This document shows, piece after piece, positions 1-64,000 of a stretch of 64,000 nucleotides of DNA (positions are counted from its first letter, which is position 1; each line of letters starts with the position of its first letter). Both the position numbers and the translations under genes were made by a program. Source of the stretch: an uncultured Luminiphilus sp. (lineage in GTDB: Bacteria > Pseudomonadota > Gammaproteobacteria > Pseudomonadales > Halieaceae); contig CALSUB010000010.1 in NCBI GenBank assembly GCA_943789425.1, forward strand, positions 1 through 64,000. The letters are read 5' to 3'. Under the pieces are notes generated by a model, which saw only the letters and a list, made by a program, of their open reading frames with translations, ran no database searches and was not told the origin of the DNA.

Positions 1-1
1 G

Positions 2-331
2 GCGAGTAAACAACTGCCGCTGGGCGAGCCCGTTCATGTGTTTTTGTTTCGACCCAAGGATACTCCCGGCATTTCTGCTGCAGGGGGCGAGTCAGAGATC
101 AGACGACGTGCTTTACAGGTGACACTCATGAGTGACGCAACCCTTCGGTATACCGAAATCATAGACCATGTTCCCAGTTGGCAGGCGACGGGAGATATTC
201 GAGTAGAGCCTGCAACGGCATGCCTACCTGCGGATGAGGCGGCGCCACTAGACGAGGGATCGACTGAAGCGCTCACTGAAGCGTCTGGAGTGAGCGATGA
301 GCCATCGGCCGGTGAGGACGCCGGCGAATAG
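2..331 (+). CDS. C-terminal part of an unrecognised protein (truncated by window edge)
   Basis: The reading frame is open from the first bases of the window and stops at 329-331, so this is the C-terminal ~109 residues of a longer protein. The first half is mixed (a stretch with PLGEPVHVFLF and a basic SEIRRRALQ). The last ~35 residues are strongly acidic and rich in Ala, Ser and Glu, resembling a disordered tail. I recognise no domain. The GTG at 38 is an internal possibility, but because the frame continues to the edge a start there is not needed. The next features downstream belong to the tRNA-Asn accessory region. Confidence 0.5.
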   Translation, partial: ASKQLPLGEPVHVFLFRPKDTPGISAAGGESEIRRRALQVTLMSDATLRYTEIIDHVPSWQATGDIRVEPATACLPADEAAPLDEGSTEALTEASGVSDEPSAGEDAGE

Positions 332-918
332 ATGGATCAATGAGGGCAAACTAAGCCGCATCACCGTGCTCATCCTTGACTGGAGTGCCGCCTTCTATCC
401 GTGTCTGAGAGTTGCTGCTAAGTCAGCAAATTTTAAGTCTGCGCCCCAGGCGGTTTTCATCGTTCTTAGGCGCCAACAGTCAGCGGAACACCCGTCCACC
501 GATCTGGAGCTCCACCAGTTAGCGATAGTGCGAAAATGTCACGACGAACTTATGTAACAGACGGAACGCGCGCTAGCTAAGCGGATGATCTCGATAGGAT
601 GCCGAATGCAGAATAAATCATGTGCGATATTTAATGAAGAATAAAGCAAGGGGGTCATTTGCATACGTAAGGGGTGAAAGCCAAGCAGGATTAAATAAGA
701 GAGGCCGAATTTCCGTCCCATGTGTTTACTCGCGCTAGCACGCTCCCAAGACATCCTTATCATATGGACCAGCACGTCGAGGGGTCGAAAGGGCGGTCAG
801 CGCTGTGGCGGTGCCGAGCAATGTAAACTCCCGCGAAACTACGCGTAAATCACAGCAGTGAGAGCGGAGACTTTTTTCCTGCAGTACCGTAATGATAAGC
901 TGACCAAAAGCAACATGG
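332..918. other. Gene-poor stretch with a decayed repeat copy
   Basis: I see no convincing gene in this 587-bp stretch. The open frames on both strands are short and lack recognisable content. The only structured item is the degenerate copy of the 58-codon repeat at 518-600. The rest, to the methyltransferase start, is unassigned and may hold that gene's promoter. Confidence 0.5.
518..600 (+). pseudogene. Degenerate copy 1 of the 58-codon basic ORF and its leader
   Basis: From the ATG at 536 the sequence matches the intact copies at 3027 and 8361 for about 14 codons (MSRRTYVTDGTRAS) and then hits a TAA. Similarity fades within about 20 bases after that. About 18 bases upstream of the ATG also match the leader of the other copies (ATCTGG, CAGTTAGC, ATAGT blocks). 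It is therefore a truncated relic of the same repeat. It marks the left edge of the module that holds the methyltransferase gene. Confidence 0.75.
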
Positions 919-927
919 TTGAAAGCA

Positions 928-2463
928 ATGATTGATTGGTCTGAAGGCTATGTAGCCGATATTAGTTATACCTACGGTTATTACCCCGAGCTGAATCCGC
1001 TGCGCATAAAGCTGGCTTTTCTGCATGAAGGTCTGGTTTTTCCTGAGATCGGTACAGCTTGCGAACTTGGCTTCGGCCAAGGAGTGTCCACTAATATTCA
1101 TGCCGCCGCATCGGTGACCGAATGGCACGGAACGGATTTCAATCCGAGTCAAGCCAGTTTTGCTCAGCAGCTCGCTTTGGCATCTGGATCGGGCGCTGAG
1201 CTCCATGACGACGCCTTCGCTGATTTTGCTCGGCGGCCCGACCTGCCGGATTTTGACTTCATAGCGCTCCACGGGATTTGGAGCTGGATATCGAACGAGA
1301 ACCGCAAGATCGTCGTTGAGTTCATTCGCAAGAAACTTAAAGTCGGCGGTGTGCTGTACATCAGCTACAACACAATGCCGGGCTGGGCGGCATTTACGCC
1401 CATGCGACACTTGATGAGGGAACACTCAGAGAGGTTCGGTTCTGAGAGCCGAGGCATCGTAAGTCGAATTGATGGCGCTATCGATTTCGCCGAAGAACTG
1501 CTCGCAACCAATCCGAAATATTTAAAGGCTAATCCGCTTATGGGAGACCGCCTGAGCGCAATCAAAAAGCACGGTCGTCAATACCTCGCGCATGAGTATT
1601 TCAATCAAGACTGGCACCCAATGCACTTTGCCACGATGGCCGAATGGCTAGAGAGTGCAAAACTGCAGTATGCCTGCTCGGCACATCATTTTGATCGAAT
1701 CGACGGCATAAACCTAACCGCAGAGCAAAAAAAATTATTGGGAGAGATACCGGATCCCATGTTCCGACAGAGCGTGCGGGATTTTATGGTCAATCAGCAG
1801 TTTCGAAGAGACTACTGGGTGAAAGGAGCGAGGCAGACTTCCGCATTGGAAAAGGCTGAAGGTTTAAGGGCGTTGCGAGTAGCGTTGACTAGCTATCGGC
1901 CGGACGTTTCCTTAAAGGTCAACGGTGCGCTTGGTGAAGCCAAAATGCCAGAGAAAATTTATGGGCCGATTCTGGATTTCTTGTCTGACCACGAGCCGAA
2001 ATCGCTTGAGCAGATTAACCGGGCGGTCGCCGAAGAGCACATCATATTCTCGCAAGTTGTCGAATCTATCATGGTGTTAACAGGAGCTGGACACCTCTCG
2101 TTTGCGCAGGATGAAGCCGTGGTCGCAAAGGTCAAGAAAAAAGCTGCCACACTGAATACTCAACTGTTCAATAAAGCAAGAAGCGGTGGTGACGTAGCCT
2201 ACTTAGCAAGCCCTGTATCCGGTGAAGGTCATGCTGTTGATCGTTTTCAGCAGCTTTTTCTCTCAGCCATTGCGCAAGGTAGCAAGCAGCCGTCTGAGTG
2301 GGCGGAGATGGTTTGGCAAATCCTTGCAGCTCAAGGACAAAAACTGGTCGTGGAAGGCACCACGCTGGAGACGGCGGAGGAGAATATCGCTGAGTTGGCG
2401 GCGCGAGCGCAGATCTTTGCCGAGAAGCAGTTGCCGATCCTTAGGGCGTTGCAGATCGCCTGA
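928..2463 (+). CDS. Class I SAM methyltransferase with methyltransferase-regulatory domain
   Basis: About 511 residues. The N-terminal half has a SAM-binding motif I (CELGFGQGVS, around residues 45-55), an acidic motif (GTDFNP) and a motif-IV-like block (DFIALHGIWSWI). The middle (~200-300) and the C-terminal half match the layout of proteins with a methyltransferase regulatory domain (the PF10119 type), which includes the rickettsial outer-membrane protein lysine methyltransferases. The actual substrate cannot be read from the sequence. The start is uncertain: TTG at 919 is in frame, but ATG at 928 is the first ATG and neither has a strong ribosome site; a stop at 901 bounds both. It stands alone between a decayed and an intact copy of the 58-codon repeat, so it looks like island cargo. 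Confidence 0.8.
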   Translation: MIDWSEGYVADISYTYGYYPELNPLRIKLAFLHEGLVFPEIGTACELGFGQGVSTNIHAAASVTEWHGTDFNPSQASFAQQLALASGSGAELHDDAFADFARRPDLPDFDFIALHGIWSWISNENRKIVVEFIRKKLKVGGVLYISYNTMPGWAAFTPMRHLMREHSERFGSESRGIVSRIDGAIDFAEELLATNPKYLKANPLMGDRLSAIKKHGRQYLAHEYFNQDWHPMHFATMAEWLESAKLQYACSAHHFDRIDGINLTAEQKKLLGEIPDPMFRQSVRDFMVNQQFRRDYWVKGARQTSALEKAEGLRALRVALTSYRPDVSLKVNGALGEAKMPEKIYGPILDFLSDHEPKSLEQINRAVAEEHIIFSQVVESIMVLTGAGHLSFAQDEAVVAKVKKKAATLNTQLFNKARSGGDVAYLASPVSGEGHAVDRFQQLFLSAIAQGSKQPSEWAEMVWQILAAQGQKLVVEGTTLETAEENIAELAARAQIFAEKQLPILRALQIA

Positions 2464-2894
2464 CATTGATGCCGATGTGGCAATCAAGAGCTAAGGCAAG
2501 GCTCAAGAAATCTGTCGACTTCTGAGCGACCCTCAAACCGGCATTACGCTTCCCGTCGTGGGTAACTAGATAACGGTTATGCTCAAGCAAGGAGGCGCGG
2601 TCGGACGCTCTCGCTAAAGGAACGAGTGGTAGGCAAGTGCTGGTTGGTTGGAATGGCGCACTAGGGTTCATTGCATTAGCCCAGCTATATGGCCTTAGGT
2701 GCTTTGCAAGGTGCGACTCTTGCGGTAGCGAACGTATTGTTATATAGCCTATCCGACCCTTTCTGTTGCGGTGCTTCTATTGCTGGGCGGACCGCTGAGG
2801 CTGCATGGTTTCAAGAAGCTTTGGCCGGTTTTGAGGTTTTAAAATGAACCGCACCTGTTCATCCTGTATTGAATGCCGAATGTCATCTCGTATG
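2464..2894. other. Intergenic stretch, nothing recognised
   Basis: The 431 bp between the methyltransferase gene and the long repeat show no supported gene. Short frames on either strand have no recognisable content. A 24-codon Cys-containing frame begins at about 2844 but runs into the repeat and looks accidental. Confidence 0.5.
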
Positions 2895-3203
2895 TGGGAG
2901 TGGCACCTCCGCGAATGAACAGGCCCGACCCCCTCCCCGGGGTAGGGTCAATCTCTCCGAATCAATTGAGCTAGCAGAACATGTAGCCATCAATCTGGTT
3001 ATTCATCAGTTGGCTATAGTTTAAAAATGTCACGACGAACTTATGAAACAGACGGAACGCGCGCTACCTTGGCTGATGATCTTGATGAGTTAGTCATCGA
3101 CAAGCGTCAGGGATGGCGAGCCACTCCCGCGAAGGCGAGGCGTCGACAGCGAAGGTACGGCAAGCGGCTCACTAAAGAACTCCGTTACAGCGACGTGCTT
3201 TAG
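2895..3203 (+). repeat. Long direct repeat, copy 2 (outside the integrated element)
   Basis: About 309 bp that matches 8228-8537 almost base for base through the 5' part: a GGGAGTGGCACCTCC block, a GC-rich hairpin centred on CCCCGGGG, and an AATCTCTCCGAATCAATT block. It then runs through the 58-codon ORF at 3027-3203. Differences concentrate in the last ~50 bases. In this copy the first hairpin has lost one base of its right arm compared with 8229-8248. Confidence 0.9.
3027..3203 (+). CDS. 58-residue basic protein, intact copy 2
   Basis: ATG at 3027, TAG at 3201-3203. The N-terminus is MSRRTYETDGTR, followed by an acidic helix-like segment (LADDLDELVID), a KRQGWRATP block and a highly basic C-terminal half (KARRRQRRYGKRL) that suggests nucleic-acid binding. 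Compared with the copy at 8361, seven codons differ silently (for example GCC/GCA, CGG/CGC, ACT/ACG, CTC/CTT) and only two or three of the last residues change. That pattern supports a translated protein under selection. There is no clear Shine-Dalgarno sequence. I do not recognise the family or function. Confidence 0.7.
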   Translation: MSRRTYETDGTRATLADDLDELVIDKRQGWRATPAKARRRQRRYGKRLTKELRYSDVL

Positions 3204-3251
3204 GCGGCTCGTGTGCCGATTCCTATGGGGGATTGCGGTAAGGAGAGCCTC

Positions 3252-3284
3252 CTTTGAGGGGCGCTTTGAGGGGCACTTTGAGAA
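3252..3284 (+). repeat. 12-bp short tandem repeat (CTTTGAGGGGCR)
   Basis: Two full copies and a partial third of CTTTGAGGGGC(G/A) lie side by side. They sit between the 58-codon ORF and the left att-like repeat, in a segment that has no counterpart at the right end of the element. Confidence 0.7.
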
Positions 3285-3328
3285 GTGCTGTGGAGGTTGC
3301 TTTGAACCTTCGTGAGTCTCTGTGAAGA

Positions 3329-3403
3329 GAGTGCCATGCATAACAGCCACCGCAGTGACTGCTACACATGGACATACTACTTTGAATATGGCTCCGTCTG
3401 CTG
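3329..3403. repeat. Left att-like direct repeat (attL candidate)
   Basis: About 75 bp matching 8563-8638 at the tRNA-Asn end, with the most exact part at 3366-3403. That part ends in GGCTCCGTCTGCTG, which is the 3' end of the tRNA-Asn gene (with CCA) read on the opposite strand. Beyond 3403 the match to the tRNA stops. This is the expected footprint of an integrase that recombines into a tRNA 3' end. The decayed integrase starts 136 bp inside this repeat. Confidence 0.75.
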
Positions 3404-3510
3404 AAGCCGAACCCTGTATTAACCTGATATCTAATGTCCCTTGATAACCAATAATAACAGTGTTTATAGCCAATCACTGTAGTCAAGTGTAGACTCCTGT
3501 TATCACCCTA

Positions 3511-3533
3511 TTTTGGGGAGTGAGTTGGGGAGT
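3511..3533 (+). repeat. Arm-like repeat TTGGGGAGTGRGTTGGGGAGT, left copy
   Basis: A TTGGGGAGTG / TTGGGGAGT doublet just upstream of the integrase start. It differs by one base from the copy at 8545-8566, which lies just inside the right att-like repeat in the same orientation. Paired repeats inside both ends of an element are typical of integrase arm-type sites. The last GGGGAG may also serve as the integrase ribosome site. Confidence 0.6.
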
Positions 3534-3538
3534 CAGGG

Positions 3539-4713
3539 ATGACTGCGAAACAGGTGTTGAATGCCAAGGCCGGTCAGAAGGTGGGTCTCGGCAATGGTCT
3601 CAGGCTGGTTTGCGATGCACGCAACGGCGCACGCTACTTCGAGCTACGCAAGCGAGTACGTGGGAAAGACTACTCATGGGGTGTCGGAAGCGTTGAGACC
3701 CTCACTATCGCCGGGTGCAACAAGGCGCTCTCATCGGCACGACAGCAAGCAGACAAGATTCTCGATGCCCTGGCGTCAGGTGCCGACCCTTCAGGCATAG
3801 GCAAATCTGCGAAGTCAGGAGAGGTTCTGACAGGTCGCTCTCCCCTGTCCGTGATGTCGCCAAGCAATTTGTTGCCAGCAAGGGTCAGGAGTGGTCGAGC
3901 GAGGCATACCGAGACCGCTGGCTCAACAGTCTGGAGATTCACTGCAAGTGGCTCATGGACTCCCCTATCGCAGACGTCACTCTGGATACCGTGATTGAGG
4001 CCATCCAGCCTCACTTGGCTGTCCGCACTGATACCGCTGAACGCATGGCCAGGAAGCTGTCAGCGCATCTTCACCTACGCTGAGGTACTGAAGCTCCGCA
4101 CCGGCGACCCTGCCGACCAGAAGTACCTGAGTCATGTGCTACCCCAGAAAGGCAAGGTAGCGCCCGTGAAGACACCGTGAGGCAATGGACTACCGTGATT
4201 GCCCTGCCCTGTTCGCCAAGCTCTCAGAGAGCGATACAGCCAGCGCCAAGGCACTTCAGTGGGTGATGCTATCGGCCTGCCGTAGTGCTGAGGGCAGGAA
4301 GATGACATGGGATGAGATTGACCTCGGAACCGGGTCTGGACGATGGAGCAGAACGCACCAAACAACGCAGAGAGTTCGCGTCTCCAATCACGGATGCAAT
4401 GGTGGAACTCATTCAGTGGGCCTCACCCATGCGACGCAGTGAGTTCGTGCTAACTCTGACCGGCACAGCCGCTGAGTGATGTTGCCATCAGCAAACTGCT
4501 CAAACGCCACACGTCTCAGAGCAATCACCGTTCACGGTTTGAGATCATCATTCAGGACTTGGTGCCAAGAAACAGGCGTCGAGGAATCGCTCGCTGAGAT
4601 GCTGTCTGAACCATCTCGTCGGTCGCAATGTCCGCCGCGCATACGCCCGTTCCGACATGCTTGAGGAGAGGATGCGGGTGATGTCTGATTGGGCTGACTT
4701 CCTGACCAACTGA
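3539..4713 (+). pseudogene. P4-type tyrosine integrase (DUF4102 arm domain), frameshifted
   Basis: The reading frame changes several times, but joined pieces give ~390 residues, the normal length for P4/IntS-type integrases. The N-terminus is the arm-binding domain (KVGLGNGLRLVCDARNGARY). A core-binding part follows (EAYRDRWLNSLEIHCKWL, then RIFTYAEVLKL). Catalytic pieces are visible: an HGLR box (VHGLRSSFRTW, ~4530) and, near the end in another frame, RRAYARSDMLEER with the nucleophile Tyr (~4640). The frame is broken near 3820, 4050, 4180, 4340 and 4610 (approximate), so more than one error is needed to explain it and it is probably truly inactive. It faces inward from the left att-like repeat. 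Confidence 0.85.
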
Positions 4714-4926
4714 GTCTTTTTACCCACCGCAATAAAGTGGCATTAACGGAGCGAAACTGTCTTGCATTCTCACTTGGAGGCGCATATCTTTCATGTGACT
4801 CCAGCGTTTCGACACCCCGAAAGGAACGGAACAGGAGGTGGCGTTCAACCGTCGGATACTGCCGCCAGCCAACCGCAGTCCTGACCAACGAGTCGCGTGT
4901 ACCGCGACCTTGGCAGGAGTACGCAG

Positions 4927-5151
4927 ATGCTACCCTCAGATAAAGTTAAACAAGCTAGAGATCAACGCCAGAAGATCACCTTCGACATCGGCGACCTCCG
5001 TGAAATCTTTGAAACCACCGATGGCGGCGCCCGCAAAATCATGCGTGCCGTCAAGCAAGGTGCGTCTGATCCAGATGGCAAGTGGTCTTATCCCGCCGTT
5101 CTGGCCGCGGCCCTCAAGCTAGAGGGAAAGCTACCGGAGGGCGAATCATGA
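4927..5151 (+). CDS. Small element-borne protein, possible DNA-binding or regulatory
   Basis: 74 residues with a clear ribosome site (GGAG at 4914-4917) before ATG 4927. The segment FDIGDLREIFETTDGGARKIMRAVKQG looks like a short helical DNA-binding unit, but I cannot assign a family. Its stop codon overlaps the ATG of the AlpA-like gene (ATGA at 5148-5151), so the two were translationally coupled. In P4-type elements this position often holds small regulators or excisionases; that role is inference only. A longer in-frame start exists at 4897 but lacks a ribosome site. Confidence 0.6.
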   Translation: MLPSDKVKQARDQRQKITFDIGDLREIFETTDGGARKIMRAVKQGASDPDGKWSYPAVLAAALKLEGKLPEGES

Positions 5152-5389
5152 ACCTCCAAACAGCCTCCACCTATCCGGCACAATGGCTCAGCACCTCAGA
5201 CCTTGCCAACACCCGAAGGAAAAGGAGAAGCCAACCCCCTCTACTCAATGTGTCGGAGCAGACCATCTGGCGGTGGGTCAAACAGGGCTACTTCCCGAAC
5301 CCAAATACATTGGGGGCAAAGCCTTCTGGTCAGCAGAGGAGGTCTCAGAGTTCATTGAGTCCTCTCCCACAGGGAGGGCTTCAGCATGA
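5148..5389 (+). pseudogene. AlpA-family regulator / excisionase, one frameshift
   Basis: Read with one added base the product is ~80 residues, with an HTH segment (NVSEQTIWRWVKQGYFPNP) followed by KYIGGKAFWSAEEVSEFIE. This is the order seen in AlpA-type MerR-like DNA-binding proteins, which commonly control integrase or excision in P4-like elements. The break is near 5300-5303, where one C appears to be missing (AACCCAAA instead of AACCCCAAA). Because it is a single-base change in a C run, a sequence error is possible. The gene overlaps the upstream small gene by four bases. Confidence 0.75.
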
Positions 5390-5475
5390 CCTTTGTTGAA
5401 GATGTTGAAGTTTGTAGCAACTCAGCTAATGGCTTGAAGAAGCTGTGACACCAAGGCTTCCGGCGATTTGTTGAC

Positions 5476-6810
5476 TTGTTGGCAATGTTGAAGGAAGCCG
5501 AGAAAGCCGCGGCGAATATAGAGCGAGAGTTTCATCTCCCGTACCCCTCACACCTTCTGCCTGCCGAAATTAGAGAAGTAGTCAGTGCCGCTGTCTCAGT
5601 AGTGAACTGCCCTGAAGAGCTAGCTGTTCAATCTGTGCTGAATACCCTGTCTGTATGCATCGGGGCGTTTCACGACGCAACGGCCTTCCGCAAGGGTGGC
5701 ACTCAGCCCGTCACCCTGGCGCAGGCTGGGAGTGCCATATCGGGAGATAGGAAGTCTTCTGTAGATAACACGGTGCTTAAAGGCATCAGGCAGGCCGCCG
5801 CAGAGTTGAATGATGCCGCTAAGAAGAACAGCGACGAACCAAGCTCATAGTTTGGTCAACAGGGGATACCACCGTAGAGGGTGCCGCCAGCGCGTTTGCC
5901 ACTTCACCAGTGCTGACAATCAACTCTACAGATGGCGCCTCGTTTTTATATAGCCATTCAATGAAAGATGATCAGAAAGCTCAGACTATAGCCACCCTGA
6001 CCCAGTGGTGGGATGCGAATAGGAGGGACAGTAATTAGGGCTAAGGGCATCAAGGATGTTAACGACCCGAGGCTGGATATTTGTTTGATGTTTCAGCCAG
6101 AGTTTTTCAATAGGTTTGTTGCTGATGACCTGTTCAGTAAACAGGGTTTTGCCGCAAGGTTTCTCTACCATCCGTCAAAGAGCAAGCAAGGGACTAGATT
6201 CATCAGCCCTGAGGATGACATTACATCTGCCCAAGAAGTAATTAGTAAGTTCCATGAAAAAACAGGTGTGTTCTTCAAGGATGGTATTAATGGGTTTGAA
6301 GCTGGAGATGACCGCATCTTGATTGAGAAGGACACCCGAAGCGGAGTCGCTTCTTACTGATTACTACAACGAAGTTGAGTCGCTTTTAGGTGAAGACCAA
6401 CCGTTGCATGGCGACCCCTATGCGCAACGCATCATTGAGCATGCAGTTCGGCTAGCGAGTCTGTTCGTTGGCTTCGACGAACGTTCCTCTGTAACACCAG
6501 AGGATATACAGCCAGCTATTCAGCTATCCAAGCACTATCTCTCCATCTGGCATGGGCTGAGGTGCCGAGCCAAGACCGACGTTAGGCACAGTAACGCCGT
6601 TGATTTGTTAAGCCGAATGGTTCAAACGTATCAAGACCGCAGTTTCGATTGACGTCAGAGCGATGTGTCAGGCATTTCGCTATCGCAGGGACTACGTCGA
6701 CCCTCTGCTTAGATGAACTTGAAAACTTAAGTGCTATTGAGGTGCTTGAATTTACCAACCGGCGCACGCCCAAGACGATTAGGGTCGACTGCTTGGACTT
6801 GGTTACGTAA
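5476..6810 (+). pseudogene. DUF3987 (YfjI-like) primase/helicase relative, decayed
   Basis: Pieces in three frames join into a DUF3987-type protein: a YPSHLLPAEIREVVSAAVSVV opening, a LAQAGSAISGDRKSSVDNTV segment in the position of the family's nucleotide-binding block, then KLIVWSTGDTTVEGAA, a segment with FQPEFFNRFVADDLFSKQGFAARFLY, and a helical C-terminal region (HAVRLASLFVGFDERSSVTPEDIQPAIQLSKHYL shortened here to its positions 6440-6540). Frames break near 5840, 5998-6010, 6340 and 6650. An in-frame stop at 5446 precedes the conserved part and an upstream start at 5386 is possible. Such proteins sit in P4/CP4-type elements after AlpA, as here. With four or more lesions it is most likely dead. 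Confidence 0.75.
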
Positions 6811-7196
6811 CCCCCTCAACAACTTCAACATTCCAACAAATCCCCGGACATGCCCATATCCAACTGGCTTTCCGGGGTATTTGCTCATCTCAACAAACTG
6901 CAACAACTTCAACAAACGATGTGAGAGGGGGTGCCAACCACCAACCTCTATTAACAACCACCCATCACTATTAACCTAAGCCCTTGATTATATTGATATT
7001 TCTGTTTTTCAGTGCAATTTGGCTGTGAGTAATCATCATGATTTGCTTGCCACTAACTACTGATTAATAGAGGTAGATCAGCCAGTTAGCTGTTGCGGGT
7101 TAGGGGCTATTCCCATGCCGCCTTGGGAGTGGAGAAGGCGGTAGCTTGAAATCTCAGCCCCCTGTGTTTAAGTGACTGCATCTCACGGGGGTTCTC
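6811..7196 (+). other. AT-rich spacer with short repeats and two hairpins before the BspA-like gene
   Basis: No gene is seen here. It holds a direct repeat CAACAACTTCAACA (near 6817 and 6901). Two inverted repeats follow close to the next gene: CCGCCTT ... AAGGCGG (about 7119-7142, 10-base loop), and a CCCCCTGTG / CACGGGGG pair (about 7158-7188) that would cover the GGGGG ribosome site of the gene at 7197. The arrangement could limit translation or end upstream transcription; this is inference. Confidence 0.5.
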
Positions 7197-8169
7197 ATGA
7201 TTCGATTACTGACAGTAGCTCTACTTTTTGCCAGCTTCCATGCGGCGGCTGAAGTCAACCTGACCGAGCTGAATAATAATACTCCGGCAGATGCTGATGA
7301 TGTCATGGGTAACTTCAACGCGCTGAATGAGGCGTTGCCTCCCAGTGATTGCTCGACCAACCAGATAATCAAGTGGGATGGCTCGGCTTGGGTGTGTGCG
7401 ACCGACTCTCTCGCTGGGCTTGCATGCTCAGAAGGCCAGACAATTGCTCATAGAGAAGGCGCTTGGCAATGTGATGGCTGTGTTCCCCCCGGCACCGCCA
7501 TTACGGACTCTAACTTTGACGCGGCGATTACTGATTGGTTTGCTAATGGTGACGCCAGTCAATACGGCGATATCACCAAATGGTGTACTAGGGCTGTGAC
7601 TGACATGAGGGAGGCCTTCCGGAATAGAACCACATTCAATGAAGACATTAGCGCTTGGGACACGATCAACGTGACAGACATGAGTTACATGTTCTATGGC
7701 GCCATCGCTTTCAATCAGGACATTGGTGGCTGGGACACGAGCAACGTGACAGACATGCGTCCATGTTCTCCGACGCCTCCGCTTTCAATCAGAGCATTGG
7801 CGGCTGGGACACGAGCAACGTGACAGACATGAGTTACATGTTCTCTGGCGCCGTCGCTTTCAATCAGAGACATTGGTGGCTGGGACACGAGCAACGTGAC
7901 AGACATGCGCCTCATGTTCGCCGAAGCCTCCGCTTTCAATCAGAGACATTGGCGGCTGGGACACGAGCAACGTGACAAACATGGGTTACATGTTCTATGA
8001 CGCTGCCGCTTTCAATCAGGACTTGTCTAGCTGGGACGCTTCGTTGGTCACGAGTTGCATCTTATTTGCGGATGGCGCCACAGCATGGCTCGCCGCATAC
8101 GGCGGTTCTATCTCAGGTAAAACACCGCCTCTTTCCTCATCCCTGATAGCCGCTGGATGCGGAAATTAA
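7197..8169 (+). pseudogene. Secreted BspA-like (DUF285) repeat protein, three frameshifts
   Basis: The N-terminus is a signal peptide ([19 protein letters not shown]). A Cys-rich segment follows with [15 protein letters not shown], as seen in fibre-like proteins. From about 7600 come 25-residue repeats of the form [21 protein letters not shown], the BspA-like type found in surface leucine-rich-repeat proteins. The frame is lost by -1 near 7757 and restored by +1 at 7868 and +1 at 7944, each within a repeat unit (CAGAGAC instead of CAGGAC at the last two). The final frame ends normally at 8169 with ...LIAAGCGN. Either repeat-driven slippage or sequence error could explain it. It is the main cargo of the element, perhaps an adhesin. 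Confidence 0.75.
7655..8045 (+). repeat. 75-bp tandem repeats encoding BspA-like units
   Basis: About five units with a 75-bp period, most clearly GGGACACGAGCAACGTGACA followed by GACATG and a variable MF-encoding part. The units are so alike at the DNA level that recent duplication or gene conversion is likely. The three indels of the gene lie inside this array. Confidence 0.85.
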
Positions 8170-8227
8170 CGAAGTCGACACGTAGCTGAGCCGCCAGTCA
8201 AGGGACTCCGAGTTTCATCTCTAGTAA

Positions 8228-8537
8228 GCGGGAGTGGCACCTCCCGCGAATGAACAGGCCCGACCCCCTCCCCGGGGTAGGGTCAATCTCTCCGAATCAA
8301 TTCAGTTAGCAGAACATGTAGCCATCAATCTGGTTATTCATCAGTTGGCTATAGTTAAAAATGTCACGACGAACTTATGAAACAGACGGAACGCGCGCTA
8401 CCTTGGCTGATGATCTTGATGAGTTAGTCATCGACAAGCGTCAGGGATGGCGAGCAACTCCCGCGAAGGCCAGGCGTCGACAGCGAAGGTACGGCAAGCG
8501 CCTCACGAAAGAACTTCGATACAGTGAAGATCTTTGA
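8228..8537 (+). repeat. Long direct repeat, copy 3 (inside the element, beside tRNA-Asn)
   Basis: About 310 bp, nearly identical to 2895-3203. It opens with a perfect hairpin (GCGGGAG, six-base loop, CTCCCGC at 8229-8248), then the CCCCGGGG-centred hairpin, then the 58-codon ORF. Differences from copy 2 rise sharply over the last ~50 bases. Confidence 0.9.
8361..8537 (+). CDS. 58-residue basic protein, intact copy 3
   Basis: ATG at 8361 and TGA at 8535-8537. The protein equals copy 2 except at its end (...RYSEDL here, ...RYSDVL there), while the underlying codons differ silently in seven places. Arg and Lys make up most of the stretch KARRRQRRYGKRL. It lies just inside the right att-like repeat, 87 bp from the 3' end of the tRNA-Asn gene. 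I do not recognise the family. A DNA- or RNA-binding role is plausible from the charge pattern only. Confidence 0.7.
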   Translation: MSRRTYETDGTRATLADDLDELVIDKRQGWRATPAKARRRQRRYGKRLTKELRYSEDL

Positions 8538-8544
8538 CGGCTAA

Positions 8545-8566
8545 TTTGGGGAGTGGGTTGGGGAGT
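8545..8566 (+). repeat. Arm-like repeat TTGGGGAGTGGGTTGGGGAGT, right copy
   Basis: One base different from 3511-3533 and in the same orientation, it lies just inside the right att-like repeat. The pairing with the left copy supports element ends at about 3403 and 8638. Confidence 0.6.
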
Positions 8567-8638
8567 GCCATGTATAAAAGCCACCTAAGTGACTGATATA
8601 CATGGACATACTACCTTTGAATATGGCTCCGTCTGCTG
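8563..8638. repeat. Right att-like direct repeat (attR candidate) overlapping tRNA-Asn 3' end
   Basis: Matches 3329-3403 over about 75 bp. Bases 8624-8638 are the CCA end and acceptor strand of tRNA-Asn, so the tRNA gene stays whole after insertion. This is the usual target choice for P4-type integrases. Confidence 0.75.
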
Positions 8639-8699
8639 GGCTCGAACCAGCGACCCGCTGATTAACAGTCAGCTGCTCTACCAACTGAGCTAAGACGGA
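8624..8699 (-). tRNA. tRNA-Asn (GUU)
   Basis: A 76-base cloverleaf with encoded CCA. The acceptor stem pairs TCCGTCT with AGACGGA, the discriminator is G, the D-loop has TTAGCTCAGTTGGTAGAGC, the T-arm has GGTTCGAGCC, and the anticodon GTT lies at plus-strand 8664-8666. Its 3' end is the insertion site of the neighbouring element. Confidence 0.97.
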
Positions 8700-8721
8700 A
8701 GGGTCTCTCAAAGAGGTGCGA

Positions 8722-8751
8722 AGTGTACACAGGCCGTTTTCGGGCCGTCAA
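8722..8751 (-). promoter_or_regulatory. Sigma-70-like promoter of tRNA-Asn
   Basis: On the minus strand, -35 TTGACG (plus 8746-8751) and -10 TACACT (plus 8722-8727) are 18 bases apart, about 23 bases before the mature tRNA 5' end at 8699. The spacer contains a small GGCCCG/CGGCC inverted repeat. Confidence 0.65.
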
Positions 8752-8801
8752 CCTCTGATCTAATCAAACCTATTCGGATCTAGATCCGTTATCCTTAACT
8801 T

Positions 8802-10839
8802 TTGAGCGATTTTCCGGCCGTGACGCGACCTTTTGAACTGCAAGCAAGCTATACGCCAGCGGGAGACCAGCCGGCTGCGATTGAACAATTGATCGCTGGG
8901 GCTAACTCGGGGCTGGCATCTCAGACCTTGCTGGGTGTGACCGGTTCGGGCAAAACGTTCACCATGGCCAACATGGTGCAAGCCCTGCAACGTCCCACCA
9001 TTGTCATGGCGCACAACAAAACATTGGCTGCCCAGCTCTATGGCGAATTCAAAGAGTTTTTTCCTCACAACGCCGTCGAGTATTTTGTCTCGTACTACGA
9101 CTATTACCAGCCCGAGGCCTATGTCCCGTCGTCCGATACCTTTATTGAGAAAGATGCGCAGGTTAATGATCACATCGAGCAAATGCGCTTGTCCGCCACC
9201 AAGGCGCTGCTGGAACGTGAGGACTGTCTTAGTCGTTTCGACAGTTTCGTCGATTTATGGACTCGGAGACCCTCAGTCGTATTTTAAAATGGTGATGCAC
9301 CTCTCACGTGGCGAAATCATCGATCAGCGCGGTGTGTTGAGGCAGCTCGCTGAACTCCAGTACACACGCAATGACATCGATTTTAAAAGAGGGACCTATC
9401 GCGTCAGAGGCGACGTGATCGATATCTTTCCTGCTGAATCGGGTGAGCTGGCTATTCGGATTGAGCTATTCGATGAGGAGATCGAGAATCTGTGCTCTTT
9501 CGATCCGCTGACGGGTGCGATTGAAGAACGCCTGCCACGTGTCACCATTTTCCCTAAGAGCCACTATGTGGCCTCAAGAGACACGATGCTGGGTGCGATT
9601 GACCTCATTGAGGAGGAGCTTGCTGCGCGAGTGAAGCAACTCAAAGAGCAAGAAAAATTGCTCGAGGCGCAGCGTATCCAGCAGCGCACGCGCTATGACA
9701 TTGAGATGATTCGAGAGCTGGGTTATTGCCAGGGGATTGAGAATTACTCCCGCTACTTATCGGGTCGAGCGCCTGGAGAGGCGCCGCCTACCTTGTTCGA
9801 GTATATCCCCTCTAATGCGCTGGTTTTAATCGACGAATCTCACGTGACCATTCCACAGATTGGTGGGATGTATAAAGGGGATCGCAGTCGCAAAGAGACC
9901 CTAGTGGAATATGGTTTTCGGCTGCCCTCAGCACTGGATAATCGACCACTCAAATTCGAAGAATGGGAAGTCCTCTGTCCACAAGCCGTTTATGTTTCGG
10001 CGACCCCGGGGGCGTATGAGGCAGAGCACTCAGGCCAAACGGTAGAACAAGTCGTGAGGCCCACCGGTCTGCTGGACCCTCCAGTCGAAATCAGACCGGC
10101 GAGAACGCAGGTTGATGATTTGCTGTCAGAGATCCACACGACCGTCGCCGCTGGGGATCGGGTATTGGTGACCACCTTAACCAAGCGCATGGCGGAGGAC
10201 CTTACGGAATTTCTCGCTGATCACAAGGTGCGAGTGCGCTATCTGCATTCTGATATCGATACGGTAGAAAGAGTGGAGATTATCCGTGATTTACGTCTGG
10301 GTGAGTTCGATGTGCTGGTCGGTATTAATTTGTTGAGAGAGGGCCTCGATATGCCCGAGGTGTCGTTGGTTGCCATTTTGGATGCGGATAAAGAAGGCTT
10401 CTTGCGCAGTGATCGGTCTCTGATTCAAACAATGGGCCGCGCTGCCCGACACATCGATGGCCGTGCGATTCTCTATGCGGATCGAGAGACAGGCTCTATG
10501 ACCCGAGCCATTGCAGAAACTGCGCGGCGGCGTGAAAAGCAAATCGCCCACAACAAAGCGCACAATATTACGCCTCAAGGGATTCACAAATCGGTACAGG
10601 ATATCCTCGAGGGAGCGCGGCGGATGCCCACCAAGGCAAAAGGAGGTAAAGGTCGTGCCGCAGCCGGTGATCGCGCGGCATTGGCGGCTGATGTGAACCT
10701 GAGTCCGGCGGCGTTGGGCCGGAAGATTGCGGATCTTGAGCAAAAAATGCTCGACCACGCTAAGAATTTGGAGTTCGAAGAGGCGGCATCGCTGCGAGAT
10801 GTGGTCACCGAATTGAAACAGGCCGCATTTGTTAGGTAG
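8802..10839 (+). CDS. uvrB: UvrABC excinuclease subunit B (one frameshift at ~9231)
   Basis: Damage-verifying helicase-like subunit of nucleotide excision repair. Reading across one extra A near 9231 (CTTAGTC for CTTGTC) gives ~678 residues, the normal size. Visible parts: Walker A GVTGSGKT (residues ~45-52), the beta-hairpin [21 protein letters not shown] that opens [12 protein letters not shown], the helicase motifs ([51 protein letters not shown] shortened) and the C-terminal UVR motif ([20 protein letters not shown]) that contacts UvrC. The start is TTG 8802 or GTG 8820; the latter aligns better with MSKPF... of other UvrBs, and neither has a strong ribosome site. The indel lies in the most conserved part of a key repair gene, so it is probably a sequence error. 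Confidence 0.95.
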
Positions 10840-10990
10840 CCATCAACGGCGATCGCTGAGCCGTTTGGTTGTAAGCGTTCCGTCCGATTCGTCTTGTAAC
10901 TTTGCACATTGCATTTCAGTCTCGCTCTGACACACTTCACGTCTTCGCACGCGGCCTCTGGTAACGGCCGCCACTGTATAAGGAGTGCTC

Positions 10991-12926
10991 ATGCCTGTTA
11001 TTACCCTTCCTGATGGTTCTGAACGCAATTTTGATGCGTCAATTAGCGTGCATGATGTTGCCGCAGACATTGGCGCCGGCCTTGCGAAGGCCGCGCTCGC
11101 TGGGGTCGTCGATGGTCGCGAGGTCGACACCTCTTATGTCATCAATGGTGATGTCTCCCTCAGTATTGTGACTGACCGAGACGAAGCCGCGATCGAGATT
11201 ATTCGGCACTCAACCGCCCATTTGCTGGCGCAAGCCGTGCAGCAATTATTCCCCGGCACTCAGGTTACGATTGGTCCAACAGTCGAGGATGGTTTCTACT
11301 ACGATTTTGCATCGGGTCATAATTTTACGCTCGAGGACCTCGACAAAATTGAGGCGCGCATGGTGGAGCTCGCCGCCGACGATTTGAGCGTTGAGCGGAT
11401 TGTGGCCCCGCGCGATAAAGCGATCGAAATCTTCCGCAACATGGGGGAGCATTATAAAGTCCAAATCATCGAAGACTTGCCCGAGGACGAGGAGATCTCG
11501 ATCTATCGGCAGGGTGAGTGGATGGATTTGTGTCGCGGTCCCCATGTACCCAGTACGGGTAAATTGCAGGCCTTTAAATTGACCAAGGTGGCAGGGGCTT
11601 ATTGGCGCGGCGATGCGAATAATCAGCAGTTACAGCGCATTTACGGCACCGCATGGCCCAATAAGAAGCAGCTAAAGGCGTACCTCAATCGCATCGCCGA
11701 GGCCGAGAAGCGCGATCACCGTAAGATCGCCAAAAAACTCAATCTGTTTCACACTCAGGAAGAAGCGCCGGGCATGGTGTTTTGGCATCCTGCTGGTTGG
11801 ACCATTTATCAGACCATCGAACGCTATATGCGTGAGAAGCAACAGCGCTTACGACTATCAAGAGATCAAAACGCCTCAGGTTGTGGATATTAGCCTTTGG
11901 CAACGCTCCGGTCATGCGGACAAGTTCGCGGAGGGGATGTTTACGTTAGAGACTGAAGAGCGCCAGTTTGCGGTCAAACCGATGAACTGCCCCTGCCACG
12001 TGCAGGTCTTCAATCAAGGACTCAAGTCATACCGTGATCTGCCCTTGCGCCTTGCTGAGTTTGGCAGTTGTCATCGCAATGAACCCTCCGGCTCACTGCA
12101 CGGCATTATGCGTGTGCGTGGCTTTACGCAGGACGATGCCCATATTTTTTGTACAGAGGAACAGATACAGCCCGAAGTGTCGCAGTTTATTGACATGTTG
12201 CACGAGGTCTATGCGGACTTTGGTTTCAGCGAAGTGATCTATCGCCTTTCGACGAGGCCACCCCAGCGAGTGGGCACCGATGAGGATTGGGATCGCGCTG
12301 AGGCGGCGCTAGCCGAGGCGCTGAATGCGCAGGGTTTGCCATGGGAAGAGTTGCCCGGAGAGGGCGCCTTTTATGGGCCCAAAATCGAGTTTTCTTTGAA
12401 GGATTGTATTGGTCGGGTCTGGCAGCTGGGCACGATTCAGGTGGATTTTTCGATGCCGGGTCGTCTGGATGCGCAATATGTTGCTGAGGACGGTAGCCGC
12501 AAAATACCGGTGATGCTTCACCGCGCGGTATTGGGCTCTTTTGAGCGCTTTATTGGCATATTGATTGAGCACTATGAGGGCGCGTTTCCCGTTTGGCTGG
12601 CACCCCGTCAGGCTGTAGTAGTCAATATCACCGACAAGCAATCAGACTACGCTCGCCAGGTCGCGGCGCGGCTTCAAGAAGCGGGTTATCGCGTCGAGAC
12701 GGATTTACGCAATGAAAAAATCGGCTTCAAGATCCGCGAGCTAGAGATGGCCAAGGTGCCCTATGTCGTGGTGGTGGGCGATAAAGAGATGGCGTCCGGT
12801 AGCGTGTCGGTGCGTGCCCGTCATGGCCAGGACTTGGGTGCCCTCTCGCTGGATCAGTTCTTGGAGACGTTAAAGGCAGCGGAAGGGCGCAAGGGTCGCG
12901 ATCATGCGACCGTGATTACGGATTGA
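10991..12926 (+). CDS. thrS: Threonyl-tRNA synthetase (one frameshift at ~11848)
   Basis: Charges tRNA-Thr. ATG 10991 follows an AGGAG ribosome site. Domains in order: TGS (residues ~1-60), the editing domain with [10 protein letters not shown] (HxxxH zinc-like motif), then the class II core and the C-terminal anticodon-binding domain ([13 protein letters not shown] onward). Restoring one base at ~11848 (CGCTTAC for CGTTAC) gives 644 residues and a perfect match of the junction ([13 protein letters not shown]). The usual NCPGHV zinc-site motif reads NCPCHV here (TGC for GGC). thrS heads the conserved thrS-infC-rpmI-rplT region, but here two genes are inserted before infC. The frameshift in an essential gene points to a sequence error. 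Confidence 0.95.
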
Positions 12927-12952
12927 TCAGAGGGTTGTAGTGTTGGCGAGCT

Positions 12953-13696
12953 TTACCCATCGCACAGCATGCTCACTTGAGCGATATGCCGAGCAGCCTC
13001 GTCCACTTCGTCTGCTGTAGGCGGCTGGTTTTTTGTCGCTTGGCACAGTGTTGCGATGTCCCGTTGGTATCTCATGAGTGCGGGCGTCAGGGGTTGATTA
13101 GCCGGATCGCAAAATTCGGGATGGACTCTGCGCAGATTTAAATAGTTCTGCCCTCGCTCGATGGCTGCACAGTGACCGGGTTTGACGCTGAGTTGCGCGC
13201 TGATGACCGAGAGCATGCCTTGTTCTCCAAGATCGATCTCGTAAAGGACAGCGGGGAGTGTCTCCGGTACATCTTGTCCAGTGACATCGTCTCTACCCTC
13301 CATTAGCGTTTGGCTTGAGTCTGATGAGTTGGCAGCAGCCATCGCACCGTTACCGTCCTCAACGGCAGACGGTGGTGCGCCCCGCAGGATATTAATGGGC
13401 AGTTGGGGATGATCCCACTCAACACGGTGGTACGTTGCCACGGTGCCGTGCTCAATGCTGGTAATGGGCATGATCTCTGCTGCGAGGTTTTGTACTGCTC
13501 CGATCTGGACGAGTAAAACCAGCACGTTGATTGGTTTAAAAGCGCTTTGCAGCAACGTAGTTCGGTCGCGGTCACGCAGCGTGCCGAGGGCGCTGGTAGG
13601 GTGAATGCGATTGGTTTTGCCCAAATTAAGGCCGAGAAACATAGTGAAACCCTTGCAGCGCATAGTCCCGCCAATTATGCCTGAGTGCCTAAGCAC
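12953..13696 (-). CDS. Unrecognised protein, convergent with thrS
   Basis: An open frame of up to 247 residues on the minus strand that fits tightly between thrS and the AraC-type gene. The N-terminal quarter has a hydrophobic stretch (INVLVLLVQIGAV) that could be a membrane anchor; a later start such as the Met at residue 12 or 19 is equally possible. The rest is polar, with an acidic DVPETLPAVLYEIDLGEQGML part and a helical C-terminus (TADEVDEAARHIAQVSML). I recognise no family. Its start overlaps the upstream region of the divergent AraC gene, so they may share control. The length, and the lack of a good plus-strand gene here, support it moderately. Confidence 0.45.
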   Translation of the reverse strand: MLRHSGIIGGTMRCKGFTMFLGLNLGKTNRIHPTSALGTLRDRDRTTLLQSAFKPINVLVLLVQIGAVQNLAAEIMPITSIEHGTVATYHRVEWDHPQLPINILRGAPPSAVEDGNGAMAAANSSDSSQTLMEGRDDVTGQDVPETLPAVLYEIDLGEQGMLSVISAQLSVKPGHCAAIERGQNYLNLRRVHPEFCDPANQPLTPALMRYQRDIATLCQATKNQPPTADEVDEAARHIAQVSMLCDG

Positions 13697-13874
13697 TGGG
13701 CACCCCCGCCCAGGAGGGCCCCGTATTTTTATGCCAACAAATGTCGATTTTGATGCGGAAAGGCTCGTTGGGGTGTGGTATCTTTCTATGTTTCCTGCTA
13801 CCTGCTGCAGAGCAAGCCAGTGCCGTTATGCAAAGGCAGGCGCCGTTATACAAAGAGAGGCAAGAGTAAGCACT

Positions 13875-14909
13875 ATGGGGTACTCAGTCAGCACCTCAGC
13901 CATTTGGGGTGCAAACAGTCTTTCACCCAGTCCTGACTTCTCCCGTCGCTGCGCGGCTGTGGTTGAGTCGGCAGTTTTTGAGCATCGTTTGACGCCGATG
14001 TTGCACTTGAAAGACGTGGTGACTGTGTTCGATGGGCTTTGTGTCGAGTCAGATGTCACCATGTTACGACTTGCTGAGATTCAGGGCAGGCATTGCGCCG
14101 GTTTGATGGCGCCAATGATGGAGGGCGCGGATACGGTGTCCGACGCCCTTAAAGTACTGCTGACCTTTAATTGCCTGCATGCGCAACCGATTTATTGGAC
14201 ACCTAGCGTGCGCGGTGACCATGTGTCCTTTGCCATCTGGGTTGACCGACCTGCAGGGGTATCTGTCAGGCAGTCTGAGCAGATGGCAGCAATGGGAATG
14301 TTGCAGTTTTGTGCTGGTTTCCGCGATTTGCTTGGCGACAGTTTTAAGCCAACGGTCCTGCGCTTTAAACCCTCGCAGGTTGGTGCCGATTGGCCGAGTC
14401 AATTTGTGGGCATACCCATCGAGCGCAGCGCAACTCAAACCGAGGTATTGATTCCCCGTTCTTGTTTGTTGCTTCCGAACCCACTGAAAAATCAAGACGT
14501 GAGCGACCCGCCTCAGGTTGAAGCCGAATTAGCGCGGTATCGAGAGCAGTCCGCAGGACAGTTATTGCGAAATGAGACCTGCAGTTGGATCAAAACACAC
14601 CTAGCAACGGGTGACTGCGATCTCGAGAACATAGCCTATCGCATGAATTGCGATAAGCGCACCTTGCAGCGCAGATACAAACGGGAGCTTGCCTGCCGTT
14701 TTTCTGACATGGTCGATGATGTTCGAGCGGACGTCTGTTTGCCGCTGCTTGAGAGCGCTATTTTCCCCATGCAAATGATCGCGGAGCAGCTGGGTTATGC
14801 AACGTCGGGTAATTTCAGTCGCTTTTTCCAGCGACGCTTCGATTGCACGCCACGCGAGTGGATGCGCGCCGCGGGCGAACAGCAGGCGCAAGCAGCCCGC
14901 GCTGTCTAA
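13875..14909 (+). CDS. AraC-family transcriptional regulator (Arabinose_bd type)
   Basis: 344 residues from ATG 13875. The frame is open further upstream (to 13605), but the protein aligns with the family from MGYSVSTSAIWG. The N-terminal ~200 residues are the ligand-sensing domain of the PF12625 type (LRLAEIQGRHCAGLMAP...). The C-terminal ~100 residues are the double HTH: DLENIAYRMNCDKRTLQRRYKRE and QMIAEQLGYATSGNFSRFF followed by RRFDCTPREWM. Such regulators usually control nearby catabolic or lipid genes, yet here the neighbours are core genes and an unrecognised divergent ORF, so the target is unknown. Confidence 0.85.
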   Translation: MGYSVSTSAIWGANSLSPSPDFSRRCAAVVESAVFEHRLTPMLHLKDVVTVFDGLCVESDVTMLRLAEIQGRHCAGLMAPMMEGADTVSDALKVLLTFNCLHAQPIYWTPSVRGDHVSFAIWVDRPAGVSVRQSEQMAAMGMLQFCAGFRDLLGDSFKPTVLRFKPSQVGADWPSQFVGIPIERSATQTEVLIPRSCLLLPNPLKNQDVSDPPQVEAELARYREQSAGQLLRNETCSWIKTHLATGDCDLENIAYRMNCDKRTLQRRYKRELACRFSDMVDDVRADVCLPLLESAIFPMQMIAEQLGYATSGNFSRFFQRRFDCTPREWMRAAGEQQAQAARAV

Positions 14910-15175
14910 TTTACGGGCCGTCGAGCCACTCTCTGGGCTCTGATGAATTGGGTGCCAGTGCACCCGCAGTCTATGGCGGTGCACGATCAGGGCTCGCTGA
15001 TCGTTATCCACGACAGAGCGCCGGAAAGCCTTAATTGAGCCCCTTTTTTTTGCTTGTGAATCCGTCTTTCGGGCAGTAAACTCCCGTCCCTGTTTAACTG
15101 GAGGAAGCGCCCGATTGTCTGATGTGATGTCGTTATTAGCCTCCAGCAGTGAAACCTTGATGGGAGAGAGGCAAT

Positions 15176-15703
15176 ATTAAGAGCGAAAGCAGCAGTAAAA
15201 AGGCACTGACCAACGATCAGATCACGGCTGAGAAAGTGCGGCTGGTTGATTTTGATGGTACGCAGGTAGGTATCGTGTCTAATGCCGAGGCTCAGGCGGC
15301 TGCAGAAGCAGCGGGCATGGACCTAGTCATGATGGCGGAGAACGACCCGCCGGTCTGCAAGGTCATGGACTACGGAAAGCATGTCTTTGAGTCCAAAAAG
15401 CAAAAGGCAGCTCAGCGTAAGAAAGCCAAGCGCACCCAGATAAAGGAAATGAAGTTTCGTCCCGGGACAGAAGAGGGAGACTACCAGGTCAAGTTACGCA
15501 ACTTGGTGCGCTTCTTAGAGAACGGCGATAAAGCGAAAGTCACGTTGCGTTATCGTGGACGTGAAATGGCTCATCAGGAAATCGGCATGGAGCTACTGAA
15601 GCGAGTAGAGGTCGATCTGAGTGAGTTGGGCACTGTCGAGCAGTTTCCAAAGATGGAAGGTAGACAGTTGATCATGGTGATCGCCCCTAAAAAACGGAGT
15701 TAG
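15176..15703 (+). CDS. infC: Translation initiation factor IF-3 with AUU start
   Basis: Selects the initiator tRNA and start codon on the 30S subunit. The frame reads [15 protein letters not shown]... from ATT at 15176, preceded by GGGAGAGAGG. This is the well-known rare AUU start by which IF-3 represses its own translation; GTG 15236 would cut off part of the N-terminal domain ([18 protein letters not shown]). 175 residues, usual length. Conserved parts: [11 protein letters not shown], the linker [31 protein letters not shown] and the RGREMAHQ core. It heads the infC-rpmI-rplT-pheST-ihfA operon. Confidence 0.95.
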
Positions 15704-15810
15704 TGAAAACAGAGTTAAAAAGCGGAGTTAGTGGCCCGTGAATGCCCTAACCTCCGATTAAGCCAACCACGGTCGATTGAATCGATGCGTGCCAATGCGG
15801 AGAAGTAACT

Positions 15811-16005
15811 ATGCCGAAAGCAAAAATTCACAGCGGGGCCGCCAAGCGGTTTAAAAAAACGGCAGGTGGTTATAAGCGCAAAAGCGCTCATAAAAGCCAC
15901 ATCCTGACCAAAATGACCACAAAGCGTAAGCGTCAGTTGCGAGGAACCTCGATGATCCATAAATCGGATGAGGTTTTGATTGATCGCATGCTGCGCGCCA
16001 AATAA
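15811..16005 (+). CDS. rpmI: 50S ribosomal protein L35
   Basis: 64 residues, very basic. It starts [20 protein letters not shown] and ends with LIDRMLRAK, as usual for L35. The ribosome site GGAG lies at 15800-15803. It lies between infC (107-bp gap) and rplT (28-bp gap). In enterobacteria, L20 binds the leader here to repress rpmI and rplT; the 107-bp gap is long enough to hold such a structure, but I did not identify the L20 sites. Confidence 0.96.
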
Positions 16006-16033
16006 CGCTTATCTTTTTCAGGAGTACTGACCT

Positions 16034-16393
16034 ATGCCTCGCGTAAAACGTGGTGTGACGGCGCATCGCCGTCATAAAAAAATATTGAAGCAAGCCAAAG
16101 GCTATTACGGCGCCCGATCAAGAGTATTTCGGGTCGCTAAACAAGCGGTGACGAAAGCGGGGCAGTATGCTTACCGCGATCGACGACAGAGAAAGCGTCA
16201 GTTCAGAGCGCTCTGGATTACCCGCATCAATGCACAGTCTCGGGCGAATGGCTTGACCTATAGCCGGCTGATCAACGGGCTGAAGCGCGCAGAGATCGCG
16301 CTGGATCGAAGAGTCCTGGCAGATCTCGCCGTCTATGACAAAGAGGCATTTGCTGCGGTAGTAGAACGTGCCCGCACGGCATTGGCCGCTTGA
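16034..16393 (+). CDS. rplT: 50S ribosomal protein L20
   Basis: 119 residues with the standard opening [20 protein letters not shown] and a basic N-terminal extension that binds 23S rRNA. The globular C-terminal part contains [20 protein letters not shown]. Ribosome site GGAG at 16021-16024. L20 also acts as the repressor of its own operon in many bacteria. Confidence 0.97.
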
Positions 16394-16413
16394 TTGGCGT
16401 ATTCTGTTATTGA

Positions 16414-17511
<1,098 letters not shown>

Positions 17512-17520
17512 GGCGGCCCC

Positions 17521-19896
17521 ATGATTTTATCTGAAAGTTGGCTTCGCGAGTGGGTGAACCCCGATCTGGATTCCGACGGACTAGCGCATCGTTTAACGAT
17601 GGCCGGTCTTGAAGTCGATGCCGTGACGGCGCTAGCAGAGGGGTTGAGTGGTGTGATCGTGGCCGAGATTGTCGCTGCACAGCCACACCCAGATGCTGAC
17701 AAACTTAAGGTTTGCTCGGTGAACACAGGGAGTGACATCGTACAAATAGTCTGTGGCGCGCCCAATGCCGAGGTTGGCCTGAAGGCGCCTTTGGCGCAGC
17801 CGGGAGACAAGCTACCCGGTGGTGTGAAAATTAAGAAAGCCAAACTCCGCGGCGTTGAATCACAAGGCATGCTGTGCTCCGCTGCCGAGCTCACGCTCTC
17901 AGAGGATCACGATGGACTGTTAGCACTGGCATCTGACGCGCCGATTGGCACAGACATTAGCGAGTATCTCAATCTTGATGATCGACTGATCGAAATTGGG
18001 CTGACGCCAAATCGGGCCGATTGTTTGAGTGTGCTGGGCGTGGCGAGAGATTTAGCGGTCGTCGTCGATTTACCTTTTAATGGTGAGGCTAGCGCGCCGG
18101 TTGAGCCTAAAGTAGACGACACCTTCCCCGTCACTGTGCTGAGCCCCGAAAAGTGTCCTCGATACCTAGGTCGGGTTATCAGAGACGTTGATGTGACGCG
18201 CCCAACCCCACTGTTTATGGTTGAGCGGCTAAGACGATCAGGCATCCGCTCGATCGATCCGGTAGTCGACATTACCAATTATGTGATGTTAGAAATTGGG
18301 CAGCCGTTGCATGCCTTCAACCTTGAGGCGCTAGAGGGCGGCATTGTTGTGCGCGAAGCTCAGCCTAATGAGGCCCTGACGTTACTGGACGGGCAATCGA
18401 GAGAGATGACGGCGGGCACGCTAATGATTGCTGATGAGGTCAAGCCACTTGCCATGGCTGGCATTATGGGTGGTGAGGGGAGCGGTGTAGATCAGCAGAC
18501 TCGTCACTTATTTCTGGAAGCCGCTTTTTTTACGCCAGAGCTGATGGCTGGGCGCGCTCGGCAGTACGGGTTGCACACCGACGCATCTCATCGATACGAG
18601 CGAGGCGTTGATCCAGAACTGCCTTATCGTGCGATAGAGCGTGCAACGACCTTACTGATGGAGTGGGTCGGCGGAAAACCAGGGCCGATTACTGATATCT
18701 CTGCTACCGAACATTTACCGGCTCGTACTGGTGTGACGTTGCGCGCCTCCGCCATTGAGGCAATGCTGGGCATTGAGGTGCCAGCGGACGAGGTCACGCG
18801 GATCCTCAAGGGGCTCGGGTTTGAGGTGGTGGTCGACTCAGCCGCTCAAGAGTGGTGCTGTACCGCGCCGAGCTGGCGGTTTGATATGGGCCTTGAGGCA
18901 GATCTTATTGAGGAGATAGCCCGCATTTTTGGCTATGACAATATCCCCACACTGCCGGTTCAGGGAGCGTCGCAAGCAGGCGTAAACAGTGAAGCGACGG
19001 CCTCCCTCGCCGATATCCGACATCGACTCGTATCGAGAGGCTTTAATGAGGCGATTACGTTTAGTTTCGTAAGCCCTGATGCTCAAGCACTTTTCGATCC
19101 TGATTGGGTGCCTGTTGCATTGAAAAACCCCATCTCATCGGATCTTGCTGTGATGCGAACGTCCTTGCTGCCCGGGTTAGCGGGAGCCGCGGCGCACAAC
19201 ATTAAGCGCCAGATAACGCGCGTTCGTTTTTTTGAGACCGGGCTCCGTTTTTTACCCGAAGCTAACGGCTTAACGCAAACGCCGACCTTAGCCCTCATTC
19301 TGTGCGGCGCTCGCACGCCAGAAGGTTGGTCTGCGGAATCTGACTCCGTCGATTTTTACGATCTTAAAGGCGAGATCGAGGCACTGCTTGCCGCAGCGGC
19401 TAAGCCAGTCACGTTTCGGTCTGCCATTAGGGCAGGTCTGCACGACGGACAGACCGCTGAGGTGGTGCTCGGTGATTCCGTGATAGGCGTCATGGGTCGG
19501 TTGCACCCCGTGGCGGCGAGTGAGCTGGATTTGCCCGACAAAACATTTGTTGCCGAGTTAGATTTAGCGGAGGTGCTGCAACGCGCCATGCCTGATTATC
19601 ACGATATCTCACGTTATCCAGAGGTGCGCCGGGACCTTGCGGTAGTGCTCGATAAGCAGGTTGCGGCCAGCGCGGCTGTGGACTTAGTCAAGGCGGCGGC
19701 TGGGGAATACCTAGCTGACGTTGTCGTCTTCGATCTCTACGAGGGCGAGGGAGTGGCGGAAAATGAGAAAAGTCTCGCGATGGGTTTGACTTTCCGAGAT
19801 CAAAGTCGCACTCTCACTGACGAGGAAGTCAGCAACGCGCTGGCTCAAGTAATTGATTCTCTGACAGAAAAGTTGGGCGCTCGCCTGAGGCACTGA
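17521..19896 (+). CDS. pheT: Phenylalanyl-tRNA synthetase beta subunit
   Basis: 791 residues, normal length. It starts MILSESWLREWVNP. Domains: EMAP-like tRNA-binding module (~40-150, CSVNTGSDIVQIVCGAPN), B3/B4 editing domain with the conserved GLTPNRADCLSVLGVARDLA opening, B5 domain (~400-475), the inactive catalytic-like domain, and a C-terminal ferredoxin-fold anticodon-binding domain (SRYPEVRRDLAVVLDK ... GLTFRDQSRTLTDEEV). It lies between pheS and ihfA in one operon. Confidence 0.97.
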   Translation: MILSESWLREWVNPDLDSDGLAHRLTMAGLEVDAVTALAEGLSGVIVAEIVAAQPHPDADKLKVCSVNTGSDIVQIVCGAPNAEVGLKAPLAQPGDKLPGGVKIKKAKLRGVESQGMLCSAAELTLSEDHDGLLALASDAPIGTDISEYLNLDDRLIEIGLTPNRADCLSVLGVARDLAVVVDLPFNGEASAPVEPKVDDTFPVTVLSPEKCPRYLGRVIRDVDVTRPTPLFMVERLRRSGIRSIDPVVDITNYVMLEIGQPLHAFNLEALEGGIVVREAQPNEALTLLDGQSREMTAGTLMIADEVKPLAMAGIMGGEGSGVDQQTRHLFLEAAFFTPELMAGRARQYGLHTDASHRYERGVDPELPYRAIERATTLLMEWVGGKPGPITDISATEHLPARTGVTLRASAIEAMLGIEVPADEVTRILKGLGFEVVVDSAAQEWCCTAPSWRFDMGLEADLIEEIARIFGYDNIPTLPVQGASQAGVNSEATASLADIRHRLVSRGFNEAITFSFVSPDAQALFDPDWVPVALKNPISSDLAVMRTSLLPGLAGAAAHNIKRQITRVRFFETGLRFLPEANGLTQTPTLALILCGARTPEGWSAESDSVDFYDLKGEIEALLAAAAKPVTFRSAIRAGLHDGQTAEVVLGDSVIGVMGRLHPVAASELDLPDKTFVAELDLAEVLQRAMPDYHDISRYPEVRRDLAVVLDKQVAASAAVDLVKAAAGEYLADVVVFDLYEGEGVAENEKSLAMGLTFRDQSRTLTDEEVSNALAQVIDSLTEKLGARLRH

Positions 19897-19904
19897 TTGA
19901 GTAG

Positions 19905-20219
19905 ATGACCGCACTAACCAAATCCGAAATGGCTGATCGACTTCATGAACGCCTCGGCTTAAATAAGCGTGAGGCCAAGGAGTTAGTGGAGCAGTTCTTT
20001 GAGGAAATCCGATTGTGCTTGGAGAACAATGAGCAAGTGAAGCTCTCGGGTTTTGGCAATTTTGATTTGCGGGATAAGCGGCAGCGGCCAGGTCGAAACC
20101 CGAAGACAGGGGAAGAAATTCCGATTTTGGCGCGACGAGTCGTGACGTTTAAAGCGGGCCAGAAGCTGAAAGAAAGAGTGGATCTGAGCATGGGTGACGA
20201 AGGGCTAACGGATGTTTGA
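19905..20219 (+). CDS. ihfA: Integration host factor alpha subunit
   Basis: 104 residues ([20 protein letters not shown]...), a DNA-bending HU-family subunit that pairs with IhfB. The DNA-intercalating arm reads [26 protein letters not shown] with the conserved Pro. It starts eight bases after pheT, as in other gammaproteobacteria, and its end overlaps the MerR-type gene by eight bases. IHF is also a common helper of P4-type integrases. Confidence 0.97.
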
Positions 20220-20571
20220 TGCAACCCACAATGATGAGTTGCCGGCTATTCCAGGTAAGCGCTACTTTACTATTGGTGAGGTGAGCGAACTGTGTGCCGT
20301 CAAGCCGCACGTTTTGCGTTATTGGGAGCAGGAGTTCTCACAGCTGAGCCCTGTGAAGCGACGTGGTAATCGACGTTATTACCAGCGCGAAGATGTTGAG
20401 TTAGTGCGTACCATTCGCAGTTTGCTTTATGCTCAGGGCTATACTATCGGTGGTGCGCGTCAACGTTTAAGTAACGAACGCCGTGATCCCACGCCGGTGG
20501 AAGTACAGGCTGCTATTCGTGAGAGTTTGAGCGATCTAGAAAAAGCACGTACGCTGCTTTCTTCGGTTTAA
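20212..20571 (+). CDS. MerR-family regulator downstream of ihfA
   Basis: 119 residues. The winged-helix part [25 protein letters not shown] and [19 protein letters not shown] is typical of MerR proteins; a short C-terminal helix follows and there is no metal-binding Cys. This small MerR gene is found after ihfA in many gammaproteobacteria, with unknown target. It is translationally coupled to ihfA by an 8-base overlap and is followed by tRNA-Pro. Confidence 0.92.
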
Positions 20572-20600
20572 ACCCCCACCAAATTTGGGTATGATTCGCG

Positions 20601-20683
<83 letters not shown>

Positions 20684-20963
20684 ATTTATACTTCAATATC
20701 AATCGCTTGCTGATCATGCCTCATTGAGGTGCTCGGTGGAGATTTGATTTACCCAGCATTTATCCGGGTACATCCCTTTAGCGCTTAATAGGCTGCCGTT
20801 CCTGAGACTTCAGAAAAATCTGCATTGATAAACAATCAAGGAGATTCAATTGGCAAGTGGTGGCGCTAAACCCAATGCGTGACGTTGCTGAATAAGACGG
20901 GTTTGCTACTGAACGTATCAGTTGACATTGTTCTGCTGACATTAAGTTATGGAGGTTTAGCGG

Positions 20964-21839
20964 GTGCCTGAAAGACTCGATTTGCGTTATCGCACCTCCG
21001 CAGAGAATGATAGCGACCGTGCAAATGCCATTTTTTCTGGTGCTGTATTAGTTTACCGCTCAGTGCCAGCGATGCATGAGCTGGTAGATTGTCTCCGTGA
21101 AATCACGCAACGAGAAGTTGGCCTGAGTGATCCTTGTTTGGCGGAATCGATACTAAAGTCCGAAGAGTTTCGGCACCGTGCTAGCTCTGCTAGACAAATT
21201 GTTAGGGAACATGACGACGTTGCAAGGCTCTATAAGAAGGTATTGCTCGAGGCGGGTGTCGATGTTTCTGCTGTGTTCTATGATCACTTTAAGCTGCGTT
21301 TTCAACCATCAGACGACGCTTCAAAAACTCGGTATATGCGCGACTTGCCAGCGCATCGAGATACATGGGGATCCAATATTCATGCACAAATCAATTGGTG
21401 GGCACCTGTTTGGCCCGTGACAGCCGACCGAACGATTGGGATTTTTCCAGCGCTGTGGAATGTGCCGGTGCCAAACGTCAGTGCTGAGTGGAGCTATCGG
21501 GAACTGATTCAGCGCCTCAAGGGTGACAAGAGCACAAGGTACCCCATGCTGCCACAGTGCCTGGCTCCGCCGTCACCCACTGAGGCAGAGCCCATCGTCA
21601 TACATCCGGGTGACATCATGGCTTTCTCGGGTGCGCATTTACATTGCTCTATGCCAAATGAGTCTGGGCTAGTTCGGGTTAGTACTGAAACGCGTACCGT
21701 GTCAGCTCACGATTTACTCTATTCACGTTCCGCTAACAATGTTGATTGCGGAGCATCAGTCAGCCATTTTGATTGGTTCCATCATATAGAGACGGGCGAT
21801 TCGCTGGCCCATCATGCGCTGGGAGGTCAAACCACGTGA
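20964..21839 (+). CDS. Fe(II)/2-oxoglutarate dioxygenase-like protein (phytanoyl-CoA type), unassigned
   Basis: 291 residues from GTG 20964, preceded by GGAGG at 20951-20955. A possible iron site is visible: H131-x-D133 (PAHRDTW), a distal His at 225 or 227 (SGAHLHCSM) and an Arg at 239 or 244 that could bind 2-oxoglutarate. The spacing of ~92 residues between HxD and the distal His fits the cupin fold of these enzymes. No substrate can be named. It is followed 217 bp later by a P450. The upstream 280 bp after tRNA-Pro show no gene. Confidence 0.6.
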   Translation: MPERLDLRYRTSAENDSDRANAIFSGAVLVYRSVPAMHELVDCLREITQREVGLSDPCLAESILKSEEFRHRASSARQIVREHDDVARLYKKVLLEAGVDVSAVFYDHFKLRFQPSDDASKTRYMRDLPAHRDTWGSNIHAQINWWAPVWPVTADRTIGIFPALWNVPVPNVSAEWSYRELIQRLKGDKSTRYPMLPQCLAPPSPTEAEPIVIHPGDIMAFSGAHLHCSMPNESGLVRVSTETRTVSAHDLLYSRSANNVDCGASVSHFDWFHHIETGDSLAHHALGGQTT

Positions 21840-22056
21840 GCACGCTCAGTCGATTCCGCCACTAATGTATCCGGGCGGTCATCATTGAATCCGTGCAACC
21901 CTCCAGTGGTTGTCATGAGGGCATCATTCCTCTGAGCCGCATTAGCAAAAACCGGTTGATATCGGCTCGGATCTAAACAGGAGCTCGTGTTGCACCTTGG
22001 CGCTATTTCCGGTTGGATACAGTGGATTAGTCGTTTTGATCTGTGGAGGGCGGCCC

Positions 22057-23376
22057 ATGACACTGCCAGAGAGTCACTCAAACACCGTCTCGTGCCCGCA
22101 TGAGCTTATCGATGTCGATTTGTTTTCTGCCGGTGCGCAGGAACACTGGTACGACGCTTACTCCATATTACATCGTGAAGCGCCGGTGCACCGGTTGGCA
22201 GGAGAGGGCCTCACTCCCCAAACTGACGCCTTTATTCTTAGCCGCTACGACGACATTAATCGGGTAGTTAAGGATCCGCTGCGTTTCACGCCAATTACCT
22301 CGCTGATGCTCGAGCAATTGGCGGCCTCCGACACGCCGCCTGAGCAAATGGATTACATCAATATGATGATGGTTTCCATGCTCACTCTGAGGCCCACGGT
22401 TGAGATGTGGCGGGCACACCGAAAGGAACTCACCGATCCTTGGGTTGGTCCGGGTGCAGAGCGTCATCGCGACATGATTACCCGGCGTGTGGATGCGTTG
22501 ATTGATCAGCTTCCGAGTGAGGGCGACATTGACTTCGTGCAGGCCTTCGCCCGACCGCTGCCGCAGCAAGTGATGGCCGAGGTGCTGGGCTTTCCGGAAG
22601 CAGATATTCCCCAGCTGGCGGCTTGGGGTGAAGCCCAAGTCATGCCGTTTGTTTATGGGGAAGGCCACTTTAATCGCCTCACCGACGAACAACTCGACGC
22701 TCAGTTTGAAAAGCTCGAAGGGTTTAAGGAGTACGTTCAGGACGTCGTCAAGGCAAAGCGCGTGAAGCCCGGCAATGACATGATCAGTTTTATGACTCAG
22801 GTCACTTACAGCGCACTGGACCGAAAACTCACCGACCTCGAAATTAACGGCATCGTCTATGCAATGGTGCTGGGCGGATTAGAGACCACGCAGTACGCAC
22901 TGGAACAGCAGGCCCAATTGATGTGTGATCGACCAGAGCGCTTTGTGGCTTTGAAGGATGATCCCGCTCTACTTCGTGTCTTTATCGAGGAGTCGTTAAG
23001 ACTGAGAGCGCCCACGCAGGGGCTCTCTACCCGGCTCACCAGTCAGGATGAAATGTTTGGTGATGTCGAGGTACCAAGGGGGTCAGTGCTCCACCTTAGG
23101 TGGGCGGCAGCGAATATCGACGCCGCCGAATTTGATTGCCCGCTGGATCTCAGGTTGGACCGCAAGGCAGCCAGCCGGCATCTGTCTTTTTCGGCAGGAC
23201 CGCGAGTGTGTCCGGGTGCCGGTATTTCACGGCTGGAGCAACAAATAGCGTGGACCCGCCTTCTCGAGCGCTGCGATAGTATTCGGTACGGCACCGAAAA
23301 CGCCTTTTTGCATCAACCTGGCATTATGTTGGGGACCTTGGAATTGAACCTACATATTGTCAAATCGCCAGCCTGA
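22057..23376 (+). CDS. Cytochrome P450
   Basis: 439 residues from ATG 22057, with GGAGGG at 22045-22050. Soluble bacterial P450: I-helix YAMVLGGLETTQYALEQ with the acid/Thr pair, K-helix EESLRLRAP (ExxR), and the haem loop FSAGPRVCPGAG with the thiolate Cys at ~385. The redox partner is not encoded nearby. Its stop is 16 bp before the ABM-domain gene, so the two form an operon. Substrate unknown; related marine P450s oxidise fatty acids, terpenes or sterols. Confidence 0.92.
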   Translation: MTLPESHSNTVSCPHELIDVDLFSAGAQEHWYDAYSILHREAPVHRLAGEGLTPQTDAFILSRYDDINRVVKDPLRFTPITSLMLEQLAASDTPPEQMDYINMMMVSMLTLRPTVEMWRAHRKELTDPWVGPGAERHRDMITRRVDALIDQLPSEGDIDFVQAFARPLPQQVMAEVLGFPEADIPQLAAWGEAQVMPFVYGEGHFNRLTDEQLDAQFEKLEGFKEYVQDVVKAKRVKPGNDMISFMTQVTYSALDRKLTDLEINGIVYAMVLGGLETTQYALEQQAQLMCDRPERFVALKDDPALLRVFIEESLRLRAPTQGLSTRLTSQDEMFGDVEVPRGSVLHLRWAAANIDAAEFDCPLDLRLDRKAASRHLSFSAGPRVCPGAGISRLEQQIAWTRLLERCDSIRYGTENAFLHQPGIMLGTLELNLHIVKSPA

Positions 23377-23392
23377 ACGGGAGCACACAGAT

Positions 23393-23791
23393 ATGGCCAC
23401 GATCCTCGCGCACCTCGAAATCAAACCCGGCATGGAAAGCCAATGGGAGGCGATCATGTCTGACATGGTCCGCGAGACCTTTGAAAAAGAAGCGCGCGTA
23501 TTGCGCTATGAGTACTTTAAGGGCCAAAAGCCTCTCCATTATTACTGCCTGCTTTCGTTTGAAGACAAGTGGGCGTTCTACCTTCATCAGGCCTCGGATT
23601 ATCATGAGGGCCATGACTTTGAGGGAGTGCTGGCCAATGTTGAGTTGGAGTACCTTGATCCGGTTCAAGGTGCCAACGCCTTGCCGGCAACCGAAAACCC
23701 GCCACTGCCTGATGATGCTTCCGATACCCTGCGCAACACCGAGGCACTGTTTCCAGTTCTAATACCAAAATGGTGGGTGTCGAGAGCGTAG
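23393..23791 (+). CDS. Antibiotic-biosynthesis-monooxygenase (ABM) domain protein
   Basis: 132 residues from ATG 23393 (MATILAHLEIKPGMESQWEA). The pattern of a short dimeric ferredoxin-like ABM fold is visible: beta strand, helix, RVLRYEYFKGQKPLHYYCLLSFEDKWAFYLHQAS (split here by position ~45-78) and a second strand. The C-terminal tail (~95-132, ending LIPKWWVSRA) is longer than usual. The tight spacing to the P450 gene suggests a shared pathway, for example cleanup or isomerisation of the P450 product; this is inference. Confidence 0.75.
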   Translation: MATILAHLEIKPGMESQWEAIMSDMVRETFEKEARVLRYEYFKGQKPLHYYCLLSFEDKWAFYLHQASDYHEGHDFEGVLANVELEYLDPVQGANALPATENPPLPDDASDTLRNTEALFPVLIPKWWVSRA

Positions 23792-23847
23792 TGGGCTGAG
23801 AGTTTGCTAGCGTCTTTGCTGATCGAGCGCTCATCAATACCCTAGCG

Positions 23848-24618
23848 TTACATACCACCTGTTATATAGAGGCACTGGCCGGTAATCCAGCTAGCGGCCG
23901 GCGATGCGATAAAGACCACAGCGGCACCGATGTCCTCCACTTTGCCAAAGCGCTGCAGGGGAATGCCCAAACTCTTCTCCATTGCGGGCACCTGCTCTTC
24001 GCTTATGCCGGTAGACTCCTGGAAGTTCTGGGTAGGCACAGGGCCTGGCGCCACTGCGTTGACTCGAATCTTGGGTGCCAGCTCCACCGAAAGCGTTTCG
24101 GTAAGGCTGTTGGTAGCGGCTTTAGCCGCGGCATAAGGGCCATTTTTTCTCTGGGGTCCGAAGGCGGTTCTCGAAGATATATTGATGATGACGCCGCCCG
24201 CCTCATCCATCAGCTTTGCGGCAGCTGTTGAACCCGCCCAGACGGATTTCAGGTTCAGGTCAATCTGGGCGTTCCAGCGGTCTTCGGGGGTGCGGGTAAG
24301 GTAACGTGGTGTGGCATCAGGCAGACCACCGGCGTTGTTGATCCAGATAGTTGGGGTGCCGAGAATGCCGACAACCTGTTCACCCAATGCATCTAGCTGC
24401 CCTGAAGCAGTCACATCGGTTGGCACAGCGAGGCCCTTGCGGCCGCGTTGCTCAATTTCACGCACAACAGCTTTGAGATCAGCCAGGTTGCGCGAGGCGA
24501 CGGCGACATCGGCGCCGGCCTCGGCCAGGCACAGCGCTATTCCGCGACCAATACCCTTGCCACCGCCAGTTACCACCGCTACCTGGCCGTCCAGGCGAAA
24601 TGAATCAAGAATAGCCAT
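23848..24618 (-). CDS. Short-chain dehydrogenase/reductase
   Basis: 256 residues. Classical SDR: cofactor motif TGGGKGIGRG (residues ~17-26), NNAG (~94-97), catalytic Ser-Tyr-Lys (NISSRTAFG, then PYAAAKAA) and the C-terminal PGPVPTQ. An Arg after strand 2 (ASRNLADL) favours NADP(H). It is convergent with the P450-ABM pair, which suggests oxidation of an alcohol formed by a P450, though the substrate is unknown. Confidence 0.93.
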   Translation of the reverse strand: MAILDSFRLDGQVAVVTGGGKGIGRGIALCLAEAGADVAVASRNLADLKAVVREIEQRGRKGLAVPTDVTASGQLDALGEQVVGILGTPTIWINNAGGLPDATPRYLTRTPEDRWNAQIDLNLKSVWAGSTAAAKLMDEAGGVIINISSRTAFGPQRKNGPYAAAKAATNSLTETLSVELAPKIRVNAVAPGPVPTQNFQESTGISEEQVPAMEKSLGIPLQRFGKVEDIGAAVVFIASPAASWITGQCLYITGGM

Positions 24619-24868
24619 AATCCGCGTGCTCAGTTAGCGCCGACCATTATTATGCATCAATCGAAAACCCGAGCATTGTAGTCTCCAAACCATTGGATTC
24701 TGGCAGCGGAACTCGGGTCACTGCACCGCATCACTCTGCGAACCCATTATCCCCAAACTCCCGATAGTGTCCCGCCGCCCTAAACCTGTGGCTCCGATTG
24801 CTATTCCGCAAGGTCAGCATCCTGACAATACAACGCGCGGATACCGCGTCGTCAGTCGTTTCATCTGT

Positions 24869-26758
24869 TTATTTGCGATCAGCAGTTGGGCGTTTGCGTG
24901 GCTTTTTTGGTTTTGAGTCAGCGCCGCGGTGCGCTTTTGGCTTACTTTTTGCGGCGGGCTTATTTTTCTTGCCTTTACCGGCCGGCTTGGTACGGCGCTG
25001 CTCACCGGCGGAGCTATTATGAATACTCAATTTCAGTGGCTTTTGACAAACCCTTACCTTGTAGAGATGATCAAACAACTCTTTCGGCATGCCCTCCGGC
25101 AGATCAACGGTGCTGTGGTCATCATGTAATGTGATATGACCAATAAACTGCGCGTCAATGTCCGCTTCATTGGCGATCGCGCCGACAATATTTTTTGGTG
25201 AGACATCGTCGTTCCGGCCGACTTCAATACGATAGGTGACCATCTCGACGTTATTGCCTTCATGATCAGTTATCGGCTTCTTGCTTTGAGAGGCTTTTGG
25301 AGCGCGCTCAGAACGCTGACGCTCATTTCGTTCGGTTCGGTCAGCACGTTCGTTGCGGTCGTTTCGGTCTGGACGTTCATTGCGCTGACGGGCCTTGCGA
25401 CTGTTAGCGCGGTCGTTGTCGGAGGCTCTGGGCGTATCGATAACCACCAGCTTAGGGAATAACGGACGCTCTTTCTGCACCTCAAACGCCAGCGCCGCCG
25501 CAAGCAGCGCCATGTCGATATCGTGCTCAGCGGCAACCTCTTTAACCAGTGAGTGAAACTTATCCAGTTTGGTGGACTGAGACATACCTACCAGCTGCTG
25601 TTTAAACAGCTCAACGCGTTGCCCACTGACCTCTTCATTGCTGGGCAAATTAAAGGCACTGATAGGCTGGCGTGTAGATTTCTCAATTGAGCGCAATAGG
25701 CGGGTTTCTTTTTGAGTAACCAGCATGATGGCTTTACCCTCGCGACCCGCGCGCCCAGTTCGACCAATACGGTGAACATAGGACTCATTGTCGTGGGGAA
25801 CATCATAGTTAATCACGTGACTGATCCGCTCAACATCCAGGCCACGCGCGGCGACGTCGGTGGCCACCACAATGTCGAGCTGGCCTTTCTTTAAACGATT
25901 GATGGCGCGTTCACGCACAGCTTGGGTCAGATCACCGTTGAGTGCCGCCGAGGAAAATCCACGGGCCTCCAGTTTTTCAGCAATCTCCAGTGTTGAGGAT
26001 TTAGTGCGGACAAAGATAATCATGCCATCAAACTGCTCAACTTCGAGGATGCGTGTCAGGGCATCCATCTTCTGGTGGCCCTTAACCATCAGATGCGCCT
26101 GAGCGATACGCTCAACCGTCGTCGTCTTGTTTTCGATACTGACTAATTCGGCATCGCCCAGATACTTGTCGGCAACTCGTTTAATCGCTGGTGGCATCGT
26201 CGCAGAGAACAGGGCACGCTGACACTCAGGCGGGGTCTTGGCGAGAATCGTTTCTACATCATCGATAAAGCCCATTCGCAACATTTCGTCCGCTTCATCC
26301 AAGATCAAACCCTTGATCTGGCTGAGGTCCAGACTCCGACGACGCAAATGGTCAAGCATCCGCCCGGGGGTGCCCACCACAACTTGAGCACCGCGCTTAA
26401 GCCCGCGGAGCTGTCCGCCGATATCGGCACCACCGTAGATCGGCAGAACGTGGAAGCCTTTGATGTGTTTTGCATAACTTTGAAAGGCTTCAGCCACCTG
26501 AATCGCCAATTCGCGGGTCGGGGTTAACACCAATACCTGCGGTGCGGTTTGTTTCTCGTCCAGCTGGCTCAAAAAAGGCAGTGCGAAGGCAGCAGTTTTA
26601 CCAGTACCGGTCTGGGCAGTACCCAGTAGATTTTTACCTGCTAGCAGAATGGGAATGCTCGCCGCTTGAACGGGCGAGGGCTGCTCGTAACCGAGTTGCT
26701 TTACCGCTTTGAGGACCGGGGCAGCAATACCCAGAGATGCGAAGTCGACCGATGACAT
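24869..26758 (-). CDS. deaD: DEAD-box RNA helicase of the DeaD/CsdA type
   Basis: 629 residues. Q motif (YEQPSPVQAASIP), Walker A AQTGTGKT (~48-55), DEAD (LILDEADEMLRMGF), SAT, and helicase C-domain HRIGRTGRAGREG. After a charged Arg/Asn/Asp-rich linker (~435-500) comes the DbpA-like RNA-binding domain (NDDVSPKNIVGAIANEADI), then a Lys/Pro-rich tail to the end. This order is that of DeaD, which helps assemble the 50S subunit and unwinds RNA in the cold. Transcribed leftward from a 422-bp intergenic region. Confidence 0.93.
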   Translation of the reverse strand: MSSVDFASLGIAAPVLKAVKQLGYEQPSPVQAASIPILLAGKNLLGTAQTGTGKTAAFALPFLSQLDEKQTAPQVLVLTPTRELAIQVAEAFQSYAKHIKGFHVLPIYGGADIGGQLRGLKRGAQVVVGTPGRMLDHLRRRSLDLSQIKGLILDEADEMLRMGFIDDVETILAKTPPECQRALFSATMPPAIKRVADKYLGDAELVSIENKTTTVERIAQAHLMVKGHQKMDALTRILEVEQFDGMIIFVRTKSSTLEIAEKLEARGFSSAALNGDLTQAVRERAINRLKKGQLDIVVATDVAARGLDVERISHVINYDVPHDNESYVHRIGRTGRAGREGKAIMLVTQKETRLLRSIEKSTRQPISAFNLPSNEEVSGQRVELFKQQLVGMSQSTKLDKFHSLVKEVAAEHDIDMALLAAALAFEVQKERPLFPKLVVIDTPRASDNDRANSRKARQRNERPDRNDRNERADRTERNERQRSERAPKASQSKKPITDHEGNNVEMVTYRIEVGRNDDVSPKNIVGAIANEADIDAQFIGHITLHDDHSTVDLPEGMPKELFDHLYKVRVCQKPLKLSIHNSSAGEQRRTKPAGKGKKNKPAAKSKPKAHRGADSKPKKPRKRPTADRK

Positions 26759-27180
26759 TGAATTACCTGTGTTTGGGGCGCTTTAAACTCCCCACTATTG
26801 AGGCCGCGGAGCATACGCCTAGGTAGCTATTTTTTATATATTTTTTCGGGTTCATTTTTCGCAAGCGCCAGGGCGCCGTGACAGATATAAAGCAAAATTG
26901 GCGGGTTGGTTTGAACACTTTACCTTGCTGGGATAAAGCCAAGACGCTAGCTACGCACTCGATTTTTCTTGAATCGGCAAAAACCCTGTTCCTGCGCGAG
27001 AGACGTCACTGCCAGTGCTAGTGCCCTAAGTGTCGGCGTTGGTCTCTGCTCTCCGAGTCGCAGTTGCGTCTCTCGTTGCGCGGCGCTGAGGCTATTTACC
27101 CCCCGCAATGAATGCAGATAATCTCGTTCCGGCCCATCTCGGTCGAAAGGCAGTCAGCATGCCTCGCCTTCGTTTACCCA
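26759..27180 (-). other. Long intergenic region / probable 5' leader of deaD
   Basis: The 422 bp between the deaD start and the end of the leftward P450 gene contain no gene. An AT-rich block (TATTTTTTATATATTTTTT at about 26828-26847) lies 70-90 bases before deaD and could hold its promoter. Cold-shock deaD genes often have long regulated leaders; no specific structure was identified here. Confidence 0.4.
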
Positions 27181-28446
27181 TCACCGCTTTTTCGCAGTGA
27201 ATGTAATGGGAAGCGACGTCATGGCACGTAATAAATAGTGGGGGTGGTACGTAATATCGGTTTCTGCTGTCGCAAAAGACAAGCTATCAATACGATCGAT
27301 TAATGCCGTAAAAGACCAATGGAGCTCGCGACGAGCCAGCGGTGCACCCAAACAATGATGCTTGCCAGAACCAAATGCCATATGACCACCAGGCTGTCTG
27401 CGCTCTAGATCGAGCTGCTCCGGGTTGTCGAAACGCCGTTCATCTCGATTCGCTGCCCCAAAGCGCACATTAATGAGACTGCCCGCAGGGATGCGCACGC
27501 CGCTTAATTCCACGTCTGTGGCAGTGGCTCGCATCAAGCTCTGCACAGGCGACTCCAATCGCAAAACCTCCTCGATGAAGACCTTGAGGTAACGATCGGG
27601 GTCATTTTTGAGTTGCGCCCAGACCAGCGGATTCTCAATCAGTAACTTCACGCCTGCAGAAATCGCGTTGGTCGTGGTTTCAGACCCCCCGACAAAGGTA
27701 TCCGCCATCATTTCAGCATGCAGCTCATTGTCACTGAGTGGCCGTCCCCAGCCCTCGATGACCGTGTTGACTAAAGTACTCAGCAAGGAGTCGTTGGGGT
27801 TTTCTCTGAGCTTATCGAAAACCGGCTGAAAGTAATGTTGCGCTTCGATTTCTTTGCGTACCGATATCAACTCCTCTTCCTCTGACTGCATCAAGCTGAT
27901 GCGGTGGAAGAACGCCTCGGTCCACTCTTTGATTCGCCAAATATCATCCGGGTTCGCCCCCATTTGACGACCGATGATGAGGAGCGGCAGTGGAACGGCA
28001 AATTGTCTGACCCAGTCGCAATGACCGTCCTCAATGAAGTCGTCGATGAGTCGGTAGGCTAAATCTCGAACCTCCTCATCGAGGGCTTCAATTTTTTTGG
28101 GTCGAAAAGCGTCGTTAAAGACAGCCCGCAATGCCTTGTGGTCGGGGTCGTCACGTCCATTCAGCGTTTTTGCAGGGACCCAACCCTCCTGCTCGAACGT
28201 GCTCCACACCTGTTTTGCTCTCGGGCTGGGCTCGGTTGCGTCAGTGAGGTAAGCGGTTTCGCTGGTAAACCGTTCGGTATCTGTGAGCACGGTGCGCACA
28301 TCCTCAAAGCGTGTGATCACAAACATCTTGGTGACGGGGCATTGGTATACCGGCGCCTCGTTCCTCAGCGTTTCATAAGCATCGTAAGGGCACTGTTGTG
28401 TCTCAACGTCAAACAGGTTGACTGCAGGCTGTGTGTCGCTGGTCAT
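27181..28446 (-). CDS. Cytochrome P450
   Basis: 421 residues. I-helix MMADTFVGGSETTTNAI, K-helix IEEVLRLESP, the RFGAANRDERRFDNP stretch and the haem loop AFGSGKHHCLGAPLARREL with Cys ~365. The HHCLG loop is typical of bacterial soluble P450s. It is divergent from the carotenoid oxygenase gene (108 bp between the starts), so the two may share control and act on the same terpenoid compounds; that link is inference. Not a recent duplicate of the P450 at 22057: the two share only family motifs. Confidence 0.92.
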   Translation of the reverse strand: MTSDTQPAVNLFDVETQQCPYDAYETLRNEAPVYQCPVTKMFVITRFEDVRTVLTDTERFTSETAYLTDATEPSPRAKQVWSTFEQEGWVPAKTLNGRDDPDHKALRAVFNDAFRPKKIEALDEEVRDLAYRLIDDFIEDGHCDWVRQFAVPLPLLIIGRQMGANPDDIWRIKEWTEAFFHRISLMQSEEEELISVRKEIEAQHYFQPVFDKLRENPNDSLLSTLVNTVIEGWGRPLSDNELHAEMMADTFVGGSETTTNAISAGVKLLIENPLVWAQLKNDPDRYLKVFIEEVLRLESPVQSLMRATATDVELSGVRIPAGSLINVRFGAANRDERRFDNPEQLDLERRQPGGHMAFGSGKHHCLGAPLARRELHWSFTALIDRIDSLSFATAETDITYHPHYLLRAMTSLPITFTAKKR

Positions 28447-28554
28447 GGGAAGTCTTGCCCCTTTGTTCTACGGTTTCAAAATAATAGTCCGCAGGGCCCT
28501 TCGAAGGAAGTGTTGATGCCCTTTTAAAAATAGCACCGGGCCGCGGCACCGGTA

Positions 28555-30018
28555 ATGAAGGCATGTTCGCGTTACACTTTCGGCACTTACTCAGACGACG
28601 AGCTAGCACTGATGGCGAGCCCCTTACCCAAACATCCGCAGCTTCGCGGCAATTATGCGCCGATCAATTTTGAAGCGGTCTGTCAGGACTTGGTCATAGA
28701 GGGCAAAGTGCCAGAAGGCCTTTCAGGGTCGCTCTACCGCATTGGCCCCAACCCTAAGTTTGTGCCGGATCAAGGCTACCACTGGTTTTTTGGCACCGGC
28801 ATGGTGCACGCTTTCCACCTGCACGAAGGAAAAATTGATTACGTCAATCGCTGGGTGCGGACACCCAAATTTGAGGCAGAGTTGGCGGTGGGAACGAGCC
28901 TGCCAATGAGTATTGAGATTGACCCCGAAACCGGACAGTTGCAATCGGACCGACGCAACGGCTTGGCGAATACCCATATTATCTGGCATGCCGATCAGCT
29001 ATTGGCGCTAGAGGAGGGGAGTCACCCCTTTACTTTGTCTCCGAAAACCCTCGACTCGGAGGGGTATGGCCACTATGCCAATGGGCTGTCAGGGCCGATG
29101 ACGGCGCATCCAAAAATTGATCCGATCACGGGTGAGTTACATGGTTTTGGTTACATGTCTGACGCCCTGGGTAGTGCCGGCATGAGTTATCACGTGGTCG
29201 ACCAGCAAGGCGTTGTCACACGCTCCGACATCTTTACGGCTCCCTTTGCCGCCATGGTGCATGATTTTGCGGTCACGAGAGACTATGTGCTGTTTCCGCT
29301 CTTTCCGCTGACGTTTGATTTTAAGAGGATGGAGAAATTGGGCTCTCCGTTTGCCTTTGAACCTCAGGCCGGTGCGGTGATTGGCGTGTTGAAAAGGGGC
29401 GCTCCCACCAGTGAGATCCGATGGATTGAGGCGCCCGTCTGCTTTGTATTCCATTACTTAAACGCATGGAACGAGGGCGAGCAGATCACCTTTGACGCCA
29501 TCGACTTTTCGGTTGCGCCTAACTTTCCCGACACTGATGGCAATTTACCGGGGTTTACTGAGGCTCAGGGCACACTGACGCGTTGGCAACTTGATTTAGC
29601 AACGGGCGCTGTCGAACGTACGCCATTACTCGATCTGGCTTGCGAGTTTCCTCGCATTGATGATCGCTACGCGATGAAGCAGCATACACAGGCTTTTCTG
29701 GCTACCGCGTCACAGCGACAGCGCGGCGATGGCGGATTATTCCACGAGGTGACCCATTTGAATCTGGAGAGTGGTGCAACCCAAGTGTGGGATGCAGGTC
29801 TGGGCAATGGTGTTTCAGAACCGGTTTTTGTGCCGCGCCACGCGATTGCTGATGAGGGAGATGGATGGTTACTGGCAACCGTCTACGAGGCCACCAGTCA
29901 AGCGTCTTCACTCGTCATCTTGGACGCTACCGCGGTGTCACAAGGACCGATCGCCACCGCCAGATTGGACCACCGCATACCATTTGGTTTTCACGGCAGT
30001 TGGCGTGCAAACGAGTGA
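28555..30018 (+). CDS. Carotenoid cleavage / lignostilbene dioxygenase family (RPE65-like)
   Basis: 487 residues from ATG 28555; the Met at 28612 (MASPLPKHPQLRGNYAP) matches the family start better and may be the true one. A seven-bladed propeller enzyme: four iron-binding His are visible in conserved settings, H185 (TAHPKI), H236 (MVHDFAVT), H300 (FHYLNAW) and H480 (FGFHGSW). Also FFGTGMVHAF near the N-terminus. Substrates of the family are carotenoids, apocarotenoids or stilbenes. Carotenoid turnover fits a pigmented phototroph. Divergent from a P450. Confidence 0.93.
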   Translation: MKACSRYTFGTYSDDELALMASPLPKHPQLRGNYAPINFEAVCQDLVIEGKVPEGLSGSLYRIGPNPKFVPDQGYHWFFGTGMVHAFHLHEGKIDYVNRWVRTPKFEAELAVGTSLPMSIEIDPETGQLQSDRRNGLANTHIIWHADQLLALEEGSHPFTLSPKTLDSEGYGHYANGLSGPMTAHPKIDPITGELHGFGYMSDALGSAGMSYHVVDQQGVVTRSDIFTAPFAAMVHDFAVTRDYVLFPLFPLTFDFKRMEKLGSPFAFEPQAGAVIGVLKRGAPTSEIRWIEAPVCFVFHYLNAWNEGEQITFDAIDFSVAPNFPDTDGNLPGFTEAQGTLTRWQLDLATGAVERTPLLDLACEFPRIDDRYAMKQHTQAFLATASQRQRGDGGLFHEVTHLNLESGATQVWDAGLGNGVSEPVFVPRHAIADEGDGWLLATVYEATSQASSLVILDATAVSQGPIATARLDHRIPFGFHGSWRANE

Positions 30019-30141
30019 TTCTGGTTAAGGCCTGAGAACACAGGTGCACCGATCACAATAGCCGCTAAGACGTTCCAAACAGAGACCGGGAAAGGGCGCT
30101 TCTGAAGCGGATGGCTGCAATTGATGCAGTGCTTGGCTTGC

Positions 30142-30178
30142 GGTGCTTTGGTTCGCGATGCTTTGGTTCGCGATGCTT
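30142..30178 (+). repeat. 15-bp short tandem repeat
   Basis: GGTGCTTTGGTTCGC, GATGCTTTGGTTCGC and a partial GATGCTT in a row. It lies between two convergent genes, where it could act in termination or be neutral. Confidence 0.7.
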
Positions 30179-30310
30179 AGAGAAGCGGTGCACTGACGTG
30201 ACGCGCTCTGACATGATGTGTGGGCTTGTTTCGAAGGCGTGTTGCGAAGGCGTATCATTGCCGGTGGTTTGAGCGATACACGATCCATCCCGCAATAGAG
30301 CGCATGGTTT

Positions 30311-31219
30311 TCAGGAATGCGCTCTTCTCAGGGTGTCGGAGCGTTTGTCTTCTCCCTCATGGTCCCAGCCTGGCGCTAACAGCAGGTACCGCAGTCCATC
30401 TTGCCACCGCTGAGTTCGTTTCAGATCCTTTATTATCGTCGCATATTCGCCAAAGGCGATGGACGTTGGTCGATAGGTATCAATGTTGTTGGTCAGGCCA
30501 TATCGAACCGGTTCCTCCTTGACTTCTTCGCTGAAGGTACCAAAGAGACGGTCCCAGATAATGAGGACACCTGCGTGATTACGATCTAAATACCGCACAT
30601 TCGACCCATGGTGAACACGGTGATGTGACGGGGTATTAAACAACCACTCGAACCACCGGGGCATACGGTCGATGGTTTCGGTGTGCAGCCAAAATTGATA
30701 GATCAGACTGACACTCATCATGGTCACGATCATCACGGGGTCAAAACCCAGCAGCGCCAGTGGACACCAAAATAGATACTTAAGGCAGCGTTCGCCCACA
30801 CCCTGCCGCAACGCCGTACCGTAGTTATAAAACTGCGAATTATGGTGTGGCACGTGACCCGCCCACAAAAAGCGGACCTCGTGGTTGGCGCGATGAAAAC
30901 CATAGTAGGTCAAATCATCAAGAAAAAAGAGCAATAGCCACCATTGCGGCGCATGGCTTATCACGTCTTTAAAGGGGGAGGCTTCCCAGCAGATAAACAT
31001 GAGTATCACGCCCATGAGTTTGGGTAAGACATCAATGACAACCGTGATACCCATCACGCCCATAGAAGCAAAGAAGTCACGACGGTGATAGAGCGGCAGC
31101 GCTCTACGCCAGGCAATACGCCATTCAAGCGCGAGCGCTGCCAAGAACACGGGGACCGCGTAAATCACCCAATCGTTTTGCAAAATCGCAAGCGCTTCAA
31201 ACACAATCCTATCCATCAT
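30311..31219 (-). CDS. Fatty acid hydroxylase / sterol desaturase family membrane enzyme
   Basis: 302 residues with about five hydrophobic segments. The di-iron His clusters are in the right order: HRANHE (~127), HVPHHNSQFYNYG (~140) and HRVHHG (~216), plus LDRNHAG. Acts in the membrane on lipid or sterol/terpenoid chains. Starts immediately after the XdhC gene (its stop abuts this ATG), so they are co-transcribed. A second Met at residue 2 is an equal start. Confidence 0.92.
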   Translation of the reverse strand: MMDRIVFEALAILQNDWVIYAVPVFLAALALEWRIAWRRALPLYHRRDFFASMGVMGITVVIDVLPKLMGVILMFICWEASPFKDVISHAPQWWLLLFFLDDLTYYGFHRANHEVRFLWAGHVPHHNSQFYNYGTALRQGVGERCLKYLFWCPLALLGFDPVMIVTMMSVSLIYQFWLHTETIDRMPRWFEWLFNTPSHHRVHHGSNVRYLDRNHAGVLIIWDRLFGTFSEEVKEEPVRYGLTNNIDTYRPTSIAFGEYATIIKDLKRTQRWQDGLRYLLLAPGWDHEGEDKRSDTLRRAHS

Positions 31220-32206
31220 TTATGAGCCAGCTCCTGAACTGGTTTTATGCTCTGTCGAGACGGGTGCGCGGCGCAACTGAGTCAACTGGGCCATAATTGC
31301 GATGGCGATTTCCATGGCGGTTTTAGAGCCGATCGCCAAACCGACGGGTGCGTGGAGCCGGTTTAAGGCGGCCTCACTCAGCCCCAGCTTGCGCAATCGG
31401 TCCAGCCTTGTCGCAGTGGTGCGGACCGACCCCAATGCACCAACGTACCAAGCACTCGTCTCAAGTGCTTCCATCAACGCCATGTCGTCGACTCGAGGAT
31501 CATGACTGAGGGTAATGATGGCACATTGCTCATCGTCTCCATGTTGTCGGACGACGTCGTCGGGTAACCCCAATACTTTTTGTACGCTAGGACCCTGCCA
31601 TTGATTTAGCGCCCACTCGCGAGAATCCCCCAGTAAGACTTCGTAATCCATCGCTAGGGCCAGGGTGCTCAGGCTGGCGGCGAGCTGTCCCGCCCCCACC
31701 AGCAATAAGCGGTGGCGGGGTCCAAAGCAGTGGTGCAATTTCGTTTCATCTTGTTGCAACGCCGTAAACTGGGCGCTGAGTTCAAGCTGCGTTTCCCCCG
31801 TTAAGAGGTCTACGGCTCTCGCCATGACTTGCCGGGATATCACTGCACCGAGTGCCTGTTCAATCCAGTCGACGTCTTTTTCATCGAGCTGTTGCACAGC
31901 GAGTTCCAGGCGACCACCACAGGGCAAACCCCATTTTTCGTTGTCTTCTGCGGAGACGCCATACTCGATGACATGAACATGAGGGCCATCGAATTCGCCG
32001 GCCAGGAGGCGAGCAATAAGGTCTTCTTCGACACAGCCGCCGGATACGCTGCCTGTTTGCGAGCCATCGGGTTTAAAGGCGACCAGTGATCCCACGGGCC
32101 GGGGCGAAGATCCGATGGTTTTAGTAATCGTGATCAACCAAGGTTTTTGCAGTGATTGAAGTGCCTCAAGCAAGCAACTGAGAATACTTTGGTCTGTTGA
32201 ATTCAT
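31220..32206 (-). CDS. XdhC/CoxI family protein
   Basis: 328 residues from the Met at 32206 (MNSTDQSILSCLLEALQ...). The frame is open to 32434, but the upstream part lacks family features. The N-terminal XdhC_CoxI block includes ITKTIGSSPRPVGS and VSGGCVEEDL; the C-terminal Rossmann block includes LLLVGAGQLAASLSTLA and SHDPRVDDMAL. XdhC proteins sulfurate and insert the molybdenum cofactor in xanthine dehydrogenase-type enzymes, but no such enzyme is encoded here, so its client is elsewhere. Co-transcribed with the hydroxylase gene. Confidence 0.88.
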   Translation of the reverse strand: MNSTDQSILSCLLEALQSLQKPWLITITKTIGSSPRPVGSLVAFKPDGSQTGSVSGGCVEEDLIARLLAGEFDGPHVHVIEYGVSAEDNEKWGLPCGGRLELAVQQLDEKDVDWIEQALGAVISRQVMARAVDLLTGETQLELSAQFTALQQDETKLHHCFGPRHRLLLVGAGQLAASLSTLALAMDYEVLLGDSREWALNQWQGPSVQKVLGLPDDVVRQHGDDEQCAIITLSHDPRVDDMALMEALETSAWYVGALGSVRTTATRLDRLRKLGLSEAALNRLHAPVGLAIGSKTAMEIAIAIMAQLTQLRRAPVSTEHKTSSGAGS

Positions 32207-32470
32207 GCTGCTTGTCCATCTCACTGCGATTGAAATCACGGGGGGCTGACCTTGCGACAGCTCATCGAAAGCGGCCTCGCGTCTTGATCGCGAAAGAGCG
32301 CGCTGCGTCATTCCGCCATTGTAGGGGACATAGATCCATACAGGGCAGCAATAAACCCATTTACCGCTTGTCCACAGCATCACATGGGCGTGAAAGTATT
32401 GGCATAACAGCGGTCTATACCGCATCATGTGCACCCTTTTTTTTCAAATAACGATCACAGGTAACTCGCC

Positions 32471-33679
32471 ATGCCCCATCCGGTCTATATCTACGACGCC
32501 GTTCGCACTCCTCGCAGCAAAGGAAAATCCACTGGCACACTCCATGAGGTGAAGCCGATTGATTTAGCGGCCGGTTTGTTGGTTGAGCTGCAGCAGCGTC
32601 ATGACTTAGATACCAGCTACGTTGACGATGTGGTGATGGGCTGTGTGTCGCCCATTGGTGAGCAAGGTTCGGATGTGGCCAAGATGGTCGTGCAGAATGC
32701 CCAGTGGGATGAATCGGTTCCCGGTGTTCAACTGGATCGCTTCTGCGCTTCCGGCTTGGAGGCAGTGAATATCGCGGCACAAAAAGTTGCGTCGGGATGG
32801 GAAGATTTGGTGGTCGCAGGCGGCGTCGAATCGATGTCTCGCGTTCCCATGGGGTCCAACGGTGGCGCCATGGCGAGTGATCCAGAATTTGCTGTTAAAT
32901 CAAGCTTTGTACCCCAGGGGATTGGCGCCGATACCATTGCCACACTTGCAGGATGGTCCCGCGAGGACGTCGACGAGTACGCAGTCCTGTCGCAACAGCG
33001 TGCAGCGCATGCGCGGGATAATGGCTGGTTCGACGGTTCCGTCGTTCCAGTAAAAGACAGCAGTGGCGTGACCATTCTTGAGCGCGACGACTTTATCAAG
33101 CCGAATACCACGGTCGAGGGCTTGGCCGGTCTGAAGCCGTCTTTTGAAGTGCCAGGCAGTATGGGTTTCGACGACGTTATCTTGGCCAAATACAACATGT
33201 TGGACAAAATTAACCACGTCCATACCCCCGGTAATTCATCCGGTATTGTCGACGGCGCTAGCGCGGTGATGGTCGGTAGCGAAAAGGCCGGCAATGATCT
33301 GGGATTGAAGCCACGAGGTCGTATTGTGGCAACTGCAGTACTGTCTACTGACCCCATCATCATGCTGACCGGACCTGGCCCGGCCGCCAAAAAATGCTTG
33401 GATAAGGCGGGGATGACGGCCGCAGACATTGATCTGTGGGAGATTAACGAGGCCTTTGCATCGGTGGTGCTGCGTTACATGAAAGATCTCGACCTCAATA
33501 TAGAAACCACCAATGTGAACGGCGGCTCTATTGCAATGGGACATCCCTTGGGGGCAACCGGTGGCTGCTTGGTGAGTACCGTACTCGATGAGCTCGAGCG
33601 GCGTGACGCGAAGCGCGCCATGTTGTCACTCTGTGTGGGTGGTGGCATGGGTATTTCTACAATTATTGAACGAGTCTAA
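32471..33679 (+). CDS. Acetyl-CoA acyltransferase (thiolase)
   Basis: 402 residues. The three catalytic positions are present: Cys92 ([11 protein letters not shown]), the His of [15 protein letters not shown], and Cys388 (SLCVGGGMG). Degradative thiolase that releases acetyl-CoA in beta-oxidation. 30 bp upstream of the multifunctional dehydrogenase/hydratase gene, with which it forms a FadA/FadB-like pair. Ordered thiolase first, as in FadI-FadJ. Confidence 0.95.
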
Positions 33680-33709
33680 AACGGCGCAGTCAGAGGGATT
33701 GAAAGCAAC

Positions 33710-35857
33710 ATGAGTGGATTTAACTACGAAAAAGACGCCAATGGCGTTGTGACGGTCACGATGGATATGGAAGGGCCCGTGAACTCGATGTCGTCTGCGT
33801 TCTTGCCATTGCTGAGAGAAACAGTCGAGAAATTAGAGTCGGAATCAGAGTTAACGGGTGTGGTACTGACATCGGCTAAAAAGACCTTTTTTGCCGGCGG
33901 TGATCTTAACTCGCTCAATCAGGTGACACCGGAGACAGCAGAAACCTTTTTCAATGAGGCGCAGGCGATCAAGGCTGACTTGCGTCGCTTGGAGAAACTG
34001 GGCAAGCCAGTTGTGGCGGCGATTAATGGTGCCGCATTAGGGGGTGGATTTGAGCTGGCACTCTCTTGTCACTATCGCATTGCTTGGGACAATAAAGCGG
34101 TACAGCTAGGATTTCCCGAGGTCACGCTGGGACTATTGCCTGGCGGTGGCGGCGTGGTGAAGACTATTTATTTAATGGGATTGATGGCGGCCAACGAATA
34201 CCTCATTGAGGGTAAGCGCATAGTGCCTGCCAAGGCCAAGGAAGCCGGCTTCATTCACGAGGTTGTCGAGGGCATTGACGATCTGGTTCCGCGTGCTAAG
34301 GCATGGATTGCTGAGCATCATGACGACGAGGCGGCCTGCACTCAGCCTTGGGACACCAAGGGCTATAAGATCCCCGGTGGCAACGCCAATCACCCTGCAG
34401 TGGCCCCTATGCTCCCGGTTGCTTCCGCCATGATTGCCCAGAAAACCCGGGGACTATTGCCCGCGCCGGTCAAAATTTTGGATGTGGCCGTGTCTGCTAT
34501 GCGGGTCGACTTTGAGACCGCGATGCGGATTGAGAGCCGGGGTTTAACCGAGTTGGCACTGACACCTGTGGCGAAGAACATGATCAACACGTTCTTCTTT
34601 AACCTCAATCAGATCAACGGGGGGGCCTCTCGTCCAAAAGATATTGAGCCTCAAACGACGAAAAAGGTGGGTGTGCTCGGCGCTGGCATGATGGGTCAGG
34701 GCATCGCTTATGTTTCTGCAATGGCGGGTATCGAGGTCGTGCTTAAAGATGTCTCCCAAGAGGCGGCCGACAAGGGAAAGGCCTACACCGAGGGATTATT
34801 GCAAAAACGGGTTAGTCGTGGCCGACTGTCCGAAGAAAAGGCCAGCCAGATATTAGCGTTGATTATACCCACGGCAGATAAGAATGATCTGCAGGGTTGT
34901 GATCTGATTATCGAGGCGGTGTTTGAAAATATGGCGCTCAAGCACGAGATTACCAAGGAGCTCGAGCCCTGTTTGGCCGAAGGCGGCGTGTGGGGATCCA
35001 ATACCTCAACGTTACCCATTAGCCAATTAGCTGAAGCCAGTGCCAATGCGGAGCATTTCATCGGCATCCATTTCTTCTCGCCGGTCGACAAAATGCCATT
35101 GGTCGAGATCATCATGGGTGAGCACACCAGTGATCTGGCGCTCGCTAAAGCATTTGATTACACCAAGCAGATTCGCAAGACGCCGATCGTCGTCAATGAT
35201 TCGTTGGGCTTCTTTACCTCACGTACTTTCGGTACTTATCTCGATGAAGGGGTGCGCCTGTTGACTGAAGGTATTCACCCAATACAGATCGATAATCTGG
35301 GTAAAGCGATCGGTATGCCTGTTGGGCCACTTGCGGTTTACGACGAAGTGAGTCTGGAGCTGTCTCGAAAGGCTTGGGCCACCTGGTCCGAGATGGGCGT
35401 GCTGGATAACTGGGGTGATGGCACGATCACCCGCGATGTTATCGATACGATGGTGGGCGACCACAGTCGTGGCGGTCGCCATCACGGCGGCGGATTTTAT
35501 GAATACGCAGAAGACGGTAGTAAAACGATTTGGCCTGGCTTGATGGATCTCTACTACAACGCCGATGCCGCGGTGATAGAGGATGATATTAAGGACCGAC
35601 TGCTGTTTCGGCAGGTTATCGAGGCCCTAAAGTGCCTAGAGACTGGCGTACTGCGCAGCGTCGCTGATGGCAATATTGGCTCGATTATGGGCATCGGCGC
35701 GCCAGCTTGGACCGGTGGCCTAATTCAGTTCGTGAACACTTATGGACTGGAGCAATTCAGCGCTCGATGCGAGGAACTGGCGGCCCAATATGGCGACCGA
35801 TTCGAGGCGCCCGAGATCGTCGCTCAGAAGATTGCCGCAGGCGAGGCTTTTAGCTGA
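33710..35857 (+). CDS. 3-hydroxyacyl-CoA dehydrogenase / enoyl-CoA hydratase fusion (FadB/FadJ type)
   Basis: 715 residues. N-terminal crotonase domain: FAGGDLNSLN oxyanion-hole region and AAINGAALGGGFELALSC (~102-120). Then a NAD-binding domain starting KVGVLGAGMMGQGIAY (~320), the dehydrogenase His in IGIHFFSPVDKMPLVEII, and the C-terminal 3HCDH domain (NDSLGFFTSRTFGTYLDEG). Carries out the two middle steps of beta-oxidation with the upstream thiolase. Confidence 0.95.
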   Translation: MSGFNYEKDANGVVTVTMDMEGPVNSMSSAFLPLLRETVEKLESESELTGVVLTSAKKTFFAGGDLNSLNQVTPETAETFFNEAQAIKADLRRLEKLGKPVVAAINGAALGGGFELALSCHYRIAWDNKAVQLGFPEVTLGLLPGGGGVVKTIYLMGLMAANEYLIEGKRIVPAKAKEAGFIHEVVEGIDDLVPRAKAWIAEHHDDEAACTQPWDTKGYKIPGGNANHPAVAPMLPVASAMIAQKTRGLLPAPVKILDVAVSAMRVDFETAMRIESRGLTELALTPVAKNMINTFFFNLNQINGGASRPKDIEPQTTKKVGVLGAGMMGQGIAYVSAMAGIEVVLKDVSQEAADKGKAYTEGLLQKRVSRGRLSEEKASQILALIIPTADKNDLQGCDLIIEAVFENMALKHEITKELEPCLAEGGVWGSNTSTLPISQLAEASANAEHFIGIHFFSPVDKMPLVEIIMGEHTSDLALAKAFDYTKQIRKTPIVVNDSLGFFTSRTFGTYLDEGVRLLTEGIHPIQIDNLGKAIGMPVGPLAVYDEVSLELSRKAWATWSEMGVLDNWGDGTITRDVIDTMVGDHSRGGRHHGGGFYEYAEDGSKTIWPGLMDLYYNADAAVIEDDIKDRLLFRQVIEALKCLETGVLRSVADGNIGSIMGIGAPAWTGGLIQFVNTYGLEQFSARCEELAAQYGDRFEAPEIVAQKIAAGEAFS

Positions 35858-35931
35858 ACCGTTTCGGGTTGAAGAATCGCTCATTCATCAGCGTCGCGAC
35901 GGGTGGGGTTATCTGCCCGTTGGGGCAATCG

Positions 35932-37476
35932 CTACAGCATGACCTCAATCAATGAGGGGCCTTTGTGAGCCATGGCCTCTGCGAATGATTGGTCGAGCGC
36001 CTCCACCGTCTCGACGGTTGAGGCCTGTAGGCCCATACCGCGCGCAATGTCGGCCCAGTTGAGATCGGGGTTACTCAGATCAAGCAGGGATAAAGCGATC
36101 GGTCCTGGCGCTTCAACACCCACCCGTGCTAGCTCAATATTAAGAATGGCGTAAGAGCGATTATTCAACAGTAGCACGGTGATATCCAATTGCTCTCTCA
36201 CCATCGTCCACAGTGCTTGAACGGTATACATCCCTGAGCCATCTGCCTCCAGCGCGATGACGGGTCGGTCGGGGCAGGCGATTGCTGCGCCTACCGCGAG
36301 CGGTAAACCCTGCCCAATTGCGCCACCCGTCAATGTGAGCCAATCGTGGGCCGGTGCGTTAGCGGTGAGTAAAAAGGTGGCGAGGCTGTTGGTCGCGCCC
36401 TCGTCGCAGACAATGGCGTGCTCGGGTAACCGATTGGCAACCACTTTGCCGAGCTCGGTCGAATCAATTTTGCCGTGATTAAGGGGTTGTGCCGCTTGGG
36501 CGCTCGCTGTGACGGGTTGGGCCGGCGCATCAAGCAGGTCTGCCAGGCGTGTGAGCGCGTCGAGTGCGTCGATTCGCACATCGACTAGGGTGGCGAGGGA
36601 GGCAGTGGCGGGCCATAACACGCTTGGCTTGTCCGGATAAGCAAAGAAAGAAACCGGCGCCTTGGCGCCGACGAGCACGAGGGTGTCGAGGTCGGCGAGT
36701 TGCTCGACGGCCATTTCGCCAAAGTAGGCCAGTCGTTCTGTGATCACGCGGCCGATACCGCGTGCCTGTCGGGCAAAAAAGGTTTCAGTGACCAACCGGC
36801 AGCCGGTGGCTGCGGCAATACGGCCGGCTTGGTAGAGCGCATCTGCTCTCAATGCGCGACCGCCTAAAAATAAGCCGCTGTTGCGTGCGTCACGCAGCTG
36901 CTGTGCCACCGCAGCAATGGTGTCGTCACTGGCCCGAGCAGTCGGCACGCTGGGGAGCTGCGTGGCGGGCGGCGCAATATCAGTCCAGGCGTGGTCGGCG
37001 GGCACCACGAAAGTGCTGATGGAGCCCGGGTAAGCTTGACTGTCGGACAGCGCTTGAAGGCCTGTTTGTGCTAAACCCTCCGCATTGGGCGAGACGGTAA
37101 AAGACTGTGATACGGGTGTGGCCATACCGCGAATGTCGCTCGTCAATGGCGCATCGTGTTGCAGGTGATCGGTTGCGTGGTCACCGACCATATTGAGAAT
37201 GGGGGAATGCGCTCGCTGCGCGTTGTGCAGATTGGCAATGCCATTGGCAAAGCCTGGGCCCAGGTGCAGCAGGGTGAGCGCGGGTTTGTCAGCCATGCGT
37301 CCGTAGCCATCTGCCGCTCCCGTGACCACACCTTCAAACAAACAGAGCACGGCCCGAATCTGCGGCTGCTTATCAAGGGCCGCGACTAACTGCATCTCGG
37401 ATGTCCCCGGGTTGGCAAAGCAGGCGTCCACACCATGCTCCGCGAGGGCATTGATCAGGGATTCAGCACCATTCAT
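35932..37476 (-). CDS. Thiamine diphosphate-dependent enzyme, acetolactate synthase-like
   Basis: 514 residues. N-terminal PYR domain with the cofactor-activating Glu48 (LFEGVVTGAADGYGRM); central domain; C-terminal PP domain with the ThDP/Mg motif starting EADGSGMYTVQALW and ending LLLNNRSY. The usual GDG is ADG. It lacks the regulatory subunit gene of true acetolactate synthase nearby. Proteins of this size and type include benzoylformate- and oxalyl-CoA-type decarboxylases, so the reaction is open. Lies with the penicillin acylase gene on the minus strand. Confidence 0.85.
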   Translation of the reverse strand: MNGAESLINALAEHGVDACFANPGTSEMQLVAALDKQPQIRAVLCLFEGVVTGAADGYGRMADKPALTLLHLGPGFANGIANLHNAQRAHSPILNMVGDHATDHLQHDAPLTSDIRGMATPVSQSFTVSPNAEGLAQTGLQALSDSQAYPGSISTFVVPADHAWTDIAPPATQLPSVPTARASDDTIAAVAQQLRDARNSGLFLGGRALRADALYQAGRIAAATGCRLVTETFFARQARGIGRVITERLAYFGEMAVEQLADLDTLVLVGAKAPVSFFAYPDKPSVLWPATASLATLVDVRIDALDALTRLADLLDAPAQPVTASAQAAQPLNHGKIDSTELGKVVANRLPEHAIVCDEGATNSLATFLLTANAPAHDWLTLTGGAIGQGLPLAVGAAIACPDRPVIALEADGSGMYTVQALWTMVREQLDITVLLLNNRSYAILNIELARVGVEAPGPIALSLLDLSNPDLNWADIARGMGLQASTVETVEALDQSFAEAMAHKGPSLIEVML

Positions 37477-37537
37477 AAAGCAGTCCTTCGGTTTTGGGCA
37501 AAGCGCTAGACTCCGGGTTTATAGGTCACCACACGGG

Positions 37538-39676
37538 TTAGTGGGACTCCGACGAAGAGACAGTATAACGGCGAGTTGGGGTGATGCGGTTTGCTACCCT
37601 GAATCCTGGCGCGTGCAACGTTTCATTGGCGAAGGCTTCGGCCTGGTCAAGGTAGTGCTCGGAGGAGGGATCTGTCATTTGGCTACCGTATTGGTGTGTG
37701 CCACGAATAATTTGTTCGCCGTCGGCGGTCCACTCAATGAGATAGTAAAGCCCATCGCCGGCCACGACGGTGAGATAGTCATCATCATCGCTCAGCTGCT
37801 CCGCGTACATGGCGCGCAGGGTGTCAGGGCCACCTGACGCAGCCCAAGTGCGTCCGTCTCGTCCATGTCGTTGTATCTCGCCCCACTTTGGATCGAGGCG
37901 CCCTGATATGTCCGTGACCGATGCCATACACTTAGCCAGCGTGTCTCTGGCGGGGGGGAGGGGTTCTTTTGAACGCTCGATCGACCATTCTTCCAGCAAG
38001 ACACAGACGCCAAGCGCGGCCTGTCGATTGTCTTTGTCCGTATGGAGATCCCAGGACCTTAGCAGGCTCAGCGCTTCCGTTTGTTCCGGTCCGTCAGGTT
38101 CGAGCGCGGTCACCGCACTGAGATAGTGATAACCGCGATACCGGGGTGAGTAGGCATTGTCGTGCTTGATATCCGAAAAAGCGTCAAACGTGATCGCCGT
38201 GTTGGCGTCGAGTAGCTCTAACCCTCGTACCGCGCGATTGGTCATCCGTGTGGGCCAGCCGCTCTCCTTGGGATAATCGGCGAGGATCGGGTTGCTGCCC
38301 TCGGAGCTGATATGAAACGGGGATTGATTGGCACTGTGGACATAACCTGACGAGGGGTTCGTCACACTGGGCAAGGCTGCTGGGGGTAAATAGGATTGCC
38401 AAATTAGGTCGCGGCGATCACCGGGAAGGTATTGATCCCACTGCCAGCCCTCGGCGCGGTCCGGCATCATCGCATTGTGGACAAAATGGATGACGCCGTC
38501 TTCATTGGCGTAGACAAAATTAAAACTGGCGATGTACTGCAGTGCCATTGCGGCTTGCCACTCTTCGAAGGAGGTCGCATCGCTCAGCGCTAACCATTGC
38601 TCTACCTGTCGAATTTCGCCCATTCCCGCGTAACGCACGGCATAGGTGCCATGCTCAGTTTTCATCACAGGTCCGTGGATAGAGCGATATCCGTCTTCGT
38701 GAACCGTCCAGGGAAACCAGCCCCAAAGCCGCACTTTGATCGGAATATCAAAGTGCTCTAGCTCGTGCCACTCGTCGTCCAGCCGATACTGGTTGTCATC
38801 CTGCGGATTCATTTCGAGTACGTAGACATCGACGAGATCAGGCTGATTGACCGTGACGCCCCAGCCGTGGTGCTGGTTAAATCCAACGCCCAGCGCGGGT
38901 GAGCCGATAAACAGGCCTCCCATTACGTTGAGCCCCTCGCCACTTTGTAAATGCACCTCGTACCAAGAGACTGGGCCGGTGAGGGGTTGATGCGAATTGA
39001 TCATTAACAGCGTCGAGCCGTCTTGTGTTCGACTGGGTGCGATGGCGGTGGCATTGGAGCCGAGGGTGATCGCCGTATTGGGTAAGTGCGGTGGTTGGCT
39101 GACCTCAAATTGCCGCGTATCGGCACGCAGTGTGGTAATGGGTTGCTCAAAACCATAAAAAAGGAGATGCCGGAACATGTGTGCGGCGATCACGTCTTGT
39201 GGGGTCACCGGCAAGATGTCTAGCGTTACCCGCTCAGGGTGCGCTGCCGCAAAGTCATTAAAACCCGCTGCGAAGGCATCGAGATAGCGTTGGGTCTCGG
39301 GTGTGAGCTGATCTTGGTAATCTCGCTCAATCGTGTTCCAGAAATCCAACCACTGCACTAAATAATCAGTGGCAGCGGCATCCCGACCAAAAAAGCTGGC
39401 TGCTTGTCCGCGATAATACGGAAGTGTTTCCTCAAGAATCTCCCAGCCGTCCTCCGCTTGGGCATACGCTAGGCCAAATGCCATGTCAGCATTGGTCTCG
39501 CCGTATATATGAGGGACGCCAAGGGCGTCCCGCTCAATCGTTGCCTCCCACGCACTGCTGGTTAGGCTGTACAGCAGACACGCTGCCGCCAGTAGCAAAG
39601 CAAATACGCTGCGGCGGATGTGAGACACGGTCCAAGGCGCTTGGATCAGAGTTCGGGGGCCCGATAAAAGTGTCAT
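37538..39676 (-). CDS. Penicillin acylase family N-terminal-nucleophile hydrolase
   Basis: 712 residues. Opens with a hydrophobic segment (VFALLLAAACLLYSLTSSAWE), likely a signal peptide for the periplasm. Alpha part: IERDALGVPHIYGET and GLAYAQAEDGWEI. The autoproteolytic site is LGSNATAIAPSRT, with Ser207 becoming the nucleophile of the beta subunit. Family members hydrolyse amides such as penicillins or acyl-homoserine lactones; the substrate here is unknown. A cytochrome c gene follows, about 10 bp further along the minus strand. Confidence 0.9.
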   Translation of the reverse strand: MTLLSGPRTLIQAPWTVSHIRRSVFALLLAAACLLYSLTSSAWEATIERDALGVPHIYGETNADMAFGLAYAQAEDGWEILEETLPYYRGQAASFFGRDAAATDYLVQWLDFWNTIERDYQDQLTPETQRYLDAFAAGFNDFAAAHPERVTLDILPVTPQDVIAAHMFRHLLFYGFEQPITTLRADTRQFEVSQPPHLPNTAITLGSNATAIAPSRTQDGSTLLMINSHQPLTGPVSWYEVHLQSGEGLNVMGGLFIGSPALGVGFNQHHGWGVTVNQPDLVDVYVLEMNPQDDNQYRLDDEWHELEHFDIPIKVRLWGWFPWTVHEDGYRSIHGPVMKTEHGTYAVRYAGMGEIRQVEQWLALSDATSFEEWQAAMALQYIASFNFVYANEDGVIHFVHNAMMPDRAEGWQWDQYLPGDRRDLIWQSYLPPAALPSVTNPSSGYVHSANQSPFHISSEGSNPILADYPKESGWPTRMTNRAVRGLELLDANTAITFDAFSDIKHDNAYSPRYRGYHYLSAVTALEPDGPEQTEALSLLRSWDLHTDKDNRQAALGVCVLLEEWSIERSKEPLPPARDTLAKCMASVTDISGRLDPKWGEIQRHGRDGRTWAASGGPDTLRAMYAEQLSDDDDYLTVVAGDGLYYLIEWTADGEQIIRGTHQYGSQMTDPSSEHYLDQAEAFANETLHAPGFRVANRITPTRRYTVSSSESH

Positions 39677-39686
39677 AGGCAGTCGT

Positions 39687-40124
39687 TTAAAGGTTTGAAA
39701 CGTAGGCCGCGATATTGTTGATATCTTGATCAGCCATTGGCTTGGCGACCGGATACATCATGGCAGACTGTGCCCCGCGCTCTTCACCGGCCCGATAAGC
39801 AGTCAGTTTTGCCACGATATCTGCGGTCGCCTGCCCCGCAAGCTGCGGACCAATGCCGCCCTCGCCACGGCCACCGTGGCAGGCAATACATTGTCCGTAA
39901 TATTTTTCGCCCAGTGCGGCTGGCGTTGCGGCTGCCAGCGCCACCTGCTTGGCCTGCTCAACTTCTGCAATACCACCACCGTTGGTGGCCTTCCAATCGT
40001 CGTAGCATTCATCGACACATTGATTGCGATTCCCTGTCCACTCAGCGTCGTTACTGTGCGTGCCCACCCAAATGAGTCCAGAAACGATGACAATAAAAGC
40101 GGCGACTAGCCCAGTGGTGTTCAT
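39687..40124 (-). CDS. Class I c-type cytochrome, membrane-anchored
   Basis: 145 residues. The N-terminal hydrophobic helix (TTGLVAAFIVIVSGLIWVGT) is an anchor or signal. The haem motif is C79-I-A-C-H83, followed by GEGGIGPQLAG, and Met122, 123 or 130 (AMMYPVAKPM) gives the axial ligand. An extra Cys pair (C36, C40) lies before the haem domain. Likely a periplasmic electron carrier. Upstream of the acylase gene on the same strand. Confidence 0.9.
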   Translation of the reverse strand: MNTTGLVAAFIVIVSGLIWVGTHSNDAEWTGNRNQCVDECYDDWKATNGGGIAEVEQAKQVALAAATPAALGEKYYGQCIACHGGRGEGGIGPQLAGQATADIVAKLTAYRAGEERGAQSAMMYPVAKPMADQDINNIAAYVSNL

Positions 40125-40379
40125 TCTGTAGTTCCCTTTTTTACCTAATATGACAGAGGGGAGGCCCAGTCAGAACGATGGCCTCCAACGCGAAGCGCGG
40201 AATGATAAAGCTTCTGCGTGCCAGATGACAGATGCTAATGCGCCGTGTGGGTTTTATCGTCACTTCGTGGGCGACAGTTTGGCCGATTCGTTAACGGGCA
40301 GATGACCTCAATGCCACGACTCGGCATACTCTGCACTCTGAATAATTGATGAATATCGACGTCTCCGGGAGACCGCACT

Positions 40380-40802
40380 ATGTCAAACGCTTATCGTGGC
40401 ACCATCAAGGTCCGTTTTGCTGATACCGATGCCAATGGGCATGCTTTTTTCGGTAATTATTTTGTTTTCGCGGACGAAGTGCTCGGTGACTACTGGGCGG
40501 AGCTGGGGTGGGATGTGTCAGATGTCGTCAATCAGGACTATCTCACGTTCACCGTCAACGCCAATATGGACTTTTTGGGTGAGAGCCTCGCCGGAGACAC
40601 ACTGGAAGTTGAGGTCAAGTCCGAGCGCATAGGCAATTCAAGCGTCGTGATTGGTTTCAATATGCGTAATCTGCGCACGGATGAAACGACAGGACGAGGG
40701 ACCTTTACCTACGTCTTTGTTGATCGCAATACGCGCAAGAGCGCCCCAATGCCGGAAACTTTCCGTGCGGCGCTCATCGAGCGGCATCCTGAATTAGCTT
40801 GA
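40380..40802 (+). CDS. 4-hydroxybenzoyl-CoA thioesterase family (acyl-CoA thioesterase)
   Basis: 140 residues, hot-dog fold. The FADTDANGHAFFGNYFVFADEVLG stretch at 13-36 carries the D-x2-G-H-x3-GNY-x4-DE layout of this family (Asp17 catalytic candidate). A GGAG-poor start: ATG 40380 after GGGAG at 40367. Probably releases a CoA thioester; in the context of beta-oxidation genes nearby. 255 bp to the cytochrome c gene hold no gene. Confidence 0.88.
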   Translation: MSNAYRGTIKVRFADTDANGHAFFGNYFVFADEVLGDYWAELGWDVSDVVNQDYLTFTVNANMDFLGESLAGDTLEVEVKSERIGNSSVVIGFNMRNLRTDETTGRGTFTYVFVDRNTRKSAPMPETFRAALIERHPELA

Positions 40803-40825
40803 CCCGCTGAGAGCACTGGCGTGGG

Positions 40826-41467
40826 TTGGTTCCGGTGGGCGAATCCATCACACTTTGGTCATCGGAACTAAAGAACGAGAAGCACTTGGAGCAACGCAGC
40901 AAAAATACGTATCAAGGCAAAGGCCTAGTGTTGGTGCTACAGGACCTGTCCTCGGCAACACCGTTTGAGCTGAGCGCCAAATCGAGTGACGAGGCCGCGC
41001 AAGACTACTGCTGGTCGGCGCTGGTGCTGTCCGCGGCCTTTGGTTTTCGGGTCGTTCCCGGTCAATCCTATTACCTGTATCTTCAGGCGGGCGCATGGAA
41101 ACTGTCACTGATTTCTCCGGACGAGTGGGGTCATCGCAGGCCCGGTATTTATGTGGGCAGCTGCGATTTGCGGTGTGATATGACCTGGTCACTGGTCTTC
41201 GATCAATCCGTTGTAGAGGGCTCGCCTGTTCATGACGCCCTTTTGCAATATCTCACCGGTATCCGGGAACAGCTCCTTCAGTCGGGTAGTTGGGAGGCGT
41301 TGTTGCGGCGTGGGGAGCGACATCTGCCATATCAGCAGAGGGTACTGACGACCGCGCTGGCGTCGTCGCTCAGGCAGTCCTTGGCACTCAGTGGACAGTC
41401 GGGCGTTCCGCCGGGCGTCCCTGCTTTGGGCCACGCGATGGATGCCTTTGGCACTGCTGCCGTCTGA
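40826..41467 (+). CDS. Unrecognised protein downstream of the thioesterase
   Basis: About 213 residues from TTG 40826; GTG 40835 is another possible start, and no strong ribosome site marks either. A notable block is YQGKGLVLVLQDL (~29-41). The middle is moderately hydrophobic and aromatic (RVVPGQSYYLYLQAGAWKLSLI), then a YVGSCDLRCDMTW segment, and a helical Gln-rich C-terminus. I do not recognise the family. It probably shares a transcript with the thioesterase (24-bp gap). Confidence 0.55.
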   Translation: MVPVGESITLWSSELKNEKHLEQRSKNTYQGKGLVLVLQDLSSATPFELSAKSSDEAAQDYCWSALVLSAAFGFRVVPGQSYYLYLQAGAWKLSLISPDEWGHRRPGIYVGSCDLRCDMTWSLVFDQSVVEGSPVHDALLQYLTGIREQLLQSGSWEALLRRGERHLPYQQRVLTTALASSLRQSLALSGQSGVPPGVPALGHAMDAFGTAAV

Positions 41468-41510
41468 GCCAACCCATGACCACTGAGGTGCTGACTCATC
41501 GCATCAACAC

Positions 41511-41590
41511 CTCAGAAAGACAGAACCTCAGAAAGACAGAACCTCAGAAAGACAGAGCCTCAGAAAGACAGAACCTCAGAAAGACAGAGC
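41511..41590 (+). repeat. 16-bp tandem repeat, five copies (CTCAGAAAGACAGARC)
   Basis: Five perfect or near-perfect head-to-tail copies (three end AAC, two end AGC), followed by a partial CTCAACC. They fill almost the whole gap between two convergent genes (41467 and 41611). No open frame of significance; not a CRISPR since there are no spacers. Confidence 0.95.
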
Positions 41591-41610
41591 CTCAACCATA
41601 GAGCCTTAGC

Positions 41611-42780
41611 TTAGGCGGTATCTGCAAAGAGTTCCCTGCCGATCAGCATACGACGCACCTCTGACGTACCCGCACCGATTTCATAAAGCTTGGCATCCCT
41701 GAGGAGTCGTCCGGTTGGGTAATCGTTGATATAACCGTTGCCGCCGAGCAACTGAATGGCGTCAAGAGCAGATTGTGTCGCCGCCTCGGCAGTATAGAGA
41801 ATCACTGCGGCAGCATCCTTGCGACTCTGCTCGCCTCGATCTAGGGCACCACAGACCGCATATAAATAAGCCCTGCTGGCTGAGCACCGCGCATACATAT
41901 CGGCCAATTTCCCTTGGACCAATTGAAACTCGCCAATCGATTGTCCGAACTGCTCACGCTCGTGTACGTAGGGCAATGCCACATCAAGGCAGGCCTGAAG
42001 TATGCCAACAGGTCCCCCCGCTAGCACGGCGCGCTCGTAGTCGAGGCCTGACATCAGCACACGGACGCCAGCGCCGACCTCACCCAGGATCTGGGTCGCC
42101 GGAATTCGGCAGTCCTCGAAGACCAATTCGCAGGTATTGGATCCGCGCATCCCCAATTTGTCGAGCTTCGGTGATCGTGAAAACCCCGGTGTATCACGTT
42201 CAACGATAAAAGCGGTAATACCCTTAGAGCCTGCCTCAGGGTCTGTTTTCGCATAGATCACATAGACATTCGCGTCCGGCCCGTTGGTGATCCACATTTT
42301 ATTACCGTTCAACACAAACTCGTCGCCCTGCCGCTCTGCACGGAGCCGCATACTCACGACATCGGAGCCCGCACTGGGTTCCGACATCGCCAGTGCACCA
42401 ACATGGGCGCCACTGCACAAAGCCGGTAAGTACTGCTGTTTTTGAACCTCCGTGCCATTTAGCCGAATTTGATTGAGACAGAGATTGGAGTGAGCACCGT
42501 AGGAAAGCCCGACGGAAGCGCTGGCGCGAGAAATCTCCTCCATGGCGATGGCGTGGGCGAGATAACCCATGCCGCTGCCCCCGTATTCCTCGGGAATCGT
42601 AATGCCCAGTAACCCCAGTTGACCCAACTTGGGCCATAAATCATTGGGGAACTCGTTGTTTCGATCGATCTCAGCGGCTCGAGGCGCAATCTCTTGCGCA
42701 GCAAATTGGCTGAGCGTTTGCCTGAGTAAACCGATCTCCTCATCATGGCCGTACTGTAAAGTGGGGTATGACAGATTCAT
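41611..42780 (-). CDS. Isovaleryl-CoA dehydrogenase (acyl-CoA dehydrogenase)
   Basis: 389 residues. Acyl-CoA dehydrogenase layout: [13 protein letters not shown], the FAD/substrate segment [32 protein letters not shown] and the C-terminal [32 protein letters not shown] shortened here to its features (YINDYPTGR and [10 protein letters not shown]). These segments match isovaleryl-CoA dehydrogenases best, a leucine-degradation step giving 3-methylcrotonyl-CoA. The rest of the pathway (mccA/mccB) is not in this window. Alone on its strand. Confidence 0.88.
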
Positions 42781-42897
42781 AGTTTAGGGACCTGGTGGTG
42801 AATAGTTGCTCGGTTGAGCCCAGAGGGATCAAGAGGTGTTTTTAACACAGTTGAACAGAGTGCGGGTGCCAGCCTTCAGTCACGTGCGGCGAACAGT

Positions 42898-43389
42898 ATG
42901 AGGCAATTGCTTAAGTTTGGTCATTCGATGACGGCGATCGCTTTTTTGGGCGCGGTTGCCGTGTTGTGGGTTTTGCATCAGCAGTTACCTGACCCCGAGG
43001 GGGCGCTCAGCCTTTATGCGTCGGGCCGCCAGGCGATGGAACGCATTGCCGTCTTACTGCTGCTCCCCTCGTTAGTGTTGTCTCTGCTTTTTGGCTTGTT
43101 CTCGATGGCGATGGTGTCGGGGTTCCACAATGCGCCTTGGGCGTGGGCTAAGTTTATTACGACGGTGGTCATGCTGGAGGGGACTTTGCTAGGTATCCAG
43201 AGCCCGATTGTCAAAGAGGCGCGTCTTGCCGAGGCCGCGCTCAATGATCCCACTAAGCTCGCACTGCTGGCGCAGAACTTATCAGCGGAGCAGTCGTCTC
43301 TGGTACTGATTGGTTTGGTTGCGACTGCTAATGTCGCGCTGGGCGTGTGGCGGCCGCAGTTCCGGTCTCGGGCTAAAGCATCGTCCTGA
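42898..43389 (+). CDS. Small four-helix membrane protein, unrecognised
   Basis: 163 residues from ATG 42898; the frame is open to 42814. Four hydrophobic segments are visible: TAIAFLGAVAVLWVLHQ, RIAVLLLLPSLVLSLLFGLF, WAKFITTVVMLEGTLLGI and LVLIGLVATANVALGVW, with charged turns between. One His (KFGHSM) precedes the first. I recognise no family. The end of the gene is antisense to a long extension of the BLUF frame. Confidence 0.6.
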   Translation: MRQLLKFGHSMTAIAFLGAVAVLWVLHQQLPDPEGALSLYASGRQAMERIAVLLLLPSLVLSLLFGLFSMAMVSGFHNAPWAWAKFITTVVMLEGTLLGIQSPIVKEARLAEAALNDPTKLALLAQNLSAEQSSLVLIGLVATANVALGVWRPQFRSRAKASS

Positions 43390-43859
43390 ACATCAGCGCG
43401 AGGCGTTTTCCACGGCTCAAATTCTTCGAGAAATTCCTGTGGTTGCGCGTCCACCGTCAGGAAATTTGAAAAGCCCGCAAGCGCTTCCGGGTTCACGCCA
43501 TCTAGATTCAAAAACCCCATTCGCCAGTCTGAGAATTCTCTGGTTTCTGTTTCGCCGCTGAACAAGATGCGCACATCTTTGTGTCGAGGATCTTGTTTGA
43601 TCACTTCAAAAATATGGTTTACCGCTGTCTGTTTACCCTCGAGCAGTTGGTAAAAAGAGCCTTCTCGATAGAGGAGCAAACCCGTCACGTCGTGCTCGGT
43701 ATTGGCAGTACGTGCGACGCCCAGCAGCGCAACGAGATCTTCCTGAGTGAAGTGCTCGGTTTCTGTGCTGACGTAGCACAGATGGAAGACAGCATTTTCA
43801 GGGGCTTGCGAGCCGCTATAATCTGTGGGGGAGTCTCCTTGGGCCTTATTATTTGACAT
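43014..43859 (-). CDS. BLUF-domain blue-light receptor (frame runs on beyond the domain)
   Basis: FAD-binding photoreceptor domain at residues ~24-120. The key positions match AppA with a constant offset of eight: Tyr29 (AppA 21), Asn53 (45), Gln71 (63), Trp112 (104) and Met114 (106), so the photocycle site is complete. After ~residue 157 the frame continues antisense to the membrane-protein gene with low-complexity Ser/Ala/Arg content that does not look like protein. A stop in a neighbouring frame at 43373-43375 suggests the true protein is ~155 residues and that an indel removed its stop. It is divergent from acsF, sharing a 182-bp region. Confidence 0.9.
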   Translation of the reverse strand: MSNNKAQGDSPTDYSGSQAPENAVFHLCYVSTETEHFTQEDLVALLGVARTANTEHDVTGLLLYREGSFYQLLEGKQTAVNHIFEVIKQDPRHKDVRILFSGETETREFSDWRMGFLNLDGVNPEALAGFSNFLTVDAQPQEFLEEFEPWKTPRADVQDDALARDRNCGRHTPSATLAVATKPISTRDDCSADKFCASSASLVGSLSAASARRASLTIGLWIPSKVPSSMTTVVINLAHAQGALWNPDTIAIENKPKSRDNTNEGSSSKTAMRSIAWRPDA

Positions 43860-43937
43860 GGTGCCCCTGCTGGTGACGCGTTAGGTCGCCGCAACGCGGT
43901 GACTCCTTTCGCGCAGATTGCTTGCTACCGGGCCAAT

Positions 43938-43978
43938 AGTCAAATAAAATTGACATATATGTGGTAAAAAAGTTAGAC
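43938..43978 (+). promoter_or_regulatory. acsF promoter with PpsR-like operator
   Basis: AGT-N12-ACA at 43938-43955, with palindromic arms GTCAA...TTGAC; read on the other strand it is TGT-N12-ACT, one base off the TGT-N12-ACA site of PpsR/CrtJ. It overlaps a -35 TTGACA (43950-43955). A weak -10 TTAGAC lies 17 bases later. A short palindrome ACATATATGT is at 43953-43962. Placement on the -35 fits repression. Ribosome site GGGGA precedes acsF at 44032-44036. The operator call is inference. Confidence 0.45.
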
Positions 43979-44041
43979 ACTTTGCTGCGGGAACTTGTTA
44001 ACTAAGGCGCAGAGGGCGTTAAAGACAGATGGGGAAATACG

Positions 44042-45109
44042 ATGAGTGAGTTAATCAACGATGACGCTGCGGTCAATCTAACGACCCAGCAAGCCTTGGA
44101 AGGCAGGGCGTTAGCACCTCGATTTTACTGCACTGACTATCCGGCAATGGAGCACATCGATGTCACGCCGGTTCGAGCAGAATGGGATCAGATGATGCGC
44201 GCTTTCGAACTCGATACGAATCGAGGCCACTTCAAGCAAAACTATGAGTACGATCCGGCGATTTTAGAAGCGGACCCAGCACTCAAAGAGGAATTTCTGG
44301 ATTTTTTGGTCTCGTCGATTACGGCTGAATACTCCGGTTGTGTGCTGTACCAAGAAATTGAAAAAAATGTGAGTAACCCCGATATCGCTAAATTGATGCG
44401 CTATATGGCGAGAGACGAGTCTCGCCATGCGGGTTTCATTAATAAAGCGTTAAACAAACTGGGTGTGGCGGTTGATTTGGGCGTGTTGAAGCGCGAGAAG
44501 GAGTACACCTTTTTCAAGCCAAAGTTTATTTACTACGCCACCTATTTGTCCGAAAAAATTGGCTACGCGCGCTACATCACCATCTTCCGGCATCTTGAGC
44601 GGCATCCAGAACAGCGCTTCCATCCGATCTTTAAATGGTTTCTGGAATGGTGCAATGACGAGTTTTCTCACGGTGAGGCGTTCGCCCTCATTATGAGATC
44701 GGATCCGAAGTTATTGCGAGGCATGAACAAGCTCTGGATTCGTTTCTTTTTGGTTGCTGTTTATTCGACCATGTATGTCAGAGATCATGCTCGACCAAAG
44801 CTCTATGAGGCCTTTGGTATGGATGTCACCGAATTTGACTATCAAGTTTTTGACATCACGACCGAGATTTCACGACAGGTTTTCCCAATGACACTGAATA
44901 CCGATGACCCGCGTTTCCGCGCTGGGCTCGAGCGAATGCGGGAATTGCAAATGGCTCGCGACGCATTGGAAGAAAAACCTGGTATCGCAGCTAAGATGAA
45001 GCGACTGGGCTTGGGCGCCCTGTTTGGGCTGACATTTGCCCGATTATATTTATTGCCGACTCAGCCCAATGCCATGCCTGAACAGGTTTGTATGCAACCC
45101 GCCTGGTAA
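44042..45109 (+). CDS. acsF: Aerobic Mg-protoporphyrin IX monomethyl ester oxidative cyclase
   Basis: 355 residues, normal length. Forms the isocyclic ring of bacteriochlorophyll using O2. The di-iron ligands are all present: Glu96 (TAEYSGC), Glu126-x-x-His129 (RDESRHAGF), and Glu207-x-x-His210 (NDEFSHGEAFA), with Glu171 near YLSEKIGYARYIT. The long near-invariant FRPKF-like block (FFKPKFIYYATYLSEK) and the C-terminal MQPAW are typical of AcsF. No other photosynthesis gene is in the window, so it lies outside a photosynthesis gene cluster or is a second copy. Divergent from the BLUF gene. Confidence 0.95.
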   Translation: MSELINDDAAVNLTTQQALEGRALAPRFYCTDYPAMEHIDVTPVRAEWDQMMRAFELDTNRGHFKQNYEYDPAILEADPALKEEFLDFLVSSITAEYSGCVLYQEIEKNVSNPDIAKLMRYMARDESRHAGFINKALNKLGVAVDLGVLKREKEYTFFKPKFIYYATYLSEKIGYARYITIFRHLERHPEQRFHPIFKWFLEWCNDEFSHGEAFALIMRSDPKLLRGMNKLWIRFFLVAVYSTMYVRDHARPKLYEAFGMDVTEFDYQVFDITTEISRQVFPMTLNTDDPRFRAGLERMRELQMARDALEEKPGIAAKMKRLGLGALFGLTFARLYLLPTQPNAMPEQVCMQPAW

Positions 45110-45239
45110 GTGTGCCCGTCGGCACTCTGGCTGGATGATCCTACTCGGTGAATGACGTTACTCTCGCTGAACCATATCTGGGTTTTGTGCCGAGAGGGGC
45201 ATTAAGCGCGCTGACCACTGAGTCGCCATGGAGAGCAGT

Positions 45240-46011
45240 ATGTCTGTTGTTACGGTAGAAGAGCAGTCGGGTGTTGCACTGGTCACCCTCAATCGTCCCG
45301 ACGCCAACAATGCGCTGAACCGAGCGCTTTCTGAAGCAATTACTGAGACTTTCTTAGCGCTTGCTACTTCGGAGACGGTGCGCGCGATTGTCCTCACAGG
45401 CGCGGGCCGCAGTTTTTGCGCTGGCGTTGATTTAAAGGCTTTATCGGACGAGCCAGAACTGCTCACGTCGGGGATGGGCTTGGGCCCAGCCTCACCGATC
45501 GTCGTCGCATTAGAGCAGTGCCCTCAGCCGATTATCGGTGCGATCAATGGCGCAGCGGTTACGGGTGGATTCGAATTGGCACTGGCTTGTGATTACTTGT
45601 TTGCGAGCACCGAGGCTCGTTTTGCCGATACGCATGCACGAGTGGGTATTTTGCCAGGATGGGGTTTGTCTCAAAAACTGACTCGTATCATTGGCATCAA
45701 CCGTGCCCGTGAAATGAGCTTAGCGGGTAATTTCATTGATGCGCATCGTGCTGAGGCCTGGGGTTTGGTGAATCGCGTTTGTGCCCCAGAAAACTTAATG
45801 GATGAGACGCTGGCCAGTGCAGGCCAAGTTGCCGACGGCGACCGCCAACGCTGTGGTCGCCTTAAAAGCGCTAATGAATGATGGTGCGAAACAAAACTTG
45901 GGCGATGCGCTAGTGCTAGAGGGCGAGCGGGGTAATGCCTTCGCTAAAACCGTCGACTACAGCCAGATGGGTGAGCGCTTGGCCGCACTGCGCAAGCGGG
46001 CGGCGAAATAA
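45240..46011 (+). CDS. Enoyl-CoA hydratase/isomerase (one frameshift at ~45822)
   Basis: Read with one G removed near 45822 (GCAGGCCAAG for GCAGCCAAG), the protein has 256 residues. Crotonase features: oxyanion-hole SFCAGVDLKAL (~58-68) and GAINGAAVTGGFELALACD (~96-114), where Glu109 is in the usual catalytic place, and ADTHARVGILPGWG. Start ATG 45240 after GGAGA; ATG 45228 is also in frame. Catabolic role likely; pathway partner unknown. The single indel looks like sequence error. Confidence 0.85.
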
Positions 46012-46103
46012 GGGCCTTAAGTATTTGGGCGTAGAGGCCATTGACGCCGAGAGAGGTCTTGGCACGCCATTATTCGCCGGTCACTATAGGGGAGCGGTAA
46101 AAC

Positions 46104-46653
46104 ATGGGTTGGTTGGGATCAGGCGTGTTGCTGTGGAGTCTCGCCCACCTGCTCAAGCGAGTGGCACCGGGATGGCGGGCTCGATTGGGTAGCGCGGGCA
46201 GGCCACTGGTCGCTGTATCGATTGTCCTGTCGGTCGTCCTGATGATCCTTGGTTATCAGCAGGCCGAGGGACCCGTATGGTGGGGACGGCAGAGTGCCCT
46301 GGTTGGCATTAATAACCTATTGGTGTTGATTGGCTTTTATATGATTAGCGGGTTCAATCATCGGTGCGCGCATCAGCCGTTTCATCCGGCATCCGCAATT
46401 GACCGCGATCAAGCTATGGGCTGTCGCGCATTTGTTGGTCAATGGGGACCTTGCCTCAATGACGCTCTTTGGTGGTCTACTGATCTGGGCGGTGCTGGCC
46501 GTGATACTGATTAATCGGCAAGAAGAACCGCCGGTGCTTGAGCAAGGCCCGATCGCATGGGCGCTTGAGGTGGGTGCGTTGAGTGCCGCTATCGTCATCT
46601 ATGGGCTGGTGGGTTACGTTCATGGTTGGCTCGGATACCCCGTTCATGGCTGA
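46104..46653 (+). CDS. NnrU family membrane protein (one frameshift at ~46359)
   Basis: Joined across one extra base the protein has ~182 residues. Hydrophobic segments: GVLLWSLAHLLKRVAPG, LVAVSIVLSVVLMILGYQQ, the family block with FIRHPQLTAIKLWAVAHLLVNGD, and two more TM helices to the C-terminus (WAVLAVILI; IVIYGLVGYVHGWLGYP). NnrU proteins occur near nitrite/nitric oxide reduction genes in denitrifiers, but none are present here. No stop-to-start gap with the glycosylase gene, which begins immediately. Confidence 0.8.
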
Positions 46654-47304
46654 ATGGATGTTAGCCCAGCGATGAGGACACGCTTCGCATTAACGGATAG
46701 TCACATTAGGCGTGCCTTAGACCAGTTGTCACAGGATCATGCGCCAATACAAGTCGCGCTGAGTCAGGTGGGTTACCCGGCACCGCGACGGCGCGATCAC
46801 TCATTTGGGTCGCTGGCTCGAATCATTATCGGGCAGCAGCTCTCGACTAAAGCTGCGGCGACCATCACTCAGCGTGTCGAGGCCGCAGCAGGCGCTGAGC
46901 TGACGCCGTCGTCGGTGCAATCACTCTCCCCAGAAGTGTTGCGAGAGGCCGGATTATCGCGGCAAAAAATAGCGTATCTACAAGCGCTGTCGGAGGCAGT
47001 GACTTCCAATGCCCTGCCGCTTAGGGAGCTACCTCGTTTGAGTGATGATGAGATTGAATCTGCCATTACTGGGGTAAAAGGGTTGGGTCGATGGTCAGCG
47101 CATATGTACATGATGTTTGCGCTGGGACGTCCCGATGTCTGGCCTAGCGGTGATCTGGCTGTCCGAGTGGGGTTTGGCCGTATCATGGCGTGGTCAGAGC
47201 GACCCGATGAGAAAAAAGTCATTGCGCGCGGTGCCGTGTTCTCGCCCCACCGTAGCGCTCTAGCATTGTTGTGTTGGCATTTTTACAGTGAGGCGCCGCT
47301 GTGA
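46654..47304 (+). CDS. DNA-3-methyladenine glycosylase, HhH-GPD (AlkA-like)
   Basis: 216 residues. The helix-hairpin-helix and catalytic Asp are visible: GVKGLGRWSAHMYMMFALG (~132-150) and WPSGDLAVRVGFGR, in which the Asp of GDLAV would attack. Excises alkylated bases (3-methyladenine type). ATG 46654 abuts the NnrU stop; ATG 46672 is an alternative. Its stop overlaps the tadA start by four bases. Confidence 0.9.
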   Translation: MDVSPAMRTRFALTDSHIRRALDQLSQDHAPIQVALSQVGYPAPRRRDHSFGSLARIIIGQQLSTKAAATITQRVEAAAGAELTPSSVQSLSPEVLREAGLSRQKIAYLQALSEAVTSNALPLRELPRLSDDEIESAITGVKGLGRWSAHMYMMFALGRPDVWPSGDLAVRVGFGRIMAWSERPDEKKVIARGAVFSPHRSALALLCWHFYSEAPL

Positions 47305-47759
47305 GCTTCAGCGAGTGGGATCGGCAATGTATGACCTTGGCGCTAGACGAAGCGCGCCGTGCGGCGACTCGCGGCGAGGTGCCCGTGGGCGCGGTACTGA
47401 CCCGTGATCAACAGGTGCTCGCCAATAGTGGCAATGCGCAAATTGAGCTCCATGATCCAACGGCGCACGCAGAAATCAGGGTGTTGCGCGACGCAGCGGT
47501 CAGAGAGGGCAATTACCGGTTGCCGAATACCACGCTGTACGTCAGCCTGGAGCCTTGCACGATGTGTTGTGGTGCCTTGATTCACGCGCGGGTTCAAACG
47601 CTGATCTTCGGCACGCGTGAGCCGCGCTCTGGAGCAGTGATTAGTGCGTCTCAGACGCTCGATAATCCGCTGTTGAATCATCGGGTTCAGTGGCGGGAGG
47701 GATTGGAAGAGACAGAGGCGGCGGCGCTATTACGAGCCTTTTTCAAGGCGCGCCGGTAG
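47301..47759 (+). CDS. tadA: tRNA adenosine-34 deaminase
   Basis: 152 residues from GTG 47301, overlapping the glycosylase end. Converts A34 to inosine in tRNA-Arg(ACG). Zinc ligands: His56 with the proton-shuttle Glu58 (TAHAEIR) and Cys86, Cys89 (EPCTMCCG). The remaining conserved GALIHARVQTLIFG follows. The essential start overlap suggests translational coupling. Confidence 0.95.
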   Translation: MSFSEWDRQCMTLALDEARRAATRGEVPVGAVLTRDQQVLANSGNAQIELHDPTAHAEIRVLRDAAVREGNYRLPNTTLYVSLEPCTMCCGALIHARVQTLIFGTREPRSGAVISASQTLDNPLLNHRVQWREGLEETEAAALLRAFFKARR

Positions 47760-47830
47760 TCAGCCAGTTGATCGCTCAAAGCACGGGCAGTGTGATGGAG
47801 CGCAGCGAGTCGGGCAGCAGTGTGTCCACT

Positions 47831-49196
47831 TCAATCGGCGGTGCGATGCGACTCCTCTGGCAGTGCCTGTAGTTTCAACATCCCTTCGTAATGACGAATA
47901 TTGTCGACATAAGTCACGGCTTGTGGCCCCTCGGCGAAGCCAAATTTAGTCAGGGGAAAAAACTCGGGATGCTGCAGCTGGGGCAGCTGCGCTCTCACAT
48001 CCGGCCAAAGATGCGGGTCACCGCCAGCCTGCTGCGCTGATGATTCTGGCGTCCTCTAAATGGCCCATGCCAATGTTATAGGCGGCTAATGCCATTGACG
48101 TCCGGTCGGGTTCTTCTATATCTGCCGGGAGTCGTCTGAGCAGATTTTTAAAAAATCGAGCGCCGCCGCGAAGGCTCTGCTGTGCGTCCGTCCGGTCCTC
48201 AACGCCCAACTCGTCGGCAGTACTGCGGGTGAGCATCATCATACCTCTCACACCCGTGGGAGATCGTGCTTTGGGATTCCAATGAGATTCTTGATAAGCC
48301 ATGGCGGCGAGCAGTTGCCAGTCCATTTGGTACTCCAGTGCCACCGTTTGGATCAGCGGTTGCCAGAGAGGTAGGTCGGTGGCTATTTTTCGCTGAAAAG
48401 TCAGCGAACCGACGCGCGATGCATGTTCGTAGCGCCCAAAGTACTGTCTTTCTAGTTTTGCGAGGTCTCCGTTTTGGTGGGCCTGCTGGATAAATTGGTT
48501 GATCAGATCCAGTGATGTTGTGTCTTCAGCAGCCTGAGGCAAATACCAGACTACCGGTGCAGGCTCGCCGACCTCCAACCCCGCCACCATTCTGGGAAAG
48601 AGGCGCTGTTCAACACTTAACGCCAGAGAATTCACGACGGCCAGCTCTGCTTTTTCTTCGGTAACCAGTTGCATCAATTCCAGCGAATCAACGGCGTGGA
48701 TTTCTCGCCATGACAACTGAGGTAACTCGGCCTGCAAGCCCTCTAGGAGCTCGGTATGAGCACTCCCCGCGACCACGACTAAATCACGGCCAACCAATTG
48801 TGGCAGCGATCGAGGACGCAACTTTCCTGACTTGTATGCCACCAGTGCCTGTTGCCGCAGATAGGGTGAAGAGGCCTGAAACTGTTCATCGCGATGAGCA
48901 CTCTGAGTGAGGCCAGCGGCGGCAAAGTGTCCCTCGCCCCGAGCTAGCATGGCAAACAATTCGGGTAGGCTGAACGCTACCTTTACCCGCAGCGTCATAC
49001 CGTGTTGTTCGGCAAACGCCCTTGCCAGTTCAAAGTCGAGACCTGCCTCGTTGTCACCCTCAAAATAATAAGTGGTGGGCGTATTGCGCGTCAGCATAAT
49101 GAGCTCACCCCCGGGCGTTATGGGTGAGAGAGTCGAGGTGTCTTGGCAGCTGCAAAGCAGCGCCATCAGGATAATGAGGTGAAAGCGAGTCGCCAT
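47831..49196 (-). CDS. mltF: Membrane-bound lytic murein transglycosylase F (one frameshift at ~48027)
   Basis: Start at the Met at 49196 (MATRFHLIILMALLCSC), a lipoprotein signal. N-terminal solute-binding (SBP_bac_3-like) domain (~35-270), then the SLT domain with the catalytic Glu in AYQESHWNPKARSPTGVRGMM and AAYNIGMGHLEDA. Without correction the frame ends early at 48018; removing one base near 48027 restores a normal end (...AAGGDPHLWPDV... QAVTYVDNIRHYEGML...), for ~454 residues. Cleaves peptidoglycan at the outer membrane. Divergent from purL, as in many gammaproteobacteria. Confidence 0.9.
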
Positions 49197-49294
49197 GGAG
49201 TAAGTGTAGAGGGTCCTGCCGTTGGGTGACAGAATAATGAGGCGTTCGTTGCCTCCGCACATCGGGGGGTGTGCACCCTTAATCACCGAAGGGG

Positions 49295-49300
49295 TATAAT
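49295..49300 (+). promoter_or_regulatory. Candidate -10 box of purL
   Basis: TATAAT 30 bases before the purL ATG, with a GGGG run just before. The -35 region (TGCACC, 17 bases upstream) is weak. A PurR site was not identified. Confidence 0.45.
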
Positions 49301-49329
49301 CCGGTTGCCCAGTTGTTCAGGAATTCCAG

Positions 49330-52300
49330 ATGCTTGTCCTGCCAGGATCCCCCGCGTTGTCCAACGCGCGTTTTCAGCTGCTTGCGGCGGAAATCGCCGC
49401 ATTGGAAGGAGACTGGCAACTGCGTGAGGTGGTTTACGCCTATGCGGTTGATGTTGCTGCGCAAGGGTCGATTGACGTAACGCGACTGGCCGCACTATTG
49501 CAACCTGGCACCGCCGCGATAGCCGATGCTAGCGCGCTCACCCGGGCGGGGCAGCGCATCGTCATGCCGCGCCTGGGCACTATTTCACCCTGGTCGAGCA
49601 AAGCCACCGACATCGCCCGTAATTGCGGGTTTGCAGAGGTACAACGTGTTGAGCGAGTGACGGTGGTCGGCGTCGATGGTCTTCGGCCAGGAGACGATTG
49701 CAGCGCACTGGATGCGGTCATTCACGATCGTATGGTGGAAACGGTTGTCGATGCAATGGACGCTGTGGCCTCACTCTTCGATCGCACCGAACCGGCGACC
49801 TATGCCGAGGTTGACCTGCTGGGTGAGGGGCAGCAGGCACTCGAAGCGGCTAATGCGCAACTGGGTTTGGCGCTGATCGACGACGAGTTGGATTACCTTG
49901 CCGAGGCCTTCGAGACGCTTGGGCGAAATCCTCGCGATATCGAATTGATGATGTTTGCACAGGCAAACTCAGAGCATTGTCGGCACAAAATTTTCAATGC
50001 CAGTTGGGAAATTGATGGGGTTGATGAAACCCATTCCCTGTTCGCTATGATCCGGCATACCCACGAGGTGGGGGGGGAGAATGTGTTATCGGCCTACTCC
50101 GATAACGCCGCCGTCGTCGCTGGCCATACCGCAGGTCGCTTTTATCCTGACCCAGTTGATCAAGTCTGGCGCTTTAACAACGAGGCCATTCATCTGTTGA
50201 TGAAAGTAGAGACGCACAATCATCCGACCGCTATTGCACCCTTTGCGGGCGCCGGCACGGGCGCGGGAGGAGAGATTCGTGATGAGGGTGCGGTGGGCCG
50301 TGGTTCGCGGCCGAAGGTCGGATTGGCAGGATTTTCGGTTTCTCACTTGGAAATTCCCGAGCTGCCTCGACCCTGGGAGCTTCAGTATGGCAGACCGGGT
50401 CGCATCGTTTCGCCACTGCAGATCATGATCGATGGCCCCATTGGCGCCGCCGCGTTTAATAACGAATTCGGTCGCCCCAATATTGCGGGGTATTTTCGGA
50501 CTTTTGAGTCGGATGAGGTCAGTGGGGTTCGCGGTTATCACAAGCCCATTATGATCGCAGGCGGCTATGGCAACATCCGGCAAGAACACGTGGAAAAAGG
50601 GGAGTACTCTGCCGGTGCGAAACTCATCGTGCTGGGCGGGCCGGCCATGCTGATTGGCCTTGGCGGCGGCGCTGCTTCATCCATGGCCAGCGGTGACAGT
50701 GCTGAGGATCTCGATTTTGCCTCGGTACAAAGACAAAACCCGGAAATCCAACGCCGGTGTCAGGAAGTGATCGATGCCTGCTGGAGCCTAGGCGAGCACA
50801 ACCCCATTGCGTTTATTCACGATGTCGGCGCGGGTGGCTTGAGCAACGCCCTGCCCGAACTGGTCAAAGATGGCGGGCGGGGCGGGCGTTTTGAGCTTCG
50901 CGACATACCCAACGATGAGCCGGGTATGACGCCGCTCGAAATCTGGTGTAACGAGTCTCAAGAACGTTACGTCATGGCTGTCGAGCCCGAGCAATTAGCA
51001 ATCTTCAAGCAGATCTGTGAACGAGAGCGCTGCCCCTTTGCGGTCGTGGGCGAAGCGACGCAAGCGATGCATTTGGCGTTAACTGATAACGCATTTGCAG
51101 GCCTGCCCATCGATCTGCCCATGTCGCTGTTATTTGGTAAGCCACCCAAAATGCATCGTCGTACCAACCGTCCCCCCATGCTGGGCGATGCCTTTGATCA
51201 CCAAGGAGTGTCGTTAGCTGAATCGGTCGAGCGTGTATTGACCTTCCCTGCGGTGGGTTCAAAAAGCTTTTTGATCACGATCGGTGACCGCAGCGTGACC
51301 GGGATGGTCGCGCGCGATCAAATGGTGGGACCGTGGCAAGTTCCCGTTGCTGACTGTGCGGTGACAACGGTCTCTTTGGATTCGCATGAGGGAGAAGCGA
51401 TGGCAATGGGCGAACGGACGCCTGTTGCTTTGCTTAGCGGCCCTGCTTCGGGACGTATAGCAGTGGCCGAGGCCCTCACTAATTTGTTGGCTGCGCCGGT
51501 TGCATCGCTCACTGATATCAAGCTGTCGGCGAATTGGATGTGTGCGGCGGATCATGCCGGTGACGATGCGATCCTGTACGACACCGTGGCGGCGGTAGGA
51601 CTTGAATTTTGTCCTGCGTTGGGGATCACGATTCCTGTCGGCAAGGACTCTATGTCGATGCGAACCGCCTGGCATGACGCAGGACAGGATCGCGCTGTGA
51701 CCGCTCCGGTGTCGTTAATTGTTTCCGCATTTGCGCCGTGTGGTGATGTCCGTAAGGTACTGACGCCAGCACTGTCGCCGCGCGAAGATACGGTGCTGTT
51801 ACTGATCGATCTCGGCCGTGGACAAGACCGCCTAGGGGGCTCGGTGTTGGCTCAGGTATGGAATCAGTTAGGACAGACACCGCCAGACGTCATGCCACAA
51901 GACATGCGAGCACTGTTTAATTTCTTGTTGGCGCTCAAATCGAAAGACTGGATTTTGGCTTATCACGATCGGTCCGATGGTGGATTGCTGGTGTCGCTGT
52001 TAGAGATGGCGTTTGCGGGCCGTTGTGGGTTACAGGTTGACCTAGCGGTGGATCACGAAGTCGCGGTTGCGAGGCTTTTCTCGGAAGAGATTGGTGCCGT
52101 GATTCAGGTCGCCAAACAGCACGTCGACGCGATCGTGTCACTGGCGGCTGAGTTGGGCCTCGAGGGCATGGTGTCCTCTGTGGGAACGCCGCGACTGGAC
52201 GAACGTATTGTCGTGAACACCCCGCAGTTTGAACTGATGGATAGCAATCGAGGGGCGCTGCAGGCGCTGTGGAGTGAGACCAGCCATGCGATTGCGCGGC

Positions 52301-53202
52301 GGCGTGATAATGCCGACTGTGCCGATCAGGAATTGGCTGCGATCCAACAAGCTGATCCCGGTTTGTCGGCGGCGTTGACCTACGATTGTGATGAAGACAT
52401 TGCGGCCCCTTTTATTGCCACTGGCAGCCGGCCTCGAGTGGCCATTTTACGAGAGCAAGGGGTGAATGGTCAGATGGAAATGGCCGCGGCATTTGATCGG
52501 GCAGGATTTACGGCGGTTGATGTTCATATGAGCGATGTGATGGCGGGCACGCAGGATTTGACTGACTGCCATGGTTTGGCAGCCTGCGGCGGTTTCTCTT
52601 ACGGCGATGTGCTGGGCGCTGGCGAGGGTTGGGCAAAGAGTATTTTGTTTAATGATGCTGTCAGGGCGCGCTTTGAGCAGTTTTTTGCCAGAACAGATAC
52701 TTTTTCGTTGGGTGTCTGCAATGGGTGTCAGATGATGTCCGCATTACAGTCGATCATCCCGGGGAGCGATCACTGGCCACGTTTTGCTCGCAACCATTCT
52801 GAGCAGTACGAAGCCCGCCTATCGTTGGTGCGAATTGAGTCCTCGCCGTCTGTTTTGTTCAAAGACATGGAGGGCTCCTATTTACCGATTGTTGTGGCAC
52901 ATGGTGAAGGACGCGCTCAGTTTTCACCCACGAGCAATGCCAATGCGCTTGAGGCAGCCGGTTTGGTCGCACTGCGTTTTATCGATCACCACCAAAATGT
53001 GACAGAAAGTTACCCATTTAATCCCAATGGTTCACCGGGCGGAGTTACTGGATTGTGCAATGCGGATGGTCGCGTCACGCTGATGATGCCTCACCCGGAG
53101 CGCGTTTTTCGCGCTGCACAGCTGTCCTGGCGCCCCCCAGAATGGCATCAGGACTCCGGTTGGATGCGTTTGTTTCGCAATGCGCGCGTCTGGCTCGGGT
53201 GA
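49330..53202 (+). CDS. purL: Phosphoribosylformylglycinamidine synthase
   Basis: 1290 residues, the large single-chain type of gammaproteobacteria. Catalyses FGAR to FGAM in purine synthesis. Domains: N-terminal PurS-like (~1-150), linker, the two synthetase modules ([12 protein letters not shown] with the ATP-site region; GIVSPL; the second starting with [11 protein letters not shown]), then a class I glutaminase from about 1035 ([17 protein letters not shown], catalytic Cys in GVCNGCQMM, His/Glu in PHPERVF). Divergent from mltF, and followed by secD 87 bp later. Confidence 0.97.
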
Positions 53203-53289
53203 TATCGGCGTGGTGTTGCGGCCAGTGAGTCGGTACACTCCGCGCCTATTTAACAGACCTGACGTCACCGAGACAACGACGATAAAGCG

Positions 53290-55197
53290 ATGATGAATCA
53301 TTACCCCCTTTGGAAAAATGTGTTGATCCTCATTGTGGTCGCCGGCGGTTTCTTTTACGCCGCGCCCAATTTATATGCGCCCGATCCCGCCCTGCAGATT
53401 GCCGGCGCCAGCAGTTCTCAGACAATTGATAGGCCAATACTAGGTCGTGCAGAGCAAGCGCTGACCAAAGCGGGAATTCCCTTTTTTGGCGAGGTTATTC
53501 AGGAACAGGGTAAATCTGCGCTGTTGAGGTTGACCGATCGTGATCAGCAGTTGCGGGCTCAGGCCGTCGTGGCGAGGGAGCTCGGTGACGGATTTATTGT
53601 GGCGCTCAATTTGGCACCGACGACACCAGACTGGTTGCTGCAAGGCGGCGCAACCCCCATGAAGTTAGGTCTTGATCTGAGCGGAGGCGTTCATTTTAAG
53701 CTAGAAGTTGACGTTGCCGCGGCAACGGAACGGCGACTCGAGCAATACGAGATCGGTATTAAAAAGCGGCTGCGTGAAGAGCGGGTTCGCGGACGAGTCA
53801 GTCTCGATGGCCAGCGCGCTGTGATGCAATTTCGGGCCGAGGCCGATCGGGAAGCAGCACGTAAGCTGGTTGCCGAGCTTTACCCGGAGTTGTTCCTCGA
53901 TCGAGTCGATGAGGCGGATGCTTGGTTGTTATACGCAGACGTCACCGAGCAAACGATTACCGAACTGGTGGACTATGCGGTGACCCAAAACCTGACCACA
54001 ATTCGTAATCGCGTCAATGAGTTAGGTGTGTCTGAGCCGTTAGTGCAGCGGCAAGGCCGCAACCGCATTGTGGTAGAGCTGCCCGGTATTCAAGACACAG
54101 CAGAAGCGAAGCGCATTTTGGGTAAGGTGGCTAATCTGGAGTTCCGGCTCGTTGCCGAGGCCAATGCTCCGATATCGGAACGACAGCGGTTTGAGTATCG
54201 CAGCGCGGGTCGCGAGGGCATGACTGAGTGGCTAGAGCGCGATGTGATTATCTCAGGTGAGAGTGTTTCCAACGCGCAGGCTGGTTTTGATCAGAACAGC
54301 CAGCCCAATGTCTCCATCAGTTTGGATGGTGAAGGTGGGATGCTGATGTCGCGGGCGACGCGTGCCAATGTGAAGCGACGCATGGGCGTATTGTTTATCG
54401 AGCGCAAGTATCGGACGCGTTACGAGGTGACGGAATCCGGAGAAGAAGTTGCCAAACGGATTCCCTATGACGAAAAGAAACTGCTGACCGCGCCGGTGAT
54501 TCAGTCGGCACTGGGCGCGCAGTTTCAAATTACCGGACTGGACAATCCCGGAGAGTCGTCAGAGCTGGCGCTGATGTTGCGTGCCGGCGCACTGGCAGCG
54601 CCGATTACTTTTGTCGAAGAGCGCACGGTTGGGCCCTCTCTAGGGGCCGAAAATATCCGCTTGGGCACAAAATCAGTGCAAGTCGGGTTGGCCCTCGTCG
54701 TGGTCTTTATGATGCTGTACTACCGGGTTTTTGGCGTTGCGGCAGTGCTTGCCCTGAGCGGCAATCTCGTCCTATTGGTGGCCATTATGTCGTTGCTTGG
54801 CGCCACACTGACACTGCCAGGTATCGCCGGGATCGTATTGACCGTCGGCATGGCGGTTGATGCCAATGTGTTGATCTTTGCGCGCATTCGAGAAGAAATT
54901 CGGGGCGGCGCCCCACCTCAAACTGCGATTGGTCAGGGTTTTGACCGTGCGGTTGTCACGATTCTCGATGCCAATATCACCACCTTGATTGTGGCGATCA
55001 TTCTTTATGCAATCGGAACAGGTCCGGTCAAAGGGTTTGCAGTCACACTGTCAGTCGGCATTATCACTTCGATGCTGTCCTCCATTATTGGCACGAGAGC
55101 ACTGGTGAATTTATTTTATGGCGGCCGAAGGGTGCAGGCACTGTCAATTGGGGGCGTCGGCGTAACCAAGGTCGCGCAACAGGGGGCAGCGGAATGA
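53290..55197 (+). CDS. secD: Protein translocase subunit SecD
   Basis: 635 residues (two adjacent ATG codons at the start). First TM near the N-terminus (NVLILIVVAGGFFYAAP); a large periplasmic P1 domain (~40-430) with the GLDLSGGVHFKLEVD signature; then five TM helices with the conserved GMAVDANVLIFARIREE block. Uses the proton gradient to pull secreted proteins outward together with SecF. Its last four bases overlap the secF start (ATGA). YajC, which usually comes before SecD, is absent; purL is upstream instead. Confidence 0.97.
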   Translation: MMNHYPLWKNVLILIVVAGGFFYAAPNLYAPDPALQIAGASSSQTIDRPILGRAEQALTKAGIPFFGEVIQEQGKSALLRLTDRDQQLRAQAVVARELGDGFIVALNLAPTTPDWLLQGGATPMKLGLDLSGGVHFKLEVDVAAATERRLEQYEIGIKKRLREERVRGRVSLDGQRAVMQFRAEADREAARKLVAELYPELFLDRVDEADAWLLYADVTEQTITELVDYAVTQNLTTIRNRVNELGVSEPLVQRQGRNRIVVELPGIQDTAEAKRILGKVANLEFRLVAEANAPISERQRFEYRSAGREGMTEWLERDVIISGESVSNAQAGFDQNSQPNVSISLDGEGGMLMSRATRANVKRRMGVLFIERKYRTRYEVTESGEEVAKRIPYDEKKLLTAPVIQSALGAQFQITGLDNPGESSELALMLRAGALAAPITFVEERTVGPSLGAENIRLGTKSVQVGLALVVVFMMLYYRVFGVAAVLALSGNLVLLVAIMSLLGATLTLPGIAGIVLTVGMAVDANVLIFARIREEIRGGAPPQTAIGQGFDRAVVTILDANITTLIVAIILYAIGTGPVKGFAVTLSVGIITSMLSSIIGTRALVNLFYGGRRVQALSIGGVGVTKVAQQGAAE

Positions 55198-56108
55198 ATC
55201 CCATTCCTTTCATGAAGTGGCGCTGGGTCGCCATCGCCTTATCGGGCTTAGCCATTGTCACGGCGGTCGCCTCTTTGAGCCTGCAGCAATTGAACTGGGG
55301 CCTCGATTTTACCGGCGGTACGTTGATCGAGGTGGCTTACAGCGACAGCGCCGATCTGAGCTCGATTCGATCTGTTTTGGCTGAGGAGGGCTATGAAGGC
55401 GCGGTAGTCGTCAGCTTTGGTACCGACCGAGATGTTTTGGTGCGGTTGCCTGACGGTTATTCCGATGAGCAGGGCGCGCTGATGGTGGATAAACTGCGCA
55501 GCAGTACCGATATGGCGATTGAATTGCGCCGCATTGAGTTTGTCGGACCGCAGGTGGGGGATGAGCTAAGGGACGACGGGGGCATCGCGATGCTGACGGC
55601 ATTGGGTCTCGTCATGCTCTATGTTGCGTTTCGTTTCCAGATAAAATTTGCCTTGGGAGCGGTGTTTGCACTCGCTCATGATGTGACCGTGACGTTGGGG
55701 TTTTTCTCACTGACGGGTCTAGAATTTGATCTGACAGTGCTTGCTGCGCTGCTGGCGGTAGTCGGTTACTCGCTTAATGACACGATCGTCGTGTCCGATC
55801 GAATAAGAGAAAATTTGCGCAAAATCCGGCGGGCTGAAGCGATTGATGTGATTAATATCTCGCTGACCGAGACCTTGGGCAGAACATTGGTGACATCGCT
55901 AACCACGCTATTGGTGTTGGCTGCGCTAGCTTTATTCGGCGGAGAAATGATTTTTGGCTTCGCGGTAGCGTTGCTAGTGGGTGTGACCGTGGGGACTTAC
56001 TCTTCGATGTATGTGGCCTCCACCACCTTACTGCAACTCGGTGTGAGCAAAGAGGATGTCATGGTGCCAGAGCGAGAGGGAGCGGACCAGGAGGGCATGC
56101 TGCCTTAA
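55194..56108 (+). CDS. secF: Protein translocase subunit SecF
   Basis: 304 residues. Starts with a TM helix (MKWRWVAIALSGLAIVTAV), has the GLDFTGGTLIEVAY signature, a small periplasmic domain and five more TM helices with AVVGYSLNDTIVVSDRIRENLR, the conserved block that pairs with SecD. ATG overlaps the secD stop by four bases. Convergent with suhB (33-bp gap). Confidence 0.97.
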   Translation: MNPIPFMKWRWVAIALSGLAIVTAVASLSLQQLNWGLDFTGGTLIEVAYSDSADLSSIRSVLAEEGYEGAVVVSFGTDRDVLVRLPDGYSDEQGALMVDKLRSSTDMAIELRRIEFVGPQVGDELRDDGGIAMLTALGLVMLYVAFRFQIKFALGAVFALAHDVTVTLGFFSLTGLEFDLTVLAALLAVVGYSLNDTIVVSDRIRENLRKIRRAEAIDVINISLTETLGRTLVTSLTTLLVLAALALFGGEMIFGFAVALLVGVTVGTYSSMYVASTTLLQLGVSKEDVMVPEREGADQEGMLP

Positions 56109-56140
56109 TCCTGTCGTTGGGCCGTCTCTTAGGGGGATGT

Positions 56141-56937
56141 TCAGACTGTGTCTGACCATCGTACAAGGGGTAATAACTGACGCATCAACTTGCTGTTACC
56201 GCACACCACATTGCCGCTGTCATACCAGTGCTCTCCGCCTGATAAATCAGTGATCAATCCGCCGGCCTCGCGGATCAATAGTGCCCCTGCGGCGATATCC
56301 CATTCACTGAGTCCCATTTCCCAAAAGCCGTCAAGTCTGCCTGCCGCGACATAAGCCAGGTCAAGGGCGGCTGCGCCACCCCGCCGGACGCCCATGGAGC
56401 GGCCAGTCACTGCAGCGAGCGATTGGGTATACCAGTCCAAGTGCTCATCGCAGTGCCCTAAGAAAGGGATACCGGTGCCCAGCAGTGCCTCTTGAAGCTC
56501 CTTGCGGTCGGAGACCCGGATGCGATGGCCATTGAGCTGGGCGCCCCGGCCTCGAGAAGCAATAAACTCTTCTGTCGGACGGGATCGTAGACCACCGCGT
56601 GCTCAATCTTGCCGCGATGCACACAGGCAATACTGATCGCATAGTGAGGTATGCCACGCATAAAGTTGCTGGTGCCATCGAGTGGGTCAATGATCCAGGT
56701 GTATTCGGAGTTCTCATTACCTGATAGACCGCTCTCCTCGCAGAGGAAGCGATGTTCTGGATAAGCTTTATTCAGGTGGTACAAAATTTCTTTTTCTGCC
56801 GCGATGTCTACGTCGGTGACGTAATCTGCGGCTGCTTTGTGACGAAAGCCGACTCGATCCATGTCGTCGGAGGCACGCATGATCAGGTCTCCCGCTTTGC
56901 GGGCGGCGCGCAGTGCCATGGTGGCGGTCGGTTCCAT
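56141..56937 (-). CDS. suhB: Inositol-1-monophosphatase (one frameshift at ~56572)
   Basis: Joined across one missing base (between about 56570 and 56575), the protein has ~265 residues, the usual length. Phosphatase motifs: IDPLDGTSNFMRGIP (metal-binding Asp), DVDIAAEKEI and the C-terminal WDIAAGALLIREAGG. In E. coli SuhB also joins the ribosomal RNA antitermination complex. Divergent from trmJ, as in many relatives. The single indel in a conserved gene suggests sequence error. Confidence 0.93.
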
Positions 56938-57130
56938 GCCGTATCTCGAACTGGTGTGGCGGCGGATGATAACAGGGGGAGAGGGACGCGGATACGCCTC
57001 TGCTAAACTCTGTGCGAATATCGATTCATGACACGACTTGGGTCGGCAGGGTCCCGACGTCAGCGAGGCGCTGACTGCGCTTTTGGCGACGTGACTTGAG
57101 TCGGGCAGACCACACTAGGGACACCACAGC

Positions 57131-57871
57131 ATGAATGCCGAGAACATCGACATTGTCTTAGTCAATACCACCCACAGTGGCAATATTGGTGGCGTTGCGC
57201 GCGCGATGAAAAATATGGGTTTGACGCGTCTTACCCTCGTAGCGCCACTGAAATACCCCGCACCAGAGGCCGTTTGGCGCGCTGCATCAGCGGGCGAAAT
57301 CCTCGAAAACGCACGTGTGGTAGAAACGCTCGATGAGGCTATCGCTGAGTGTCAGTTTGTGGTCGGTACGAGTGCGAGAGCCCGGCGCATCCCTTGGCCG
57401 ATTCAGGACGCGCGGCAATGTGCTCAGCGTATCGCACAGCATTCTGCTACCGAGCGGGTGGCCATTTTATTTGGTCGCGAGGATCGCGGATTGCTGAACG
57501 AGGAGTTGCAGCGATGCAATTTGCACTGTCACATCCCCACTCATGAAGCGTATTCGAGTTTGAATCTGGCGATGGCGGTGCAAATTGTCGCCTATGAGTT
57601 GCGGATGTTGCAGATGGGCGGACAGGAGGGGTTGCCCGAAGACGCCGATTGGGACACACCCTTTTCCAAAGCGGAGGACATGTCGCGATTTTACGAGCAC
57701 CTTGAGACCACTTTGGTCGACATCGGGTTTTTGGACCCCGCGGCGCCAAAGCAATTAATGCCGAGGTTAAACCGCTTATTTAATCGGGTTCGACTCGACG
57801 AAATGGAGCTCAATATCCTGCGCGGCATACTCACCGAAACCCAAAATGCAGCCAGCCGCTCAAAAAATTAA
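57131..57871 (+). CDS. trmJ: tRNA (cytidine/uridine-2'-O)-methyltransferase TrmJ
   Basis: 246 residues, SPOUT methyltransferase acting on position 32 of some tRNAs. The knot-forming parts are visible: NIDIVLVNTTHSGNIGGVARAMKNMGL, GTSARARRIPW and LFGREDRGLLNEEL, then AYSSLNLAMAVQIVAYELR. A helical C-terminal extension follows (~165-246). It is the gene before iscR, an order common in gammaproteobacteria. Confidence 0.95.
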   Translation: MNAENIDIVLVNTTHSGNIGGVARAMKNMGLTRLTLVAPLKYPAPEAVWRAASAGEILENARVVETLDEAIAECQFVVGTSARARRIPWPIQDARQCAQRIAQHSATERVAILFGREDRGLLNEELQRCNLHCHIPTHEAYSSLNLAMAVQIVAYELRMLQMGGQEGLPEDADWDTPFSKAEDMSRFYEHLETTLVDIGFLDPAAPKQLMPRLNRLFNRVRLDEMELNILRGILTETQNAASRSKN

Positions 57872-57884
57872 ACCACTTTCCGCT

Positions 57885-57909
57885 ATTCTTGACTAAAATA
57901 CTCAGGAAT
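57885..57909 (+). promoter_or_regulatory. IscR type-1 operator before iscR
   Basis: A 25-bp near-palindrome (ATTCTTGACT ... ACTCAGGAAT) that matches the published type-1 IscR consensus at 22 of 25 positions as I counted by hand. It overlaps a -35 TTGACT (57889-57894) and a weak -10 GACAAT (17 bases later). Binding of the [2Fe-2S] form of IscR here would repress the whole operon, as in E. coli. Confidence 0.75.
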
Positions 57910-57924
57910 AGGACAATTCCAGCC

Positions 57925-58386
57925 ATGAAGTTAACTACTCGCGGACGCTATGCGGTCACGGCAATGTTGGATCTCGCCATTAATGGCGGTCCCCAGCCGG
58001 TGTCACTGGCAGATATATCGGGAAGACAGGAGATATCCTTGTCTTATCTGGAGCAGTTATTTGCCAAGCTTCGGCGTAAACAGTTGGTGATCAGTGCTCG
58101 GGGTCCCGGGGGCGGTTATCGGCTAGCGAGGAGTGGCACCGACATTTTTGTCGCGCAGATCATTGATGCGGTAGACGAAGCAGTTGATGTCACCAATTGT
58201 CAGGGTAAAGGTAACTGCCATCAGGGAGAGACCTGTCTGACACATGATCTGTGGGAAGACTTGTCGGGCCAGATACATGACTTTCTGAGCAAGATCAGTC
58301 TCGGTGATCTGATGGAACGGCGCCAGAGGGACCGGACCGCCTCTAGACCGGTGGAGGGCCTATTGCAAACGTTGTCCTTGGGATGA
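57925..58386 (+). CDS. iscR: Iron-sulfur cluster regulator IscR
   Basis: 153 residues from ATG 57925 (MKLTTRGRYAVTAMLDLA). Rrf2-family winged helix. The cluster ligands are Cys92, Cys98, Cys104 and His107 (NCQGKGNC..GETCLTH), the same positions as E. coli. Heads the isc operon and represses it from the type-1 site when cluster-loaded. Confidence 0.97.
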   Translation: MKLTTRGRYAVTAMLDLAINGGPQPVSLADISGRQEISLSYLEQLFAKLRRKQLVISARGPGGGYRLARSGTDIFVAQIIDAVDEAVDVTNCQGKGNCHQGETCLTHDLWEDLSGQIHDFLSKISLGDLMERRQRDRTASRPVEGLLQTLSLG

Positions 58387-58464
58387 CTTATTCAGGGTGG
58401 TTCGAGAGAGCAACCTGTCACCGTAAATAGAGTGAGCCAAACGGCTCGAGTGAGATAAAGAGCA

Positions 58465-59697
58465 ATGAATGCACCAGTGACTGTCAACACACCCATCTAT
58501 CTCGACTATCTGTCGACGACGCCGGTCGATCCGAGAGTGGTTGCTGCGATGACTGCCTGCATGTCGACCGAGGGGGTTTATGGTAACGCGGCATCGCGTT
58601 CCCACGTCTTTGGTTGGCAGGCAGAGGAAGCTGTTGAGAATGCGCGTAGTCAAGTCGCAGAACTCATCAATGCAGATCCTCGCGAGATCGTCTGGACCTC
58701 GGGTGCCACCGAGTCCGATAATTTGGCGATCAAAGGGGTAGCGCACTTTTATCACAAGAAGGGTAAGCATATTGTTACCTCTAAGATTGAGCACAAGGCG
58801 GTACTGGATACCTGTCGCCAGCTTGAGCGTGAGGGCTACGAGGTCACCTATCTTGATCCTAACGAGCAAGGGCTGACAACGCCTGAGATGGTGCAAGCGG
58901 CGCTCCGCGAGGACACGATTTTGGCAAGCGTGATGCACGCTAATAACGAGATTGGTGTCGTCAACGATATCGCAGGTATCGGTGAAATATGCCGCGCTGC
59001 AGGTGTGCTATTTCATGTAGACGGTGCCCAAGGGGTGGGAAAGATACCGGTTGATATGGAGCAGATGAAGGTCGATCTATTGTCGATGTCGGCGCATAAA
59101 ATGTATGGACCAAAAGGCGTGGGAGCACTCTATGTCCGCCGTAAGCCTCGGGTTCGCCTAGAAGCACAGATGCATGGCGGTGGCCACGAGCGCGGTATGC
59201 GGTCGGGCACCTTGGCAACACACCAACTGGTGGGCTTCGGCGAGGCCGCGCGGATAGCGCACGAGGAAATGGCGACAGAGTCAGCGCAGTTGGAGGCGCT
59301 TCGTGAGCGATTCTGGGACGCCATCAGTGACATTCCAGAGGTCTACATTAACGGTGATCGAGAGCAACGTCTGCCGGGGGCACTCAACGTGAGCTTTGCG
59401 TTTGTCGAGGGAGAATCGCTGATTATGTCACTGCGAGATTTGGCTATTTCGAGTGGCTCGGCCTGTACCTCAGCCAGTTTGGAGCCCTCTTACGTGCTGC
59501 GCGCGTTAGGGCTGAATGACGAGATGGCGCATAGCTCTTTGCGCTTTAGTTTCGGTCGATTTACAACAGAAGCCGAAGTGGATCACGCCGTACAGTGTGT
59601 GCGCCACGCGGTAGAAAAATTACGAGAGCTCTCGCCTCTCTGGGACATGTTCCAGGACGGCGTTGACCTCAGTACAATCGAATGGGCTGCGCATTAA
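58465..59697 (+). CDS. iscS: Cysteine desulfurase IscS
   Basis: 410 residues, PLP enzyme supplying sulfur. Schiff-base Lys212 ([16 protein letters not shown]) and the persulfide-forming Cys334 in [19 protein letters not shown]. His110 ([11 protein letters not shown]) stacks on PLP. Six extra N-terminal residues (MNAPVT) compared with short forms. 78 bp after iscR. Confidence 0.98.
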
Positions 59698-59727
59698 GGC
59701 AGCCTTCTAAGCCTCAGGGAGATAACC

Positions 59728-60111
59728 ATGGCATACAGTGATAAAGTCATTGATCACTACGAAAACCCTCGTAACGTTGGCAAGTTTGATGAAGCAGACG
59801 AGAGCATCGGCACGGGAATGGTGGGCGCTCCAGCTTGCGGCGACGTCATGCGATTGCAAATTCAGGTCAGTGACGATGGCATTATCGAGGATGCTAAGTT
59901 CAAGACCTACGGCTGTGGGTCAGCTATTGCGTCGAGTTCGCTATTGACCGAGTGGGTGAAAGGTAAAAATTTAGACGAGGCCGCCTCGATTAAAAATACA
60001 GAAATCGCGCAAGAGCTCTCTCTGCCGCCGGTGAAGATTCACTGTTCTGTATTGGCGGAGGACGCCATTAAAGCCGCCGTGCAAAACTATCGTGAGAAGC
60101 AGGATAGCTAA
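59728..60111 (+). CDS. iscU: Iron-sulfur scaffold IscU
   Basis: 127 residues. Ligands: Cys37, Asp39 (ACGDV), Cys63 (YGCGSA), His105-Cys106, and the HscA-binding LPPVK at 99-103. All key positions as in E. coli. Its stop is directly followed by the iscA ATG. Confidence 0.98.
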   Translation: MAYSDKVIDHYENPRNVGKFDEADESIGTGMVGAPACGDVMRLQIQVSDDGIIEDAKFKTYGCGSAIASSSLLTEWVKGKNLDEAASIKNTEIAQELSLPPVKIHCSVLAEDAIKAAVQNYREKQDS

Positions 60112-60435
60112 ATGGCCATTAGTCTCACTAATGAAGCGGCGCAACACGTCAGCCGACAGTTATCCAGTCGCGGCAAGGGCGAGGGTATCCGCATTGCAGT
60201 GAAGACGTCGGGATGTTCTGGGCTGGCGTATGTGTTGGAATTTGTCGATCAGGCTGAGCCAGAGGACACGGCTTTCGAGTCCGATGGGGTCAAAGTGTTT
60301 GTGGATCCCAAAAGTCTTGTTTATCTAGACGGGACGGTGGTGGACTTTGCGAAAGAGGGCCTTAACGAGGGCCTAGAGTTTCGTAACCCCAACGTAGCAG
60401 GGGAGTGTGGTTGCGGCGAGAGTTTCACGGTCTGA
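60112..60435 (+). CDS. iscA: Iron-sulfur assembly protein IscA
   Basis: 107 residues, A-type carrier. Conserved Cys35 (GCSGLAY), Cys99 and Cys101 (ECGCGESF). Zero spacing to iscU. The hscB frame begins right after its stop (GTG 60438). Confidence 0.97.
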
Positions 60436-60437
60436 CC

Positions 60438-60962
60438 GTGAACGCGACGGCGGGCGCAGTGGCGCGCGACTACTTTTCCTTATTCAACATTGAACCCAGT
60501 TTCACGGTTGACGAGATTACATTGGAGCAGGTGTATCACTCCTTATTGTCACAGTTTCACCCCGATCGTTACGCCGGAAAGCCGCAGGTCGAGCAACGCG
60601 TGGCGGCGCAACTCTGCGCAGACATTAATGCGGGCTATCGCACCCTTCAGCGTGAGGTCAGCCGAGCGCAATATTTACTGCAACACAGTGGAGTCGATCT
60701 CCAGACAGCCGAACGTGAAGGCGTTGGGGCGGAGTTTCTGATGACGCAAATACTGTTGCGTGAGCGTTTGGAAACGATTGCTGAGCTTGATCAGGTGGAA
60801 CACCAAACTCTGGTGGACGAAATCGATGAGCACTATGGTGCCAGCCGAGATCGCTTTGCGGAGGCAGCCCAGAAAGCAGCATGGCAGGAGGCTTCCCGCT
60901 ACTGGCAGGAGATGTGTTACCTCGAAAAGTTAGTTGATGCCACGGGCTCGCGGGGTCGTTAA
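60438..60962 (+). CDS. hscB: Fe-S protein assembly co-chaperone HscB
   Basis: 174 residues from GTG 60438; the frame is also open to GTG-like starts inside iscA (60405). J domain with YFSLFNIEPSF and the HPD motif (QFHPDRYAGKPQVEQR), then the helical IscU-binding domain. Delivers IscU to HscA. Stop is one base before the hscA ATG. Confidence 0.95.
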   Translation: MNATAGAVARDYFSLFNIEPSFTVDEITLEQVYHSLLSQFHPDRYAGKPQVEQRVAAQLCADINAGYRTLQREVSRAQYLLQHSGVDLQTAEREGVGAEFLMTQILLRERLETIAELDQVEHQTLVDEIDEHYGASRDRFAEAAQKAAWQEASRYWQEMCYLEKLVDATGSRGR

Positions 60963-62831
60963 ATGGTGCTTCTTCAGATATCGGAGCCAGGCGAATCGCC
61001 GGACCTGAGCCTAACGCGCAGCATCGCAGTGGGTATCGACCTGGGGACTACAAATAGCTTGATTGCTCAGTTCGACGGTGCGCAGGTGCGCGTTTTTGAG
61101 GATGAGTTAGGTCAGCCGTCGCTGCCGTCGGTTGTGCACTACGGTGCTGAGTCGACTCAAGTGGGTGGCGCAGCATTGGCGTTAGCCAATGAGCAACCTG
61201 AGAATACCATCGCGTCTGCGAAGCGTATGTTGGGCCGCGCACGCGAGGAGGTTGTCGATGATCCCTACGCCAGTCTCACGACTGACGGTGCGCTGGCGTT
61301 TGCAACGGATCAGGGTAAAAAAACGCCCGTAGAGGTCTCTGCTGCCATTCTTGACGCACTTAAGATCCGCGCTGAGGCGCATCTTGAGAGCCCGATTGCG
61401 GGCGCGGTGATCACCGTGCCAGCTTATTTTGATGACGCCCAGCGCCAAGCCACGCGTCAGGCAGCCGAATTGGCCGGGATTAAGGTGTTGCGCTTACTGA
61501 ATGAACCCACCGCAGCGGCAGTGGCCTATGGTCTGGACGAGCAGGCGGAAGAATCCTCTTTGCTCGCCGTTTATGATCTCGGTGGAGGTACGTTCGATAT
61601 CTCTATCCTTAGAATGCGCGCAGGCTTGTTTGAAGTACTCGCCACTGGCGGTGACAGCGCTTTGGGCGGGGATGATTTTGATCGTGAAATTGCCCAGTAT
61701 GCGATGACCCAGTTGGGCATCACGGATCCCACATCGCGGCAGCGTCGCACGTTATTGAGTCTTGCTCGGCATGCCAAGCAGGCATTGAGTGAATCGTCCG
61801 ATGTCCACATTGACGGTAGCGGCTTGGGTAGCGATGTGCCGCCGCTCTCGCTGACACGGCATACCCTAGAGACTTTGATTGAGCCCTACATTGAGCGCAC
61901 GCTCATAGCGTGTAGGCAGGCATTAAACGACGCCGGCGTTGAGTCGGTTGATCGGGTGGTGCTGGTCGGTGGCTCAACCCGCACGCCCGCTGTTGCTCAG
62001 GCTGTAGCAGCGTGCTTTGGCCAGACGCCGTTGAGCACTCTCGATCCGGATCAGGTCGTGGCGATGGGCGCAGCTAGGCAGGCCGATATCTTGATTGGCA
62101 ATCGGAGCGATAACGACGCGTTATTACTGGATGTTATTCCTTTATCCCTGGGGCTTGAGACCTATGGTGGGTTAGCAGAACGTATTATCGATCGAAACAG
62201 CACGATCCCTATCGCACGGGCCCAAGAATTTACGACGGCACGAGATGGGCAAACCGGTTTGGTGGTTCACGTTGTCCAGGGTGAACGAGAACGGGTTGCG
62301 GACTGTCGCTCACTGGCAACCTTTGAGCTCAAGGGTATTCCGCCCATGGTGGCGGGCGCGGCGCGGATAGAGGTGACCTTCCGAGTCGACGCTGACGGTA
62401 TCCTAGAAGTGTCAGCAGTGGAGCAGCAGACTGGTGCGCGCAGCGAAGTCGTAGTCAAGCCAGCGTTTGGTCTGGATGAGCTCGATATTACTGACATGCT
62501 GAAAGCCAGCTATGAGTTTGCGGCCGAGGATATGGTGGCGAGAAAGCTGGCAGAAGCGGGTGTTGAAGCGGAGGCGCTAATCGAGGGGCTGCGCGCTGCC
62601 TTGGCACAAGATGGTGATTTGCTGGACAGCGACGAAGCGCAGACATTACAGGAAGAGATGGCGCGACTAGAGCAGGTCTTGCAGCAGACTGACGTCGAGA
62701 CCATCCGCGAGCGCACAGAAAAATTAGGACGCGCGAGTGAGACGTTTGCCGCGCGGAGAATGGATCGCAGTATTCAAAGCGCACTCCGGGGCATATCAGT
62801 GGGTCAGCTGGACGCCGAAAGTGCTGAATAA
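60963..62831 (+). CDS. hscA: Fe-S protein assembly chaperone HscA
   Basis: 622 residues, Hsp70-type. ATPase signature VGIDLGTTNSLIAQFDG, then VYDLGGGTFDISIL, VLVGGSTRTPAVAQAV; substrate-binding domain with EVTFRVDADGILEVSA. Helical lid at the end. Helps transfer clusters from IscU. One of the long genes of the operon. Confidence 0.97.
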   Translation: MVLLQISEPGESPDLSLTRSIAVGIDLGTTNSLIAQFDGAQVRVFEDELGQPSLPSVVHYGAESTQVGGAALALANEQPENTIASAKRMLGRAREEVVDDPYASLTTDGALAFATDQGKKTPVEVSAAILDALKIRAEAHLESPIAGAVITVPAYFDDAQRQATRQAAELAGIKVLRLLNEPTAAAVAYGLDEQAEESSLLAVYDLGGGTFDISILRMRAGLFEVLATGGDSALGGDDFDREIAQYAMTQLGITDPTSRQRRTLLSLARHAKQALSESSDVHIDGSGLGSDVPPLSLTRHTLETLIEPYIERTLIACRQALNDAGVESVDRVVLVGGSTRTPAVAQAVAACFGQTPLSTLDPDQVVAMGAARQADILIGNRSDNDALLLDVIPLSLGLETYGGLAERIIDRNSTIPIARAQEFTTARDGQTGLVVHVVQGERERVADCRSLATFELKGIPPMVAGAARIEVTFRVDADGILEVSAVEQQTGARSEVVVKPAFGLDELDITDMLKASYEFAAEDMVARKLAEAGVEAEALIEGLRAALAQDGDLLDSDEAQTLQEEMARLEQVLQQTDVETIRERTEKLGRASETFAARRMDRSIQSALRGISVGQLDAESAE

Positions 62832-62842
62832 AAGAGGCAATC

Positions 62843-63181
62843 ATGGCTGAGATCGTTGTTTTACCGCATCACGACATTTGTCCCGAGGGGGCAGTCGTTG
62901 AGGCGCAGCCCGGAGAGACCGTTTGCGAGGCGTTGTTGCGCCACGATATTGATATCGAGCATGCCTGTGAGATGTCCTGTGCGTGCACGACTTGTCATGT
63001 GATTATTCGAGAAGGCTTTGACTCGCTGGCCGAGGCCGATGAGTTGGAAGAGGATTTTTTGGATAAAGCGTGGGGCCTGGAGCCCGAATCTCGCTTGTCC
63101 TGCCAGGCGGCAGTTGGAGCCGTGAATCTCGTCGTAGAGATACCGAGATACACCATTAATCACGCGTCGGAGCGGCATTGA
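62843..63181 (+). CDS. fdx: [2Fe-2S] ferredoxin of the isc operon
   Basis: 112 residues. Cluster ligands Cys42, Cys48, Cys51 and Cys87 (HACEMSCACTTCHV and LSCQAAVG), plus an extra Cys46. Donates electrons for cluster assembly. No iscX gene follows: the ~100 bp to ndk contain only a promoter, so iscX is missing here. Confidence 0.97.
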   Translation: MAEIVVLPHHDICPEGAVVEAQPGETVCEALLRHDIDIEHACEMSCACTTCHVIIREGFDSLAEADELEEDFLDKAWGLEPESRLSCQAAVGAVNLVVEIPRYTINHASERH

Positions 63182-63199
63182 GGCACGGGCATTGTTGCC

Positions 63200-63228
63200 A
63201 TGACACTGCCCTATAAACGCTTTATACT
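63200..63228 (+). promoter_or_regulatory. Candidate ndk promoter
   Basis: ATGACA (63200-63205), 17-base spacer, TATACT (63223-63228), 55 bases before the ndk ATG. This suggests ndk-rlmN can be transcribed apart from the isc operon. Confidence 0.6.
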
Positions 63229-63282
63229 CCGCGCCCGCGGGGACATCACCCCTAAACAACACAGTGAAGAGTGGAGAGATAC

Positions 63283-63708
63283 ATGGCGGTGGAACGCACC
63301 TTATCGATAATCAAACCTGATGCGGTGGGGAAAAACGCCATCGGTCAAATCATCAGCCGTTTTGAGGAAGCAGGCCTGCAGGTCATCGGGGCTAAAATGC
63401 TGCATTTATCCGATGCAGTGGCGGGTGGTTTTTATGCTGAGCACAAAGAGCGCCCTTTTTATCCAGATTTGGTCGCCTTTATGACGTCAGGTCCTGTCGT
63501 GGTGCAAGTGCTTGAGGGCGAGGGTGCTATTGGTCGCAACCGCGAGCTGATGGGCGCAACCAACCCTCAGGAAGCAGCAGCTGGCACGATACGGGCCGAT
63601 TTTGCCCAATCCATTGATGCTAATGCCGTTCACGGCTCCGATTCTGCAGCCTCGGCGGAGCGGGAGATCAGCTATTTCTTTGCCTCAAGCGAGATCTGCC
63701 CACGCTGA
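63283..63708 (+). CDS. ndk: Nucleoside diphosphate kinase
   Basis: 141 residues from ATG 63283, after GGAGAG. Starts [15 protein letters not shown]; the phosphorylated His117 is in [12 protein letters not shown]. Balances NTP pools. Twelve bases upstream (63271) there is an in-frame start, less likely because the ribosome site falls inside it. Confidence 0.97.
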
Positions 63709-63729
63709 ATCTCAGCGGGGTGCGGCGCC

Positions 63730-64000
63730 ATGACAGCGTTGGATCAGCTGATTGCAACCACTCCCAGTGAGGAACGGGTCAACCTATTGGGAATGACCCG
63801 GGTCCAGCTGGAAGCTTTTTTTCTCGATCTGGGCGAGAAGCGCTTTCGCGCGCAGCAGGTGATGAAGTGGATTCACCATCGGGGTGTGCTGGATTTTTCT
63901 GACATGACGGATCTGGGTGTGGCGTTGCGAGCGCGTCTTGCCGATATTGCAGAGATCACCCCGCCGCGTATTGCTGAGCAACAAGACTCACAGGACGGCA
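63730..64000 (+). CDS. rlmN: 23S rRNA (adenine-2503-C2) methyltransferase RlmN, N-terminal part
   Basis: Starts [20 protein letters not shown] at ATG 63730 and runs off the window end after ~90 residues. [30 protein letters not shown] is the standard N-terminal helical domain of RlmN. The radical-SAM CxxxCxxC motif lies beyond the window. Order ndk-rlmN is that of many gammaproteobacteria. Confidence 0.93.

Follow-up and report, generated by a model that had tools for sequence, protein, structure and literature searches.

Does a gammaproteobacterium keep a local light switch on chlorophyll synthesis, with the photoreceptor gene next to its target? The question is raised by a 64,000-nucleotide stretch of DNA (hereafter the window) from the 1.70 Mb assembly of an uncultured Luminiphilus sp., in which a BLUF gene and acsF diverge from a gap that holds a PpsR-like site. 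AppA, a BLUF protein, antagonises PpsR in Rhodobacter, and a sequence-only reading of the window had proposed a comparable arrangement here. Our computational follow-up confirmed the underlying observation, with corrections given below. The genes concerned are the following.

42814..43389, plus strand: small protein gene convergent with the BLUF gene, product probably membrane (read from the sequence)
43389..43859, minus strand: short, single-domain BLUF photoreceptor gene (PF04940, 104 bits)
43860..44041, no strand: gap from which BLUF and acsF diverge, 182 bp
44042..45109, plus strand: acsF, Mg-protoporphyrin IX monomethyl ester (oxidative) cyclase (TIGR02029, 515 bits; cut-off 192.5)

The PF04940 and TIGR02029 matches lie on opposite strands, which bears out the earlier description of a BLUF gene facing away from acsF. 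The product of the convergent gene matched no Pfam family at 0.001 and none in NCBIfam at E 1; a homologue stands beside BLUF in most of the relocated loci described below and in some cluster-located loci.

The BLUF protein and its pairing with acsF

The BLUF protein (P0001) matched PF04940 with 104.4 bits against a curated cut-off of 25, and its photocycle residues, read from the sequence, are Y29, N53, Q71, W112, and M114. The spacing equals that of the AppA photocycle positions 21, 45, 63, 104, and 106, and the claim that all five AppA residues are present thus held. The protein and the AppA BLUF chains 1yrx and 2bun had equally long aligned ranges. In alignment A1 (n = 29; first-row numbering), Q67, W108, and M110 were invariant, and Y25 and N49 were conserved in at least 90% of the rows. 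Past the BLUF domain, likeness to AppA was unsupported: AppA is a long protein with heme-binding and Cys-rich parts after BLUF, whereas the window's protein lacks these parts and, according to Pfam, contains a BLUF domain only. The BLUF proteins of relatives stop approximately 45 residues past the domain.

These relatives share a conserved C-terminal tail of the LSRGKRLALMFR type, a candidate contact surface, and the closest of them end in ..LSRGKRLALMFRTML. The tail is missing in the present assembly because the BLUF reading frame is shifted near 43420-43425, at the 3' end of the gene, as judged by comparison of the C-termini. The two BLUF matches of this 79.6% complete genome fall within open frames that are 288 (frame-shifted) and 171 amino acids long. 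An enoyl-CoA hydratase gene near position 45842 of the window also looks frame-shifted relative to relatives, and the PpsR match is split at G000:C13:104236, its C-terminal piece lying in another frame. Since all three genes look shifted, indel assembly error is likely. A predicted structure of a close relative matched the BLUF structures of AppA, PixD-type proteins, and BlsA; its BLUF fold was good, but with a tail pLDDT of approximately 50 the model was not used to locate a contact surface.

AcsF exceeded its cut-off in 57 of the 140 family genomes, and 59 acsF loci were examined (58 fetched loci and the window). The divergent BLUF-acsF pair is present in 54 of these, and in the other five (L074, L079, L090, L092, and L094) the contig ends at or close to acsF. 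The pair is thus conserved in relatives, a point that the sequence-only reading had asked to be checked. Twenty-nine of the 54 pairs adjoin bchP; 20, including that of the window, have acyl-CoA dehydrogenase, enoyl-CoA hydratase, thioesterase, or AlkA-type neighbours and no bchP (hereafter relocated loci); and five have no neighbour class, L071 among them having been kept out of the relocated group by hand. In the window's clade, the pair is located outside the photosynthesis cluster. In a BLUF tree of 64 rows, with the frame-shifted window row excluded, the 19 relocated rows formed one group with low support (86/43); because these relatives group together, if weakly, a single move of the pair is likely.

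A linked-BLUF profile built from 29 proteins, with a subfamily threshold of >200 bits, found the subfamily in 56 of the 140 family genomes (next best BLUF, 121 bits) and in 54 of the 57 genomes with acsF. Among named genomes, the profile returned 61 loci: 55 carry the pair, L158 is cut at a contig end, L174-L177 hold other BLUF proteins, and L168 holds a linked BLUF gene without acsF. The named subfamily loci are mostly from Luminiphilus and other Halieaceae, examples being L. syltensis NOR5-1B, HTCC2080, Pseudohaliea rubra, and Chromatocurvus halotolerans. Outside the family, BLUF adjoins acsF in three of the four loci of an order-level sample (L108, L110, and L111; not L109) and in none of the four loci of a class-level sample. 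The former comprised 390 genomes, 11 with acsF, seven of those in the window's family; the latter comprised 369, five with acsF, one being the window's own.

Such pairing could reflect an effect of BLUF on AcsF itself or on the step that it catalyses. The counts within the family (54 of 59 loci, with contig ends at the other five) and in the profile search (55 of 61) agree with this explanation, but outside the family acsF stands without a nearby BLUF gene in one of the four order-level and all four class-level genomes, and in the outgroup genome G876, described below, BLUF has a PpsR gene nearby and acsF lies elsewhere. We regard a direct action on AcsF as highly unlikely.

Putative operators and promoter elements in the divergent gap

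The elements placed in the gap are listed here; the promoter assignments are predictions.

43922..43927, plus strand: putative acsF -35, TTGCTA
43938..43955, no strand: operator 1, AGTCAAATAAAATTGACA, PpsR/CrtJ-type palindrome, AGT-N12-ACA, identical in 20 of 20 relocated-clade loci
43945..43950, plus strand: putative acsF -10, TAAAAT, within operator 1
43962..43979, no strand: operator 2, TGGTAAAAAAGTTAGACA, the weaker member of the tandem, its start 24 bp downstream of that of operator 1

The AGT-N12-ACA element of operator 1 is present as claimed, one base off the PpsR/CrtJ consensus. A single site of this kind is no evidence by itself because TGT-N12-ACA with up to one mismatch occurs at chance level in the whole window (215 observed, 251 expected); the 18-mer of operator 1 has a single occurrence when up to three mismatches are allowed, against an expectation of 0.03. 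We scored sites as matches out of 10 to TGTCA-N8-TGACA. The two operators form a tandem TGT-N12-ACA arrangement, in which site 1 is one base off and site 2 departs by two more of the ten, and they are the only pair scoring 9 and 7 at 24 to 26 bp in the 64 kb. Ten Markov resamples of the window contained 0.0 such pairs on average.

Across the 54 loci with the pair, the best site in the gap scored at least 9 in 38 loci, versus 0.65% of Markov resamples, and at least 8 in 49 loci, versus 8.9%. A second site 22 to 28 bp past the first scored at least 6 in 46 loci (13.6% of resamples) and at least 7 in 34 (2.6%), both counts resting on a first anchoring of operator 1 that rewarded TTG and TA columns. 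All 46 second sites lie 24, 25, or 26 bp from the first, and site 2 scores below 6 in the other eight loci. Column counts from this first anchoring are circular because of the bonus; the promoter counts quoted below come from an anchoring that ignores the TTG/TA columns and favours a partner site 24 to 26 bp downstream. Site 1 begins with A in 37 loci, G in 11, and T in 6, so that the one-base departure remarked on earlier is the usual form (non-TGT start in 48 of 54). Conservation of the motif before acsF, which the earlier proposal required, was found, the 18-mer being identical in 20 of 20 relocated loci, and the gap between the palindromes is 6 bp in 18 of these 20.

The sequence-only reading had the site overlap the acsF -35, which it took to be TTGACA. 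This placement is doubtful: TTGACA is part of the PpsR palindrome, and the model was set aside because a TAnnnT follows 16 to 18 bp on in only 1 of the 54 loci, though summed TTGACA/TATAAT matches do not separate the two models (8.17 versus 8.09 of 12, the latter being the best of three spacers). In the alternative model, TTGCTA and TAAAAT are separated by a 17-bp spacer, and the predicted acsF start is near 43957. All 20 relocated loci have TTG at offset -16 from site 1 and TAnnnT at offset +7; among the other 34 family loci, 28 have the TTG, 32 the TAnnnT, and 28 both. Four of the six loci that fail the model have TTGAA one base nearer together with TATAAT, and L044 and L049 have neither. 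Among five outgroup loci that took no part in setting the model, it holds in L149, L152, and L156 and fails in L157 and L161; L110 and L111, which are the same places as the last two, have good tandem sites and likewise fail the TTG/TAnnnT model. Judging from this geometry, operator 1 likely covers the acsF -10 rather than the -35.

Could the conserved block be a plain sigma-70 promoter that resembles a PpsR site by chance? The palindrome contains TTGACA, which is the -35 consensus, the motif taken singly is no commoner in the window than chance predicts, and the summed promoter matches are about equal. However, the outer half-site and the tandem spacing are conserved, TTGACA has a suitably spaced TAnnnT in one locus of 54, and the tandem pattern recurs in the photosynthesis cluster of the same genome. 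This explanation is extremely unlikely in our judgement. A conserved promoter directed toward BLUF was rejected, since candidates occurred in at most 8 of 20 loci, and the case for BLUF control by these sites therefore draws mainly on L168.

PpsR genes in the family and in outgroups

The proposed switch presupposes a PpsR gene, and the window's genome has one, with a TIGR02040 match of 280.5 bits against a curated cut-off of 275.4. It is the only one, and its neighbours on C13, a contig other than the window's, are bch genes (identified by eye). Under the 9 and 7 pair rule, 55 kb of this cluster contig contained four pairs (73028, 85278, 87377, and 102841). Three of them reach 8 and 8 of 10 at a spacing of 25 to 26 bp and lie, with genes assigned by eye, upstream of bchC, in the crtE-crtC interval, and close to the starts of bchF and ppsR. 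At G000:C13:73028, the candidate tandem pair scores 9 and 7 of 10 at 25 bp. Single sites were not enriched in the cluster contig, with 21 at up to two mismatches in 55 kb versus 31 in the 64-kb window. Off this contig, a PpsR-like palindrome, AGTCATTATTTAATGACA, was seen at G000:C14:16104-16121. The genome also encodes a second, distant BLUF (G000:C9:7757-8035), and several relatives have comparable second BLUF matches; no tandem pair precedes the C9 gene, only a weak site scoring 7 of 10.

At a threshold of E up to 1e-20, PpsR matches occurred in 62 of the 140 family genomes, including 55 of the 56 with the linked BLUF (lists compared by eye). The exception, G067 (87% complete), has the BLUF-acsF pair and no PpsR match. 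Seven of the 62 PpsR genomes are without the linked BLUF (G069, G072, G074, G077, G082, G083, and G088); in three of them acsF is at a contig end, and in four no acsF exceeded the cut-off.

Four outgroup genomes (G876-G879) were picked before the PpsR search, G876 for L168, which is without acsF, and the other three as outgroup-like. In all four, the linked BLUF gene lies near a second PpsR gene, intact (G876 and G878) or degraded (G877 and G879), besides the main PpsR. In L168, bchP and PpsR are followed by bacteriophytochrome, heme oxygenase (opposite strand), and BLUF genes and then by crtF-type and crtE-type genes, the last two named from their Pfam domains. The gap between heme oxygenase and BLUF contains TGTAAAGAAAAACTCACA (3849-3866) and TGTAAACTATATAAGACA (3874-3891), which together make a perfect TGT-N12-ACA tandem with 25-bp spacing, seen in 1 of 20000 resamples. 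G876 has PpsR genes of 348 bits on C70, the contig of L168 (over the cut-off), and of 475 bits on C32; its acsF is apart from BLUF, on C74, after a gene of puh-acsF type (by eye). In G878, a second PpsR gene that also exceeds the cut-off (393 bits; L187:2877-4451) comes after the pair and separates acsF from bchP. G877 (C72:35444-35671) and G879 (C119:48084-48707) have PpsR fragments of at most 82 bits near acsF, and each retains one full PpsR. In the BLUF tree, L168 falls inside the linked subfamily, where it pairs with L176; the branch is very long and was badly trimmed, and the tree therefore gives weak support to this placement. Red and blue sensor genes are grouped at one repressor gene in L168:1-6472 (G876:C70), and the window's family seems to have lost the second PpsR.

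The same data bear on whether the pair reflects co-regulation only, with PpsR controlling acsF and perhaps BLUF, and the BLUF protein having a partner other than PpsR. Short BLUF proteins have varied partners according to the excerpted text of PMC6712483, and the conserved LSRGKRLALMFR-type tail would suit any dedicated partner. Against this stand the presence of PpsR in 55 of 56 family genomes with the subfamily and the position of BLUF near a second PpsR, intact or degraded, in the four outgroup genomes. We consider co-regulation alone possible but rather unlikely.

A proposed blue-light input to PpsR

The reading that we favour, and hold to be reasonably probable, is a divergent cassette in which PpsR represses acsF through the tandem sites and a BLUF protein of the same regulon feeds blue light to PpsR. 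PpsR would bind the palindromes at 43938-43955 and 43962-43979, over the acsF -10 and start region, and, once bound, would repress acsF and hence a step toward bacteriochlorophyll. The BLUF gene would belong to the same PpsR regulon and be controlled from the same sites; this, like PpsR occupancy, is predicted from sequence. By analogy with AppA (BLUF) and LdaP (LOV), the BLUF protein would contact PpsR directly, relieving repression in the dark and leaving it in force under blue light.

The AppA-PpsR system of Rhodobacter sphaeroides has in common with this locus a BLUF sensor, PpsR as a photosynthesis-gene repressor, and TGT-N12-ACA operators. Unlike that system, the window's BLUF is one short domain, and its gene diverges from a target gene; a single-domain BLUF that works like AppA, yet is not an AppA, is the best reading. 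If the second PpsR, seemingly lost in the window's family, was the ancestral partner, BLUF would have passed to the remaining PpsR, and its action there is less certain. We give even chances to a broader account, in which the dedicated single-domain BLUF subfamily is a gammaproteobacterial minimal AppA, both target and partner of PpsR. In this account it arose beside a second PpsR (with a bacteriophytochrome in one lineage), joined acsF over a shared tandem operator, and left the cluster with both in the window's Luminiphilus clade as a self-contained switch.

With PpsR present and the sites conserved, the best reading is still a PpsR-controlled light switch whose receptor gene adjoins the target, but the idea is not unprecedented (PMC2654016, PMC3176799; both in excerpt). 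In 2009, a single-domain BLUF was proposed to modulate PpsR in Congregibacter litoralis KT71, whose cluster has 15 PpsR sites, 12 of them in tandem 7 or 8 bp apart, and this link was suggested without a mechanism for the blue-light pigment decrease in NOR5/OM60 aerobic phototrophs (PMC2654016, in excerpt). In 2011, acsF ("ascF") was placed near BLUF in the NOR5/OM60 clade (excerpt of PMC3176799). These proposals share the clade, the type of neighbourhood, and the logic of the window's pair. Relative to the excerpts, the divergent promoter, the conservation of the operators, the pair outside the cluster, and BLUF beside a second PpsR are new. No title or abstract opening among the matches listed, mostly outside the subscription literature, concerned an acsF-BLUF promoter. 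The Luminiphilus-type pair over a conserved PpsR-type site, also found in some relatives, supports the published BLUF-PpsR idea, which the tandem operator, the likely promoter geometry, the BLUF subfamily and its tail, and the second-PpsR outgroups now make directly testable.

Two further systems resemble the predicted role, as far as the excerpted sources go. LdaP of Dinoroseobacter shibae is a blue-light antirepressor of PpsR that acts by protein contact and is active in the dark; it differs in being a LOV protein of an alphaproteobacterium (PMC10890935). BlsA of Acinetobacter is a short BLUF that binds and antagonises transcriptional repressors, but its partners are Fur and AcoN, and no phototrophy is involved (PMC6712483). 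Blue light lowers pigment in C. litoralis (PMC2654016, in excerpt), and in L. syltensis and P. rubra pigment also falls under green light (PMC3666943, in excerpt), the latter effect going beyond what BLUF alone would explain and counting against the proposal. In Rubrivivax, a spacing of 8 or 9 bp alters the redox dependence of PpsR binding (excerpt of PMC4452267); because spacing has this effect there, the acsF response here may, by analogy, differ from that of the cluster genes. Elsewhere in the window, a gene resembling carotenoid or stilbene cleavage dioxygenases lies at 28555-30018; it matches three families, in each case below the curated cut-off.
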